Assembly: GCA_026018925.1 (NCBI GenBank)
Contig: JAKSZU010000008.1
Location: 13,061,626-13,125,625 of the forward strand
Direction of reading: 5' to 3'
Source of the DNA: Tupaia tana
Lineage: Eukaryota; Chordata; Mammalia; Scandentia; Tupaiidae
Length of the DNA stretch: 64,000 nt
Positions 1-64,000 of this stretch are shown here, piece by piece. How positions within the stretch are numbered: position 1 is the first letter of the stretch; every line of letters begins with the position of its first letter. The notes beneath the pieces were generated by a model. It worked only from the letters and a program-made list of their open reading frames with translations. It was not told the origin of the DNA and ran no database searches. Made by a program: the position numbers and the translations under genes.

Positions 1-707
1 TTCTCTCCACCATTGATCTGAAATCAAAATCAAAATAGAATTAGACGGAAACTCAGAACACTCGAGGCCAAGTCATCTTGTTTTCCTTTGAGACTTAGTC
101 ACAGGGCCTCACCCATACATAGCACACAAACAGACATTACTAAGGGACACTTGCATTTGTGGTTGTTTTTCCACATAGAAATCTTTATATTTTATGTCAT
201 CTTCATATTCATTCTTTTTCCAGCTTAATTCACATAGCTTTGAAACATTTGTTGGTTCTTTTTATAATATCATTCTATTAAGTATTAGCTTTAATTCTCC
301 TTTTTCTTTCGTTCTTTTACTGTATCTGTGAACAGAAGCACATGTCTCTTGTAGTAATGCTAGTGGGTGGACAATCTAACTCGTTTTCTTCTGAGGAGTT
401 TATCCTTTCTAATTATGACTGTCATATCAAAGAGGGGGGTAACATGTCCAATCCATAGTTGGATGACTTTTGACCTTGCATGAAGGCCTAAAGAGTGCCG
501 CTGGAAAAACCTAGCAATGCCTGTAGTTCAGAGAACGGCATGGTTAAGGTCAGTGCTCATCCATGGAACTTTCCGCAATGGTAGTAAAGTCCTATAACCT
601 GCACTATTCTATAGGGTAGCCAGTAACCGTAAAGTCCATGAGCCCTTGGAATGAGGCTAGAGTGAGTAAGGAACCAGACTTCTAACCTTTGAAAAATGTA
701 AATAGCA
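1..707. other. Intronic sequence, no recognised feature
   Basis: AT-rich sequence within the downstream TOX intron. I see no exon-like open frame, SINE head or microsatellite. The minus-strand frame near the end of this stretch lies mostly in the following SINE. Confidence 0.4.
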
Positions 708-950
708 GGGCAGCGGGTGGCATGGAGGTTAAGGAAGCTGGATCCCACATAGCCCACACCATAGTTTGAGTCTAAGACCTGGCAGTTTGAAAACTCACAC
801 TGGGTACGTGTACGTGCATGCCCAAAATTCTGAGAGGAGAATGAAAGAGAAAGAATTGCATCCCTCAGGGGGCGATTTCTCACTTTCCTACTCTCTGTCT
901 CTGTACAGTGAGCACATGCACCCTTAGCAAAAACAAACAAAACAAAACAA
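708..950 (+). repeat. SINE-A, old copy
   Basis: A tRNA-like head (gggcagcgggtggcatgg, later tagtttgagtct as a degraded B box) leads into the family body (gcatgcccaaaattctgag, gatttctcactttcc) and an A-rich tail. Many substitutions from the young consensus mark it as old. It is antisense to TOX transcription. Confidence 0.85.
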
Positions 951-1449
951 TCTAAATAGCTACATGTAAACAATGGCCACTGTATTGGAGAGTGCATCTC
1001 CAGAAACTAGATTGTAGAGGTTTCTAGAACAGTTTTTTTCACCCAGCTTAAACATAGATTCTGTTTTCTGTCATGGTCCTTAACGATGAATGCCTGCATA
1101 ATTTGAATTGTTATTCTGATGCAGTTGGGGGAGATCATTCTGACTGTATGTGTATATTCTCTTTGTTATTAACTAGATGTGATGTCACCTCATTCTTATC
1201 CTGACATCATTCGATCCACCTCTATCAAGTGAGAGATTCTGGCTAGAATTTTTTTCCAGCTCTAAAACTATATTACTCTACATGAATATAAAGTAGTGCT
1301 GTCCCTGAAGAATTCTCTTTCCACATGCCTCTCCAAACAATGAAAGGCCCATGTGCACGATCTCTAATAGAGCTGCCAATATTACAACAGGGGGGATACT
1401 CCCTACTAGTGTTGTCGTTACGGCTTTTTTCCTCTACAAAGAACTGTAG

Positions 1450-1580
1450 TATGAGGGGGTTTTCAAAAAGTTTGTGGAAAATACTTATGATGAAAAAACT
1501 ACATATGGACTTCAAAATTTTGTTTACCCTAAGGAAACCATTCTTTAATTCCATGTTCCACCGACTTTCTGCAGTCCCTT
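1450..1580. mobile_element. Mariner-type MITE, family 2 (copy 1)
   Basis: It starts TATGAGGGGGTTTTCAAAAA and its far end (ccatgttccaccgacttt) is a degraded inverted copy of the start. Similar elements lie at 10737, 34985, 50329 and 62811. This is a non-autonomous DNA transposon with terminal inverted repeats and no coding capacity. Confidence 0.65.
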
Positions 1581-2285
1581 CGCATGTACCTTATTCAGAT
1601 AAATTGCTAGGTGGGCTGTTTATGTACATTGGTTGGCACTGTTGGAAAGAAAACATGATACACTGAGAGGCTTGTGGATGTGATGTCAGAGAATCTAGCT
1701 TCAAGGCCTTCTTTTACTATTTCTAGCTGTGTTATCCTGGTTAATTTCTTGGGACCTCTGCTTCCTCTGGTATAAGGCAGTTGTGCCACTTTGTGATTAT
1801 TGAGGTAGTATGTATCTATTTTAAGAACTTTAAAACAATATTAAAATGTTAATTATGACATGATGGAAAGTTTGAAAATAATTCACTGAATAAATGAAAT
1901 GACTTCCAAATTAATTTGTGATATCTTCTGATCAGCTTGAAAGATTTGCTCACACACTAAAATGAGACAGGGAAAAAGCTGAATGAATTCCTTGGCTTTG
2001 TCTTGATTTTATTGAGGAAGATATGTTTAAAATTATCATTCTGAAATTGCCTACCCAAGCAGATCAAAGAACCCCTCAGGGACAGGATGCTCTGAACCGA
2101 GTTGACAAGCTTATATAGATTAGCACTGGGTGATAACTTCTTCTGGATAGATTTGACAGGTGATCCTGGGAAATTGTTGGCACCAGGGTAAATCTGTCCA
2201 GGACTAGCATGCTAGAAAAGTGCTGACCCTGGGCAAGTGGGACTAATTGCTCTAAATTAAACACATGGACCCATGTGACCTGGAC

Positions 2286-2640
2286 TGGTGGTTCTCAAAT
2301 ATGGCTGCAAGTTAGAATAACCTGGAAAGCTTTTGCAAAAGTTTATTTATTTATTTGTTCTGTGAGAGAGAGTCAGAGGGAGTGGAATTCAATAAGGTCC
2401 TCATTCCGTAGTCCACCCCAACTCTTAGCAGGCCCAGATCATGAGCACATGTGTGCATACACCTGTGCTCATGTAGGTTCTGGGACACGAACCCGGGACT
2501 TTCCCACCTAGGTCATCTGTACCACCACTGTGCTGACACTTGACCTATGACCTGGAAGGCTTTTAATTCCTTGTTGCCCAGGTCTTACTCTACAATGAGT
2601 AAGTCAGATGTGTAGGGGTGCCTTTATTCACACCCTCTCA
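2286..2640 (+). mobile_element. MER5A-like hAT-Charlie remnant, split by a SINE
   Basis: ggtggttctcaaatatgg and gaataacctggaaagctttt match the classic MER5A start. The rest continues after the SINE at 2335-2549. This is an old mammal-wide DNA transposon fossil; the right end is approximate. Confidence 0.6.
2335..2549 (-). repeat. SINE-B, inserted in a MER5A-like element
   Basis: On the plus strand it begins with T-rich sequence, then GA-rich sequence, and ends with the reversed tRNA head (gggacacgaacccgggac, accaccactgtgct). It is bracketed by acctggaaagctttt (2320-2334) and acctggaaggctttt (2550-2564), a 15-bp TSD with one mismatch. Confidence 0.8.
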
Positions 2641-3159
2641 ACTATACTCTTGCAATTGGCAATTAAATTCCTTGAGCGATAAAGCAAACACATGGATGTT
2701 TTCTGTGCCTTAAGGCTACACATGTCCATGTTTTTTCTCCTTTACACAACTCAGTTCTTCCCAGAGGTTGTCTGGGCTGCAATATGCATTCTCCACAACT
2801 CACTTCAGTGTGCTCCTCATCACTTAGCTCTTAATAAGGTTACGAGTGGCCACATTCTTGAATCTTTTCCTTATTTGATTTTTCCCTGAGAGTTCTCTCA
2901 TCTGTGGGGTCCGTAACACCATCTACTGTGGGTTTTACTCCTATCTCGCTGGCCTCACTGGTGTTAGAATCACTTTTATGTTCCTCTGTGTCTGCCTTGT
3001 CATTAAATGGTAGCAAAGTTGATACTTTGTGGCTGTATATGCTCTTATCAGGTAAACCTATACTTATTTTCCATTACCATTTGTGGGGGGATGACTGGCA
3101 AGTTCATGTCTCCCCTCAGTTTTGCATGCATAAAAACTACTGCTATTTGATATCTCTCT

Positions 3160-3310
3160 TTTTAAAATTTATTTTATACACTCAATCACTATATGTCACT
3201 ACATCTTATAAAGTGAATTTACCCAGCATGAATACACGTCACACCAGTCCAGTTGAAGATACCATACACATTATCATCAACAGATAATCATCCACTTCTG
3301 TGTGAGTCTC
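3160..3310 (-). repeat. Probable L1 3' end, antisense
   Basis: This stretch aligns by eye with 58070-58200: shared blocks tcaatcactatatgtcact / tcaatcactgtatgtcatt, and catcaacagataat in both. Two dispersed copies with a T-rich left end suggest the 3' end of a LINE-1 in reverse orientation. The class is inferred. Confidence 0.45.
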
Positions 3311-3557
3311 AGGGATATCTCAAATATGAGTCAGTGTGATTCACTCGTTTGGTCCTATACATTTTCCCTCACGGCATGTATCGAGTTTATAATTACGCAG
3401 TAACTGGTGTGGTTGTTAGATGTTTTTCCATCCAAGAATGTAAGCACTATGAAAGGATCTAATTTTGTTTACAAGCACTTATCATGGTTCCTGATAAGCA
3501 GTAAGTGCTAACATTTGTTAGAATTAGTAATAGTAATAAAAATAATAACAAAATAAT

Positions 3558-3642
3558 ATTAGGTTGTTGGAAAAGTCATGATGTAATTTTATATGTTTGT
3601 CTATGAAAAATTGCATCATGACTTTTCTGACAACCCAATAAT
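3558..3642. mobile_element. Mariner-type MITE, family 1 (copy 1)
   Basis: A near-perfect palindrome of about 84 bp. The left end TTAGGTTGTTGGAAAAGTCA and the right end, reversed (TTGGGTTGTCAGAAAAGTCA), match with few differences, and TA/AT-rich flanks are consistent with TA target sites. It resembles MADE1-like mariner derivatives in structure but not in exact sequence. Other copies lie at 57214 and 59587. Confidence 0.8.
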
Positions 3643-4204
3643 ATTAATATAATTGGAAGAATGAATGAATAAAAGCACAAATGGTTTCTTTACAGGAAAT
3701 CAGTCTTCACAAATTTACCTGACTACTTTAGAACAATAGGCAAATATTCAGTGAGAGAGAAAACACAGATTTTTTAAAAAGTATTTTAAAACTATATTAT
3801 TAGTCATTTTTTCTTATGACTATGATTTTCTTCTTCATAGTTTTTATATTTTCTAAATTTTGTAAAAATGGCCATTCTTACATTTATAGCCATAAACTAT
3901 TTATTAAAAAGGAAAGTAAAAAGAAGTTGACAAGGGGAGAATATTCAAAACAGAGTGGTCAAATGGTACAAACTTTCAGTTACAGGACAAATAAGTCCTG
4001 AGAATCCAATGAACAACATGGTAAGTACAGCTAATAATAGTGTATTATGCACTTGAAACTTGCTCTTATCAAATTAGTTCTTATTTTAAAAAAAAAGGTG
4101 ACAAGGTGAGATTATAGAATTATTAACTAACTCATTTGTGGCAATTCTTTCACAGTGTACATGGATATCAAACCATCATGTTGCACAGTTTAAATATATG
4201 CATT

Positions 4205-4255
4205 TTTAATTGCCAAAGAGCATGTGTGCTTGCCAAAGACAGAGAGAGGGGAGAG

Positions 4256-4293
<38 letters not shown>

Positions 4294-4440
4294 CTTAATG
4301 AGGCATGGTGATGCCTCAATCTTTTGCCTTCTATTTCTTTATCCTGTCAGGATTTTGAGCACACATGCACAGGCCAGGATTTGAACCACCGTCAGCCACA
4401 TGAGACCCAGTTTTTTTAACTATTAGTCTACAGGGACAGT
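4205..4440 (-). repeat. SINE-A, old copy with (GA)n expansion
   Basis: Reversed family body (gagcatgtgtgcttgcc, caggattttgagcacacatg) and reversed head (atttgaaccaccgtcagcc). A (GA)n tract at about 4239-4291 has replaced the TCTCT-rich body region, so the microsatellite grew from the SINE. Confidence 0.75.
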
Positions 4441-4668
4441 CCTAAATATACACAGATTTATTTGTTAATTATACCATAACAAAGCTAGAAAATACAGAGT
4501 TATTAGGATATTAAAATATATATATTTCATTAAAGTTTAGGAATATTTAGAAATAGGGAGCAAAGTACAGAAATAAATGAATGCTTACACATACGGAATA
4601 TTATTTAGACTCATTTCAAATGTTAATTAAAAAATTAATGATCTGACACATTAAAATCTCTATGATTG

Positions 4669-4926
4669 GGACTAGCAGTTAGCGTAATGGCTATGTCGCT
4701 GGACTCCCACGTAGTCGACCGCGGTTCAAGTCCTGGACCCGGTGGCTTAAAACTCACGCCGGGCGCGTGTGCGTGCGTGCCCAAGATCCCGAGAGGAGAA
4801 TGGAGGAGAAGGGATTGCGGCGTGGCCATCCCCCCTGGGGGGTGATTTCTCGCTTTCTATCTCTCTGTCTCTCTCTGTCTGTCTGGCGAGCGCACGCGCC
4901 CTATAGCAAAAACCTCTCCCAAAAAA

Positions 4927-4959
<33 letters not shown>

Positions 4960-4968
4960 AAGAAAAAA
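4669..4968 (+). repeat. SINE-A, young copy with perfect TSD
   Basis: Full-length copy: head actagcagttagcgtaatgg, B box gcggttcaagtcc, body gagaggagaatggaggagaa, tail A-rich with G interruptions. The 16-bp TSD AAAATCTCTATGATTG is perfect (4653-4668 and 4969-4984), so insertion is recent. Confidence 0.95.
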
Positions 4969-5001
4969 AAAATCTCTATGATTGCAGTTACATCAATTTT
5001 T

Positions 5002-5244
5002 TAACTTTTAAAATTTTATTCGTTTATTTCTTTCATGATTGAGAGAGATAGGGATAGACAGAGAGAAAGAAATAGCACCCCCTACAGGGTCTTGACACCA
5101 GGTACCAGCTTCAACCAGGCCCAGGTCATGGGTATGCACGTGCCCAGCATACTGAGGGAGGACTCTGGATGTGAACCTAGAACCCTCCTATGTGGATCAG
5201 TCTCATAGTGTTGTGTTTTATAGCTGTGCCGCCATCTGGCTCCC
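5002..5244 (-). repeat. SINE-B copy
   Basis: Reversed tRNA-SINE with T-rich left end, GA-rich body, catgggtatgcacgtgccca and right end gccgccatctggctccc. An imperfect TSD is visible: ttacatcaatttttt at 4988 and ttacattaatctttt at 5245. It is clearly older than the neighbouring SINE-A. Confidence 0.8.
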
Positions 5245-7079
5245 TTACATTAATCTTTTTGGAAAATAATCAGATCTCCATCCTAGAGATAAACTTCCTA
5301 TCATGCAATGTAAATGTTTCTATTGAAAAAGTTCCCTGAATTATTTAAATAGTTTTCCTCTTCCATTTTCCAAAATTGTGTCAACTACTGATCTTTATGC
5401 TTATTTTTTTTTTAACCGAACTGCTATTTGGACAGGATAGTGTAGACTAAGAGTCTACTGGTTTTGTGAGTCCCTGATGCAACAGAAAAGAAGACAATTA
5501 TCTTTCTGTATTTGACACAGGGGCCTACTTTCTAGGGATGATCTAATGAGGCAGGAGAACCTGTCACTGCCAGTAAGAACCACAAATATCAAGTGTATGG
5601 AAACCACAATGACCATTTTGAGGCAACATACAGGAACCCAAATAGAAACCTTAAGCAATTTCACACAGCCAGTGCATTTGCTTAGTTATCTGGAGGGTTT
5701 TAAAGTTTTCCTGGTTTGTCCTGTAGGATTAGTTGGAGTCAGTCTTGCTCGGTCTCAGAGTATTCATTTTTAGCAGAAGCAAGCATTTCATGACTTCTGT
5801 ACCACAGTTTTAAGGCCAAGAGATGTCACATATACATTATAGAGTGTAACTCTGGAGTTTCGACAGTGTATCTGGTTGAATGTAAGAGAGGCAATAAGGT
5901 GTGAGGCAGGGGTGCTGCCCCCATTAAGGCCAGACTACCAAACAGCCTCATAACATTACATCATCTTTGTTTTCACCATACTGAAAGCAAGAGCATATTG
6001 ATCTGCTTTGAGTCAACAAGATGCTTTCTCTTTAATACCCATGTTAACCTTAGTTTGAATTATCTATCATGCAAGAAAACTCACATCTAAAAAGACCAAT
6101 CTAAAGGATACACATAAAATATTTATTATTTAAGATTCACTGCCTTGCTTTTCCTTCAATAATTAAACTAGATCACCAAAGCTATATTCTTGGGTCATAA
6201 TATTCTGACCACTCATAAAATTGCCTTCATTGACTTGAACTATGATCTAAGATAATGCTTTGACTTTCACTGAAGACTTACATAAGCAAGAAAAGAAAAA
6301 CTGTGTATAAAGATCTCCATTTGAAAACATAAAATAAAATATACTTTGGAGGAAACCACTAATTACATTGCTCAATGTTTTTGTATAAATGATGCTTCTT
6401 GGGTATGCCTAGTATCTTTGCTTTTTAGGGTAAATATAATGGAATGGAAATTCCCTGCTGAGGTTTGATGTCTGATGTACTCAAACTTAAGGAATGCTCT
6501 ATGAAGTGTAAGCCTGTTTGTCTCATCAACACTGGGCTTGCTTCCTGATCTGGAGGGGTCTTCTTTTTTATTTTTCACTTTCCTTTGTGGGGCAGGGTAT
6601 AGAAATGAGCTGCCATTTTAGATTTTATGTAATGAACTGGGAGTTTCTAAGACTCCCTTCTAGATGTAGTTTCATCACGTATGCAAAAAATATATGGTCA
6701 CTGTTCATATGCAAAGCCTCCTTGAGAAAGAAATATTGCTCTAATTTGGATCCACTTACATGCCAGTAATGGATTGTATTTTGAAAGATACCTGGCTCTT
6801 CTGACCACAGACTGCTTGGAATGCACATAGTGATGATGCATACGATTGTGGTGGAACATTAGCTAAATTGATTTATAACACGTCCCTGGACCTTAATTTT
6901 GTGTATTGTCTGGATCTTAATGTCTTACATAGATGGATGAAAGCTTACACTTTCATGTAGTAACTTTCTAACAGGTCCTGACTTCTACAGTCTAGAGCAC
7001 CACGTTTTTACAGAACTTTCTAGAAAGACAGAAATGTTCTCTGTACTGTCCAAAGCGCAGAGAACTGCTCTAGAGAACT

Positions 7080-7275
7080 AGGCTATAGACTATAGTCTAC
7101 GGCCACTAACCTCATGTGACTATAGACCATTTGGAATGTAATTAGTACAACCAAAAAATTAAAATATGAATCATCTCTTACCTAGTTAAATTTAAATGTA
7201 AGCAGTCATACAGGACCAATGGCTATTTTACCGGACAGTATAGCACTATATACTGGACAACATTCTAGAGCACAA
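7080..7275. mobile_element. Old hAT-type DNA transposon remnant
   Basis: The blocks ggccactaacctcatgtgac and aatggctattttaccggaca recall a widespread mammalian hAT-Charlie MITE whose ends read ...gccacatgtggctantggctaccnnattggacagc. Internal AT-rich sequence fits. The family name is not secure. Confidence 0.45.
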
Positions 7276-7299
7276 TATTTCTAAAGTTATTGGAGTTCT

Positions 7300-10280
7300 A
7301 AGACAGGACAGTTCAATTTAATTAGAATATCATAATATTTAGAATCTAGAAGAAGCCCTGTAATGCACAAATACGAACTGTTAATGCTGACAAGTGCATT
7401 GATGGTAAGGGAACCTAAGGGAACCAATCTCATTAATCCTTATATCCTTCGCCGCATCAGGGTGGCGTTTCACATGCTAAGGATTATTATACATTTCTAT
7501 TCCTGTATTCTACAGTACTGGACAAAGGCTTACAATTGTGAGGCAAAGGCAATTTGACACACATAAAAATTGTATGAAAATCACAGCAACTAAGACTGTA
7601 GCCTAGGTGAGGTCCTAATTTAGTCCTGATTACCCACAGACCTATTTCACACTCAATTAAAGCACCAATGAATAAATAAATACTTACACAAATAATGTCA
7701 ATAAATATTACTCATAAATAAATGGTACACGTAAGCTTTACAGAGATGTGTGTGCTTCATGTAACTCACTCACAGATACCGGTTTATTTCTCAACTCCCT
7801 AGGGGTGCCCTAAGGCTTCTGGCAATTCACCTCCTGTCATGTCTTATTGCTTAATTATAGGGATGTATTTAACTTATTTATCACAAGAAAACAATAATCT
7901 TTCGCTTTAAAAAAAGCAGGTGTTAATGGCGTTGCTTAGATAATACTTGTTAAGAATCCAGAGGACAGGAGTTAAGACTATCAAGGAAAGAGAATCACTG
8001 ATATTGAAACGTCCCTGGAGAAGTTAGAAACGTCTATAAGCATATTTAAAATAAACTGCCACGGTCCCAAAGCCTTTAATGGAGCTGGGAGAGCTGTTTA
8101 ATGCACACTATCTTGCAGTAATCGCTGCAGTTTAAAATAGATTTTAATCAAGCACCATCTGCATAATAGGCTGAACAAACAACATAGAACTCCACTTATA
8201 ACTCTTATCATATAAAGTAAATATTACAAAATCTTCACCATAGAAACAGGGCACACCACAGCACTTTTTGTGCTGGTACTGTTTCTGTAAGTGAATATTT
8301 TGCTACTTAAATTCATTCTCTTTTCTTTTTAAACTATGCCATCTAAAATCCCCTTATGAGAATTAATTCAAATAAGCAAGGGAAGTAAGTCATCTAGTTA
8401 CTGGGAAATCAGCAAGATTGTAATACTTCTTTCATTTTACAATCAGGTTTATTATTATCATTAATAATAACAGTACATTCAATGACTCAAAACATCAATT
8501 ATAGAAAAATGCATATGAAATGCCATACTTCGGAAATGAGTCGCGAGTGAGGGGTACTGTATCAGCATCACAGTTTATAAAGCAAATTCACGTTTAAGGA
8601 TCCTTGAGTCTGCTAAACATGGCCGTGTGTTATTTTTGGATGAGTTTAGCAAAGCCACTCAGTGGCCTTGTGTGAAATAAGGTTGGGCTACTGTCCAGAA
8701 AAGTCACCCTAATGTGAGAAAAAGGTTGGTCATAATGACATAAACCTACGAGTTAACATTTGCCATTTTTGTTGGGTCTACTTGATCTTGTCTAAATGTG
8801 CCTGAGTATGGCAATCTGTCTACATCTTACTGTTCTGGACCGAGGGCTTCTCCTCTTATGACAAATGCAAGCTGTTTAGGTACAATCCCTCTGAAGAGAA
8901 TGCCAGGTGTCTCTGTTAAGGCTCACTTTTCTTTTATTCCATGAATTAATCAAGCTTCTCAGTCATCTAAGGTATGTCTAAGAACAAACACTTCTTAAAT
9001 TATTCTTTATCCTAGAATAATTTAATTACTTAAATTAATTTTAGGAACGATTATTTGGAATCAGATACTAATTGGCTGTTTGGCTAAATTTCATCATTTT
9101 CTTTTCAAGTATGCTTCTAGACTCAGCCTTATCAAATGATACTTTTTAAAAAAATGAACGAGGTATCTATACTGATTTAATTGCTAAGATTGAGGGAATT
9201 TTTTAAGTATCATACAGACTATATTGTGTGAATTGCTGAACATTTGTACAATAAATACAGTTCAATGTGGAAATGAATAGACTTTCAAGTCCCAATGTTA
9301 AATATTCTCTTCTATTGCAAGATGAAGTGACACGACGCAGAGTTTTAACACTCCTTGATTTCACTTTACTGTACACAAAACCTGCCTGTTTATTGTTTTT
9401 ACTTTATTCCAGGAGTCTTCTTGCCTTCAGAACAGTGGTAAATACAAACTGCTTCTCTAAAGGCTTATTTAATTGCTGCTCTAGTGACTTATCCTATTTG
9501 CTTTGAGATAAAAACCTTCTGTTCCTGTCTGGTGTGGCAGAGCACATGCATTGATGAACTAGCAAATTAGGAAGAGACTCTTGAAGGAAAAAAACTCAGT
9601 GAAAGCAGGAACCCAGAGAAGTAAACAGAGTACTGGAGCCAGCTTTCATCTGGGAGATACTGCTAACCTGGTGTGAAATTGAGTTAAAGGATGAAGGAGA
9701 CAGAAGACAAAATCCACGGTTCACCAAAAACAATATGTTTAATAGAAGCATTCCAATTATAGTCACGATGTAAAAGAATTACACTCTCAGTGCAAGACTG
9801 GAGTGAAATAATCTCCTTCACAGGACCTGCAAAGATGATCCTATGTAACCTCACAGGGCCTGTAAAGATTTAGTATGAAGGTCCCAGAGGTCCCCTGATA
9901 CTAAAAGGTCCTTTGATACTAAAAGAAAAGGGACAAAATGTCTTGTGATAATTTACAAACAAAAACCAGTATTTGCAAGAATTTTCAGGCTGAATGCACA
10001 TTAAGTGGAGGTGATCTGAAAAACTTCAAGTCACCTGTGGTTCTAGATTGTAATGGTCCAAGATATTTAACAATAGAAATGCATATCATCTTTGGTGGAA
10101 TTCACTTTTAAACCAGGTCTAAAAGAATTCTTATAAAGTTCTAATAGATACCAGTTCTCATTTCAAAAGCAAAAATAACAAAATGAGATGATCTATTGAA
10201 ACCAAGATTCAGACCTCCAAAGACTTCATGTATTGGAATTAGCAGAGACAGAACAAACTAAATATATTTAACATGCTTAA
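7300..10280. other. Repeat-poor intronic stretch
   Basis: No SINE head, LINE or microsatellite recognised in almost 3 kb, which is unusual here. The stretch 7930-8320, with intact-looking blocks such as aaagcctttaatggagctgg and cttgcagtaatcgctgcag, is a candidate conserved non-coding element of the TOX intron. That is inferred from repeat depletion and sequence complexity only. Confidence 0.35.
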
Positions 10281-10293
10281 AGAAACAAAAGAG

Positions 10294-10707
10294 GAGCCAG
10301 TAGATGGCATAGTGTTGATGTCAGTGGACTACCACATGATCAACTGCAGTTGGAGTCCTGGACTGGGTGGGTTGAAAATTATGCCAGGTGTGTGTACATG
10401 TATGCCCAAGATCCCAAGAGGAGTATGGAGAAGGGATTGAGATGTGGCCATTTCCCCTGAAGGGTGATTTCTCACTTTGCCTCTCTCTGTCTCTCTGAAA
10501 AGTACACGCACCCTATGGCAAGAACCTCTTTTTTTTAAAAAAAAAAAATTTATTTATTTCAATTTGACCAGAGAAAGAGAGAAAGACGAAAGGAAGAGAG
10601 AGAGAAAAAGATCTGGGACTCAAACCATGATTGGCCATGTGGGAGTCCAGTGTCCTTAACCACCATGCCACCTGGTGGCCCCAGCAAGAACATCTTAAAA
10701 AAAAAGT
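10294..10707 (+). repeat. SINE-A, interrupted by a second SINE
   Basis: An older SINE-A (gagccagtagatggcatag... gatgtggccatttcccc... tatggcaagaacctctt) carries another SINE in its tail. The outer 15-bp TSD aaagaaacaaaagag is perfect at 10279-10293 and 10708-10722, which defines the whole composite. Confidence 0.9.
10531..10683 (-). repeat. SINE-A-short, nested in SINE-A
   Basis: Reversed short variant: T/A-rich left end, aatttgaccagagaaagag, and reversed head ggccatgtgggagtccagtg ending in accaccatgccacctggtgg. The nested 13-bp TSD is gcaagaacctctt (10518-10530) and gcaagaacatctt (10684-10696). Confidence 0.9.
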
Positions 10708-10736
10708 AAAGAAACAAAAGAGATTAAATATATGAC

Positions 10737-10868
10737 AGGACTTCAAAAAGTCAGTGGAAAAATGAAATTGCAGTGCAAGTTAATTTTGGCACAAAAGTTG
10801 TTTACAGGCACCCCCTGCCCCCATAACATGCAGTTTTCATGAATTTCTGGAGGACTCTCTCATATAGG
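10737..10868. mobile_element. Mariner-type MITE, family 2 (copy 2)
   Basis: Starts ggacttcaaaaagtcagtgg and ends cagttttcatgaatttctgg, which is the inverse of the start. The internal aattttggcacaaaagttgt matches the other copies. Confidence 0.7.
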
Positions 10869-10869
10869 T

Positions 10870-11365
10870 AAAGAGAAAGCAACTAAAACATGTCTAAATA
10901 TATTTGAGAATGAATCAAATAAAACTTGGACTATAAATTACTTAAACTTAAAACCTCAATAGCTTATTTTGAATTTCAGATGTGATATAGCTAAGAGGAG
11001 AATTATGAACTAGAAAATTGATATAAATTAGTCAGAATGTAATACAGAGGGGAAAAGAAAAGAAAATGTGTAATAAAAGGATTGTGAAGGACAGGATGAG
11101 GAAGTCTAACATTCATCCTCTGACAATTATAGAAGGGAGCAAAATGGGGTGGGAGCAAGATGGGGTAGAAGCATCAAAAAATATTCAAAAATTAATGAAA
11201 AACTGATGAAAAACAGAAGCAATTAAACTCAGGATAAATAAAGAAACTCACACAGTTCACAAAGATGCTGTTGATCTAGAATTCTATACCCAGCACAAGT
11301 TTTTTTATTTTTTTATTTTCTTTTTAAAGATAATCATGTTCCCAGCTACCCTCATAAAAGCTTTT
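10870..11365. other. AT-rich intron, possible old L1 remnant
   Basis: Most of this stretch shows nothing identifiable. The block gatctagaattctatacccagcac near 11274-11297 recalls the 3' part of L1 ORF1 in old LINE-1 or HAL1 elements. The match is short, so the call is weak. Confidence 0.3.
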
Positions 11366-11378
11366 AATACCATAAAGA

Positions 11379-11649
11379 GGGACCAGCAGTTAGCATAATG
11401 GCTATGTTGCTGGACTCCCACATAGTCGACCACGGTTCGAGTCCCAGACCTGGTGGCTTAAACTCTTGCCGGCGCGTGTATGTGCGTGCCCAAGATCTTG
11501 AGAGGAGTATGGAGGAGATGGGATTGCAGTGTGGCCATCCCCCCTTGGGGGTGATTTCTCGCTTTCTGTCTCTCTGTCTCTCTCTGTCTGTCTGGCTAGC
11601 GCACGTGCCCTATAGCAAAAACCTCTCCAAAAAAAAAAAGGAAAAAAAA
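11379..11649 (+). repeat. SINE-A, young, first of a tandem pair
   Basis: Full-length copy starting gggaccagcagttagcataa, B box acggttcgagtcc, ending in an A tail. The TSD aataccataaaga lies at 11366-11378 and 11650-11662. Its right TSD overlaps the left TSD of the next SINE. Confidence 0.93.
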
Positions 11650-11673
11650 AATACCATAAAGAATGTGACATCA

Positions 11674-11949
11674 AGGACCAGCAGTTAGCGTAATAGCTAT
11701 GTCGCTGGACTCCCATGTAGTCGACCGTGGTTCGAGTCCCGGACCCGGTGGCTTAAACTCATGCCGGGCATGTGTGCATTCGTGCCCAAGATCCCAAGAG
11801 GAGAATGGAGGAGGAGGGATTGCAGCGTGGCCATTCCCCCTGGGGGGGTGATTTCTTGCTTTCTATTTCTCTGTCTCTCTCTGGCTGGCAAGCGCACGTG
11901 CCCTATAGCGAAAACCTCTTCAAAAAAAAAAAAAAAAAAAAAAAAAAAT
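11674..11949 (+). repeat. SINE-A, young, second of a tandem pair
   Basis: Full-length copy starting aggaccagcagttagcgtaa with a long A tail. It has its own perfect 14-bp TSD agaatgtgacatca (11660-11673 and 11950-11963), so this was an independent insertion a few bases downstream of the first, in the same orientation. Confidence 0.93.
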
Positions 11950-11963
11950 AGAATGTGACATCA

Positions 11964-12681
11964 GGTAAAAGAAATATATATGTGCACAAACCTAAAAAAA
12001 TAAAAGAAGACTGTAAAAAAAAAAAGTGCTTCTTAAAGTTTACTAAATTACAAATCCAATTAAATTGAACTAAATTAAAATGAACTAAAATAAACAACTG
12101 CAATAAGGGTTCCCAATATGAGTGGGAAGAAAGATGTTTGGAGTTAAACTAAAAAAAGAGGGTAGGATATTGAATAAATTTAGACTTTGATATGGTTGTG
12201 TCCCAAGAATAACTACTAAAAGAATGTAAAAAGGATAACATTTTCAATCTTAAGATGGAAAATAATGGAATGAGAAAAATAAAAACAATCTGAAAGAAGG
12301 TAAAAAAGTAAAAGGAACAATATTTGTGGGGCAAATAGAGAGCAACATACTCAGATGAAGAAATAAACCCAAGTATATTAGTGCTAATGTCAGTAAATGT
12401 AGTAAATGTTTTATTTAAAAGTAAAACATTATCAAAAGAAGAGGTGGAATTGTCTCAAAATGTCCCTTGCCCAGAAGAAAGATTGGGTAGCTCAGAAGAA
12501 GGTAAGCTTCCTCAGAGTTCAAGGGAGGGCTGCTAAGGGCTAAACCAAACAATTTCCAATGAAGATTTTTCAGATAAAGACAATAAACATGTCAATAGAG
12601 CAAATAAACAAACAAACAGAAAACAAAACAAAACAAAAAACAAGAGCTTATCTAACTTTATACCATTTACAACAGACACTT
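11964..12681. other. AT-rich intron, no recognised gene
   Basis: A-rich sequence with short open frames that look random. No splice-flanked open frame or SINE head is visible. Some of it may be eroded LINE, but I cannot show that. Confidence 0.3.
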
Positions 12682-12700
12682 AAAAAACATAAGGATAGAG

Positions 12701-13170
12701 AAGAGGCCAGGCCTTCAGAAGAAGGTTCCATATGGCTCCAGAGAACTAGGTATTTCAGGGAATGAAGATTTTCTACTGATAATTCAGCCTCCAGCAAATG
12801 AGCTAGCAGCAGAAGAGGCCAGGCCTTCAGAAGAAAGTTCCACATGGCTCCAGCGAACTAGGTATTTCAGGGAATGAAGATATTCTACTGATAATTCAGC
12901 CTCCAGCAAATGAGCTAGCGATAGGGAGCCTCTCCCCCCCCCCCCCCCCCCGCACCCCCAGCCTTCTATCTCTGTTTCTGTGTCTCTCCCTGCTTCTATC
13001 TTCCCTTTTTTTTGTAACTTTTCCTTTTCACATTGTTTTTACAAGGCAAAGTTTTTCTCTTGTTCTCAGCTCCACCTTTTATCTTGTTAATTATCGCTCT
13101 GGTCCTCCCACCCAGGCAGAAGAGGCCCAGGCCTTCAGAAGAAGGTTCCACATGGCTCCAGCGAACTAGG
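12701..13170 (+). repeat. 5' monomer repeats of the HAL1-like element
   Basis: A unit starting aagaggccaggccttcagaa recurs at 12701, 12813 and, with one extra C, 13120. The first two are 112 bp apart and almost identical over their full length, down to caaatgagctagc. The third is only about 50 bp long. A 17-base C run (about 12935-12951) and a pyrimidine-rich stretch separate the second and third. Tandem promoter monomers are typical of several L1 lineages. Confidence 0.8.
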
Positions 13171-13533
13171 TGCAAGTGCACTGCGTGGTTTTCTATTTTT
13201 TGATTTTTTTTAAAAAAACCCCAGAAAAACAGTAATTACAATTTTTTTCGTTTTTTTTCTTTTTGTTGTTGTTTCTCTCTCTTTTTTTCATTTTCCTTTT
13301 TCTTGTCTCTCCACCCTCCAATATCCATTTAATGTGTTTTTAGACAGATCTAAGAGCACTTTAGCTAAACATCCAATTACTAATAGGGTTAAAATATTCC
13401 TCAATATCTACTGAATCTGCTGCGCCAGTGATTACAACAGAATGGCAAAGAGATTCTAGATCACCTCTATCTGCTTGCTCCTGAATATTCAGACTGAACT
13501 TCAAGAATTTGAAAGAAACACACCATCTATCAG

Positions 13534-14533
13534 ATGACAAGAAATCACCGCCGGATCACAAGAAATATGGGAAAACAAGAAAATACCTCTCCTCCAAGGC
13601 AAAAGAGTAACTCTTCTTCATCCACAAGCAGTTCGGTGAAAATCATGGAAATGTCTGATAAGGAATTTAGAGCATTCATAATGCCGAAGCTAACAGAGAT
13701 GGAAGAGAAGAGAGATAATGAACTGCTAAAGAGAAAGGAGAAAGAAGTTGACGAGTTCCAGGAGATGAGGAAATTCTTGCAAGATCTAAAAGAGGAATTA
13801 CATGCTTTACAAAAGAGTCAAACGAAACTGTTAGAAATGAAGTCTATAATACAGGAAGTCAAAATCTCCCTTGAAAGTATTAAAAGCAGACTAGATCATA
13901 CAGAAAATAGAATCTCAGATGTAGAAGAGAAAATGGCTGGCCTAGAAAAATCCACCACGAAGACTGAAAATGGCCCAAAAATTTGAGAATAATATACGAG
14001 AAGTACTAGATACCATCAAACGTCCAAATATCCACATAATTGGCATTCCAGAAGGTGAAGAGACCCATAAGGGCATTGATAATCTATTCCATGAAATCCT
14101 GCAAGAAAACTTTCCAAACCTAGAGAGGCATTCGAAGATCCAGTCCCAAGAAATACAAAGGAACCCAAATAGAATCAACCCAAGAAGATCTTCTCCAAGA
14201 CACATTATAGCCAGGTTGACCAAAACCACAGACAAAGACAAGATACTAAGATTGGCAAGAGAAAAACATCAAGTAACCTACAAAGGACATCCCATCAGGC
14301 TAACAGCAGATCTCTCATCGGAAACAATGCGAGCGAGAAGAGAATGGGAAAATATATTCGAAGTGTTAAGAGAGAAGCAATTTCAGCCAAGAATATTGTA
14401 CCCGGCAAGATTATCTTTAAGGTGGGAAGAAAAGACAAGAACATTCTCAGATAAACAAAACCTGAAAGAATTTACCAGCACCAGACCAGATCTCCAAGAA
14501 GTTCTCAAGGGTGTGCTATATCAGGAAAATTAA
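13534..14533 (+). pseudogene. LINE-1 ORF1p, one frameshift
   Basis: ORF1p is the RNA-binding trimeric chaperone of LINE-1. The N-terminal half (13534-13986) is charged and heptad-rich, a coiled coil (for example LKEELHALQKSQTKLLEMKS). The C-terminal half (13970-14533, another frame) holds the RRM and C-terminal domain, with PNIHIIGIPEGEE, the basic stretch SPRHIIARLTK and ILYPARLSLRW. The halves overlap and sit one frame apart, so about 1 base was gained (or 2 lost) between about 13950 and 13990. The total of about 333 codons is near the usual L1 ORF1 length of about 338. The rest of the reading frame is intact, so the element is young. Confidence 0.9.
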
Positions 14534-14774
14534 ATACAGACACACGGAAATAAGAGTTCATAAACTAAGAAAGTGGCCAACTTAATCATAGGGACAAGTC
14601 TGGAGTTGAACATTATATCTCAGAATTTAATCGGGAAAATTGAACCAGAACAGAAGATAAAAGTACATGAGACTGATAGGTTCATGCACCTACCATTTGA
14701 ACAGAATCCTAACCTGTTTCCTAGCTTTAAGCAAAGTTCCTTAGTGTTTCTTTGATTTGAGTTAAAACTGGTTT

Positions 14775-14778
<4 letters not shown>

Positions 14779-14805
<27 letters not shown>

Positions 14806-15057
14806 GAGAGATTTTTGCTGTAGGGTGTGTGCGCTCGCCAGACAGACAGAGAGAGACATAGAGACAGAAAGCGAGAAATCACCCCCCCGGGGGGATGGTC
14901 ATGCCGCAATCCCTTCTCCTCCATTCTCCTCTCAGGATCTTGGGCACGCACGCACATGCGCCCGGCGTGAGTTTTAAGCCACCGGGTCTGGGACGCGAAC
15001 CACGGTCGACTATGTGGGAGTCCAGCGACATAGCCATTACGCTAACTGCTGGTTCCC
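14779..15057 (-). repeat. SINE-A, young, nested in the HAL1-like element
   Basis: Reversed full-length copy, with poly-T at left and gctaactgctggttccc at right. The 15-bp TSD aaaactggttttctt is perfect at 14764-14778 and 15058-15072. It post-dates the HAL1-like insertion. Confidence 0.95.
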
Positions 15058-15094
15058 AAAACTGGTTTTCTTAATAGTAATCAGTGAACTCACC

Positions 15095-15817
15095 ATTGAA
15101 AATAGTTAGATTATGTAAGAAATTGTGTGATCAATACAATGTGGGTGGGAAAGGAATGGAAGACAATTGTAGACACCAGAGATAGTGTGAGAAGAGGGTG
15201 GGAAAGGACAGAGGGTCAGAAAGAGGGGTAAAAATAATTCTAGGAACTAGAAATGGAAAATTTTTTATAATATGCATGATTAAGTCACTATGCAGTATAT
15301 ACTGGATGGGAAATCACATTTTGTATGCTGTGATGATGCTTAGGGAAAGAATGTAAATTAAGTTACAAAAACAAAAAGTTTCAGGAAAAAAAAATTTCTA
15401 TTCAATGACTGCAGTAAGATATACAGCCCCAGCTAGGTGCTACTTTATAGGATGTGTAAAGTTAGACTTGAGTTCACGGAAATGTATATATCACCTGTGT
15501 TTGCTATGAAAATATTTAGATTAATTTAGGTCTTTAGTAATTCAATAAAATGTGGGGGGAAAACAGTATAGAAAGCAAACATAGATACCAGAGACAGTGT
15601 GAGAGGAGAGTGGGAGATGGCAGAGGGTAAGAGATAGAGAATCAAGGAAGGGGGTGGGGGAAGCAAAACATACAGAAAACAAGAAATGGAAGATTATTTG
15701 CTGACAATAACATGTTTGTTGATCTGCTTGATTGAGACAATATACAGTGTACTCTGGATGGAAAATCTCATTTTGTATGCTGTAATGATGTACAGTGAAT
15801 GAATGCAAATAAATAAA
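15095..15817 (+). repeat. Tandem duplicated 3' region of the HAL1-like element
   Basis: The stretches 15095-15363 and 15500-15817 share an ordered set of blocks: ttagatta..., agacaccagagatagtgtgag / agataccagagacagtgtgag, a purine-rich GGGA tract, acaatatacagtgtactctgg-like text and cattttgtatgctgtgatga / cattttgtatgctgtaatga. The two copies differ clearly, so the duplication is older than this insertion or was inherited from the source element. Confidence 0.75.
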
Positions 15818-16079
15818 AAAAAAGAAGAAAAAAAAAACATAAGGATACTTTCAGTAGAAAAGCTGAAAGTAAAGAAATGGAAAAATATACACCGTAATTC
15901 TGAGCCCATAATTTCCTTAAAGGGAAAACTGTGCCAAAAATACACATCTAATGCCAGATACTTTAAGTGTTTTAAAGTGTCTGTTGTATTACAAGTACTG
16001 GATTACAGGCTTAGACCCACGAGCTGCCCAAATGTGTGTTTCTTTGATGTTTTACTGTATGTCTCATTTATGACTTAAG

Positions 16080-16340
16080 GCCATCCACACAGCTTCACAG
16101 CAGTCAAAACCATAGGTGGTGTTTATAAAGTGGTAATTTATTTCACCATGGTATTTACAATATGCCTCTCTGTCAAAACAGACTGATTTCATTTAATTGT
16201 TCAATTAGATAAACTGGAATCAATATGTAATTGCTTAAAGAGAACACAAAGTGTTAAGAAGGAAGCTTTAAAAGCTGCTTTTTCTGGTGCAGAACTAAAA
16301 CTACCTTTTTAGATTACTAGATAGAAATGATTTAAATGAT
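16080..16340. other. Repeat-free intron, candidate conserved element
   Basis: No repeat signature. The sequence has short homeodomain-like cores (caattag, taattg) around tcatttaattgttcaattag and a mixed composition unlike the flanking A-rich DNA. It may be a TOX enhancer or simply unique intron; conservation cannot be judged from one sequence. Confidence 0.3.
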
Positions 16341-16720
16341 GTTTTTGACTTACTGCTATTTCACATCTAACTGGAACTGTTGTAGTACAACATTCCACAT
16401 AAATCCTACTCACATATAAAGAAAAAATTCCTGTTTAATCCTTAACTGTGGTAAAGACTGCTTGAACATTTTCATCAGAGGATCTGTCAAGGCAGTTAAT
16501 AAATACAAGTTGAATAAATGGGTAGGAGAATTTTGAATTGTGGAGAAGGTGAAGAAAAGTGTGCAGAGTTGGAATGCAAGGGTGAATTTTCTTGAGATGG
16601 AAAATACGCTTAAGCTAAACATGACCTTCCGAATGTTTGTGTAGACAAAAAGCCATTTTAATGAGTTCATTTTTGAGAAATCCATCCCTAAAATTGTACA
16701 CATCAATCATTCCAGAATAG
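16341..16720. other. Intronic sequence, nothing recognised
   Basis: Moderately AT-rich with a 98-codon minus-strand open frame that shows no domain or splice context. Confidence 0.3.
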
Positions 16721-16721
16721 A

Positions 16722-16965
16722 GTCGGGGTAGGCACAGAGTGGACCCACGCAGGAATTCCAGTGTCATGTCCTAGGACTTCCGTGAGTGTGTGGATTGCCT
16801 GCGCCAGTCCATGATCTATCTGGATCAGCTGAGATTGGTGGGAGCCTGCTGCATGAAGACCATGATAGGAGGATGTACGTGCCTCTCTGTCTCTCTCTCA
16901 ATCTCTACCTCTCTGACTCTCTAATAATAGAAACAAATAGAGTTTAAAAATAACAATTCAAGGTT
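16722..16965 (+). repeat. SINE-B copy
   Basis: Degraded head (ggtaggcacagagtggacccacgcagg), then gtcctaggacttccgtgag, gatcagctgagattggtggg, a TCTCT-rich tail and short A-rich end. It matches the layout of the copies at 30370 and 51120. Confidence 0.65.
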
Positions 16966-17544
16966 CTACCACTACATAATATGAATCTCTATACAATGCG
17001 TACACAGTCAGTAATAAAGAACAATGAATAATTTTGAGATGTGAACATAGAGTGACTGTATAGGACACCAACTGGCAAGTTATACCAGCCTGGAAGCTTA
17101 TAACATACAAATGTGTGCCTTGGCAAAATTATAAAATATGCATCTACAGGGTTAATAGCCAATGGCAGAATCTGTAAATGTTGATCTTACGAACTTTAGA
17201 TTTCTACCTACTCTTCTCTTCCTATAACTTGAAGAGTGTGGAAAAATGTTATTGTAATTAAGAATAATCCTGTATAAAATTTACTGTCAGAAGATGCTAC
17301 TAATTTTGCATTTAATTTCCTGAAATGTCAGCCATGAATACTGATAAAGATAAAATCCAGATGGACAAATCGATCTTTACTATGAGCAGCACATTAATTT
17401 TTTTCCCTTTACAATATGGTCCATATCATCTCTGTTTAGGAAATTGCCTTGAATTATCCATCTAAGTCATTGTTTGCATAAGAATCCTTGGCCACATTTA
17501 GATTCAGATACTTGCTGGCTGATGAGTATTGCTAGAGTACACTG

Positions 17545-17885
17545 AAATTTGATACCTAATGTGGCAATGCTGGGAGGTGGGGCCTGTTGCCAGGTGCTTG
17601 GGACCTGAGGGTGGATCCCTTAGGAGTAGATTAATGTCTTCTGGGAAGGCGCTCACTGACAGTTCCCTTGAGAAAAGGTGATATAAAGCAAACCTGCCAC
17701 TGGCGTGTTTCTCCTTGCACGTGCTCTCTGACCATTCCCCTTTTCTCAGTTACTTCTTGATACCGCACCAGAAGCCAGCCAGAAGGCCGGCCCTAAGCTC
17801 TTGGTCTTCTCAACCCCCCAAGAGAAGTCTGTAAACCACCCAGTCTTAGGAATTCTGTTCTGGCAACACAAAGGGACTAGGAAAG
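17545..17885 (+). repeat. Old MaLR-type LTR fragment
   Basis: The text aatgtggcaatgctgggaggtggggcctg ... gagggtggatccctt ... gtaaaccacccagtctta follows the order of MST/MLT1-type LTRs of the ERVL-MaLR group. No retroviral coding sequence accompanies it, so it is a solitary, decayed LTR. Confidence 0.6.
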
Positions 17886-18620
17886 GCACCATTGGAATAA
17901 TTCATATTTTCTGAATTATTCTGCTCTCTAAATGGTCAACTAAAGGCCAGGCTTTCACTAGCCCAATGGATTATTTATGTAATATCAATTAGTCTCCTCT
18001 TGCCTGTTTACCTGACTCATGAGGGACTGTCTTAGAGATAACCGAGAGTGATCATGAGGGCAATGATGTTGGTGGTGCAGCTGTTCTAAAATGTGCCAGA
18101 GATTCGTTCTAGTCAGAGACAGCAGCCCTGGAAACTGTGGTTATGAGGGAAGAAGCTTGCACTCACGGATCGCTAGAAAGAGGCAGCCTGGATGTCACGC
18201 AGAGTCATGTGGGGAGGCATCAGGTCTGGTCAGGAGACAGGCAGAGAGAAGGAGCAGGCAGGGTGTGCCCAGAGCCTTTATGAGGATTTGCAGGATGGAG
18301 TGGGCGAGGCAGGGTAGGCATGCTGAGTGTTTAGGATTGGATCATTTGACGGTGTTGATAGACTCTGGGCTGCAGGACTGGTCCCTGGATGTCCAGCACC
18401 TGGCTCTGGGGTAGCGTAGGGCAGGCAGGGGAAACTGGCTTGGTATGTGAATTTGATACAGGAGATGGGTGTGGGCTCTGTATGGTTTAGTTTGTACATC
18501 AAGTGGGGGTTGTGGGGGAGTCATTTGCTTCTCTAGGAATTAGCAACCCTAGAAGAGCCGTCTCTCCAGGATTGAGGGCCCAAATGCCAGAAAATTAAGA
18601 ATATAGAACATAAGAAAATA
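17886..18620. other. Intron with a GC-rich block, unclassified
   Basis: 18090-18600 is richer in G than its surroundings (gaggcagggtaggcatgctg, ctgggctgcaggactggtcc). An open frame of 107 codons crosses it but has no recognisable domain, splice context or repeats of its own. It could be an old LTR or unique regulatory DNA. Confidence 0.3.
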
Positions 18621-18795
18621 TGGGGCTGGCAGGTGGTATGGTAGTTAGGGCACTGGATTTTCACATGGCCAACATCGTTCAAATCCCAGACCTGGAGGCT
18701 TGCTTTCCTACTTTCCCTTTCTCTCTCTGGTCAAATTAAACAAATAATAATGGTGATAACAAATGAAATAAAATAATTCTTTTTTTTAAAAAAAA
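18621..18795 (+). repeat. SINE-A-short copy
   Basis: Head tggggctggcaggtggtatgg, degraded B box cgttcaaatccc, then the short tail ttgctttcctactttccct and tctctggtcaaattaaac, ending in A-rich sequence. Confidence 0.8.
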
Positions 18796-19540
18796 GGAAA
18801 CTACTCTTTCTGAAAAGATAAGAAAATGTAGTCAATGAGGGAGTCTTGTCTATGTAATCATACGAATAAATCTATGAATCGCTACTTGTCTGGATCTTTA
18901 AAAAATGAGTGTAGCTATTGGAAAGTTAAATATATAGATCAGAATTCCACAGTGTTGCTTTTGGTAACATGCTGATAGTTGAATTTCCCCCAAATAAAAT
19001 CTTCCCAAGGCTGAAAAGAAAACAAAGTGGTTGACAGAGCAACTCTTCATTAGTAAGATTGAGATGAGAAAGAAAGGGAGAGGAGGAGAAGCCAGAACTC
19101 GCGGGTGCTTTTCCAGTCACTAGGCACAAATGACCTCAGAGGCACACATTTGGAAGATGCCTGACAGACAATCAAGGCAGTACAGATTATTTTGGCATTT
19201 ATGTGTGGGAGTACACTCAGTTTGGGTGTAGTGATTTTAAAACGTTGCCTCTAACGTGGGTAGAGATGAACAGCCTTCTACATTGAATTTTCCAGTCTAT
19301 GGGTATTAAAAGCCTTTCTTCTCGTACAGATAACTTATAAGAATGGCCCTGCTGGTGACAGACAGGCACACCACCATACTGTCAGGGAGCTAACAAAAGG
19401 TACCCAACGAAGGCCCCAGGGGGCTTCTAGAAGGGAGTCTAATATCTCTAGCCCTTACTTTCCTCTTCCTCAGTATGAAATGGTGGGGTCAGGGGAGCTC
19501 AAAGGTTTCATCCAGCCATGACATACACACATGTGTGCAC
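18796..19540. other. Intronic sequence, nothing recognised
   Basis: Unique-looking sequence with short random open frames. No exon, SINE or LINE signature. Confidence 0.3.
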
Positions 19541-19541
19541 T

Positions 19542-19542
<1 letters not shown>

Positions 19543-19583
<41 letters not shown>
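19543..19583. repeat. (CA)n microsatellite
   Basis: About 20 uninterrupted CA units, directly readable. Confidence 0.95.
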
Positions 19584-19584
<1 letters not shown>

Positions 19585-19629
19585 TTATTATACTCCTAGA
19601 ATTTGCCTCCTTAAAATAAAATGGTTACA

Positions 19630-19800
19630 GGCCCAGCTACAGCGGCACATTTGGGAGGGTGTCACTGTGTGGTGGCTTAGGCCTCATACTAGGTGCAGGA
19701 TCAGTTCCCAGCCCAGCCTAAACTGGCCAGGTGCAGTGGCACACAGCAGCCATTCTAGCTAACTGGGAGGCTGGACATGGTGAGACCCTATCAAAAATAC
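19630..19800 (+). repeat. Chimeric tRNA-7SL SINE
   Basis: The left half is tRNA-like (gtgtggtggcttaggcctc, then ggatcagttcccagcc as a degraded B box). The right half is Alu-like 7SL sequence: ggccaggtgcagtggcacac, ctagctaactgggaggctgg, atggtgagaccctatc. The tRNA-then-7SL order matches chimeric SINEs described in tree shrews. Confidence 0.7.
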
Positions 19801-19812
19801 CTATGTTTCATG

Positions 19813-20043
19813 GGGCCAGCAGGTGACATAGCGGTTAAGGTGCTGGACTCCCCACATGGTCGACCACGATTCAAGTCCCAGAGCTGGTGACTTGAAACAC
19901 ACTGGGCACGTGTATGGGCATGCCCAAGATCCTGAGAGGAAAAATAGAGGAGAAGGGATTGTGGTTTGGCCATCCCCTCTGTCTCTGTCTCTCTGGCAAG
20001 TACATACACCCTATAGGAAATATCTCAAAAACAAAAACAAAAA
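19813..20043 (+). repeat. SINE-A copy, 400 bp downstream of the TOX exon
   Basis: Starts ggggccagcaggtgacatag, B box gattcaagtccc, body with gagaagggattgtgg, A-rich tail with AAAAC units. Part of the TCTCT body is missing. Antisense to TOX. Confidence 0.9.
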
Positions 20044-20450
20044 ACTATGTCTCCCTTTGCATCCCATTCTTTCTTTCTCTCTACCTCCCATAAAAACAAT
20101 AAAAAAAATATAGTGGTTACACTGAAGTAGTTACTTATGAGTGAGTAGTGAATGAGGCTTGATACTGGCCGTTGAGTCCTACAGACTCATATGCCTCATC
20201 CACTCGGCAGACCCTAAGTCTGGTGGGTATAAACAGCTTTTATGCTTAACACATCTGCATTTAAAAGATTGATTAGGGACTTTAAAGTGTTCCTGGACAA
20301 GTAGGTGGTTTAATCCATTCATTTGGTAGCCTCGTGCTTTATTACCAAAGTCTACCCTGAGTGGCGTTTCTCATTTGGGTGGCCTAAACTTGTACCCACC
20401 ACAGGTCAAGGAAAGTGCCTGCCAGTTCTTTCCTGTAGGCTCTAAAAATC

Positions 20451-20459
20451 AATTCATAC
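20451..20459 (-). other. Splice donor of the TOX exon
   Basis: The minus-strand exon ends ...ACC TCT AAG followed by GTATGAATT. The AAG|GTATG junction is a good donor. The open frame reads only one codon further before a stop in the intron. Confidence 0.85.
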
Positions 20460-20744
20460 CTTAGAGGTATCATCGCCTTCGTCTTCATGCACAGAGCTGG
20501 ATGGTGACGGAGTTGCGGACTTACTTCCCGGTGGAGACGGCGAGTTGTGGGGAACGTTGCTTCCTGCCATGTTCAAACCCAGCTGAGCGCTCAGCTGTGA
20601 CTGGTTAATGGTGGTGAGCTGGCCGTGCTGCAGCATTGCCGGCTGGGGCCTGATGTCCGCGGCCGCCTGAGCCCTGGCTCTCATGGCCGCCATCTGAGGA
20701 TGGGAGCTGTACTGCGTTCCCTCTGGGTTCCGTATTTCTTGCAT
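20460..20744 (-). CDS. TOX: TOX internal exon (probably exon 4), 95 codons
   Basis: TOX is a nuclear HMG-box DNA-binding protein that drives CD4 T-cell, NK and innate lymphoid development and the exhausted T-cell programme (family knowledge). The exon starts in frame with [17 protein letters not shown], continues through [16 protein letters not shown] and the Ser/Pro block [17 protein letters not shown], and ends in the acidic stretch [14 protein letters not shown]2, TOX3 and TOX4 differ in that last stretch (as I recall them, NEEDAD-like), so this paralogue is TOX. The acceptor TGTTTATTGCAG lies directly before it and the donor GTATGA directly after; both boundaries are phase 0. The lysine-rich NLS and HMG box should follow in the next exons, outside the window. 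Odd point: exon residues about 21-41 ([17 protein letters not shown]) are more alanine-rich than the human protein as I remember it. The ORF is open with no disabling change. Confidence 0.95.
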
Positions 20745-20775
20745 CTGCAATAAACACATACATCAGGAATAATTT
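20745..20775 (-). other. Splice acceptor region of the TOX exon
   Basis: Read on the minus strand, the intron ends GATGTATGTGTTTATTGCAG. This gives a T-rich stretch and a CAG acceptor immediately before the first exon codon. A possible branch site (CCTGATG) lies about 25-30 bases upstream. The acceptor fixes the right-hand exon boundary and excludes the upstream ATG of the longer open frame, which begins inside the intron. Confidence 0.85.
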
Positions 20776-21790
20776 TTCAATTTTTTTATTTTTTAAATTC
20801 TTTAAACTGTAGGATGTCCTGCTGAGCTACACATGTATTTATTTTCTTTGGGATAAAGTAATCCTAACAGTATATACTGCTTCAGAGGATGCCAAGAGAA
20901 CACAATTTGAGAATTCAATCAACATCACATTTCATTACTCAAGACTTGATTAATTATACTGACAGTCTTTCTGCACTAATGAAAGATAGACATATATCAT
21001 TGATACACATAATTATATAGTATATCATAATCGTAATACATTTACATAATGTAAGTTTTAAAATGTTGATGCTTATTAGAGTATCTGTCAAAATTATACA
21101 ATTATTAGTGATTACAGCATTCACAGCAATTCATTAAACCCTGTTATTTTATTCTGATCATTTAGGAAAGGACTTGGGAGTTCATAAGAGTCTTATTGTT
21201 CTCAGTTTCATTCTTTACAAGGTAGTACTGGCTAAAATGATCTAACTACTAGACTCAGGACACTTACAGGCTGGTATTAACCAATTGATTAATTGACTAT
21301 TGAAATGACTGCACAGTCAGATTTGAAAGTAAAGCTCTAAAGTTGCAAGGTCACCATATCAATCCATTATGCTATCTGGGTCACTGCTTTTTAGTCTTAA
21401 TGAGACTCACTCTTGTAATTCAAGCAATGAATTTCGTCTCTGCAAGGATTAAAATTAAAAGCATTGGAGGATGAAGCTCTTAACGTATCTAGAGGTCAAA
21501 TGTGTTGTATAAGAGGAGCATGGTGGATTTCACTTAACATTTCTCTAGCATTTTCAAACTTAATAGGGAATTTTTTCGTAGAGCTTATAGAAGCAACTCA
21601 GTGTTTTCACTCTAAGGGTACATGGGGAATTTAGACAGGTACAGGCTGCACAGAGCAAGAGAGAGAGAGAGAAAGAAAACTGTGGGAAAAAAGCAAGGCA
21701 GTGAAGGGATATACGATTGGAGTTACAAGTTAGAACAGAAAAATCAAATTAATAATGTTATTTTACTCTCTTGCATTAGGAAAAAAATCC
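20776..21790. other. Upstream intron next to the exon, no repeat seen
   Basis: About 1 kb of AT-rich unique sequence directly upstream of the TOX acceptor. No alternative exon with a coding frame matching TOX is visible. It may contain splicing-regulatory sequence, which cannot be shown here. Confidence 0.4.
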
Positions 21791-21791
21791 C

Positions 21792-22017
21792 AGGGCCAGC
21801 AGATGGAGTGTTTGTTAAGGCGCTGGTTCCTACGTGGCTGACCACCGTTCAAGTCCCAGATCTGGTGACTTGAAAATCACACGGGGAACGTGCATGCCCA
21901 AAATGCCGAGAGGAGAATGGAGGAGAAGGGATTGCAGAGTGTCCATCCCCCTGAGAAGTGATTTTCACTTTCTTTCTTTCTGTATCTCTCTTTCTCCTTT
22001 CAGGTGAGTAAACACAC

Positions 22018-22048
<31 letters not shown>
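21792..22048 (+). repeat. SINE-A copy
   Basis: Starts agggccagcagatggagtg, B box ccgttcaagtccc, body gagaggagaatggaggagaa, ending in about 28 A residues. Moderately diverged. Confidence 0.9.
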
Positions 22049-22049
<1 letters not shown>

Positions 22050-22720
22050 ACTAAAAAGAAAAGAACCCATATAGTGTCAGATGCTTAGTAACTGCCTTCC
22101 ACCAGTGTCACTGTGACATAAAAATACTGTCATGCCAATTAATCAGCCTTGTCATAGGCTTTTATTTTTATGTGTTTTTTTTTTTCCCTTGTGATAATAA
22201 AAGCATTTTCTACCAATACAGTCTTAATTTTACCAGCCCAATTAGACCCATCTGAAAATGTGGCTGCCCAGGGGTCCCGGGCCTGCCCTGCCTTCCCTGA
22301 GATAGGTTTACTGCCTCCACCAGTAGGGAGGGGTTGCCCATTAGTGAATTCCATCCCTTCGGATGTTTACAATAGTGGCTCCTCTTCCACTTTCAGATTC
22401 AGTTCGAGGACTCCTAGACTTCCAGCTCTTGGTGAAGGCTAGGCTGGCCCCTTAAATTCAGACCTAGTGCTCTTCTAGTCCAAATCAACATTTTTCCATT
22501 ATCCAAACCATATTCCTCTAATCCTTCAAAAGTAGTTCATAATTCTTCTTTTCATGAAGTCCCTTACTAAGAAGTTATTACTTCATGGTGCTACATATTA
22601 GAGCTGAAAGGACTCTCAGTGACATTCCCTTAGTCTAAGAAGCAGAAAGTTGGTGGGGGGAGGGTAGTGTGAGCTTGTTGAATGTTTGCTGAATAAAGAT
22701 ATTAAAAAAATCTAGGGACT
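22049..22720. other. Unique intron with an ancient repeat start
   Basis: Mostly unrecognised. 22590-22640 (agagctgaaaggactctcag) resembles the start of an old mammal-wide repeat whose remaining part appears at 23265 beyond two SINE insertions. Confidence 0.3.
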
Positions 22721-22964
22721 GGGACCAGCAGTTGTAGTAATGGCTATGTCACTGGACTTTCATGTAGTCGACCGTGGTTCAAGTCCTGACCTGGTGGCTT
22801 AAACTCATGCCAGGCACTTCTGCATGCGTACCCAAAATCCCAAGAGGAGAATGGAGGAGAAAGGATTGTGACATGGCCATACCCCCTGGGGGGGTGATTT
22901 TTCGCTTTCTCTCTCTCCATCTTTCATGGTGAGTGCATACGCCCTAGAGCAAAAACCTCTAAAA
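22721..22964 (+). repeat. SINE-A, first of a second tandem pair
   Basis: Head gggaccagcagttgtagtaa, B box gtggttcaagtcc, short A tail. The sequence aaaaaatctaggga precedes it and recurs after its tail, giving a TSD that merges with the head of the next SINE. Confidence 0.88.
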
Positions 22965-22977
22965 AAAAAAAAATCTA

Positions 22978-23255
22978 GGGACCAGCAGTTGGCGTAATGG
23001 CTATGTTGCGGGACTCCCATATAGTTGACTGCGGTTCAAGTCCTGGACCCGGTGGCTTAAACTCATGCCAGGTGTATGTGCATGTGTGCCCAAGATCCCA
23101 AGAGGAGAATGGAGGAGAACAGATTGCAGAGTGGCCATCTCCCTGGGGAGTGATTTCTCGCTTTCTGTCTCTCTGTCTCTCTGTCTCTCTCTTTCTTTCT
23201 GGTGAGTGCACACACCCTATAGCAAAAACCTGTCCGAAAAAAAAAAAAAAAAAAA
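22978..23255 (+). repeat. SINE-A, second of a second tandem pair
   Basis: Head gggaccagcagttggcgtaa, B box gcggttcaagtcc, A tail of about 20. It begins within the right TSD of the preceding SINE. Its own TSD is not clear beyond A-rich sequence. Confidence 0.88.
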
Positions 23256-23264
23256 TGAGTGAAG

Positions 23265-23350
23265 ACCAGAGAGGTTAAATGACTTGCACCAAAATCCAGA
23301 GTTGGAGTTAAAATCCTATGTCCTAATTCCAGTCTTTGATGCTTCCCACT
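23265..23350 (+). repeat. MIR-like ancient SINE remnant
   Basis: ccagagaggttaaatgacttgcacc is the conserved core of MIR-type mammal-wide repeats, followed by gagttggagttaaaatcc. It probably continues the fragment at 22590, split by the SINE pair. Confidence 0.6.
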
Positions 23351-23518
23351 ATAATAAGCAGCAGACACAACATTTTACTTATCTGGTAGAGAGGTTTAAA
23401 AACAAAACATCTCTTCCAATGTTATCTATCCAAACCAAATTGCCCTATCGAATCCATCCATGTTGCTTCCATTCACATTTACTAAAACAGTATTTATTTA
23501 GCTATTTTAGATGTTGTT

Positions 23519-23533
23519 ACAGTGTGTGCTCTC

Positions 23534-23580
<47 letters not shown>

Positions 23581-23775
23581 TAAGAAATCACCTCCAGGGC
23601 GGTTGGCCACGCTACAATCCTTTCTCCTCCATTCTCCTCTCAGAAATTTGAGCACACAGACACACACACACACACCTGGAATGTCTTTCAAGCCGCTGGA
23701 TTTAGGACTTGAACTGCACCATCAGTTATGTGGAATCCAGTGCTTTAACCACCATATTACCTGCTAGTCCTATTT
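23519..23775 (-). repeat. SINE-A with (GA)n and (CA)n expansions
   Basis: Reversed copy. A (GA)n run at about 23537-23577 replaces the TCTCT body, and a (CA)n run at about 23655-23673 lies where the alternating GTGCGTGCG segment normally sits. The head ends at accaccatattacctgctag. Confidence 0.85.
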
Positions 23776-24699
23776 TTGTTACTTCTTAGATTTCATGTAA
23801 CTTCTACAATACGACATTCCTTTTAGAAACAATACTATATAATAGCTTTCACAGACATCCTTAAAATTGTCTGTTGACAGAGGGCACTATAAAATTTAGA
23901 CCTGACTTTTGAAAACATACAGAAGCGACTATAAATATATATCTATATATGTTTCTTTTAAATATCTTACCATCTTAGTCTTTTTTTTTTTACATCTTTA
24001 GTATGTAGAATAACTCTTCATTATGAGCACAGAAAAACAGTTGCTCATAAATGGACGTGAGCGTCTATGGGGCAATCCCCTTCAACCGTGTACCAAACAA
24101 AGCTCTCACGGGCACATGAAAACTTACATGCGTGTAGGACACTTGTTTATAGACCTGTTAATTAAAAGTATTGGCTGACAAAATCACACCTCAGTTAAAT
24201 TATCTTTCCCAAACTGTTCACCTAATTGATACCTTTACTTCCCCGTCACATACATCCCAAGTAACAAAGCCTGCAGTTTGAGACATACCTGTTCTGAGCC
24301 CATTTCTTCTCATCCTTTCAGAAATCTCATGGTTTTACCATGGTATTATAGGAGATGATTTCTAACTCAGTGTTTATATAGGGTTTCCACATTTATGAAT
24401 GCCAACTAAGAGTATTCCAAAGGCTTAAAGCAATCTTCCTTTTTGGCACCTATCTCTCCCATGGTTTTGTGATCTTTTACATGCTCTTTGGATGTTAATT
24501 TGTATAGTGGTACATCTCTGTGTATTGTTATAAAATCTGCCTCACACGAAAAGAGCGAGGTGGGCATGGCTCTGGAGGAGGAAGGAATCAATGTGGGTGA
24601 AGATGTGAGGTATAAAAGAGAGTACCTTTTTTGCAGACTCATCACTAGTTTAAAATATCTTCTTACCAGGTAGGTGTTAAGCCAGGCTGACAGCAGCTT
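23776..24699. other. Intronic sequence, nothing recognised
   Basis: Unique-looking, with a short T run near 23982. No supported gene or repeat. Confidence 0.3.
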
Positions 24700-24880
24700 T
24701 TTGATTTCTTACGAGAGGGAGTGGTAGAGAGAGGGAAAGAGAAACAAAGTCACATCTCATTGTCCTTCTCTTCACAGTTAGCTAAGACCACAGGCAGGGA
24801 CCACCACACCTGGCCTGTTTAGGTTGGGTGGGGAACCAAACCCTGATCTCCCACGTAGCCTCAGCCATCTCACTCCTTCC
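24700..24880 (-). repeat. 7SL/tRNA chimeric SINE, reversed
   Basis: Reversed Alu-like text (agctaagaccacaggcaggg, accaccacacctggcc) is followed by a reversed tRNA-like part (ggaaccaaaccctgatctcc, cacgtagcctcagccatc). Same architecture as 19630, opposite strand. Confidence 0.65.
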
Positions 24881-25263
24881 CCTTGTGTCACCATGACTGG
24901 GTCCAGAGAGCAGCTTTAACACTGAATCAAAGACCAAGCGTCTTGTGTGGAGGAGAGTGGGAAGCACACCCACCTCGCCAGCCCTCAGACACACAGTCTG
25001 ATTTTAAGAGCCATGGTGTCATTTCTGAGAAGAATGTCCATGGGAACTGGTTTTCAGAGGAAGCAGCTCAGTATTCGTAACTTCTTTATGTATGCTATGG
25101 GGAAAATTAAACGGGATGGGGTCTGAGTAGTGAAAATAAGAAGAATTAGTCAGCTCATGCAGGTAAGCAAAAGTTTTCATTACTGGTTTTCTTTTAGATA
25201 TTGGTTGACTATAGTTCCTGACTGTTAATTCCAAAACCTAAACTGGCAAAGTATTATTTTCTG
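24881..25263. other. Intronic sequence, nothing recognised
   Basis: No repeat or gene signature seen. Confidence 0.3.
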
Positions 25264-25273
25264 TTACTACCCA

Positions 25274-25536
25274 TTTTTTTTTTTTTTGAGAGGTTTTTGC
25301 TATAGGGCGTGTGTGCTCGCCAGACAGACAGAGAGAGACAGAGAGATAGAAAGCGAGAAATCACCCCCAGGGGGGATGGCCACGCCGCAATCCCTTCTCC
25401 TCCATTCTCCTCTCGGGATCTTGGGCATGCACGCACACGCGTCCGGCGTGAGTTTAAGCCACCGGGTCCTGGACTCGAACCGCGGTCGACTACGTGGGAG
25501 TCCAGCGACATAGCCATTACGCTAACTGCTGGTCCC
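25274..25536 (-). repeat. SINE-A, young copy
   Basis: Reversed full-length copy near the family consensus: poly-T, then gaggtttttgctatagggcg, reversed B box ggactcgaaccgcgg, end gctaactgctggtccc. The TSD ttactaccca is at 25264-25273 and 25537-25546. Confidence 0.95.
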
Positions 25537-25639
25537 TTACTACCCAGTTTTTAATTTATTGTCAATAATTCACTTCAGTCGTGCTTAACAGCAACAGCTT
25601 TTCTGACTCTTCTTGACTCCTTCACAGACTCCTTTCTTT

Positions 25640-25890
25640 TCTTTTTTTTTTTTTAAATTTTCAGAGGGTTTAAACATTCACCAGAGAGAGAAAAGAAAAG
25701 CACACCAACACCTTCCCCCCCAGTGGAGGCATGTTTATGTCACAACCCCTCTCTCTACACTTCCTTTCCAGCAGGATTTTGGATGTACATGCACGCACAT
25801 CTAGCTACCAGGGCCGGGTCTTGAATTGCAGTTGGCCTTGTGGAATCTGGCACTCTTGGTCCCTTACACACTACGCTACTCAGCTGGCCT
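25640..25890 (-). repeat. SINE-A, old copy
   Basis: Reversed degraded body (ggattttggatgtacatgca) and head (ggtcttgaattgcagttgg, ctactcagctggcc), with T-rich left end. Confidence 0.7.
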
Positions 25891-26400
25891 GATTTGTCTT
25901 CTTTCTACAACCTCCCCACCTCTAAATGATTCTCTAACATTCTGTTCCGAGTCACATTTCTTCTACCCAGCTAAGACTCACCAGGGTTTTACTAATGAGG
26001 ACTGTTCTGAATTAAAATGTTTTGACCCAGATCTAGGCCTAACTCTGCAACTGCTTGCTTCGTATTACTCCCTGAATGTCACTCCTGTCAGAAAAGTGAG
26101 TCAAAGTTTCTTTCTCAAATCATTTTCTTCTACATGATCCATTTCTGCTGATGACACCTACATCCTTTTTGTCACCTCTACTCAAAATGTGCCAGTCATT
26201 TTCGACTCTCCTTTTGTACCAAACTCCCGTGAGTTCCATTGCATCTGCTCTAAATGATCGCCTCTTCCCATCTACCCTTCCAGCCCTTTGCACACTCATT
26301 CACCTGGTCAGGCCTCTGCCTCTTCGCTTGCAATTGTGGCTTAACTGAAAAGAACCACTTCATGTCTACCCTGAAGAGTGTTGCAAAACATTTTATAAAG
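25891..26400. other. Intronic sequence, nothing recognised
   Basis: C/T-rich, low-repeat sequence. Open frames here are unsupported. Confidence 0.3.
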
Positions 26401-26625
26401 TTTGTTTTTTCCAAAAGAGAGACAGGGAGAGGAGAGAAAGAGAGTGTTACCCCTATCTCCACGTTACGATTCACCCCCAGTCCAAACTGGCCTGGACCAC
26501 TGGCATGGGTGTGCCCAGTGTGCTCAGGAAGGCCCTGGAGTGCAAACCCAGGACCTTTACCATGTGGATTCATCACACCACCACTGTGCCACTACCATGC
26601 CACCACCGTGCCACCACCGCCCCCA
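26401..26625 (-). repeat. SINE-B copy
   Basis: Reversed: GA-rich left part, ccactggcatgggtgtgccc, gcaaacccaggacctttacc, and a head region expanded into several accaccgtgcc units at 26575-26620. Confidence 0.75.
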
Positions 26626-26898
26626 AGACATTGCAGAATTAAACTTCATGAGCCATGGGCTCAATTATTTTCAAGTGATTACCATCTACCAAATTAAATA
26701 GAAACTCTTCAGCATGACCTTAAAAGGTTCCAAGTTGACCTTCTTTCTGGTGTGCCCTAGTCCTTCATAAACTCTATTGTTTGCCAAACCCAGTTATTTG
26801 CTACTCTTTGCCTATACCCCTCCTCTTTGGTCACACATCTTTGTTTATGCTACTCTTCCATAACCACTTTCTGAGCATTTGCTGTCTGAATTGTTACT
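26626..26898. other. Intronic sequence, nothing recognised
   Basis: No feature seen. Confidence 0.3.
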
Positions 26899-27157
26899 AT
26901 TTTTTTTTCCTTTTTAGAGAGATTTTTGCCATAGGGATGTGTACTCGCTGGAGAGACAGAAAGTGAAAAATCACCCCCCTGGGGAGGATGGCCACCTTGC
27001 CATCCCTTCTCGTCCACTCTTCCCATGATCTTGGGCATGCACACACACACACACACACACACAGTGTGAATTTTAAGCCACTGGGTCTGAGACTTGAACC
27101 GGGTCAACTATGTGGTAGTCCAGTGACGTAACCATTACCATATCTGCTGTCCTGCTG
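26899..27157 (-). repeat. SINE-A copy with (CA)n
   Basis: Reversed copy: T-rich left end, gagatttttgccatagggat, a (CA)n run at 27041-27063, gacttgaaccgggtcaac, end catatctgctgtcc. Confidence 0.88.
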
Positions 27158-28280
27158 CCTGAAAGTTTTACAAAGAGGAATAAACCTCATACTTCGCCTG
27201 CTGACCTGTGGTTTGCGTGCTACCTTTAGGTATTGAGCCTTATAATTCCCCTCTGAGGCAGCTGGGGAGGAATGGCTGTTTTGCACAAGCCTACTGTGGC
27301 TGGAGAGGTTCAGGGATCAAAAACCTCTCTACCAACAGAGGCTGAAGTGGAAACATAAGATGTTTATTTCACATATGTGGGCTTTTCCCCCCCCACATTC
27401 CATGATACCATTACCATCTTCAAATACCTGAATCCTAAATATCCTAAATATACTTTAAAGTCAAGCATCTTCTTTCTATACAATGTTTTTGGAAACTGAA
27501 TTGAAATCAAGCTATTCTGACTGATAACAGTGAGAAGAGAAATACATCATTTATCACAAAAAAGCAACTACATTTAATAAACTTATTGTAACAAATAGAT
27601 TTTTTAAAAAAGTTTGCCAACTATTTCTTACATGGTATATTAGAAAAGAAAATCACTTGTGAGATCTCGTTCAGTTAAATGGTTATTTCACGGGTTAAAA
27701 AAACAGTTGCTATCAGTGCAGAACTGAAGGAATGAATGCAGTCAGTATAAGCTGACTGGAACCAACGTGATGGGTTTTTTCGTTTTCTTTGGTCCTGAGA
27801 TCTTCATCTAGCATCATCACAAGGTGGAAAGATTTGAGTAATGTCTTTTCCCTTCTGTGGCAGAAACCTGACGCTGTCCTCTCTGACAGTTACTATCCTT
27901 TTGTCCGAGGAATAGGTCTCTGGCGTTTAGCGGGCTAGCTAAGGATCTAGCTAAGGAAGGACACCGGTAGCTTCTCTTGCAGCTATATGTAGCCACATGG
28001 TCATGGAATGCACTGAAAGCATTCTGCGGTACTTCCAAAAAGTCTCCTGAAAGGGGAGGACTCACCCGCCTTTCTTCTTATTGGCAAAAATGTGGCTGTG
28101 GTGTTAGAGCTCAGGGAAATGTCTAGAACCCAAAGGCAGCACCCTAAGATGTTACAGGCCTAAGAAAGAAGGCGCATAAGGGTGTGAATTTCATGAAGCC
28201 TGGACAACCTGCTGACTATGTGAGTGTTTCATGTGCAAGAGAAGTAACTGACAACTTTGCAGACTCACTGTCATTTTCAG
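27158..28280. other. Repeat-poor intronic stretch
   Basis: About 1.1 kb without a recognised repeat. The AT-rich part (27540-27740) contains homeodomain-like and forkhead-like cores, but that is common by chance in AT-rich DNA. Confidence 0.3.
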
Positions 28281-28289
28281 TATTTTGCT

Positions 28290-28505
28290 ATATGAGGCCA
28301 ATGTAATCCTAGCTGCTATACCCTGATTATAAGCTGCTACGTGGTAGGCTGTGGCTACGTGAGAGCCCTGGGTTTGATTCCTGGCCCATCCTAAAATCTC
28401 ATGGTGGTAGCACATGCCTGTAGTCCCTGTGTCTTGGGTGGTTGAGGCAGGGGACTTGCACCATAGTGAGACACTACCTAAAATAATAATAATAACAACA
28501 GCAAT
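28290..28505 (+). repeat. Chimeric tRNA-7SL SINE
   Basis: The tRNA-like half includes gtggtaggctgtggctacg and the B box gggtttgattcc. The 7SL half reads gtggtagcacatgcctgtag, gtggttgaggcaggggac, atagtgagacactacc, then AATAAT tail repeats. This is the clearest Alu-like match in the window. Confidence 0.78.
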
Positions 28506-29450
28506 TGGAGCAATGCTAGTTCTAGTAGTGACTAAATGGTGTTAGATTGCACACGTGAACGGCACCAGAACAACGGAAGGCCTGTCTTGCATTGCTTCAC
28601 ACTGTGTGGACCTCACAATCCTCCCAGGGTCTGTGTTCTTCCTTTAAGTCTTAGCATTCTTCCCAGTCCACCGCACAAGTCTTGAAAGCTATCAGTATGC
28701 CTGCCTCTAGCAGACAATCTATATCAAAACAGTTGGACACATAAAACTCTCCCAGCGCCAGTGCGTTCTCTGCTTTGATCCAGCTGTTTGAGTGGATAGC
28801 AGTTGGTGAACAGAGCGCAGGAATGTGGGTAGCCCAAGGCCTTATTTGCTAATGTGGCTTGCCAGCTGCTGTTTCTGTGGTCTTTGCGGGCGAGGCCTGG
28901 AAGTTTGCCAGTGGAAGCAGGAGCAGGAGAATGTGAGGCATCTTGGAAGCCCTGTCTGTCAGCAGTTGACACCCTTGCCTGTGGCGTCCTCTCCCCGGGG
29001 CCATGGGAAGACCCTACTGGCTTAGGCTGTGACGTGCGCTTACTCTTGGTCCCTTTTATACACACTAGCAAGAACATGCCGTTCCAAGCATCTAAAGGAA
29101 AACTTTTGAACCTTGCATGATTAATTAGGGTGGCAAGGCAAAGCAGTCTCACTTTTCTCAGGAATAATACACTTTAAGGGTCTATGAGAAGAATGTAAAT
29201 GTTGGTATTATTTAAGTCCCCAATTTGATTACATATTTTTGCCAGGGATTCAATTAATATGTAAATGTATATACCAGAACAAATGTGTGGGTAAATTTAA
29301 TAATCAAATTTTATTTATTATTTTCCTAAATGCATTTCCAAGAGAGAGCTTAATTATTTGTTGTCTAAACAAATTAAATAAATTGCTTTTACGTGATCGC
29401 TTTGTGTGATCTATTTAATATTTAGAGAGGTATATTTTAAATAAACTTTT
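28506..29450. other. Repeat-poor intron with a GC-rich block
   Basis: 28720-29060 is GC-rich and codes open frames on both strands (142 codons on minus), but none has a recognisable domain or splice context. 29160-29450 is AT-rich with several TAATTA-type cores (cattaattag, cttaattatttg). Both are candidate regulatory stretches only. Confidence 0.3.
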
Positions 29451-29728
29451 GGGACCAGCAGTTAGCGTAATGGCTATGTTGCTGGACTCCCATGTAGTCG
29501 ACCGCGGTTCGTGTCCTGGACCCGGTGGCTTAAAACTCACGCCACGTGCGTGTGCGTGCGTGCCCAAGATCCTGAGAGGAGAATGGAGGAGAAGGGATTG
29601 CGGCGTGGCCATCCCCCCTGGGGTGTGATTTCTCGCTTTCTGTCTCTCTGTCTCTCTCTGTCTGTCTGGTGAGCACACGCGCCCTATCACAAAAACCTCT
29701 CCAAAAAAAAAAAAATAAATAAATAAAT
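29451..29728 (+). repeat. SINE-A, young copy
   Basis: Head gggaccagcagttagcgtaa, B box cgcggttcgtgtcc, body near consensus, tail of A then AAAT units. The TSD aaataaactttt is at 29439-29450 and 29729-29740. Confidence 0.93.
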
Positions 29729-29859
29729 AAATAAACTTTTAAAAAACACTCTTGCTATTGGTCTAATGACACTGAACAATACTTTACACTGAAAAGGGGA
29801 AAATATGAATAAATATGTATTCACAACATATGCTCCACTTTTAAAAATTAAGAAAATTT

Positions 29860-30112
29860 GGGACAGGAGATGACATAGTGGTTATGTTGCTGGACTCCCA
29901 AGTAGTCAACCACGGTTCGAGTTCTGGACCCGGTGACTTAAACCCACACTGGGTGCATGTGCGTGCCTGCCTAAGATCTGGAGAGGAGAATGTAGGAGAA
30001 GAAATTGCAGTGTGGTCATTCCCCCTGGAGGGGTGACTTTTCACTTTCTGTCTCTCTGTCTCTCTCTGTCTCTCCAGTGAGCACACATGCCCTACAGCAA
30101 AACTATTTCTTA
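29860..30112 (+). repeat. SINE-A copy
   Basis: Head gggacaggagatgacatagtg, B box cacggttcgagttc, body gagaggagaatgtaggag, A-rich tail. An imperfect TSD (aaaaattaagaaaa / aaaaattcagaaaa) flanks it. Confidence 0.88.
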
Positions 30113-30369
30113 AAAAAAATTCAGAAAAGTGAAGATCAAAAGAAAGATTTGATGTTTTTATAAACATAGATTTTTTTAATTTTTAATATTTAAATCAGAA
30201 TAACTTAATTTCAACTTAATTTCCAAGAAAGAAAGTGTTTTTGAATTTAACATTTAGAATCTTCACTTTTGAAAAACAATAGGAACAACTAGGGTTCAGG
30301 TTTCTCTACAGTGCACGATGGTGGAATATTTGTAATTTGGGTAAACAGTCATTATAAAACTACTTATCA

Positions 30370-30580
30370 GAGCCAGACAGTGGTTCATTGTTAGCAGAAC
30401 TGGACCCACATGGGAAGGGTGCTGAGTTCTCATCCCAGAACCTTCCTGAGCATGCCGGGAGCATTCGTACCCAAGATCCAGGCCAGATGAGACAGTGGAT
30501 CGTGGCATGCAGACCCTGTTGGGGATATTTGTCTGTTTCTGTCTCTCATGGAAGAAATAAATGAATCAACTTAAAGAAAC
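30370..30580 (+). repeat. SINE-B copy
   Basis: Head agccagacagtggttcattg, then gaactggacccacatgggaa, gcatgccgggagcattcg, gatccaggccagatgagac, the TCTCT region and the typical end tggaagaaataaatg. Confidence 0.78.
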
Positions 30581-31215
30581 CTATGTATTACAAGAAAGCA
30601 AAACCTCTGTAGCACCATTATGAGATATTTACCAAATGGGGTAGACCCAGCATTCTCTAGAACAATCATTCTTGGGGAAAATTCGAACTGCCTCAAAGCA
30701 CAAAAGTTGATGTCCACGTGAACCTCCATAATCCCGCTTTGTGGCTGTTTCCATGAATGGGACCCTTATTAGTCACAGAATTTGATGTATTAGAGAGGAA
30801 TGTCACAGAAGAATTTTAAAAGTGATGACTAAATCTCACACTAGGTAAATAATTTCACGACTTGTTTTGTTTTGTTTGTAATCCTCTCCCAGGGATGAAC
30901 TGAAGATCAGATGTTGAACAGCAAGGAGGAAACACTGGGGGGAGGACCCTCAACCTCTCAGTGTGCTTGCCTGGCTCTGGCCGCCATCTGCAGAACTCAA
31001 CTTCTATTTCTGTCACATCTGGCAGTTCCAGAAAGAAGCATCCCAGTTGTCTAGTGTATGCACCCAGACTCATGTCGACAAACAATGAAAAAGGCAATTG
31101 CACTCCATTTTACGTGATTTTTCTTTCTTCCTTTCCCTAGATAGGAGTAGTATGCTGTGGTAGAGGGGATCCTGCCGCTGACATCAGGCTGTCTCTGTTT
31201 ATATAAAATTGTCTT
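30581..31215. other. Intronic sequence, nothing recognised
   Basis: Unique-looking. A short minus-strand open frame near 30855-31103 is unsupported. Confidence 0.3.
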
Positions 31216-31219
31216 CCTT

Positions 31220-31318
31220 GGGGACCAGCAGGTGGCATGGTGGTTAAGACACTGGACACTCCCACATGGCTGACCACAGTTTGAGTCCCGGACCTGGCAG
31301 CTTGTTTTTTCATTTTCC

Positions 31319-31405
<87 letters not shown>

Positions 31406-31470
31406 TTTCTGGTCGAATTAAAAAATAAATGAATGAGTAAATAAAATTAAATAAAAAATAATTCTATAAA
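31220..31470 (+). repeat. SINE-A-short with (CT)n(GT)n expansion
   Basis: Head ggggaccagcaggtggcatgg, B box acagtttgagtccc, then the tail pyrimidine region has grown to (CT)n at about 31321-31361 and (GT)n at about 31363-31403, before tctggtcgaattaaa. An imperfect TSD aaattgtcttcctt / gaattgtcatcttt flanks it. Confidence 0.88.
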
Positions 31471-31534
31471 AAAAGAATTGTCATCTTTTAAATTTATTTG
31501 ACCCTCATTTACCACTTCTCTAAAAATGGAATAA

Positions 31535-31690
31535 TCTTTCAGAATTCAACATTTACTGAGTGTTTCCTATGTGTCAGGTGTTGTTCTAGATGCTGGCCAA
31601 TAGTGGTGACCAAGTAGACCAAAATCCTTTTCCAGTGGGAGAAACAGGCAATGTAATAAATAAGTATTATATACTGTTGGCTTGATGGTA
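31535..31690 (+). repeat. L2-like LINE 3' end fragment
   Basis: atttactgagtgtttcctatgtgtcagg and gttgttctagatgctggcc follow the familiar L2 3' end text (catttactatgtgccaggca...). Old and cut by the next SINE. Confidence 0.55.
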
Positions 31691-31880
31691 CTGTTTTTGT
31701 TTGTCAGACAGAACAGATGGATAGAGAGAAAAAGTGAGAATTCATTCACCTCTTGAAATTTTGGGTATGTACACATAGGTGCCTGGTATGTTTTTCAAGC
31801 TGTTGGACCCAGGACTCAAACTATGAAGTCAGTCAGGTCAGATCCAGCTGCTTTAACAACCACACCACTGGCTGGCCCAA
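31691..31880 (-). repeat. SINE-A, old copy
   Basis: Reversed, partly deleted: gtttgtcagacagaacag, ttttgggtatgtacacatag, caggactcaaactatgaag and end accacaccactggctggccc. Confidence 0.75.
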
Positions 31881-34835
31881 TAGTATTAATTTTAAGGAAA
31901 CAAATAGGAGAAAAGTGTACTGACCTTAAGTGTTATGAAGAGAATTGACTAAGTACTATTATGAAAATTGACTAAGATAAGGACTATCAAGGTGTTTGGT
32001 CAAAAACAAACTGCTTTGTGGCCATTGCTTATGCTGATATTTATCTCTTATTATTATCTTTGCCTTCCACGACCAGTTCTAGTTCATGGTGAGCCATGGA
32101 CATTACATGACTAAGCACCCTGGTAGCCACAAGCTTGCATCTACGGGAACCTTCCCTAGGGTCTGTGGTAAGCTTCTAGTCACAGAGCACAGGGTTCTGT
32201 GAGAAAGCAAGCAGCCCAGGCAATAGCTGAACCTAAGACCTGGGTTTTACTAACTCTCTGATCAAGGCTAATAGGTTAGTGCGTAAATGCAAAGTTCCAA
32301 CAATTTTAATGCATAGAAAGATATTCTGGCTCATTTATATATCATAGTTCATAGTATAAAGTCTCTTCTGTAAACTCTGTACATATAACTGCTCCTTTGG
32401 ATTCCAACGATAGCCAGAAGGTTATGGGATAGAGTAATGCCTTTTAACCACACAGTTGGAAAGATTTTTTTCACTCAGATTCAGCCACCCCATCTCTGAT
32501 TGCTTCATGCCAACACTATTTGCTTCCCACTGTGATTTTTAAACTATCAATGTCAATATTACGAAGCTCGACACACGGTGCTTCAATGAACCCTTGAAAT
32601 AACGCCTCTGCCCAGCCCACATAAAGGAACATGAAAATGCTCGACGGGCAAAATTTACTTTTTATTGACCAGAAACATCTTTCCTAATTCCAGTTAGTGG
32701 CAGGACAAGAGGAGCTGACAGACCAAAAGCTCTGACTCGTCTAAACAGTGGTAGAGGGCCAGTGGTCAGAGCTCTGTTCCCAAAACATCTGCATTCGTAC
32801 CTCCTACAAAAACATACATCTCTACTGCCAAGAGGCTACACATCTCCTGCAGGTCTTCCTATGGTTAGAGTCGATGAAGTTCTTTGCATAGCTCAGGCCT
32901 CTCCATCGGTACTACAAAGTGCAGGCAGCATTTGTTCTCAAGAGGCTCTAAACATCTATTACGAGTGTCTCCAAACATGCTAATGTCTGCTCACATCTTT
33001 GCTTTGATGTGCCCGGAGAAGGGACTGAATGATACGCCTTGTTTTTAGCATACTTTCAAAAGACTGCGTACATTAAAACGAACAAGCAAAAAAGTGGATG
33101 GAAGGGGAAGGTGATCAGAAAATTAGCAAGCGCTACGCCACATGCCCTCTGGGAGTTGTGGTTTACCTCCCAGCACTCGCTCTGGGTATTAATGGCAGCA
33201 CCAGTCAGCCCAAAGGATTCTTCACACCGCACTTACACCTGAGAACTTAACTTGCTTTCTCATGCTTTTCACTGGAACGTTAATAGGAAGCTAGTAAAAC
33301 TGGAGATGTCAAGTGGAATATTGACTTCTTAACATCAGTTCAGAAAGGTGATATTTGAGTTCATTTAGAGGCTCTTAAATCATTAGATACACACGACGTT
33401 CAGCTTAAAAGCACATCTCAAGAAGCAAAATTAAAACCTTATATTCGGCTTGAGCCAGATAGCTTGCCTGTGTGGAATATTTGTATGCTCCCAATTTACT
33501 GGGGACTTGAAGAAAAGTACAATTTTAAATTAGTATTTTATTATGGAAATCATCCAATAATCTTCTTAATAATATACCATAAAACATTAAATAGCATGAA
33601 ACCAAGATGAGAAAAGACTAGAAATCCTCTCAAATTGAGCATAGTATTAATAACTTGAAAAAAATCAGTCTAGGAAAATTACAATGTCTTTCAGTCCTTT
33701 AAAGTGTCTGACTCCGTAAGTGACCTTAAGCTCCTTTAAAACAATTAAAAGATTCAAATATTTGTCTGGCAAAATTTTATAGCATGTTAGATAATGGGAT
33801 GAATGTGGGTATATACAGTCTCTGTATTCCTGGGCATACCCAATTTAGTTAATATTAACATTACTCACTCATTTATGCTTTTATACGCGTTGAGTCATGT
33901 AAGGTCAAGGTCTCAAAACTAATCATAAAAACTACTGACTGCTATTCATGCTAATATAATAACCCTTTCTTTAAAACAACTGCCAATAAATTTCATTATA
34001 AAAAGTTATTAAAAGGGTTAAAAACCTATTAAATGTCAAAGAATTTGCCTGACTCAAACTTCTAATAAAGAAAGAGAATAGGCTTTCTTTCTGAATTATT
34101 TAAATCTTTACTGACTGTGCTTTGAACCATGAAATTAGAAAAGTGTTATTAGAAGTGTTCTCTGGTTTTTATAAAAGTTGGAGCCCAGAATGTAGCAAGC
34201 CAAAGTCTTTAACTAGACTAGTTAAAGCTGTAGGTTTTTAATCCCAAGTACATGGCTTCTACTGATATAAAGGTCATAATTAAAACTCTATCCTGTAACT
34301 TGGTGATAATAAAATTATTGTTATAGACGCACACACGTTCATTTAGAATACACGTTCTAATTTAGGTACATGTGCTAATTTTAATTTGGACCAATATCTT
34401 CAATTTTTTAAAATCCTTTCATGTCCACTAACATCAACCCTCTCAACCCAATAATAAGGTTTTAATAGTGACTAATTTTAAAGCACTAATGTTAATAATT
34501 TAAATTATCTATCATCCACAGGTTTCACACCTACCAAAAATACATTGAAATTAGATAATTATGGTCTAAAGAGTTAAAAAAAAGAGATCATAATCCTACA
34601 TGACTATAAACCTGTGGGGCACATGGCATTAAGTAAATTTGCATATCAATGATTTAAAAATGGCAAATATATAGTTCACATTTGGAATTTATTTTTCTGG
34701 ACACTACACTGAGCATAAATGATTTGCACTGTCTCTGTCTGGCCAGCAGGGAACCATCTGTGGATGAGACTCCTCAGCTGCTCAGTCCTAGCCTTTGGTA
34801 ATCCTGGTTTGAAGCTCTCTTGTTAATAATATGCA
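31881..34835. other. Repeat-poor intronic stretch of nearly 3 kb
   Basis: No SINE, LINE or microsatellite recognised, although the flanks are dense with them. 33300-34700 is AT-rich with many short complex words rather than simple repeats. Long repeat-free tracts in introns of developmental regulators such as TOX often hold conserved enhancers; that is general knowledge applied by inference. Confidence 0.35.
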
Positions 34836-34970
34836 CGGGAGCCAGCAAGTAGCGTGGTGGTGAAGGCACTGCATTCCACATGACTGACCACAGTTTGAGT
34901 CCCAGATAGCAAATTCTTAAAATATAAATGAATAAATAAATAATAAAATTTAATAAATAATCAAAATATA
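34836..34970 (+). repeat. SINE-A-short copy
   Basis: Head gggagccagcaagtagcgtgg, tactgcattccacatgactg-like anticodon arm, B box cagtttgagtccc, then an almost absent body and AAAT tail. Confidence 0.75.
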
Positions 34971-34984
34971 CTTTAAAAATATTA

Positions 34985-35105
34985 TGAAGGGACTTCAAAC
35001 AATTCTTAGAAAATAATCTATTCTTAGAAAATAGAATTAAGGTACAAATTTATATTGGTGCAAAAAAGTTTGAAATCTATGAATAGATTTTCACAACACA
35101 CACTT
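34985..35105. mobile_element. Mariner-type MITE, family 2 (copy 3)
   Basis: gaagggacttcaaacaattc at left, ttggtgcaaaaaagtttgaa internally; the right terminus is worn. Matches the family by order of blocks. Confidence 0.55.
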
Positions 35106-35139
35106 CCCACATGCTGTGTGAAGACCCCGCATACCTAAT

Positions 35140-35336
35140 ACTTGCTGATTATGCCTCTCACACCAAGCACAGTGCTAGAAGTTGATGCGCACTACCCTAC
35201 TTAGCCCTGACGAAAACCAGATGAGACCTGGGTACAGCCATTGCTGTCACTGTACCCACGAGGGACCAAAGGCTCAAAGGGGGACTTCTCAGTTATTCCA
35301 TGGGGGGATCAACCGGAATTCATCACAGGTTAGGAA
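35140..35336 (+). repeat. MIR-like SINE remnant
   Basis: accaagcacagtgctagaag, then cttagccctgacgaaaacc and gggaccaaaggctcaaaggg follow the MIR order. The young SINE at 35337 cut it; ggttaggaatctaaaagctc beyond may be its end. Confidence 0.5.
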
Positions 35337-35603
35337 ACTTTTTTTTTTTTAGAGAGGTTTTTCGCTATAGGGCGCGTGCGCTCGCCAGACAGACAGAGAG
35401 AGACATAGAAACAGAAAGCGAGAAATCACCCCCCAGGGGGGATGGTTATGCCGCAATCCCTTCTCCTCCATTCTCCTCTCGGGATCTTGGGCACACACGC
35501 ACACTCACCCTACGTGAGTTCCAAGCCACCGGGTCCGGGACGTGAACCGCGGTCGACTACATGAGAGTCCAACAACATAGCCATTATGCTAACTGCTGGT
35601 TTC
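35337..35603 (-). repeat. SINE-A, young copy
   Basis: Reversed, near consensus: poly-T, gaggtttttcgctatagggc, reversed B box gacgtgaaccgcgg, end gctaactgctggttt. The 13-bp TSD cacaggttaggaa is at 35324-35336 and 35604-35616. Confidence 0.94.
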
Positions 35604-35769
35604 CACAGGTTAGGAATCTAAAAGCTCATATCATAGCTATGGCCAGTGTGTAATCTAATGTTTTTAGATTTTTATAAACAAAAGATAGTTGGAAGGACTT
35701 GATGGGGAAGGTGCAGCTAAAATCTAGAATGATTAAATTGACTTACTACACTGATTCCTTGGAAATTCT

Positions 35770-35770
35770 A

Positions 35771-35797
<27 letters not shown>
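35770..35797. repeat. Poly-T tract
   Basis: About 27 consecutive T. No SINE head follows, so this is either a heavily truncated reversed retroposon or a homopolymer expansion next to the L2-like sequence. Confidence 0.9.
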
Positions 35798-35801
<4 letters not shown>

Positions 35802-35990
35802 AACACTTACTCTGTACCTGGCACTATGCAAGAACTTAGGGGAAATAAAAGACAGATAAGACTGTCCCTGCGCTCAAAAATCCACAGGCAGGAAGACATA
35901 GTATAACATCAGTCAGAGAAGATTGCTATAACAAAAAATACATCATTATGGAATTGTAAAGAATAATGCTGCAACAAGGAGTCTGTCTGT
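35798..35990 (+). repeat. L2-like LINE 3' end fragment
   Basis: gaacacttactctgtacctggcac, gacagataagactgtccctg and cgctcaaaaatccacaggc match the order of an L2 3' end. Confidence 0.6.
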
Positions 35991-36450
35991 GTTGCATTGA
36001 AATTTCAGTGAGCATTGCTTAGAATTATAAATTATTTTTAAGATAGTAAAATATATAAAAAGTGGAAATGAATCTAATTTAACTCTGGAGGAGATATAAT
36101 TAACACCAGACACACCATCTGATTGTTGGATGGTCAGTATATTGGCAATATTTTCATAAAAGCAATGATTTGTTTAAGATAATGTGAAATTAAATTGAAC
36201 AAAAATAAAACAATCATGTGCTTTTCATCTAGAGTAAAAGATGATTTTAAACTTTAAAAATTCAATATACAATCAAATCACACTTTTTAAAAATGTTACT
36301 AAGAGCAGTCTGACAGTTTGATTTCTGTTGGGGGATTAGCAATTTGATTGTCAAATGCTTTATCTTAGGATGGCTGTAGACTGAGTCTGTAATTTAAAGA
36401 CTCTATAGCTGAATATATTCTAAAGTGTAAAGTTTTCTGATCAAAATAAG
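35991..36450. other. Intronic sequence, nothing recognised
   Basis: AT-rich, no feature seen. Confidence 0.3.
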
Positions 36451-36453
36451 CCT

Positions 36454-36461
36454 ATATATAT

Positions 36462-36513
<52 letters not shown>

Positions 36514-36570
36514 GCACAGATATACATATATGCACACACACACACATATACATACACGCACACATATATA
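36454..36570. repeat. (TA)n/(CA)n compound microsatellite
   Basis: Alternating runs of CA and TA with occasional CG/GC changes, directly readable. Confidence 0.92.
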
Positions 36571-36711
36571 CTAACATTCGATGCTACATTAGCAGAAAGA
36601 ACCTGAAAGAATATTTCACTAGTCCCCAAATACTGGCCTAATATCGCAAAGATAACATGAGTTTTTTCAGAGTCCTAAAAAACATTTATGGGCAGAGCAG
36701 TAGGGTTTTCT

Positions 36712-36980
36712 TGTTGTTGTTTGTTTCTTCCCCCACAGGATGCATAAGCTCACTCACCAGAGAGTGACAGAGAAACACACAGAGGTAGAGGAAGACAGCA
36801 CTCCTTGATAGAGTGTGGTCATGCCGTAATACCTTCTCCTCTATTTCTCCATCTTACTGGCAATTAGGGCACACATGCACATGTGCCCTACGTTGTTTTA
36901 AAACCACCAAGACTAGGACGTGAAATGTGTGCTTAGCCATGTGGGGTCTGGCTCCTCCAACCACCAGGACACAAGCTAGC
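36712..36980 (-). repeat. SINE-A, old copy
   Basis: Reversed and diverged: T-rich left end, ggatgcataagctcactcac, gggcacacatgcacatgtgc, aggacgtgaaatgtgtgc, end accaccaggacacaagctagcc. Confidence 0.75.
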
Positions 36981-36984
36981 CTGT

Positions 36985-37215
36985 CTTTTTCTTTTTAAGT
37001 TTATGTATTTCTTTGTTTTCCATGAGCAAGAGAGACACACAGAGGGAGAGACAGATAGAGAAACAGCACTTCCACCAGGGTCTTGATACCATGATCCAGC
37101 CCCAGCTCCAGCCACCCCAGATCAGAGACACACTGCATCCTTGGAATACTCAGGGAGGTTTCTGGACCTGAACCTGGAACCTTCCCGTGTGGGTCAGCCT
37201 TGCAGAGCATCACAA
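36985..37215 (-). repeat. SINE-B copy
   Basis: Reversed: T-rich left end, atgagcaagagagacacac, accagggtcttgataccatg, gacctgaacctggaacc, gtgtgggtcagccttgcag. It abuts the previous SINE. Confidence 0.8.
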
Positions 37216-37405
37216 AGAGTCACCACTTTCATCTGGATCTCACAGCATTCATTTCATTAGCTAAAAATGTTGCTACCTAAATTATGCTTTCACAGAACAA
37301 CTGACTCAAACATTTTGATCCAAACCTTTCTTTATGTTGTCCCACTTGTCAATCAGTATCACTTACTTGTTAGTGAAGAATGTTATCCAGAGAGAAAGGA
37401 GACTA

Positions 37406-37462
37406 AAAACAAAACAAAACAAAAAACAAACAAACAAACAAAAAAACAAAAACCAACAACAC
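37406..37462. repeat. A-rich (AAAAC)n-like tract
   Basis: Imperfect AAAAC/AAAC units, with no SINE body next to it. Confidence 0.8.
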
Positions 37463-37878
37463 TGCTAGAGAAAGTAGAGTAAGCACAAATCTTACTGAGT
37501 GTCTAGATTAGACTCATGGATCAACTATGTGAAAGTCTAGGAACTCCCTGAGAGGAAAAGGAAAAGAAGTATAAATAGGTATGCCGTGAGGAACGAGCAT
37601 TGAGAAGACATTCACTTAAAGACATGCTTATTTTCCTTTTAAATGTTAATGAATCCCAATGGGTTTTATAGAGCTAGTATGAGGAAGTGTTAACCAGAAA
37701 GAAGACCTTTCTCTCTACAATACATTGAATTTTAGATAAAGACAACTTAGATAACTTATTCCACTTAATCATTAAGAGGCATCTACCTGACTCCACTTGA
37801 GAAGGCGGTGAATGGGGGAGACATTGGGGATCCGAAGACACAGCAAAGCCTGCAGAACCATTTCCAGGTCATTGTAAG

Positions 37879-37894
37879 CCTTTCTTTCTTTCCT

Positions 37895-37966
<72 letters not shown>

Positions 37967-38048
37967 TCCTTCCTTCCTTCCTTCCTTCCTTCCTTCCTTC
38001 CTTCCTTCCTTCCTTCCTTCCTTCCTTCCTTCTTTCCTTCTTTCTTTC

Positions 38049-38108
<60 letters not shown>

Positions 38109-38174
38109 TCCTTCTTTCCTTCCTTCCTTCCTTCCTTCCTTCCTTCCTTCCTTCCTTCCTTCCTTCCTTTCTTT

Positions 38175-38230
<56 letters not shown>

Positions 38231-38403
38231 TCCTTCCTTCCTTCCTTCTTTTCTTTCCTTCTTTTCTTTCCTTCTTTTCTTTCCTTCTTTCTTTCCTTCC
38301 TTCCTTCCTTCCTTCCTTCCTTCCTTCCTTCCTTCCTTCCTTTTTCTCTTTCTCTCTTTCTTTCTCTTTCTCTCTCTCTCTCTCTCTTTTTCTTTCTTTC
38401 TTT
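37879..38403. repeat. 525-bp (TTTC)n/(TTCC)n microsatellite
   Basis: Long blocks of TTTC alternate at least three times with blocks of TTCC, then end in CTCTTT sequence. On the TOX sense strand it reads GAAA and GGAA. It runs directly into the T-rich end of a reversed 7SL SINE and may have grown from that tail. The open frame across it is an artefact of the repeat. Confidence 0.97.
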
Positions 38404-38404
38404 T

Positions 38405-38650
38405 TAACTTATTGAGAGATAGACAGAATCTAGAGAGAGAGAGAAATTGAGACAGAACAGACAGAGAGACTCTTGACAGGGCCTTATCAAACTGTCATCC
38501 TTCCCCTGCTGCCTCCTAGCCAGCCAGGACCACAGGTGCCCATAAGTAAGCCCAGCCCATTCAGGTCAACCCAGAATCCAATCCCAGGCGCCCCTATGGC
38601 TTCAGTATCACACAGCAGTGCTCTCTGGTACCGCTGGAGCTAACACCAGT
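38405..38650 (-). repeat. 7SL/tRNA chimeric SINE, reversed
   Basis: Reversed GA-rich left part, then ctgcctcctagccagccagg and accacaggtgcccataag (7SL-like), then aatccaatcccaggcgcccc (tRNA-like B box region). Confidence 0.6.
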
Positions 38651-38659
38651 GTAAGCTTT

Positions 38660-38935
38660 TATTTTAAAAAGTTTATTTCTTCTGGGAACCAGCAGTTAGC
38701 GTAATGGCTATGTCGCTGGACTCCCACGTAGTCGACCGTGGTTCGCGTCTCGGACCCGGTGGCTTACAACTCACGCCGGGCGCGTGTGCGTGCGTGCCCT
38801 AGATCCCGAAAGGAGAATGGAGGAGAAGGGATTGCGGCGTGACCATCCCCCCTGGGGGGTGATTTCTCGCTTTCTGTCTCTATGTCTCTCTCTGTCTGTC
38901 TGGCGAGCGCACGCGCCCTATAGCGAAAAACCTCT

Positions 38936-38971
<36 letters not shown>

Positions 38972-39232
38972 ATTTCTTCCATGAGTAAGAGAGACAGAAA
39001 TAGGGAGAGGAAGACAGAGAAAGAGGGGGGAAAGAGAGAAAGAGAGAAGAGAGAGAGAGAGAACCCCAACAGGGTCTTGAGATCATAGTCCGTTTCCATT
39101 CTTAGCCTGAATCACGGACATGGGCATGGCCAGTGCACTCAGGGAGGTCTCTGGACCTCGAAACTGCCACCTTCTAATGTAGGTCTTGTAGAGTACTGTG
39201 TTTCACCGCTGTGCCATCATCTGTCCCCTAGA
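38660..39232 (-). repeat. SINE-B, split by a young SINE-A
   Basis: T-rich left end at 38660-38683, then after the insertion gtttatttcttccatgagta, a GA-rich tract, gggtcttgagatcatagtcc and gctgtgccatcatctgtccc. It frames the SINE-A at 38684-38962. Confidence 0.8.
38684..38962 (+). repeat. SINE-A, young, nested in SINE-B
   Basis: Head gggaaccagcagttagcgtaa, B box ccgtggttcgcgtc, body at consensus, A tail of about 30. The 17-bp TSD aaaaagtttatttcttc is perfect at 38666-38682 and 38963-38979. Confidence 0.95.
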
Positions 39233-40063
39233 CTATAACTTTTAAAAATGGTCTAAAAGAGCTTCCGCCACAGCAGGGTGACGGGTGCACATGTTGATTG
39301 TAAGGACTCTGGTGTGGCCTCTGCCATTACAGGGAGGCTCTCCCATAATAATGAAGTTAGTAGTTAACTGAATATTCATGCCAACAATCTGGATAGCATA
39401 ACTTCAGGAAAATGTCCAAATACCCCAGGAAAGAAGGTGCCCTTTTTAGTTTATCTTAAATTTAATTTAGTGTTCTTGTAATTTGGGGGCATGGGGATTA
39501 ATTTTTGTTGAAAACTCTTCTAGCATGCTTTTGCCCACTTTTCTGTCTCAGTTAAACACCCAACCAAATGAAATGCAATATATTTTTTTTATTGGACTCT
39601 TGAAGGATTTTCAAGAGCATAAATTTTCCTCTCAATAATCATTTTGCAATTTGGTGACTGTGGAATGTGGAACAGACTGGACTAATTATTCGCTCATCTG
39701 TGGACATGCCCTTCTCATTAAATATACTTCTGGTCTTTAAAGTGCTTTGCGGCAAGGAAAGAAAAGAAAAGAAAAATAAAGTAATAGCCAGCGAATCAAG
39801 AAGTTTGTTTGGTTTGACTCTTGTTAACAGAGATTTTCATCTACCAGAGGAATTTTCTCTTAATTAGACTACTCAATTTGTTATTCTATTACCATTTTTT
39901 CTAACTTATAGTCATAGCACAGGCTTGTTTTAACAACCCCAAATAACTACTATTCCCTTAGATTAAAGCCTAAAGCTTATTTGAGGTTCAATCCATTACT
40001 AACAGAGCTACTTACACTATAAAACCCTGGACTGCAAAAGAATGTACTTGCATTTAGTTCTAC
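39233..40063. other. Intronic sequence, nothing recognised
   Basis: Unique-looking. 39750-39780 holds a small AAAG run. No exon signature. Confidence 0.3.
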
Positions 40064-40262
40064 AGCATACATTTCAGTCAGCGACGGTGCACTAATGCGA
40101 TGGTGGTCTCACAAAAATGTAACGACTGTCCCACCTACCATAGGTGTGTGGTAGGCTACAGTAGCTGTGTAAGTGTACTCTACAACGTTTGAATGACAAA
40201 ACCACGTGACAACTTATTTCTCAGAATAAATCCCTGTCATTAATTGACACACGACTGTACAG
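40064..40262. mobile_element. Internally deleted Tigger-type DNA transposon
   Basis: agcatacatttcagtcagcg, gatggtggtctcacaaaaat, taggtgtgtggtaggctac and the inverted end tgacacacgactgtac match, in order, a mammal-wide Tc1/mariner-pogo (Tigger-like) element from which the transposase region is missing. Confidence 0.6.
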
Positions 40263-41599
40263 AGGCTGTTGTCTGAGAAGTCACACCTACGGACATGTTC
40301 ATTAAGCACAAGTTCGACAGTGAAGGACCAAAGGGCAGAGTTCTGGACATCGGAAAGAATGGATGGTTCCAGGATTTGCATAATTACTAGACTGATAAAC
40401 CTCAAAACATTCCAGTGCCACTGGAATAAAAATAGCATTGTTTATGACTAAATCTTAATTGCAACAAAATAACTGATAGGAACAGCGGTTGTATCCGAAC
40501 TTACTTTTGGATATAAACTATAGTTTTCTACCCTTTTCTTAAGCAATGCCACAAGGCTCTCTTAGGTAAATTTTTCCAAACTGATAGCTTGCCCCCTGAA
40601 AAAAAATTGTTAGGCTGTTTAGAATAGAATTAGAATCTTATTAATTGGCCATCTATATATTGATACTTGCAATTCTGCTGTCCCCTCATTCCCTGATGAT
40701 AAAATAATCCAACTACCAATGTCAAATCATGTGGTTTCTAAAAGAATGTTAAATATGTGTGCCTCTGCAAGGCAAGATATTTCTTGCAAGTTATGAAAAA
40801 TGCACTTTGCTCATGGGTAAAATGTGGCCTAATGATATGGAAATAAGTTCACGGTTCCTCTGTATTGTATTTACAGTTTTGTGTCTAGAATATATTTAAT
40901 ATCGCTTGCATAATTATATGACCACAAGATGACAACACCAACAAATGGGAAAAATCTCAATTACATTGATCAACTGAAGGAGAAAAGAGAAACTCACACC
41001 ATTAAAGTTTAGAGCCTATTATAAGGGAACAAGAAAGAATATCTACCCAGCAGTTTTTAAATTTAAAAACATCTGATCATTTTTCTGCAACTACATTTAC
41101 AAAAGCTAATAGAATTTTTCAGTAACAATTTATTTTCCGAAGGGGGGAAAAAACTGCTCTAGGAAAAGACACGAGTCAAAACCTTTTCAAAAAGTACATT
41201 ATATTTTATTTCCTTTTTCATATTTCATTTTTCATATAGTTTTCATCAAAGGCTATAAACATTTAGATTTGAATTTTTTTCCCTTTATTTTAAGTGAAAC
41301 GGAGATAGCTTTTGATTTATTTACTTTGAGTATATGTTCTTTGCCTCCTTCCCCTTCTCCCCAAGCTTTTATTGACTGCTCACTATGTGTGGCTTCTAAG
41401 CAGGTGCTGGCCAGATTTAAAGGAGGGAGTTGGAGAAACTAGAGGGGAAGGGTCAAGGTGAATATGGCTTCAGTCTTGCTAAAGGGTGACCTCCGCAAAG
41501 AGGCTTTTCTGACAAACCTATAAGAAGTCAATCCACACTTCCCATTTAAAACATCTTTTCCCCAGCATGACCATAATCTACAATGACCTAAACAGAGCT
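40263..41599. other. Intronic sequence, mostly unrecognised
   Basis: About 1.3 kb of AT-rich unique-looking sequence. A short MIR/L2-like piece (attgactgctcactatgtg) lies near 41370. Confidence 0.3.
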
Positions 41600-42010
41600 C
41601 TGCAAACTTTAACATGAATGTGAGTCCCCTAGAGAACCTCTTAAAATGAAATTCTGGGGACGAGCAGTTAGCGTAATGGCTATGTCGCTGGACTCCCACG
41701 TAGTCGACTGTGGTTGGAGTCCTGGACCCAGTGGCTTAAACTCATGCCGGGTGCGTGTGCGTGCGTGCCCAAGATCCCAAGAGGAGAATGGAGAAGGGAT
41801 TGTAGCGTGGCCATCCCCCCTGGGGGGTGATTTCTCGCTTTCTGTCTCTCTGTCTTGCTCTGTCTGTCTGGCAAGCACACATACTCTCCAAAAAAACCTC
41901 TCCAAAAAAAAGGAATTCTGTTGGAGGGAGTCTGGAAAGGGATCTGGAACTCTGCATTTCTAAGAGGCTCCCAGGTGGTGTCGATGTGGTGGTCCATGAA
42001 CCAGGGTGAG
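41600..42010 (-). mobile_element. MER5A-like remnant, split by a young SINE-A
   Basis: gagaacctcttaaaatgaaat at left, then beyond the SINE ggaactctgcatttctaaga and ggctcccaggtggtgtcgatg, which match MER5A text. Family assignment by memory; the strand is approximate. Confidence 0.5.
41657..41905 (+). repeat. SINE-A, young copy
   Basis: Head ggacgagcagttagcgtaat, degraded B box tgtggttggagtcc, body near consensus with one internal gap, short A tail. An imperfect TSD aaaatgaaattctg / aaaaaggaattctg flanks it. Confidence 0.92.
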
Positions 42011-42519
42011 TAGGAAGGCACTAATCTGTGTTTTTTGATTGTTCGCCTCTCTTGACCAGAATCTAAATTTTTATGTGGGGTCCTTCGCCTCCCTGGCTCA
42101 CTGCTCTCTTCTCGGTGCCAAATTGCAGTGCAGAGAAGAACTGGGCTCAGAGAGGAATTGTGCAGCAGCCCTGAGTTGCAGAACCATCAGGAGAAAATCC
42201 ACGGTATCTCCAGAGGGTTTGTCATTTGGGAACTCTTTTGCCAGTCTACATGCTATGGAACTGCCACCTGACCACATGACTCCCTGACCTAGCTTTTCCG
42301 TGAGGTGAGCTGATGAGAAAACTCCCTCTTGCAGGACCTGAATTATTATTTATTAATGGAGTATAAAGAACGAAGGGGATTCTACCCATCATACATGGTT
42401 TATTGGCTAATATGGAATCAAACCATGACTCTTGGTTTCCAAACTCTAGGATAAAGCCATCCTAAGGTCATTGAAATATTAGTTATTTAGACATTCTCGA
42501 CACATTAATAACTAACATA
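42011..42519. other. Intronic sequence, nothing recognised
   Basis: No repeat or gene signature seen. Confidence 0.3.
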
Positions 42520-42762
42520 ATTGTGAAAAACTGAATGTTTTCTCTCTATGATTAGACACAAGGCAAGATGTTGCCTCTTACTATTCCTATTCAACATTGT
42601 ACTGAAATCCTATCTAATGTGATAACACAGAAAAGAAAATAAAAGGTCATACAGATTAGAAAGGAAGAAATAAAACCATCTCTGTTTACAGGTGACATGA
42701 CTGTCTATGTAGAAAGCCCCAAAGAATCAACAAAAAACCTCCTGGAAATAAGTATGCAGGAA

Positions 42763-43008
42763 CATTTGCCAGCCCGTGACATAGAGAGTAAGGTAGCTGG
42801 ATCCCACATGATCAACGTTGTGGTTCAAGTCCTAGACCCAGCAATTTGAGAACACGCCAGGCTCATGTGCGTACATGCCTGAAATCCTGAAGAAAGAGGG
42901 AAACGGAGGAGATGGGATTGTGACGTGACCAATCTCCATGGAGAAGGTTTCTCTTGCTATTCGTCTCTCTATGTCTCTGGCAAGCACACATGCTCTCTAG
43001 GAAATTAG
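42763..43008 (+). repeat. SINE-A inserted in L1
   Basis: ttgccagcccgtgacatagag head, B box gtggttcaagtcc, gtgcgtacatgcctgaaatcc, short A-rich end. Confidence 0.82.
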
Positions 43009-43599
43009 TAAGAATAAAATAACCAGTAGAACACCGAAGAAAAATTTAAGTTGGAGGCCTCATACTGACAGACTTCAAGATTTACTATCAGGCTACAATA
43101 ACAAAGACAGCATGATCCTGGCAAAAGAATACACACATAGATCCGAAGAACAGAACAGAGAGCCTAGCAGCAGATCTACACAAACATTCATTATTCTTTC
43201 AAAAAAAAAAAAAAGATAATTCAATGGGGAAAGAGTCTCTTTGACAAATGATGTTAGAGCAATTAGGCATTCATAATTTTTTTAAAGTTAAACAGGATCT
43301 TTCATTCAGTATTGATAAGAATGCAAAATGATACATCTACTATGGGAGAGAATTTGGCAGTTTCTTATAAAATTAAATATAGCTTTCACACATAATTGCA
43401 ATCCTGTACCTGGGGATTTACCCACCTGATGTGAAACTTATGTCTATACCAAAACCTGCTCATAGGTATTTATAGCAGATTTATTCACCAAAAAAGTCTC
43501 TCAAATGTGGATGGATAAGTAAATTCTAGTATATCTGTCCAGTGGAGCATTATTCAATAATAAAAAGAATTGCACTATCAAGCCATGAAGACACAGATG

Positions 43600-43872
43600 A
43601 ATTTTTTTTTTTTTTTTTACGAGAGAGAGATTTTTGCTATAGGGCATGTGCACTTCTCAGAGAGACAGAGAGAGTCAAAGAGACAGAAAGCAAGACATTA
43701 CCCCCAAGAAGGGATGGCCACACCACAGTCCCTTCTCCATTCTCCTCTTGGGATTTTAGGCACGCATGCACACGTGCCCAGTGTGAGTTTTAAGCAGCTG
43801 GGTCCGGGACTCAAACTGAGGTAGCCTACAAGGGAGTCCAGAGTTGTAACTGTTACGCCATCAGCCGGGCCC
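43600..43872 (-). repeat. SINE-A inserted in L1
   Basis: Reversed: T17 left end, gatttttgctatagggcatg, gattttaggcacgcatgcac, gggactcaaactgaggtag, end gccatcagccgggccc. Confidence 0.88.
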
Positions 43873-43892
43873 AACACTGATGAACTTTAAAT

Positions 43893-44105
43893 GGCTATTT
43901 CAGGGGCTGTGACAGCAAAGTAACTGGACCCGCATGAGAAATGCCCTGGGCTGCTCTCCTGGGCGTTTCCAGAGAATGCAGGGTACACACGTGTCCTCAG
44001 TGCAAGGTTGGGACGGGGTGGCCTGGAGCATGAATATCCTATTGGGGGTGCCTGTCTCTGTCTTTCTCTGAGGACCTCTCCCCAGTGAGAAATACAAATA
44101 CAGCA
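43893..44105 (+). repeat. SINE-B-related copy in L1
   Basis: ggggctgtgacagcaaagta, aactggacccgcatgagaaa, ctcctgggcgtttccagag and the tctctgtctttctctgagg region match SINE-B in order, with divergence. Confidence 0.6.
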
Positions 44106-44121
44106 GGTAAACTTAAAAAGC

Positions 44122-44338
44122 AAGTGGCCAGGTGATGGTGCAGCAGTAACACATGCCTGGGAGGCTGACCCCGACGGAAGGCGTGAGTCTGTGTCTGGAG
44201 ACGTCTCTGAGCACGCTGGGTATGTGTGTGCCCGTGATCTGGGGATGGATCTCACTGTAAAGACCCTTGTGGAGATGCCTGCCTCTGTTTCTCTGTCTCT
44301 TTTTCTGTATCTTTCTCATTCATAAAAAAAAGAAAAAA
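44122..44338 (+). repeat. SINE-B copy in L1
   Basis: Head gtggccaggtgatggtgcag followed by cagtaacacatgcctggg, gtctctgagcacgctgggta, gatctggggatggatc and A/G-rich tail. aaacttaaaaa occurs on both sides, a probable TSD. Confidence 0.78.
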
Positions 44339-44867
44339 AGAAACTTAAAAAACTGCATATGGCTAGCAGAAACAAACCAGTCAGAAGAAGCCACATACTG
44401 TATGATTCCAATTATATGACATTTTAAAAATGGCAAAACTAAAGAGAGAGTAAACACTGGTTGCCAGGCACTGAGAAAGGGATGTGGTTCAACAGGTAAA
44501 GCAAAGGGAATGTTTCAGGGTGGTGAAATTTTTCTGCAAAATACTATAATGGCACATACAAGATAGTAGGCTTTTGCCAACAGCTGTAAAACTTAACAAC
44601 ACAAAAGCAAACCTTAATGTGTGCAAATTTTAAAAATGATTTAGGCCCACAGGGTGGAATGTATAATGTGACAAAGAATCTTAACATTTTGCAAATATAT
44701 AAAAGAACCTCATTGAAGGGAGTGGGATAAGATGCTGACCTAAGCAACTCTTGAAATAAATGGCATCCATTAGATTAAGGTAAAAGGAGTGTACATAAGC
44801 TTGTAGCCTAGTTGATGAAGTTTTTTCTTATAGAAATATGAGTTTGCAATTCTATTGCTGTTATAAA

Positions 44868-45182
44868 TGTGTAGGTTGAGTATTCCTTACCTGTAATACT
44901 TGGAACCAAAAGTGTTTCAGATTAAAAAAAAATTGTTGGAATATTTGTGTATATAAAATAAGATATCTTGGGGACAGGACCCAACACAAAATTAATTTAT
45001 ATTCATGTACACCTTATACACACATCCTGAAGGTAATTTTATGCTATATTTCTGTGTTGTAGTATTTTCACTGTGACCTGTCACGAGTCCAGGTGTGGTC
45101 ATCATGTTGTGCTCAACAAGTTTTGAATTTTTAAGCATTAAGAATTTTAGATTTTCAGATTAGGAGTACTCAGCTTGTATTA
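44868..45182. mobile_element. Tigger-like DNA transposon (non-autonomous)
   Basis: gtaggttgagtattccttacc at left and the inverted end ggagtactcagcttgta at right, with gatatcttggggacaggacc and acaccttatacacacatcc between, follow a well-known mammalian Tigger-group element. Confidence 0.65.
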
Positions 45183-45307
45183 TAGAGGTACGTGTATATG
45201 CAGGTTAGCATTTATATAGTCATTTCTCTCCTCTGTCAGCTAAGAAGTACTTGAAGCAATGAAACCCCCATAGCAATGAGCACACCTAGCATTCAGGTAC
45301 CAGTTTC

Positions 45308-45483
45308 TTTCTTTTTTAAGAATTATTTATTTAATTTTATTTATTCATTTATTTATTTTAATTTGACAAGACAGAGAGAGAAAGAGAAATTGGGGGAGGG
45401 AAAGTGAGAAAGCAAGCCACCAGGTCCAGATCGGCCATGTGGGAGTGTCCAGCGTCTTAAGCACCATGCTACCTGCTTGTCTC
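45308..45483 (-). repeat. SINE-A-short copy
   Basis: Reversed: T/A-rich left end, aatttgacaagacagagag, cggccatgtgggagtgtcc, end accatgctacctgcttgtc. Confidence 0.82.
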
Positions 45484-45659
45484 TCAGATCTCAGTTTTTG
45501 ATCCCATCCTTCAAGAAAGGGAATCAGCATGCCATGGAAGAATGGCTACTTCCAGGACAGGAGCTGAAAGTACACAGGATGATCCTGGAGCACTCTGCAG
45601 TGAAAGACAGCTAGAAAGTGTTCCAAAACAAGCAACAGTACACACCATAACCCGCCCCC

Positions 45660-45708
45660 AACACACACACACGCGCGTGCGCACACACACACACACACAC
45701 ACACACAC
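45660..45708. repeat. (CA)n microsatellite
   Basis: CA units interrupted once by cgcgcgtgcg; directly readable. The open frames across it are repeat artefacts. Confidence 0.93.
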
Positions 45709-45909
45709 GAGTGTCTACCAGAGGGATACAAGAGTCAACAGAAAGAGCTCCCATTGGCCAAAGCTGAAACAATTTGAACAATGAAAACAAAAATAAATAG
45801 TACTGAATCATGACATGAAGTACTAAGGTAAATACCTGAATATGTACTGATTAAAGTAACTGATTTAACAGGTAAGTCTCCAAATGCAGAGAAATTTCAA
45901 AACACTGTG

Positions 45910-46572
45910 TAGATATTCACTTTCCGGGAGGGAGAGCTTAACTCCCTACTCCTTACAAGGGGGCTGGACATAATGACTTTGTTCTAAAGAGTACTTGTGG
46001 CAACAAGAGGGAAAGCGAGTAGCTGCTGTACGGAAGCATGACAACCTCCACCTCAGGTAGGCGATCGGGGTTGACACCAACGTGGTCGTCATGACGGTAA
46101 TGCAACCCTCCATGGGACGAGAACAGCACTTTACCTCTGTTATCTCCTGTGCCAAAATACATGACCTCGGTCTAATTATGAGAAAAATATTGGACAAATC
46201 CCATTCGAGGGGCAACCTGCAATAGGAAATACCTGACCAGGACTTCTCAGAACTCAGGTCATTGAAAACAAGAAGAGTTGGAGAAACTGTCACAGGTGAG
46301 ATGGGTCCAGGGAGACATGATGCCTAAATGCAATGTGGTATGTTGGGAGTGATCGGAAAGGGGACGTAAGGGAAAAGTTGAGGACATCCAAATAATCTAC
46401 AACTTTAGACAATAAAAATATACAATATCGGCTCATTAACTATGACAGATGTAACATGTAACCTATTAAACAATAGGAGGAATTAGGTCTGTGGTATATA
46501 GAAACTCTCTGTAGTATTGTTACAATAATTACAGTATATCTAAAACTTTCGTAAAATAAAAAAGTTTATTTG
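45910..46572 (+). repeat. Old L1M-type 3' UTR
   Basis: cagcactttacctctgttatc, gacctcggtctaattatgag, gaaatacctgaccaggactt, agacatgatgcctaaatgca and ggtatatagaaactctctg follow the order of an L1M 3' UTR, ending in ctaaaactttcgtaaaataa. The minus-strand open frame here is not a gene. Confidence 0.75.
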
Positions 46573-46959
46573 AAAAAGTGGCCCAGTTTTATTCCCAATA
46601 CATGAGTTGTAAGCTAGACAATAATCAGGTACTTTAGTTCTCAAAACTGTGTATGCCCATTGCACTTGTCCATGTGATTACAATATTTATTGAAGGAGCA
46701 TATAAACTGGTTACAATTGCATGGCTGCACAGAGAATTGTTTCTATGACCAAGGCTCTGCTAAGACTGAGCAAACATGTGCTGTTTAAAAACTCCTGCTT
46801 AATTATACCATGATGATACTATGAAAGAGTGTGCAAAATACTGCAAAAATACATAAATAATCCTCTTTCAGATCGCCTCATAAAGGTCTTTAATTTCTTG
46901 TACCATTTTCAAGAAGTCCAAAGAGAAAATGTTTATAGTTGAAGTTTTACGGGTTAAAG
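46573..46959. other. Intronic sequence, nothing recognised
   Basis: AT-rich; no feature seen. Confidence 0.3.
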
Positions 46960-47192
46960 TTTCATTTCTTCATTTCTTCGATAAAAGAGAAAGACAGAAA
47001 GACAAGCACAGAAAGACAAGAGTCTTCAGGCTGCCATCTACCCCCAGCCTGAGCCAGCTGGGATTTTGAATGCCCATGGACATGCACATCTGTGCTCGGG
47101 GTGTACAGAGCAGCCTCAGGACGTGAACCCAGGGCCTTGCCACGTGGATCCAGCATTGCAGTGTTGTGTTATTAATGCACCACTGTCTGGAT
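46960..47192 (-). repeat. SINE-B copy
   Basis: Reversed: T-rich left end, cagcctgagccagctgggat, cccatggacatgcacatctg, ggacgtgaacccagggcc, end aatgcaccactgtctgg. Confidence 0.78.
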
Positions 47193-47305
47193 CCACATGG
47201 TTGCTGTTCATACTACAATGACCACACAGAGCTGCAAACAGGGACACAAACAGTAAGACAGTGCCTTGATCCAACTCGATTCCTGGATATTTCTGCACTT
47301 GCCTG

Positions 47306-47557
47306 CCTTTTTTTTAAAGAGGTTTTTGCCATAGGGCACATGAGCTCGCCAGAGAGAGATAGAGAGACAAAAAGCAAGAAATCATTCCCTGGGGGGATGG
47401 CCACACCGCAATCCCTTCTCCTCCATTTTCTTCTCGGGATCTTGGGCATGCACGCACACATGCCCAGCATGAGTTTAAGCCATCTGGTCCGGGACTTGAA
47501 CTGCGATCGACCACATGGGAGTCCAGCAACATAGCCATTACACCAACTGCTGGTCCC
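47306..47557 (-). repeat. SINE-A copy
   Basis: Reversed: short poly-T, gaggtttttgccatagggca, gggacttgaactgcgatc, end accaactgctggtccc. cctgccttttt on both sides is a probable TSD. Confidence 0.92.
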
Positions 47558-48960
47558 ACCTGCCTTTTTATCCAAGTAACCACTGTGGCCTGAGTTTCCC
47601 ACTACATGCTAAGAATCTTAATTGTATATAGAAAGAAATTCTCAATACATTAACAATCATGCATGAGTGAATCACAGAATAAAAATATATTAATTCTAGA
47701 TTTTTGTCACTGTTCAAGGGCTCATCATATTGGTATTTGATGGACTCTTTCAAAAAGAAGGTGCTAAACTTCTCCTAAATGTCTGTAGAATATGTCCAGT
47801 GGAATATCTGACTACCTTCAGAACTTGCTTGTGAGGGAGACTCTGTTTAGCTGTCTAGCTGCCAGAGGTTCCATGAATATTGGATATTTCTCCTCTGTAA
47901 TCTGTTTAAGGGCAGGGACCAGAGGTTTCCTGAGTGACTGGTCCTTTCTTGAGAGGAATACACATCCTGAATGCCAGCAAGCTTTCGTACCATGATAGAT
48001 GAGGCTCTATTGTTGGCCAAGCATGACAGGGAGCTTGGTCCTATCATTAATCACACTGAAAGCAAGCAAACTTCCAGAGACTTCCTTCTACCTAGTAGGT
48101 CTCGCATAAGGAACTTCATCCGTCTGTGCCCGGCATCCTGGCATCCAGTCTAGCAGACTTCCAACTGTTGGAAGTATGTTAACTGGCCCATGTTTTTCTC
48201 CCTTTTTCTCACCGTGTGATAGATTTTTTAAAACCTTGGTATTAAAATTTTAGCAAGAGAACTTTTTTAGTTCAATAGTATAGGAGTGCCTTTTCAAATC
48301 ATGGAATTTGTATTTTGTTTTGAGGAAGGAAATGCGTGAGGGAAGTCTTGGGGTGTGTGTGGGTAGACAGTGGTAGGAATATATGTGTTCCTAAGAACAT
48401 TTTGGTTTCCTAAGACTTTGTGAGCACTAGGGTAATAGTGGCTTCTGAATTTGCCTACTTGACATATTTCTGAGCCAAGATAGAAAAGTCAAAGCCAAAG
48501 ACAAGAATCATGCACTATTTAGTCTTGAAAAAGGAAAGTCTATTTGTACTGGATTCAATTCCTAAAGAAGGATGTCTGAAAAAAAAAATTCTCAATCTTA
48601 AAATGCAAATGAAGGCAAATTCATTTTAATCCACCTTAATTTAAAACACAGATATCATGCCAGGAAAAACTTTGAGGAGTAGAAAGCCATGCTGCAAAGA
48701 TACAAAACCACACAGGGTATCCAACCACAAAAAGGCTGGGAATCCCTGCTACAGCTGAGACCTTTGTAGAATTATCTTTATTTTCTGACACCAAAGGCTC
48801 GATCTTAAACAGGAAGAGAAGTCCTGCATGTCCTTTGCTTTAGGGGTCAGTCAGCCTGTGGTTGGCAGTGCCCTCCCAGCGTCTGTGTGAATGTCTGAGA
48901 CCTTCCTACTGGGAACTTCTGTCACTGCTTCCACTTCCACGTGGGAAGCCAACTAAGACT
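47558..48960. other. Repeat-poor intronic stretch
   Basis: About 1.4 kb. Nothing recognised except ggctgggaatccctgctac near 48736, which recalls the end of an old hAT element. Confidence 0.3.
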
Positions 48961-48965
48961 TTTTA

Positions 48966-49222
48966 AAGGCATTTTTGCTTGTTTTGTTTTAGTTTTTGCT
49001 ATAGGATGTGTACACTTGCTGAAGAGATAGAGAGAGAAAATGAGAAATCATCCCCAGAAGGAATGGCCAAGCCATAATCCCTTCTCCTCCACATTCCTCT
49101 TGAGATTTTGAGCACACATGCACATGTGCCCAGTGTGTTTTACAACGGTCTAAGACTCAAACCTCTCAGTTGGCCACATGGGATCCAGCCACTTTAACCA
49201 TCACACCACCTAGCTAGTCCTT
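48966..49222 (-). repeat. SINE-A, older copy
   Basis: Reversed: T-rich left end, gtttttgctataggatgtgt, gagcacacatgcacatgtgc, end accacctagctagtcc. Confidence 0.85.
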
Positions 49223-49351
49223 CATGCATTTTTTAATTGTTTGCAAAAGCAGTAGTGGTAGGCATTTACTTTCTAGATACTGCTAAGTCCATAAATTCTC
49301 TTCTTTAAAAAAATGTGCCTATAAATATATAATATTTTATATGGTGTATAT

Positions 49352-49668
49352 ATTTTTAAATTTTTGCCAGAGGGCATATGTACTCCCTGGAAAGACACAG
49401 AAAGACAGAGAGAGGAAGAGAGAAAGAGAGAGAGAGAGAAAGAGATAAAGAGAGAGAGAGATAGAGAGAGTGAGAGAGAGAGAGAGAAACCCCAGGAGCC
49501 ATGGTCATACCACAATCCCTTTTCCTCCATTTTTCCTTCCTTTCAGGATTTTGGGCATGCATGCACATGTGCCCAGTGTGTTTTTCAAACCTCTAGGTCT
49601 AGGATTTTAACCTTGTAGTTGATCGTGTGGGATCCAGCTGCTTTGACCACAAAGCCTTAGGCTGGCCC
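49352..49668 (-). repeat. SINE-A with long GA-rich expansion
   Basis: Reversed: tttttgccagagggcatatg, then about 90 bp of GA-rich sequence (49395-49490), then gattttgggcatgcatgcac and end gccttaggctggccc. Longer than the family norm because of the expansion. Confidence 0.82.
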
Positions 49669-50328
49669 TCAAAACTCTTAAGTGACTTAAAGACCTCAAG
49701 GATGGCATTGTCCACAAAGAGAAGAATGTACTAGTATACTCTTAACAATAGTTCACTTTTTCTCTCTGTCATTAGATTTCTCAAAAAGATAATTTTATGA
49801 TTTCAGGGCTTTTTTCAGGGTAGGCTTCATGACAGTCTAGACCAAAAGAAATTGGTTTTCTCTTAGAATAATACAATGATATAAAAGAATATCAAAATAA
49901 TATCAAATAACATAATAAATGAAAAGGGTGATAATTTCTCATTTCCATGTTGTACATTAGAATAATTTAAGCCAAAATTCCTCTGATTTGATACTTTCGA
50001 TATTTTTTGTGGCATTTCTTGGTAATTGGCTCTGTATGTAACTTGAGAAAAGAAGTGGGGAAAGCCTGGGTCATGCCTTGGCAGAAGTTCTAGAATGTCA
50101 GAAGGGCTGATCCAACTCTAGGTTAGCCAATGGACAATTACAGTCTCCGAGCCTCAGCATTTGTTCTCTGGAACACAAGGATGTGACTAAACTTCTGAGA
50201 GCTTCCTGTTCTGGGACTGTAGTCACTATATGCATTGCGTGAATTACAGCAGAACGAGTGGACGGCCATGAATCAGTATATCCAAGGCTATCATTATTTT
50301 AATCAAGTTTTGATTATTTTTGTGTGTG
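49669..50328. other. Intronic sequence, possible MIR remnant
   Basis: Mostly unrecognised; cagtctccgagcctcagcat near 50142 looks like a reversed MIR core. Confidence 0.3.
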
Positions 50329-50465
50329 TATGAGGGGGCTTCAACAAATTCATGGAACAATGTAATTTAAATATGCTTTTATTTTCGTCCAAAAAAATTG
50401 AAATCACCGCATAGTTTTTTTGTACTATGCACATTCCATGAACTTGATGAAGATACTATCGGGTT
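50329..50465. mobile_element. Mariner-type MITE, family 2 (copy 4)
   Basis: tatgagggggcttcaacaaa and ttcatggaacaatgtaattt at left; the inverse cattccatgaacttgatgaa at right. The best preserved pair of terminal repeats in this family. Confidence 0.75.
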
Positions 50466-51119
50466 TGACCCAAAATATTTATGAAAACTTCCAAGAATGC
50501 CTTATTTTTCTATTTTGATGAATCAAGTAGGCATATAGATATTTCATAAACATAACATTTTATAAGGTTCATATTAATGTATAATTAATAATGTATGGTG
50601 TATAATACAAGTAATGCATTGCAGACTTTTTTAAAGAGAAGATTGTGCTACTTGATATATCAAGGGGAAGCTATGTAGCTTCAAAGGGAAATACAGGTAT
50701 TTATTAAACAAGATGTGATAGAACTTGCATACATATGTGTTTCTTATCAGCCCGAATTCTACCATAAGAATAAGGGTAAGTCAGGTCAGTCTGGTGTATT
50801 GGTGGGAAGAATGGAATGTTACAGTTAAGATTTGTGGTGGCCAATATGAGCTCCTCAAACTCTAAGAACCTGGGGTAAATGTGTCTTTATGGATTTATTA
50901 ATTTATATTAACACGTTTTTCTTTTTAAAATGAGTGGGGGGGCAACCTTAACTATATGAGGCCAGCTGCAGTCTTTCACGTCTTTGTTTGAATTACTTTA
51001 ATCTGACTATTTTCCTCTAAATGTTTATGCAATCAGTTTCCCTGAGCAAATATGATTTTGAGGGACAGGCAAGGAAGAAATGGAGCACCGTCCAAGAAAA
51101 GCTCAAAAGTACTGATGTA
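50466..51119. other. Intronic sequence, nothing recognised
   Basis: AT-rich, no feature. Confidence 0.3.
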
Positions 51120-51312
51120 GCGGCCAGTCAGAGGGGCAGTGCTGGTACAACTTGACACACATGGGTAAGGTCCTCGGTTCGTGTCCTGGGACCTCCCTAA
51201 GCAGGCTGGGCACATGCATGCTGGTGATCTGGGACAGCTGAGACTGGAGGTACCTTGTAAGTTCCTGTCTCTCTCTGTGTCTCTCTTGTGGAAGAAATAA
51301 TCTTAAAAAAGT
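51120..51312 (+). repeat. SINE-B copy
   Basis: gcggccagtcagaggggcag, tgacacacatgggtaaggtc, B box cggttcgtgtcctggg, gatctgggacagctgagac, end gtggaagaaataatc. It is followed by a (GA)n run at about 51316-51352. Confidence 0.85.
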
Positions 51313-51353
<41 letters not shown>

Positions 51354-51359
51354 AACCAG

Positions 51360-51540
51360 TACTATGTGATTCTAGTTCCAGATCTGGTGACTTGAAAAAC
51401 ACACTGGGAATGTGTGCCCAAAACTCCGAGAGGAGAAGGGATTATGGCATGACTGTTCTCCCTGGGGAGTGATTTCTCACTCTTTCTATGTCTCTTTCCA
51501 GCAAGAGCATGTGGCCTATAGAAAATTTCAAAATAAAAAA
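51360..51540 (+). repeat. SINE-A, head-deleted fragment
   Basis: gttccagatctggtgacttg and gtgcccaaaactccgagagg begin midway through the tRNA-like part. The A box region is missing, replaced by the (GA)n tract. Confidence 0.75.
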
Positions 51541-51551
51541 GAGAGAGAGAC

Positions 51552-51814
51552 GGGACCAGCAGTTGGTGTAATGGCTATGTTGCTGGACTCCCACGTAGTC
51601 GACCACGGTTCGCGTCCCAGACCCGGTGGCTTAAAACTCACGACGGGTGCGTGTGCGTGCGTGCCCAAGATCCCGAGAGGAGAATGGAGGAGAAGGGATT
51701 GCGGCGTGGCCATCCCCCCTGGGGGGTGATTTCTCGCTTTCTCTCTCTCTGTCTCTCTCTGTCTGTCTGGCGAGCACATGCGCTCTATAGCCAAAACCTC
51801 TCAAAAAAAAAAAA
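51552..51814 (+). repeat. SINE-A, young copy
   Basis: Head gggaccagcagttggtgtaa, B box cacggttcgcgtcc, body at consensus, A tail. TSD aaaaaagagagagaga lies before and after (about 51535-51550 and 51815-51830). Confidence 0.94.
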
Positions 51815-51904
51815 AAAAAAGAGAGAGAGAAATAAATGCCCAGATACATTCGCGGAGCAGAAAAGACCACTTCAAAGGCTGAAATAAAAAACTGTGTTTG
51901 AGAA

Positions 51905-52030
51905 CTTGCATTCCGCAGCTATTCACGGAGCACCTACTACTTGTCAGGCTCTTCGCCGGGTAGAAGGGAATAGTGACAACTTTGCCTAGCCAGTTCTGTT
52001 TCTCCTAGAGATGCAAATAAACATGAACAA
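51905..52030 (+). repeat. L2-like fragment
   Basis: acggagcacctactacttgtc and aggctcttcgccgggtagaa recall an L2 3' end. Short and worn. Confidence 0.4.
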
Positions 52031-53724
52031 TATGCTTTCAACATTCAGAGAATGTTCTGAACCCCAATTAGTGAAGTCCCTTCGGTATATTACATTTTGA
52101 ACTTTTAGGGAGAGGCACATTAATAATTTATCTTTGAAGTGAACTAAAGTGAAATGATGTAGAATTAAAAGCATCACAAATGCTGCTAAAATATTTATGG
52201 AGACTGTATTTTGACTAAAAGATTGCATTTACAGGATGATTTATGTCCTAGTTCCTGGGATCTCCAACTACACAAGGAGCCAAAGATGGAACCAAATCTC
52301 ACAATTGTGTTTTCCATCATGAAAAGATTCTCCATATGTCTCCCTTATCAATTAGGACAACACTGTATCTAGACAGTCTATACCAGCAAGCTTTGTGTTT
52401 TTCAGATCTTTCTCTATAAACACGAAGATGATCTTGGTGTAATCTTTATGAAAGAAAAACAATGGAATGCAATGGAACAGTGACATGCACTTGACCGTAA
52501 GAGATGCATCAAAGGAGAAAAGAAACGCGTAGGTGTTGCTAGTTCGAATACTGCTGGAGGGAAGGTGTGGTCCAGCCCGCTCTCCTTACTTCCTGATCCT
52601 GCATTGGCAGGCTCCGCTTATAGTAAATGTATTCACTTTCCCTGTCTCATGAAAGAGAACCAACAAGCTTTTTTAATAACCCTCCAACCCTGCCCGCTGT
52701 TTGCACACACGGTTAGTGGAATCAGAGCACCGCACATAATCCAATAAAGCTCACACCACCAAAGATATATGTAATCAAGGATCTGAAAGAACATCCTCTA
52801 GGTTAGAGTCAGTCTTTTTTAACTTGTACTTCACAAAACAAACAGTTTCTTCAGGCAGAAAGAAAATATATGTCTGTCATCCAAAGCAAATATGAAGTCG
52901 TGCAGTGTACTAAAATGCGCAGGCCTATCAAACACTTCTTAATCCCCGCAACAGCCTCTGTTTCATTGCAGAAGTAGATGCATATTTGAAGAAAGCCTAC
53001 ACATTAAAAAAAAAAAAAAAGCCTCAGGAAAACACTCCAATTGATTTAGCCTGTTCTCAATATTTTGTTCTGATTGCTCAGGGTAATGAGGATGACAAAG
53101 GGATGGCTTTAGGTTACGCCCCAGGGCAGTGGAATGACAGATTGCAACACTGATGTACCCGAGGTCCCCGGAATGCAGCGTGCGGCTCCCCTCTTGGAGC
53201 TCTGCGTTCAGGCCTGAGACACACCACTAGCAGCGTAGTCAGCTTCCGCTGTGTTTCAGGTGATCCCACCTCGACCAACGGCCTTTTCTCATTTTTTTCA
53301 GCCTCCCTGTAGCTGAAACTACGAAAGTAGCCACATGTTCAGCTTCTTTTTAGAAACTGGCTGAAATTGAACCCAGACCTCCCAGGCAGCTGGCCTGGGA
53401 GGAGCAGCACCAAGGAGTACATACTACCCTTGGCTGGGCCCCTTGCCCTTTGTCGTAGGACAGCGGAAAGCGAAAGGGACTCAATGTCAAGTGGCTCTTC
53501 AAGGAAAAGAGAACAGAGGATCCCCTTCCCCCTCCCTAAATTCAAACCAACATCCCAAGAAGAGGGAGCAGTGCAGACAGTCAAGGTCAAATGACAGTCT
53601 CCCGACATCCTTTCCAAACAAATTTCAAAACCAATCCTTTGTGTGTCCACGTCTTTAGAAGTTTAGGTCTATCTTTCCTGTCAATAATCCCCAAAATCGA
53701 CGAGGTTCAATCTTTTCTTGTTTT
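52031..53724. other. Repeat-poor intron with GC-richer part
   Basis: 53030-53690 is unusually GC-rich for this window, with CpG-containing words (ggttacgccccagggcagtg, gcagcgtgcggctcccctc). Open frames on both strands (103 codons on minus) have no domain, splice sites or poly-A context that I can support. Confidence 0.3.
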
Positions 53725-53938
53725 TGAAGTTTCATTCTATCTAACAAGAGCAAGAGAGACAGAGAGACAGAGTCAGAGAGAGACGAAGAATCCTCCACAG
53801 GAGACCAGTACTGCTGCAATCCGCCCCACCATCAGACAGCCCTGCATGGCGTGAGTTTAAGCCACCGGGTCCAGGACTCGATCCGCAGTCGACTATGTGG
53901 GAGTCCAGCGACATAGCCATTACGCTAACTGCTGGTTC
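53725..53938 (-). repeat. SINE-A head joined to an unfamiliar tail
   Basis: 53830-53938 is a near-consensus reversed tRNA head (gcgtgagtttaagccaccgg, ccagcgacatagccattac). The sequence to its left (caagagagacagagagacag, ctgctgcaatccgccccacc) is not the normal SINE-A body. It is either an old internal deletion with drift or a distinct subfamily. Confidence 0.7.
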
Positions 53939-53984
53939 CTTAAAATTTACTTTTAAAGGACATTTTAAAACCATCCATTTCATT

Positions 53985-54231
53985 TAAAAAAAAATTGCTA
54001 GAGTTTGCACTTGCTGGGGAAAGAGACAAAGAAAGTGAGAGAGGGAAAGTGAAAACTCAGCTCCGGGGGGATGGCTATGCTGCACTCCCTTCCCCTCCAT
54101 TCTCTTCTCAGGATTTGGGGAATGCACAGACATACTCTGGTGTGATTTTCAAGCTGCCAGTTCCGGGGCTCAGGCTGTGGTCAGCCACGTGGGAGGTCCA
54201 GCACCTTAACCACAGGGTTGTCTGCTAGCCC
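53985..54231 (-). repeat. SINE-A, nested in another SINE-A
   Basis: Reversed: A/T-rich left end, gagtttgcacttgctgggga, ctccggggggatggctatgc, end gggttgtctgctagcccc. It interrupts an older SINE-A whose head-side half follows. Confidence 0.8.
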
Positions 54232-54365
54232 CTTCTCTTGGGATTTTGGGCATACGCGAAGATGCATCTGGCATGTTTTTTAAGCCACCAGATCCAGGAC
54301 TCAAACTGCACAGCTGGGCCATGTGGAATTCAACTGCCTTAACCAACAGGCCACCACTGGCCCAC
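54232..54365 (-). repeat. SINE-A, partial, host of the previous insertion
   Basis: ttctcttgggattttgggca, aagccaccagatccaggact and end aggccaccactggccc are the reversed head-proximal half only. Confidence 0.75.
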
Positions 54366-55440
54366 ATCTATTTCACTCTATTTCACAACCACAACACAAG
54401 AGCATTTTATTCTTGGCCTAACACAGTTAGCTTGTGGTGCCTTTGATAAAAATTCTGTTTTTTTCTGGACCTTTGTGAGTTCTGTCACATTCCCAGGGCC
54501 TTTCTGTAGCTTCCAGCTCTCTTATGGATGAAAGAAAATAAACCTTTGCAGAGGAATTTTTGTGAGAATATTCTTCAGCAGTAAACAGATCCTCATGTAA
54601 GAACTGTGTTTGGGTATATATAACAGGAGAAAAATTAATAAAATCTTATTTCCATTAAGAGTTATTTTCTTGTGCACAGGCCTCCAATTAGAATTCTATA
54701 AAAATTAGGGTGTTTTGCTATTTGGTTCAGAAACCACACTCCACTACTGGCATGATAGCTAAGAATTGCTGCTTCTATGCAAATTTACTGTAGATAGTTT
54801 TGCCATGATGGTAAAATGAAATGTCAATTAGTGTATATAATTTAAAAATTACATTTAAGCATTCCAATTTTAAAAATAAAAGTCAGATATTCTCTCAACA
54901 GAATAAAACTTAATTTTCTCTAAAGGAGCATTACTACAGTCAAGAACATCTCTCTAATTCTTACTTAAAGACCAAAAGGAATCACCTAATTTTATGAGTT
55001 GGAGAGTCTATGAAACAACATAAACAAATATATTTTATTATAAATGAAAAAAAATATGCTCATGAGTGAGGGCTCAAACATATATTCTAGCTGTCTAATA
55101 AATTTTTCCTGTGGTTGACCAGGCCTTTGGGAAATTCCACATTTCCTTCCTTGAAAAAAATCAAGTAACTGGCTTGACACTTTTGAAACACAAAATTAAA
55201 TTAAACAAAATAAAACCTCAGGTTTATAGTTAATCAAATTGCAAAACAAATGTGATTCGATTCCATGTACTATCTATGACAAATCTCAGGATACGCATTG
55301 GATCCATACACTTGGAAAACTGTTCTGTTTATGTAGTATGTCACACACATATGACACACTATGACATGCAGTAAGTCATTCAAGCAAAGGGGCAGCCCCT
55401 CTGACATGTCTCTTTTTACTCTCTTCTTATAAGAGATGGC
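54366..55440. other. Repeat-poor AT-rich intron
   Basis: About 1.1 kb without a recognised repeat. No exon signature. Confidence 0.3.
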
Positions 55441-55446
55441 AGGGAA

Positions 55447-55692
55447 GGTGCTAGCAGGTGGCATAGCGGTCAAGGTACTGGACTACCACACGGCTGACCA
55501 CGGTTGGCATCCTGGCTTGAAACTCACGCCAGACGTGTGTGCATGTGTGCCCAAAGTCCTGAGAGGAAAATGGAGGAGGAGGGATTATGGCATGGCTGTT
55601 CCCCCGGGGGGTGATTTCTCACTTTCTCTCTTTCTCTGTCTCTGCCTTTCTGATGAATGAACATGCTTTGTAGCAAAAATCTCTCTAAAAGG
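55447..55692 (+). repeat. SINE-A copy
   Basis: Head aaggtgctagcaggtggcat, degraded B box cacggttggcatcc, gagaggaaaatggaggagga, end gtagcaaaaatctctc. Confidence 0.88.
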
Positions 55693-56942
55693 GAAAGAAA
55701 GTACAGTGAAAAAAAAAATGATTATTATGCTTTATTGTTTTTTCAGTGTCTTTAAAACTGTCCAGATCGAGTCTCCTTCTAAAAGAAAGACTAGTCCTTC
55801 AGGAATTTTATTTCTGAAGACATCAAGGGCAGCTTCCACAGCGACTGGTCTAGAGGGAGGGATTTTTCTTGGCACATGGGAGACTTCTAAGGTAGACACT
55901 GGAAGTCTTCAGGACAAAGGAAAGTGAGCTATGGCTTAGAGGGTTGTATTTGTTCTGAAGTCTTGGGGCACAAGGACAGTGATGGTGTTGCATAACGAAG
56001 CAAGAACTGGAGAAAAGGTACTGAGAAGTTAACATCCCAGAGCTTAGGAACTTGAGGAATAATGAAACTCAGTCCCCAGAGTTGTGGGAGTTCAAGAACA
56101 CATGCCCAATTTCTGACATGTAACAAGGGCTTAACAAATAGAGACTACTATTAGTGTAGCTATTGGCTGGAGCGTTTTAATAAAATTAAGACTGTTTTTT
56201 ATATCTGGAGGGAATAATCATGAGAATAGACCAAAATGGTGGCAGAGGACTATCCTCTTAGCAGATTAGCAGATACTGGGTTGGTTATTAAATAATGGGA
56301 AATACAAGCCTTCTCCCCCTTCTGCTAGAATAAGACTCTGAAAGGTAAACATGCTACAACATGAGAGCGATAGGGCCATGGATATACTTGGAGGGAGCTC
56401 ATAGGGAACAATGGACTGAAAAAGTCCCCTCGTACCTACGATTGTCTTGAATTCTTTTACAAATATTTCTATGCTATCCATCTAAGTTGTTTATGCTTGG
56501 ATATAGCATACTTAAGAATAGGCAAGCAGATTTATTGGGCATACTGAATGGACAGCTGTACTTTTTATCTAGTCAATTGCATACATTCAAAGTATCCATG
56601 AGTAGCTACACTAAAATGTGAATGATGTCCCAGTAGCCCCTAGGGGAAACACATCACCAATCGATGAATCTAATCCACAAATAATTATTGCAGACTTCAT
56701 ATACAGGAGGCATTGTACTGGAGCCTGAGGGCACTGGGGTATGCCAGATAGGTAGAAGCAAGGGAGACTGAGCTATAAGGGTTCAGAAGATTGATGCCCA
56801 ACAAACAGCAGGGTTTCAGCAACAACGGTGTTGTCAGAGTGATGGAAATGACCAGCACTTACCAACTTTCAATGCTGTTAAATGAGTAAATGCAAATATG
56901 ATTACTATGTCATTTTCACTACTTCATAAAAGAAAGAATATC
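55693..56942. other. Intronic sequence with a probable L2 piece
   Basis: Mostly unrecognised. 56690-56790 (ggcattgtactggagcctga) resembles an L2 3' end. Confidence 0.3.
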
Positions 56943-57188
56943 TATTTATATTTTGGCTGTGGGGCACATGTGCTCGCCAGAGACAAAGAGTGGTGGGGGG
57001 GCGGGGGGTGAGTGAGAAAGCACGATGGAGGGAGGATGGCCATGCTGCACTCCCTTCTCTCCCTTCTCCTCTCAGGATTTTGGGCATGCAGGCACATGCA
57101 CCTCATGTATTCTGTAAGCCACGGAGTCTGGTACTCAAACTGTGCTGTTGACCACATGGCATCCAGCTGCCTTAGCCTCCAAGCTCAA
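56943..57188 (-). repeat. SINE-A, older copy
   Basis: Reversed: ttggctgtggggcacatgtg, a G-rich tract near 56993, gattttgggcatgcaggcac, end cagctgccttagcctcc. Confidence 0.78.
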
Positions 57189-57213
57189 GAATATTTTAAC
57201 AATAACAAAAATT

Positions 57214-57284
57214 ATTGGTTGTTGGGAAAGTCATGATGCTTTTTATGTAGAAATATATGTCATGACTTTTATGACAGCCTAATT
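57214..57284. mobile_element. Mariner-type MITE, family 1 (copy 2)
   Basis: ttggttgttgggaaagtcat at left; catgacttttatgacagcct at right is its inverse. Shorter in the middle than the copy at 3558. Confidence 0.75.
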
Positions 57285-57475
57285 GAATGCCATTTTTGAA
57301 TAATATTGTTCTCTAAAGATAATTAATTTTGCTCTATAAAAAATGTTCATATATTTTGCTTATTTTTGTGAGGAGCAATAAGAAAATTAAGATTAACTAG
57401 TAACCATCCTTGCATAAACACATAAACTATTGATTTGAAGACTAAGAATATGGTTCAGGAAAAAATATCATGTAC

Positions 57476-57745
57476 AGGGTCAGCAGGTAGCATAGTGGTT
57501 AAAGTGCTGGACTCCCACATGGTCGACAGCATTTAGAGTCCTGGACCTGGCAGCTTGAAACTCATGCCAGGTGCATGTGCATGTGTGTCCAAAATCCTGA
57601 GAGGAGAATGAAAGGGAAGAGTTATAGCATGGCCATCCTTCCTGGGGGGTGATTTTTTTTCTCTCTCTCTCTCTCCCTCTGACTGTCTAGAGAGTGCATG
57701 CACCCTAGAGCAGAACTCTCCAAAACAAAAACAAAAAACTCAAAA
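57476..57745 (+). repeat. SINE-A, 5' member of a composite
   Basis: Head cagggtcagcaggtagcatag, body gagaggagaatgaaaggg, tail of AAAAC units. The left TSD aaaaatatcatgtaca (57460-57475) is matched only after the next SINE, at 57945-57960. Confidence 0.88.
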
Positions 57746-57756
57746 CTTAAAAAATG

Positions 57757-57950
57757 TTGGGACTGGCAGGTGGCATGGTTGTCAAGGGCGCTGGACTCCC
57801 ACATGGCCAACCCTGGTTTGGGTCCCAGATCTGGTGGCTTGCTTTCTCACTTTCTCTCCCGCCCTCTCTCTCTGTCCCTCTCTAGTCAAGTAATAAAAAG
57901 AAAAAGTTAATCAATAAAGTTAAATAAAATAGTTCTTAAAAAAAAAAAAA
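57757..57950 (+). repeat. SINE-A-short, 3' member of a composite
   Basis: Head tgggactggcaggtggcatgg, B box ctggtttgggtccc, tail tctagtcaagtaataaaaag then poly-A. It sits in the A-rich tail of the previous SINE, which explains the shared outer TSD. Confidence 0.86.
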
Positions 57951-58059
57951 GTCATGTACACCAAGCCACAGTGTCGGGGGTGTACTGTACTAAGGGTCTG
58001 GTTGTTAGTATCATGCAATTTTTTTTCTTTATGGTGAAAAGAGGGAGAGACAAATATAT

Positions 58060-58345
58060 AAACCATATTTTAAAATATTTTTATTATTATTTTTATATTC
58101 AATCACTGTATGTCATTAGAACATGCAAAGTAAATTTCCCAGAATGAATACACTGTATATTAGTTCAGCCAAAGATATTACCACACACATCAACAGATAA
58201 TTTTTCCATTTTGTGTCCCTTAAATGTTTTGCTTCTTTCTTTTCCCCCAAGCCCCTCCCTCTCACCATCCCCCCTTTCCCACCCTCCTCCCACCTGTCTC
58301 CAGTTGCTCCCCATGCCATTGTACCTTTCAATATTTCAGCTTCTG
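58060..58345 (-). repeat. Probable L1 3' end, antisense
   Basis: T-rich left end, blocks shared with 3160-3310, then a pyrimidine tract (cccccaagcccctccctctc) that mirrors the G-rich purine tract of L1/HAL1 3' UTRs. Confidence 0.5.
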
Positions 58346-58374
58346 CCAGAGTGCAGACATTTGGTATACATATT

Positions 58375-58416
58375 GAGTATATATATATATACACACACAC
58401 ACCCATATATACATAT

Positions 58417-58456
<40 letters not shown>

Positions 58457-58490
58457 GCGTATGTACATACATACACACACACAGATATAT
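58375..58490. repeat. (TA)n/(CA)n compound microsatellite
   Basis: Directly readable alternating TA and CA runs. Confidence 0.93.
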
Positions 58491-58492
58491 GT

Positions 58493-58615
58493 AAAACAGG
58501 GCCTCGATGTGTCATAATCCTCCTGCCCCAGCCTCCTAATGACCTGGGGTCACAGTTACATAATCATTACAAGCATGCCACCAAATTAAAAACCAAAACA
58601 AAACTTGAAAAGGAC
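58493..58615 (-). repeat. 7SL-derived SINE, reversed and rearranged
   Basis: aaacagggcctcgatgtgtc, aatcctcctgccccagcctc and acaagcatgccaccaaatta match a reversed Alu-like monomer in order, with a middle segment missing. Confidence 0.65.
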
Positions 58616-58990
58616 AGGTTCGAGTTGAACGTACAGACTGTTGAACAATGCACTGCAGGAGTTGGGATGGTCAAGTCCTGTCACTGAAAAGTACTCATTC
58701 ACGGGCTCCATATATCCACGAGGGAGACATTGCAGAACCTGTTACTGCTCCGGGGAGAGCGTCTCAACTGAAAGGTGCTTCCAACTGTCTCATGCAAAGC
58801 CTTCTTTACCGATAGGACTTAGAATTCATGAGAGGGTCGCACCACCGAAATCAGAGATTCCGCTCCCTAAGGTCCTAAGTAAAAAGTGCTTCACTGAGAG
58901 ACAGAGCAGCAGAGGATGATTGAAGATCACCTGCTGGAACTCATCTACTCTGTGTTTTTCTTTCTTTTCTTTCATCTACTAGTTGTTGTG
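58616..58990. other. Intronic sequence, nothing recognised
   Basis: No repeat or gene signature seen. Confidence 0.3.
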
Positions 58991-58996
58991 TATTGT

Positions 58997-59230
58997 CTTT
59001 CTTTTTTTTTTTTTTTTTTTTTCCAGAGACTTTTGCTATAGGGCATGGTATGTGTGCTTGCAAGAAAGAGACAGACAGAGAGCGAGAACTCACTCCCCAG
59101 TGGGGATAGCCATGCTGCAGTTCCTTCTCCATTCTCCTCTTGGGATTTTTGGCACGCATGCACATGTACCCGGTGTGAGTTTAAGCTCTTGGGTCTGAGA
59201 CTCAAACCGCAGTCAACTACGTGGGAGTCC
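58997..59230 (-). repeat. SINE-A, 5'-truncated, with TSD
   Basis: Reversed copy with T23 at left; it stops at tacgtgggagtcc, so the first part of the tRNA head is absent. gttgttgtgtattgtctt and tatgttgtgtgtctt flank it as an imperfect TSD, so the truncation happened on insertion. Confidence 0.82.
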
Positions 59231-59586
59231 TATGTTGTGTGTCTTAATTGCTTTCTCAGTATAGTAATGAGGTACCTGCGTGGAGCCAGCTATAGTGCTG
59301 GGCTCTGGGTCACAGCTCCAGAGTTTAAAGTTCCCACATGAAGTTTCCACAGTCTGTTCAATACGTGACTCTCCAGCCCCAAGCATCATCGTCATCGGCA
59401 GTCATGAACCTTGGACAAGAGGCCATGCCTTCATCTCTGGCTTCAGTTCTCTCACCCGAATAGTAAAGCACTTTGATTACAGGACCTATGTGGCTTCTTA
59501 TAGATCAAACATTTAAAAATATCTATTTTATTATTCTATTTTAAATTCTGTTTTATTATGAGCCCCACTGAAACCTTAAGAACCTT
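59231..59586. other. Intronic sequence, nothing recognised
   Basis: Unique-looking, with unsupported overlapping open frames on both strands. Confidence 0.3.
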
Positions 59587-59653
59587 TTGGTCAGAAAAGA
59601 TGTGACATATTTTTCTATGCAAAAATAAGTCATGATTTTTCCAATGACTCAAT
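59587..59653. mobile_element. Mariner-type MITE, family 1 (copy 3, decayed)
   Basis: tttggtcagaaaagatgtga at left and aagtcatgatttttccaatg at right are worn versions of the family 1 ends. Confidence 0.55.
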
Positions 59654-61960
59654 ACATTGAAAATGACCCAATTTCGCTGTTTTTGTGTGTGTGTGATCAA
59701 AATGCTTAATTTAAGGAATTTTATACTGGAATGAAACTACTTCATACTGTTTCTTTTCATAAAACCATTTTTTACACTTACAAATAATAGACCTACTTTC
59801 AAGATTTTTCTCCAAAGCTTTAATCTTAGATTGAAATTAATCATTGTGACAGCCTCATCAAATAAAAAGTAGCATTGAAAAAAACCAGTTTCAATCACTG
59901 ATCAAAATACATCCTGAGAACTTTTGAAATCTGAATAAGAAAACAAAGTATGGAATCTAAGGTTCCTGTGAAATTGTTCATTTGTATGATTTTTTTGAGA
60001 CAAGTTTCACCGAATACATACAAATTAGAATAAAGAGAAAATAGTCTACAAATTGAAACTTCAAAGAAGACACCTGATTGACTTGAAAAATAATTGGTAT
60101 CTTTCCACTTAATCTACATTAATGTAAACAATAAATCTTCTCTTAAACAAAGATTGTGTGAATCTCCATTTATCTTTTATGACAAGAGAGCAGAGGTTGT
60201 AGTTTAATGAATGGAAGGAAGCAAGAAGGTCAATTTTAAAAGCCTCACAGGTCAAATGTCTGACATCACAGAACATTAAGAAAAAAAAGAAAAAGCTCTC
60301 ACATGGTAATTTCTATTTTAGTCAAACCACCAGGGTCCAGCTGAGGCTTCCAGTAGGAAGAAAGAAAACACTATAATTTAGTAACAGAAACAAGAAATTG
60401 GAATGACAATATCCTTTTAGGATATATTCACCAGCATTTCAATAGGTTTGAATCAGGTAGGGTTTTCGAATAGCTTTGAAGCTGTAAACTGAAAACTGAC
60501 AACCATCCCTGGCATTGATAAAGGGAAGAAGAACAGCTTATGCTTTTATTTTACATATACATTGATCTCCCCCCACCCCCCCATGGAAGACCTCTGTCAT
60601 CTAACAAGGTTATTCATAGATTCAAAGAACTGATCAGGGTCATTAATAACAATAGTAAACTGATCATCATTCCAATGGGACCTGACAAGTGTCTTTTCAA
60701 AGTGGATACTAATGTATTGATGCCTGTGAAGTTCATTACAGCAGTAATAAATCATTAGTCTCTGCAAAATGATTTATAAGTGGGTCGCAATGCATTACAA
60801 TAGACTGGCAAAGTGCTTCGCAGGCATAAAGAGGTTCTCTTTGGTGCTTCTACCCAAGCTGTGATAGCTTAGAGTAATTAAACACCAATACCAACACAAC
60901 AAAACCTATTGGAACTACGTTGTCCCTTGTTTACTTGAAAGTGTTAATTCAGGACCTTCTTGGTCCTGCCTTGAACTACTGCTATTTTAGAAAGGCTTTA
61001 AAAATTCTAATTCTTTTTTTCCTTCCAGTGTTCTATAAAGGTTCATTGTCACCTTTGCTTCAAAGTCTTTTAGCTTGACCAAATAATGCTGAGAGCATTT
61101 CTAGTTGCAATTATTCCCTTAAGATTATTTGCATGCATAATAATATGTACACTAAATACCTTGCGATGCATTTAACATTCTGAGCTAACACCGTAATGAA
61201 GTTACTCAAAGCTGAACACGGGCTGAAATATTTATTTTTAAACGTGTGTAACAGTGCCTTTAATGTTCCTATAATGTTTTCAAAAGAGTTAGTTGGCACT
61301 GTTTGTCCCATAGAAAAGCTAAAGTTAAAGCAGTATTAACCTTTATTGGAAAATAGGAAGGACTTTCTAATAGTAAGGACAGTTGAACAGTGCAACAGAA
61401 AACAGGGTTACAGATACGTGTATTAGTTTGACTCGAGTGCAGACACGGAAAACTCATTTTGTATCTCTATCATTCCTATCTTGGGAAACATGGTGAACAA
61501 ATAATCATGGTTATTAGTATCATATTTTAAATAAATCACTTAACACCTAATTTTCTTTGATTGCAGTAGTCAGATTACAACTTACCTGTTGCTATGTCTG
61601 GCTGAAAACTGATACAGGTGTGCCTTTCTCCCACTAGTCTGCGTTCTAGAAAGTTTTACACTGTATGTTAAACCTCATCTGTCATGGTTACCTTTTTCTA
61701 GTCACATGGCTATTGAACTTGTTCTCATCAAATGAGTCTACTCTGATGGAAATAATTATTTGGGAATCTGAAGAGTTTTGCTGTTAGTGGTGGGGCTGGG
61801 GGAGGGCAAGTATGTCCCACCAATATGAAATACTACCAAAAAAACAGTTTTCAGTCCAGATTCTCTTGTTGTCTACCCTTGGCTAATGTTTCCACGACTT
61901 AGTGTTGTGGCTTTATGGCAAAGACCACACAAACCCATGGTTAACAAGAGCCAGCTTGCC
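59654..61960. other. Repeat-poor intron, candidate regulatory block
   Basis: 2.3 kb without a recognised repeat. 60590-60860 contains complex words such as cattacagcagtaataaatc and aagtgggtcgcaatgcatta. It is the best candidate for a conserved TOX-intron enhancer here, by inference from repeat depletion. A short C run lies near 60571. Confidence 0.35.
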
Positions 61961-61967
61961 TGGAAGT

Positions 61968-62172
61968 GCTACAGATTAGTCTGATGTGTCAGTTGGATTG
62001 TTTTTTAAAGATTAACTGCAACACTTCAGTCCCTGTATTTGGACTTCAGTGAGGTCTTGGAACACCAACACTGATCCCCTGTCTAATTTGACTGTTGCTC
62101 CAATAATGCACATAAAATATACCCTGGAACTTTAATTAAAGCAGTTTCCTAAAGCAGAGAATTTGCAACGAC
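61968..62172. repeat. Unclassified interspersed repeat, copy 1
   Basis: Shares ordered blocks with 63633-63812: attagtctgatgtgt / attagtctggtgtgt, cttcagtgagg in both, ccaacactga, ttgttgctc, ggaactttaattaaa / ggaacttcaattaaa, and gaatttgcaacgacatgag / gaatttgcaactacatgag. Ends look weakly inverted. I do not recognise the family. Confidence 0.7.
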
Positions 62173-62810
62173 ATGAGACCTATTAAATCATGACTCCACC
62201 TGTCAACATCCTCTTGAGAGTCGAACTTTTAAGACAACTGCATGTTGAGGTTTCAGTGTTTTCACATACATACATTTAGTGCTGACTGTCCCAACGTGTG
62301 TTCTACCAACTGACAGCCACTGCAGTCTTCGAAGGGAGAGACTTTAAGAGGTTTTGGGAGAGAGTCACCCTCTTAAGGGGTTGTGCTTCTGTCTTGATAT
62401 TTTCAAATGGACTCAAAACAGCGTTCACTGAGCAGAATCCTAGAATCTGCAGCTGCTCAACGTCACACATCTTAAAGCTTAACTTATAAAAGTATCAAAT
62501 ATTATGAAAAGCTATGGTAGACATAAGCACATGAAGTTTAACTTCAAAGTGCAAATAATCCTGGTTATCTTATCCAATTGTTTCTTCAGTCTATTATTTT
62601 CTGCTGTAAATGGTGGTAGTTGAAAGTGTTGACATGACAACTACATCAGACGGGAAAGCGGATGTACTCCTTGCTGGGATACAACCAGGGAACCACACCT
62701 CTATGCTTGTATGTGTCTGAAGTGAATTTCCTCCTAACTGAAAAACAGGAAATCAAGACCAATGGCAGAGATTGCAGAGTCCACCTCTGGTCAGATAAAA
62801 ATCTACAAAT
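62173..62810. other. Intronic sequence, nothing recognised
   Basis: No repeat or gene signature seen. Confidence 0.3.
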
Positions 62811-62943
62811 GAAGAGATTTCAAAAAAAGTTTGTGGAAAATGGAATTAAAGTAAGTTCATTTTGGTACAAAACATTTTTGGAATTCACACACTCTGTTTT
62901 CATAATACACATTTTTTTTCATGAATTTTCTGAAGACCTTTTA
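62811..62943. mobile_element. Mariner-type MITE, family 2 (copy 5)
   Basis: gaagagatttcaaaaaaagt and ttgtggaaaatggaattaaa at left; the inverse tttcatgaattttctgaaga at right; internal ttttggtacaaaacattttt. Confidence 0.75.
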
Positions 62944-63347
62944 GCTATGGCCATTAAAGATAATGACTTTTGATACTCAAATGCTAAGACAATGAAACAT
63001 TCTTCAAACAAATACTGAGTGACGATTATGTATGACGGTATCAATCTTTTTTATACTAAATTTGTTTTTGTATTACCCTCTTGTTTACAGTGGGTCTACT
63101 GTTAATTTTCTTGGGTTTTCCAAGTGTTCAGTAAAATCACCTACAAGTAAGGACAGTTCTATATTGATTTTTCTGTTATTTCTTTTAATTTTATTGGCTA
63201 GTCTTTTTAATGTGTGAAAGACAATTGTTATGGGGGGTGTCCTGTCTCATTTTTTACTATAATGAGAACAATATTTCCTCAAGTAAACATAAGACTGATT
63301 TTGACGTGCAGATGACCACATTCCATTACATTAAGAATGTATTCATT

Positions 63348-63542
63348 GGGGGACCAGCAGGTGGCATGGTGGTTAAGATGCTGGACACTCCCACATGGCC
63401 AACCACGGTTCGAGTCCCGGACCTGGCAGCTTGCTTTATCACTTTCCCTCTCTCTTTTTCTCTTTGTCTCTCTCTCTCTCTCTCTGGTCAAATTAAAATA
63501 AATAACTAAATGAAATTAAATAATTTTTTAAAAAAGAAACAA
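63348..63542 (+). repeat. SINE-A-short, inserted in L1
   Basis: Head ggggaccagcaggtggcatgg, B box acggttcgagtccc, tail tctctggtcaaattaaaata. The TSD aagaatgtattc is at 63333-63344 and 63543-63554. Confidence 0.93.
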
Positions 63543-63632
63543 AAGAATGTATTCTATGAGTCTTATTTTATGAAATTTAAAAAATCCAAGATGGATGTTG
63601 GATTCTGTCAGATACTGCTGTCTATTAGTCTG

Positions 63633-63812
63633 GTGTGTTTGCTGTGTTGATTTTCAGAGATTAATTGTGGCTCATCAATCTCTGGGTTTGTGCTTCAGTG
63701 AGGACTTCCAACACTGACCCTAGTACAAATTGGTTGTTGCTCTGTTAAGGTACATATATCTTGGAACTTCAATTAAAATAATTTCCTAGAGTAGGGAATT
63801 TGCAACTACATG
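63633..63812. repeat. Unclassified interspersed repeat, copy 2
   Basis: Interrupts the antisense L1: L1 text stops near tgctgtctatt and resumes near ttattgggatatttattg. It matches 61968-62172 block by block in the same orientation, at roughly three quarters identity by eye. Confidence 0.7.
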
Positions 63813-64000
63813 AGTCTTATTGGGATATTTATTGTGTAATATATATGCATTCAATGCACTTCCTAATATTTAGCCACTATCACATCCCTGGACTGAACTT
63901 CTCTTTGTCAGAATGTATTCCTGCTTGTCATTTCTATTTGCGAATATTTTACTTAGGGCTTTGCGTTGACGTTTATTAATGAGTTTGGTCTCTGGTGTTT

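Follow-up and report, generated by a model that had tools for sequence, protein, structure and literature searches.

The element at positions 12698-15831 of the window, the whole 64-kb stretch of DNA analysed here, very probably belongs to a non-autonomous, ORF1-only LINE-1 family of the HAL1 kind, whose RNA would often have been spliced in the 5′UTR before integration. The HAL1 features found here are an L1-type ORF1, a missing ORF2, an ORF1-to-3′ structure shared between copies, and a TSD with a poly(A) tail.

All parts of the element lie on the plus strand except for a nested SINE. As the initial annotation had claimed, a 16-bp TSD, AAAAAACATAAGGATA, brackets the element and can be read directly in the sequence on both sides (12682-12697 and 15832-15847). 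The 5′ copy is preceded by CACTT, and the target is a TT/AAAA site. The 5′ monomers reported in the same annotation are two units of 112 bp each (12699-12919) and are 96% alike. They are followed by a 5′UTR body (12923-13533), which is retained in unspliced copies and includes a partial third monomer (13118-13171) after CCCACCCAG. ORF1 occupies 13534-14533 and the spacer 14534-14778, and an A-rich tail with AATAAA closes the element (15807-15831). The spacer, the 3′ region, and the A tail had been described earlier; all three are present, but two features in this part had been overlooked. One is a SINE in reverse orientation (14779-15057), which was inserted later and has its own 15-bp TSD (14764-14778 and 15058-15072). 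This SINE of about 280 bp is highly repeated, with many copies in the window (for example, 4668-4952 and 38683-38965), the best of which are 92-95% identical to the nested one. The other concerns the 3′UTR, which was duplicated in tandem and has degenerated; its unit 1 (15097-15371) and unit 2 (15507-15821) are 66.6% identical. The claimed absence of ORF2 held up: a tblastn search with the ORF2 protein of L040, a complete L1 of the same genome, gave no match inside the element at E values up to 1e-4, and its sole matches in the 64-kb window (42604-42819 and 43035-43163) lie outside the element.

Is this structure confined to the window? The host assembly (2.95 Gb) was searched with the ORF1 and spacer of the window copy, a query that stands in for the 5′UTR-joined-to-spacer query proposed earlier. 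Of the 40 scored places, one is the window copy and the remaining 39 have 93-96% identity to it. I retrieved 20 of these 39 places with flanks, and all 20 copies share a single order of ORF1, spacer, and both 3′ units and lack ORF2. A second query, taken from copy L022, comprised the final third of ORF1 and everything downstream of it into the 3′ flank; it gave 40 scored places (L022 included), all of which are contiguous from ORF1 through the spacer to the 3′ region, with three reaching only query position 1148-1243 of about 1310. The scored places were ranked by similarity to the query and hence favour close copies, and the candidate numbers of the first look (7,759 and 8,180) are not copy numbers. 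A 27-mer that spans the ORF1 stop and the start of the spacer (14518-14544) was found at 1,285 + 1,291 = 2,576 places with at most one mismatch, while its reversed control was found at none. It matches 19 of the 20 HAL1 loci within one mismatch and is 8-11 mismatches off in the seven L1 loci checked. Since the 27-mer sits ahead of the deletion point (around 14605), this number counts the ORF1 ends of the HAL1 family and not the absence of ORF2. TSDs adjoin the first 5′ homology in 11 of the 20 retrieved copies and are plausible in three more, while no convincing TSD was seen in the remaining six; where found, they differ between copies. Thus, the recurrence of ORF1 with the same spacer and 3′ end and without ORF2 indicates a real HAL1-type family, as had been proposed, and not a deleted L1. 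The outcome named in advance as contradicting this, a junction confined to the window with ORF2 in its relatives, was not obtained. One of the loci, L026, consists of two HAL1 copies lying tail to tail about 0.5 kb apart.

In the window copy, ORF1 is split over two overlapping frames, one of 150 aa and one of 187 aa starting from 13970, which agrees with the single frameshift noticed earlier and places it around 13960-13986. The C-terminal piece corresponds to the L1 RNA-binding and C-terminal domains, with hits to Pfam PF02994 (E 5e-32) and PF17490 (E 3.5e-22), and the N-terminal piece has weak matches under the Pfam cut-offs. The ORF1 of copy L010 matches the LINE-1 ORF1p chain 2ykp with an E value of 4e-64. 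An open ORF1 of 333 aa was found in six of the 20 fetched copies, and the window copy is not among them. It may be asked whether ORF1 is a passive passenger of an RNA that is copied for its A tail alone, its own ORF1p being dispensable. The small number of open frames would agree with this, and SINEs and mRNAs generally move without an ORF1p of their own. On the other hand, dN/dS on the HAL1 ORF1 stem is 0.31 (codon bootstrap 0.18-0.85), so that even the upper bound stays at 0.85, and copies that belong to a recent, star-like spread retain an open frame. I therefore regard a passenger role as unlikely. ORF1 was under constraint over much of the HAL1 stem, part of which is possibly older than the loss of ORF2. 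Among the open ORF1 copies, pN/pS is 0.57, a value that includes neutral tips.

The monomers join the 5′UTR body at differing points between copies, and the number of monomers varies as well. The joins point to two donors in the monomers and four acceptors ahead of ORF1. In window coordinates, donor D2 (CTAG|GT) lies at 12749|12750 and 12861|12862, and donor D1 lies at 12920|12921, where nine of ten unspliced copies have GT and the window copy has AT. The exons after the acceptors start at 13344 (A1), 13387 (A2), 13429 (A3), and 13493 (A4), each with AG directly before it. The window copy itself is unspliced in the 5′UTR. The 5′ ends of 40 places (the window and 39 others) were scored with splice patterns written with all 40 ends in view and with single changes permitted (L059, L061, L068, L071, and L073 among others); 22 are exact donor-acceptor joins, 10 are unspliced, and eight are neither. 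The exact joins are D1|A1 (4), D1|A2 (5), D1|A3 (8), D1|A4 (1), D2|A1 (1), D2|A2 (2), and D2|A4 (1), and eight of these 22 come from the ends of 19 places added after the junctions were first read. Near but inexact joins are present in six ends (L017, L027, L028, L063, L066, and L072), while L064 enters acceptor A2 from a non-monomer sequence and L076 is 5′-truncated. Genome-wide, 92 D1|A2 and 69 D1|A3 places were counted against 395 places unspliced at A2 (161/556), where duplicated segments contain some of the junction places (clustered sets on C419 and C420), the 27-bp unspliced-A2 pattern is compared with more degenerate junction patterns of 27 and 29 bp, and the 395 places include copies spliced to A1. 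A 19-bp unspliced-D1 pattern was found at 768 places; it is shorter than the junction patterns and so was not set against them.

Many HAL1 copies thus look as if they were RNAs spliced in the 5′UTR and then reinserted. The same variants might have arisen from template switching or from recombination between monomers; the differing monomer numbers and the six of 40 joins that depart from the splice sites are in keeping with such events. Against this origin, the exact joins fall on four recurrent points, each of which comes right after one of just 18 AGs in 362 bp, and GT follows donor D1 in nearly all unspliced copies. The phylogeny of the copies bears on the question as well. On a 21-copy tree, the splice class requires 12 changes versus a shuffled mean of 12.8 (79 of 200 shuffles were as low), the labels of L017, L027, and L028 being near joins and not exact ones, while the monomer type requires three changes versus a shuffled mean of 8.4 (none of 200 as low). 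The splice class is therefore unlinked and the monomer type linked to the phylogeny, which suggests that splicing mostly arises anew and that the monomer type is inherited. Template switching or monomer recombination as the general cause is accordingly improbable, and splicing is the preferred explanation of the joins.

Are spliced copies always dead ends? The 21-copy tree agrees with this idea, but one subfamily speaks against it. Copies L013, L016, and L060 have in common a leader upstream of the monomers (L013:1866-1985). A search with the leader gave 493 candidates, of which 40 were scored; the leader is complete or almost complete at 13 places, 12 of which have the D1|A3 junction. L013 and L016 are sisters in the 21-copy tree (99/96). 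The remaining 27 scored places have the first 75 bp or so only, and in L079 and L080 this piece is followed within three bases by GTGAGT or GTAAAT, which resembles an exon end. Bases 83-125 of the leader are antisense L1 ORF2. The leader derives from a multi-copy, exon-like piece; L064 also carries it and reaches A2 through other sequence. L081, the third of the 27 shorter places inspected, is a further HAL1 in which a different piece separates the leader from the monomers. The idea that the first 75 bp are exon 1 of KRAB zinc-finger genes was not supported, the nearest KRAB match to the leader noted among the 150 scored of 631 candidates being 74 kb off on the other strand (C420). The shared leader, the nearly constant D1|A3 junction, and the sister copies make it probable that the ancestor of the subfamily was a spliced copy that had captured exons. 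Alternatively, the leader elements themselves may be unspliced and their RNAs constantly spliced in the same way. Founding by a spliced copy is what I prefer for this subfamily. Since the monomers, the presumed promoter, precede the donors, spliced RNAs would reinsert with monomer sequence in front. It is a tentative proposal, which I hold at somewhat below an even chance, that 5′UTR splicing is no dead end in this ORF1-only LINE lineage and that at least one subfamily goes back to a spliced copy that had captured an upstream exon. If true, an element could acquire a new 5′ end through splicing.

From which L1 did the family arise? An RVT_1 search revealed two kinds of L1 with a long open ORF2 in the genome, in classes of 1290/1331 aa and 1322/1343 aa. 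One kind is represented by L040, which has monomers of about 158 bp, an ORF1 of 322 aa, and an ORF2 of 1,320 aa; the other is represented by L039, which is cut in ORF1. The alignment of HAL1 to both continues across the ORF1-ORF2 gap and extends about 30 bp into ORF2. In the window copy, the spacer therefore consists of the former ORF1-ORF2 gap, an ORF2 relic of about 30 bp from 14573, and a remainder unmatched in L039 and L040. The start codon of ORF2 has been lost, the ATG of L1 being GTG in 21 of 21 HAL1 copies. The HAL1 5′UTR has no match in L039 or L040, and the 3′UTRs of these two L1s are just 41-46% like the HAL1 3′ units. In a tree of 12 ORF1 sequences (six HAL1, three L1-B, and three L1-A), the HAL1 ORF1s group together (100/100); their stem measures 0.17 and their tips 0.016-0.020. 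Their nearest sampled intact L1 is L1-B, at 77-78% identity. The three L1-B copies are 99.6% identical in ORF1 and have ORF2 frames of 1320-1343 aa, and the three L1-A copies are 99.0-99.6% identical in ORF1. That the window element is an isolated deletion derivative of an ordinary L1 has practically no chance of being right: L1s with a related ORF1 and an open ORF2 do exist in the genome, but this reading is refuted by the family copies with their identical structure and differing TSDs, by the separate ORF1 branch, and by the lack of matching 5′ monomers or a matching 3′ end in the two L1s compared.

The 3′ end has relatives of another kind. Unit 2 resembles eight old L1-type 3′ ends at 70-76%, and five of these have an ORF2 C-terminus directly upstream. 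In the tree of 3′ units, the two HAL1 units are 66-70% alike and unit 2 versus the old L1 ends gives 64-73%, so unit 2 is roughly as near to those ends as it is to unit 1. A duplication within HAL1 cannot be shown by this tree, which has three groups and no outgroup. The window has another old L1-type repeat 3′ end related to that of HAL1 (58075-58345, minus strand), whose other 39 scored places are 76-82% identical.

With HAL1 as a family of its own, the following course of events is proposed. An ancestral L1 would have lost ORF2 from about codon 10 up to the 3′UTR, and the remainder would have kept spreading. The RNA presumably starts in the 5′ monomers and yields its own ORF1p, which would coat that RNA. 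Before integration, the 5′UTR would often be spliced from one of the two monomer donors to one of the four acceptors ahead of ORF1, and an ORF2p borrowed from L1 would copy the RNA at TT/AAAA nicks. The outcome would be SpIRE-like copies that retain monomer sequence and the start of ORF1. Mobilisation in trans by an L1 ORF2p would fit the long open ORF2 frames in the genome, and the L1-B copies are possible helpers.

The described human HAL1 families are mostly old. In the present family, 19 core copies compared in pairs differ by a median of 0.036 in ORF1 and of 0.049 in the spacer and 3′ end, which comes to about 2% per copy when halved. The age was taken from the ORF1 tree and from trimmed distances and not from the 21-copy tree, whose alignment included some 3′ flank and whose end branches are therefore too long. 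Judged from these sequence divergences, the family is one that spread recently on a mammalian scale, with its copies forming a star-like spread. Near-identical copies were absent from the scored places of the two genome queries (40 per query), the nearest matches being 96% to the window copy and 97% to L022. Thus, of the recent activity suggested by the initial annotation, a recent spread stands, while present activity is unproven.

HAL1 encodes ORF1p only and arose several times in mammals (PMC5753468), and human HAL1 has nearly 2,100 copies with a poly(A) tail and TSDs (PMC5322556). The present family likewise is derived from L1, has ORF1 only, a poly(A) tail, TSDs, and many copies, and presumably uses the L1 RT/EN; it differs in its 112/120-bp monomers, its duplicated 3′UTR, and its frequent 5′UTR splice joins. 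The HAL1 kind is already known, and the present family is probably a novel form of it. The exact intra-5′UTR junctions in inserted copies, read here from genomic DNA, resemble human SpIREs. These make up 131 of 6,609 full-length L1PA1-6 (about 2%), show lowered promoter activity, and are called dead ends (PMC5860796). The joins of the present family are far commoner (22/40 5′ ends, and 161/556 places for two junctions); moreover, monomer sequence stays upstream, and one spliced lineage seems to have propagated. A third likeness is to LINE-1 5′ transductions, in which mRNA exons are joined at splice sites, as described in PMC13174262. In both cases an outside exon is joined to the element at splice sites, whereas here this takes place on a HAL1 and is common to a subfamily with 13 near-full leader places. 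The combination of HAL1 and SpIRE was not found in the open-licence papers searched for it, and the main text of PMC13174262 is without HAL1. Copies with a few percent divergence beside L1s with an open ORF2 offer a way to ask how ORF1p works apart from ORF2p, and the splice record serves as a natural test of whether 5′UTR splicing holds a LINE back or renews it.

Elsewhere, no tRNA was called within the 64-kb window, and a long CTTT repeat of 130 units (37880-38403) yields a spurious 199-aa frame.
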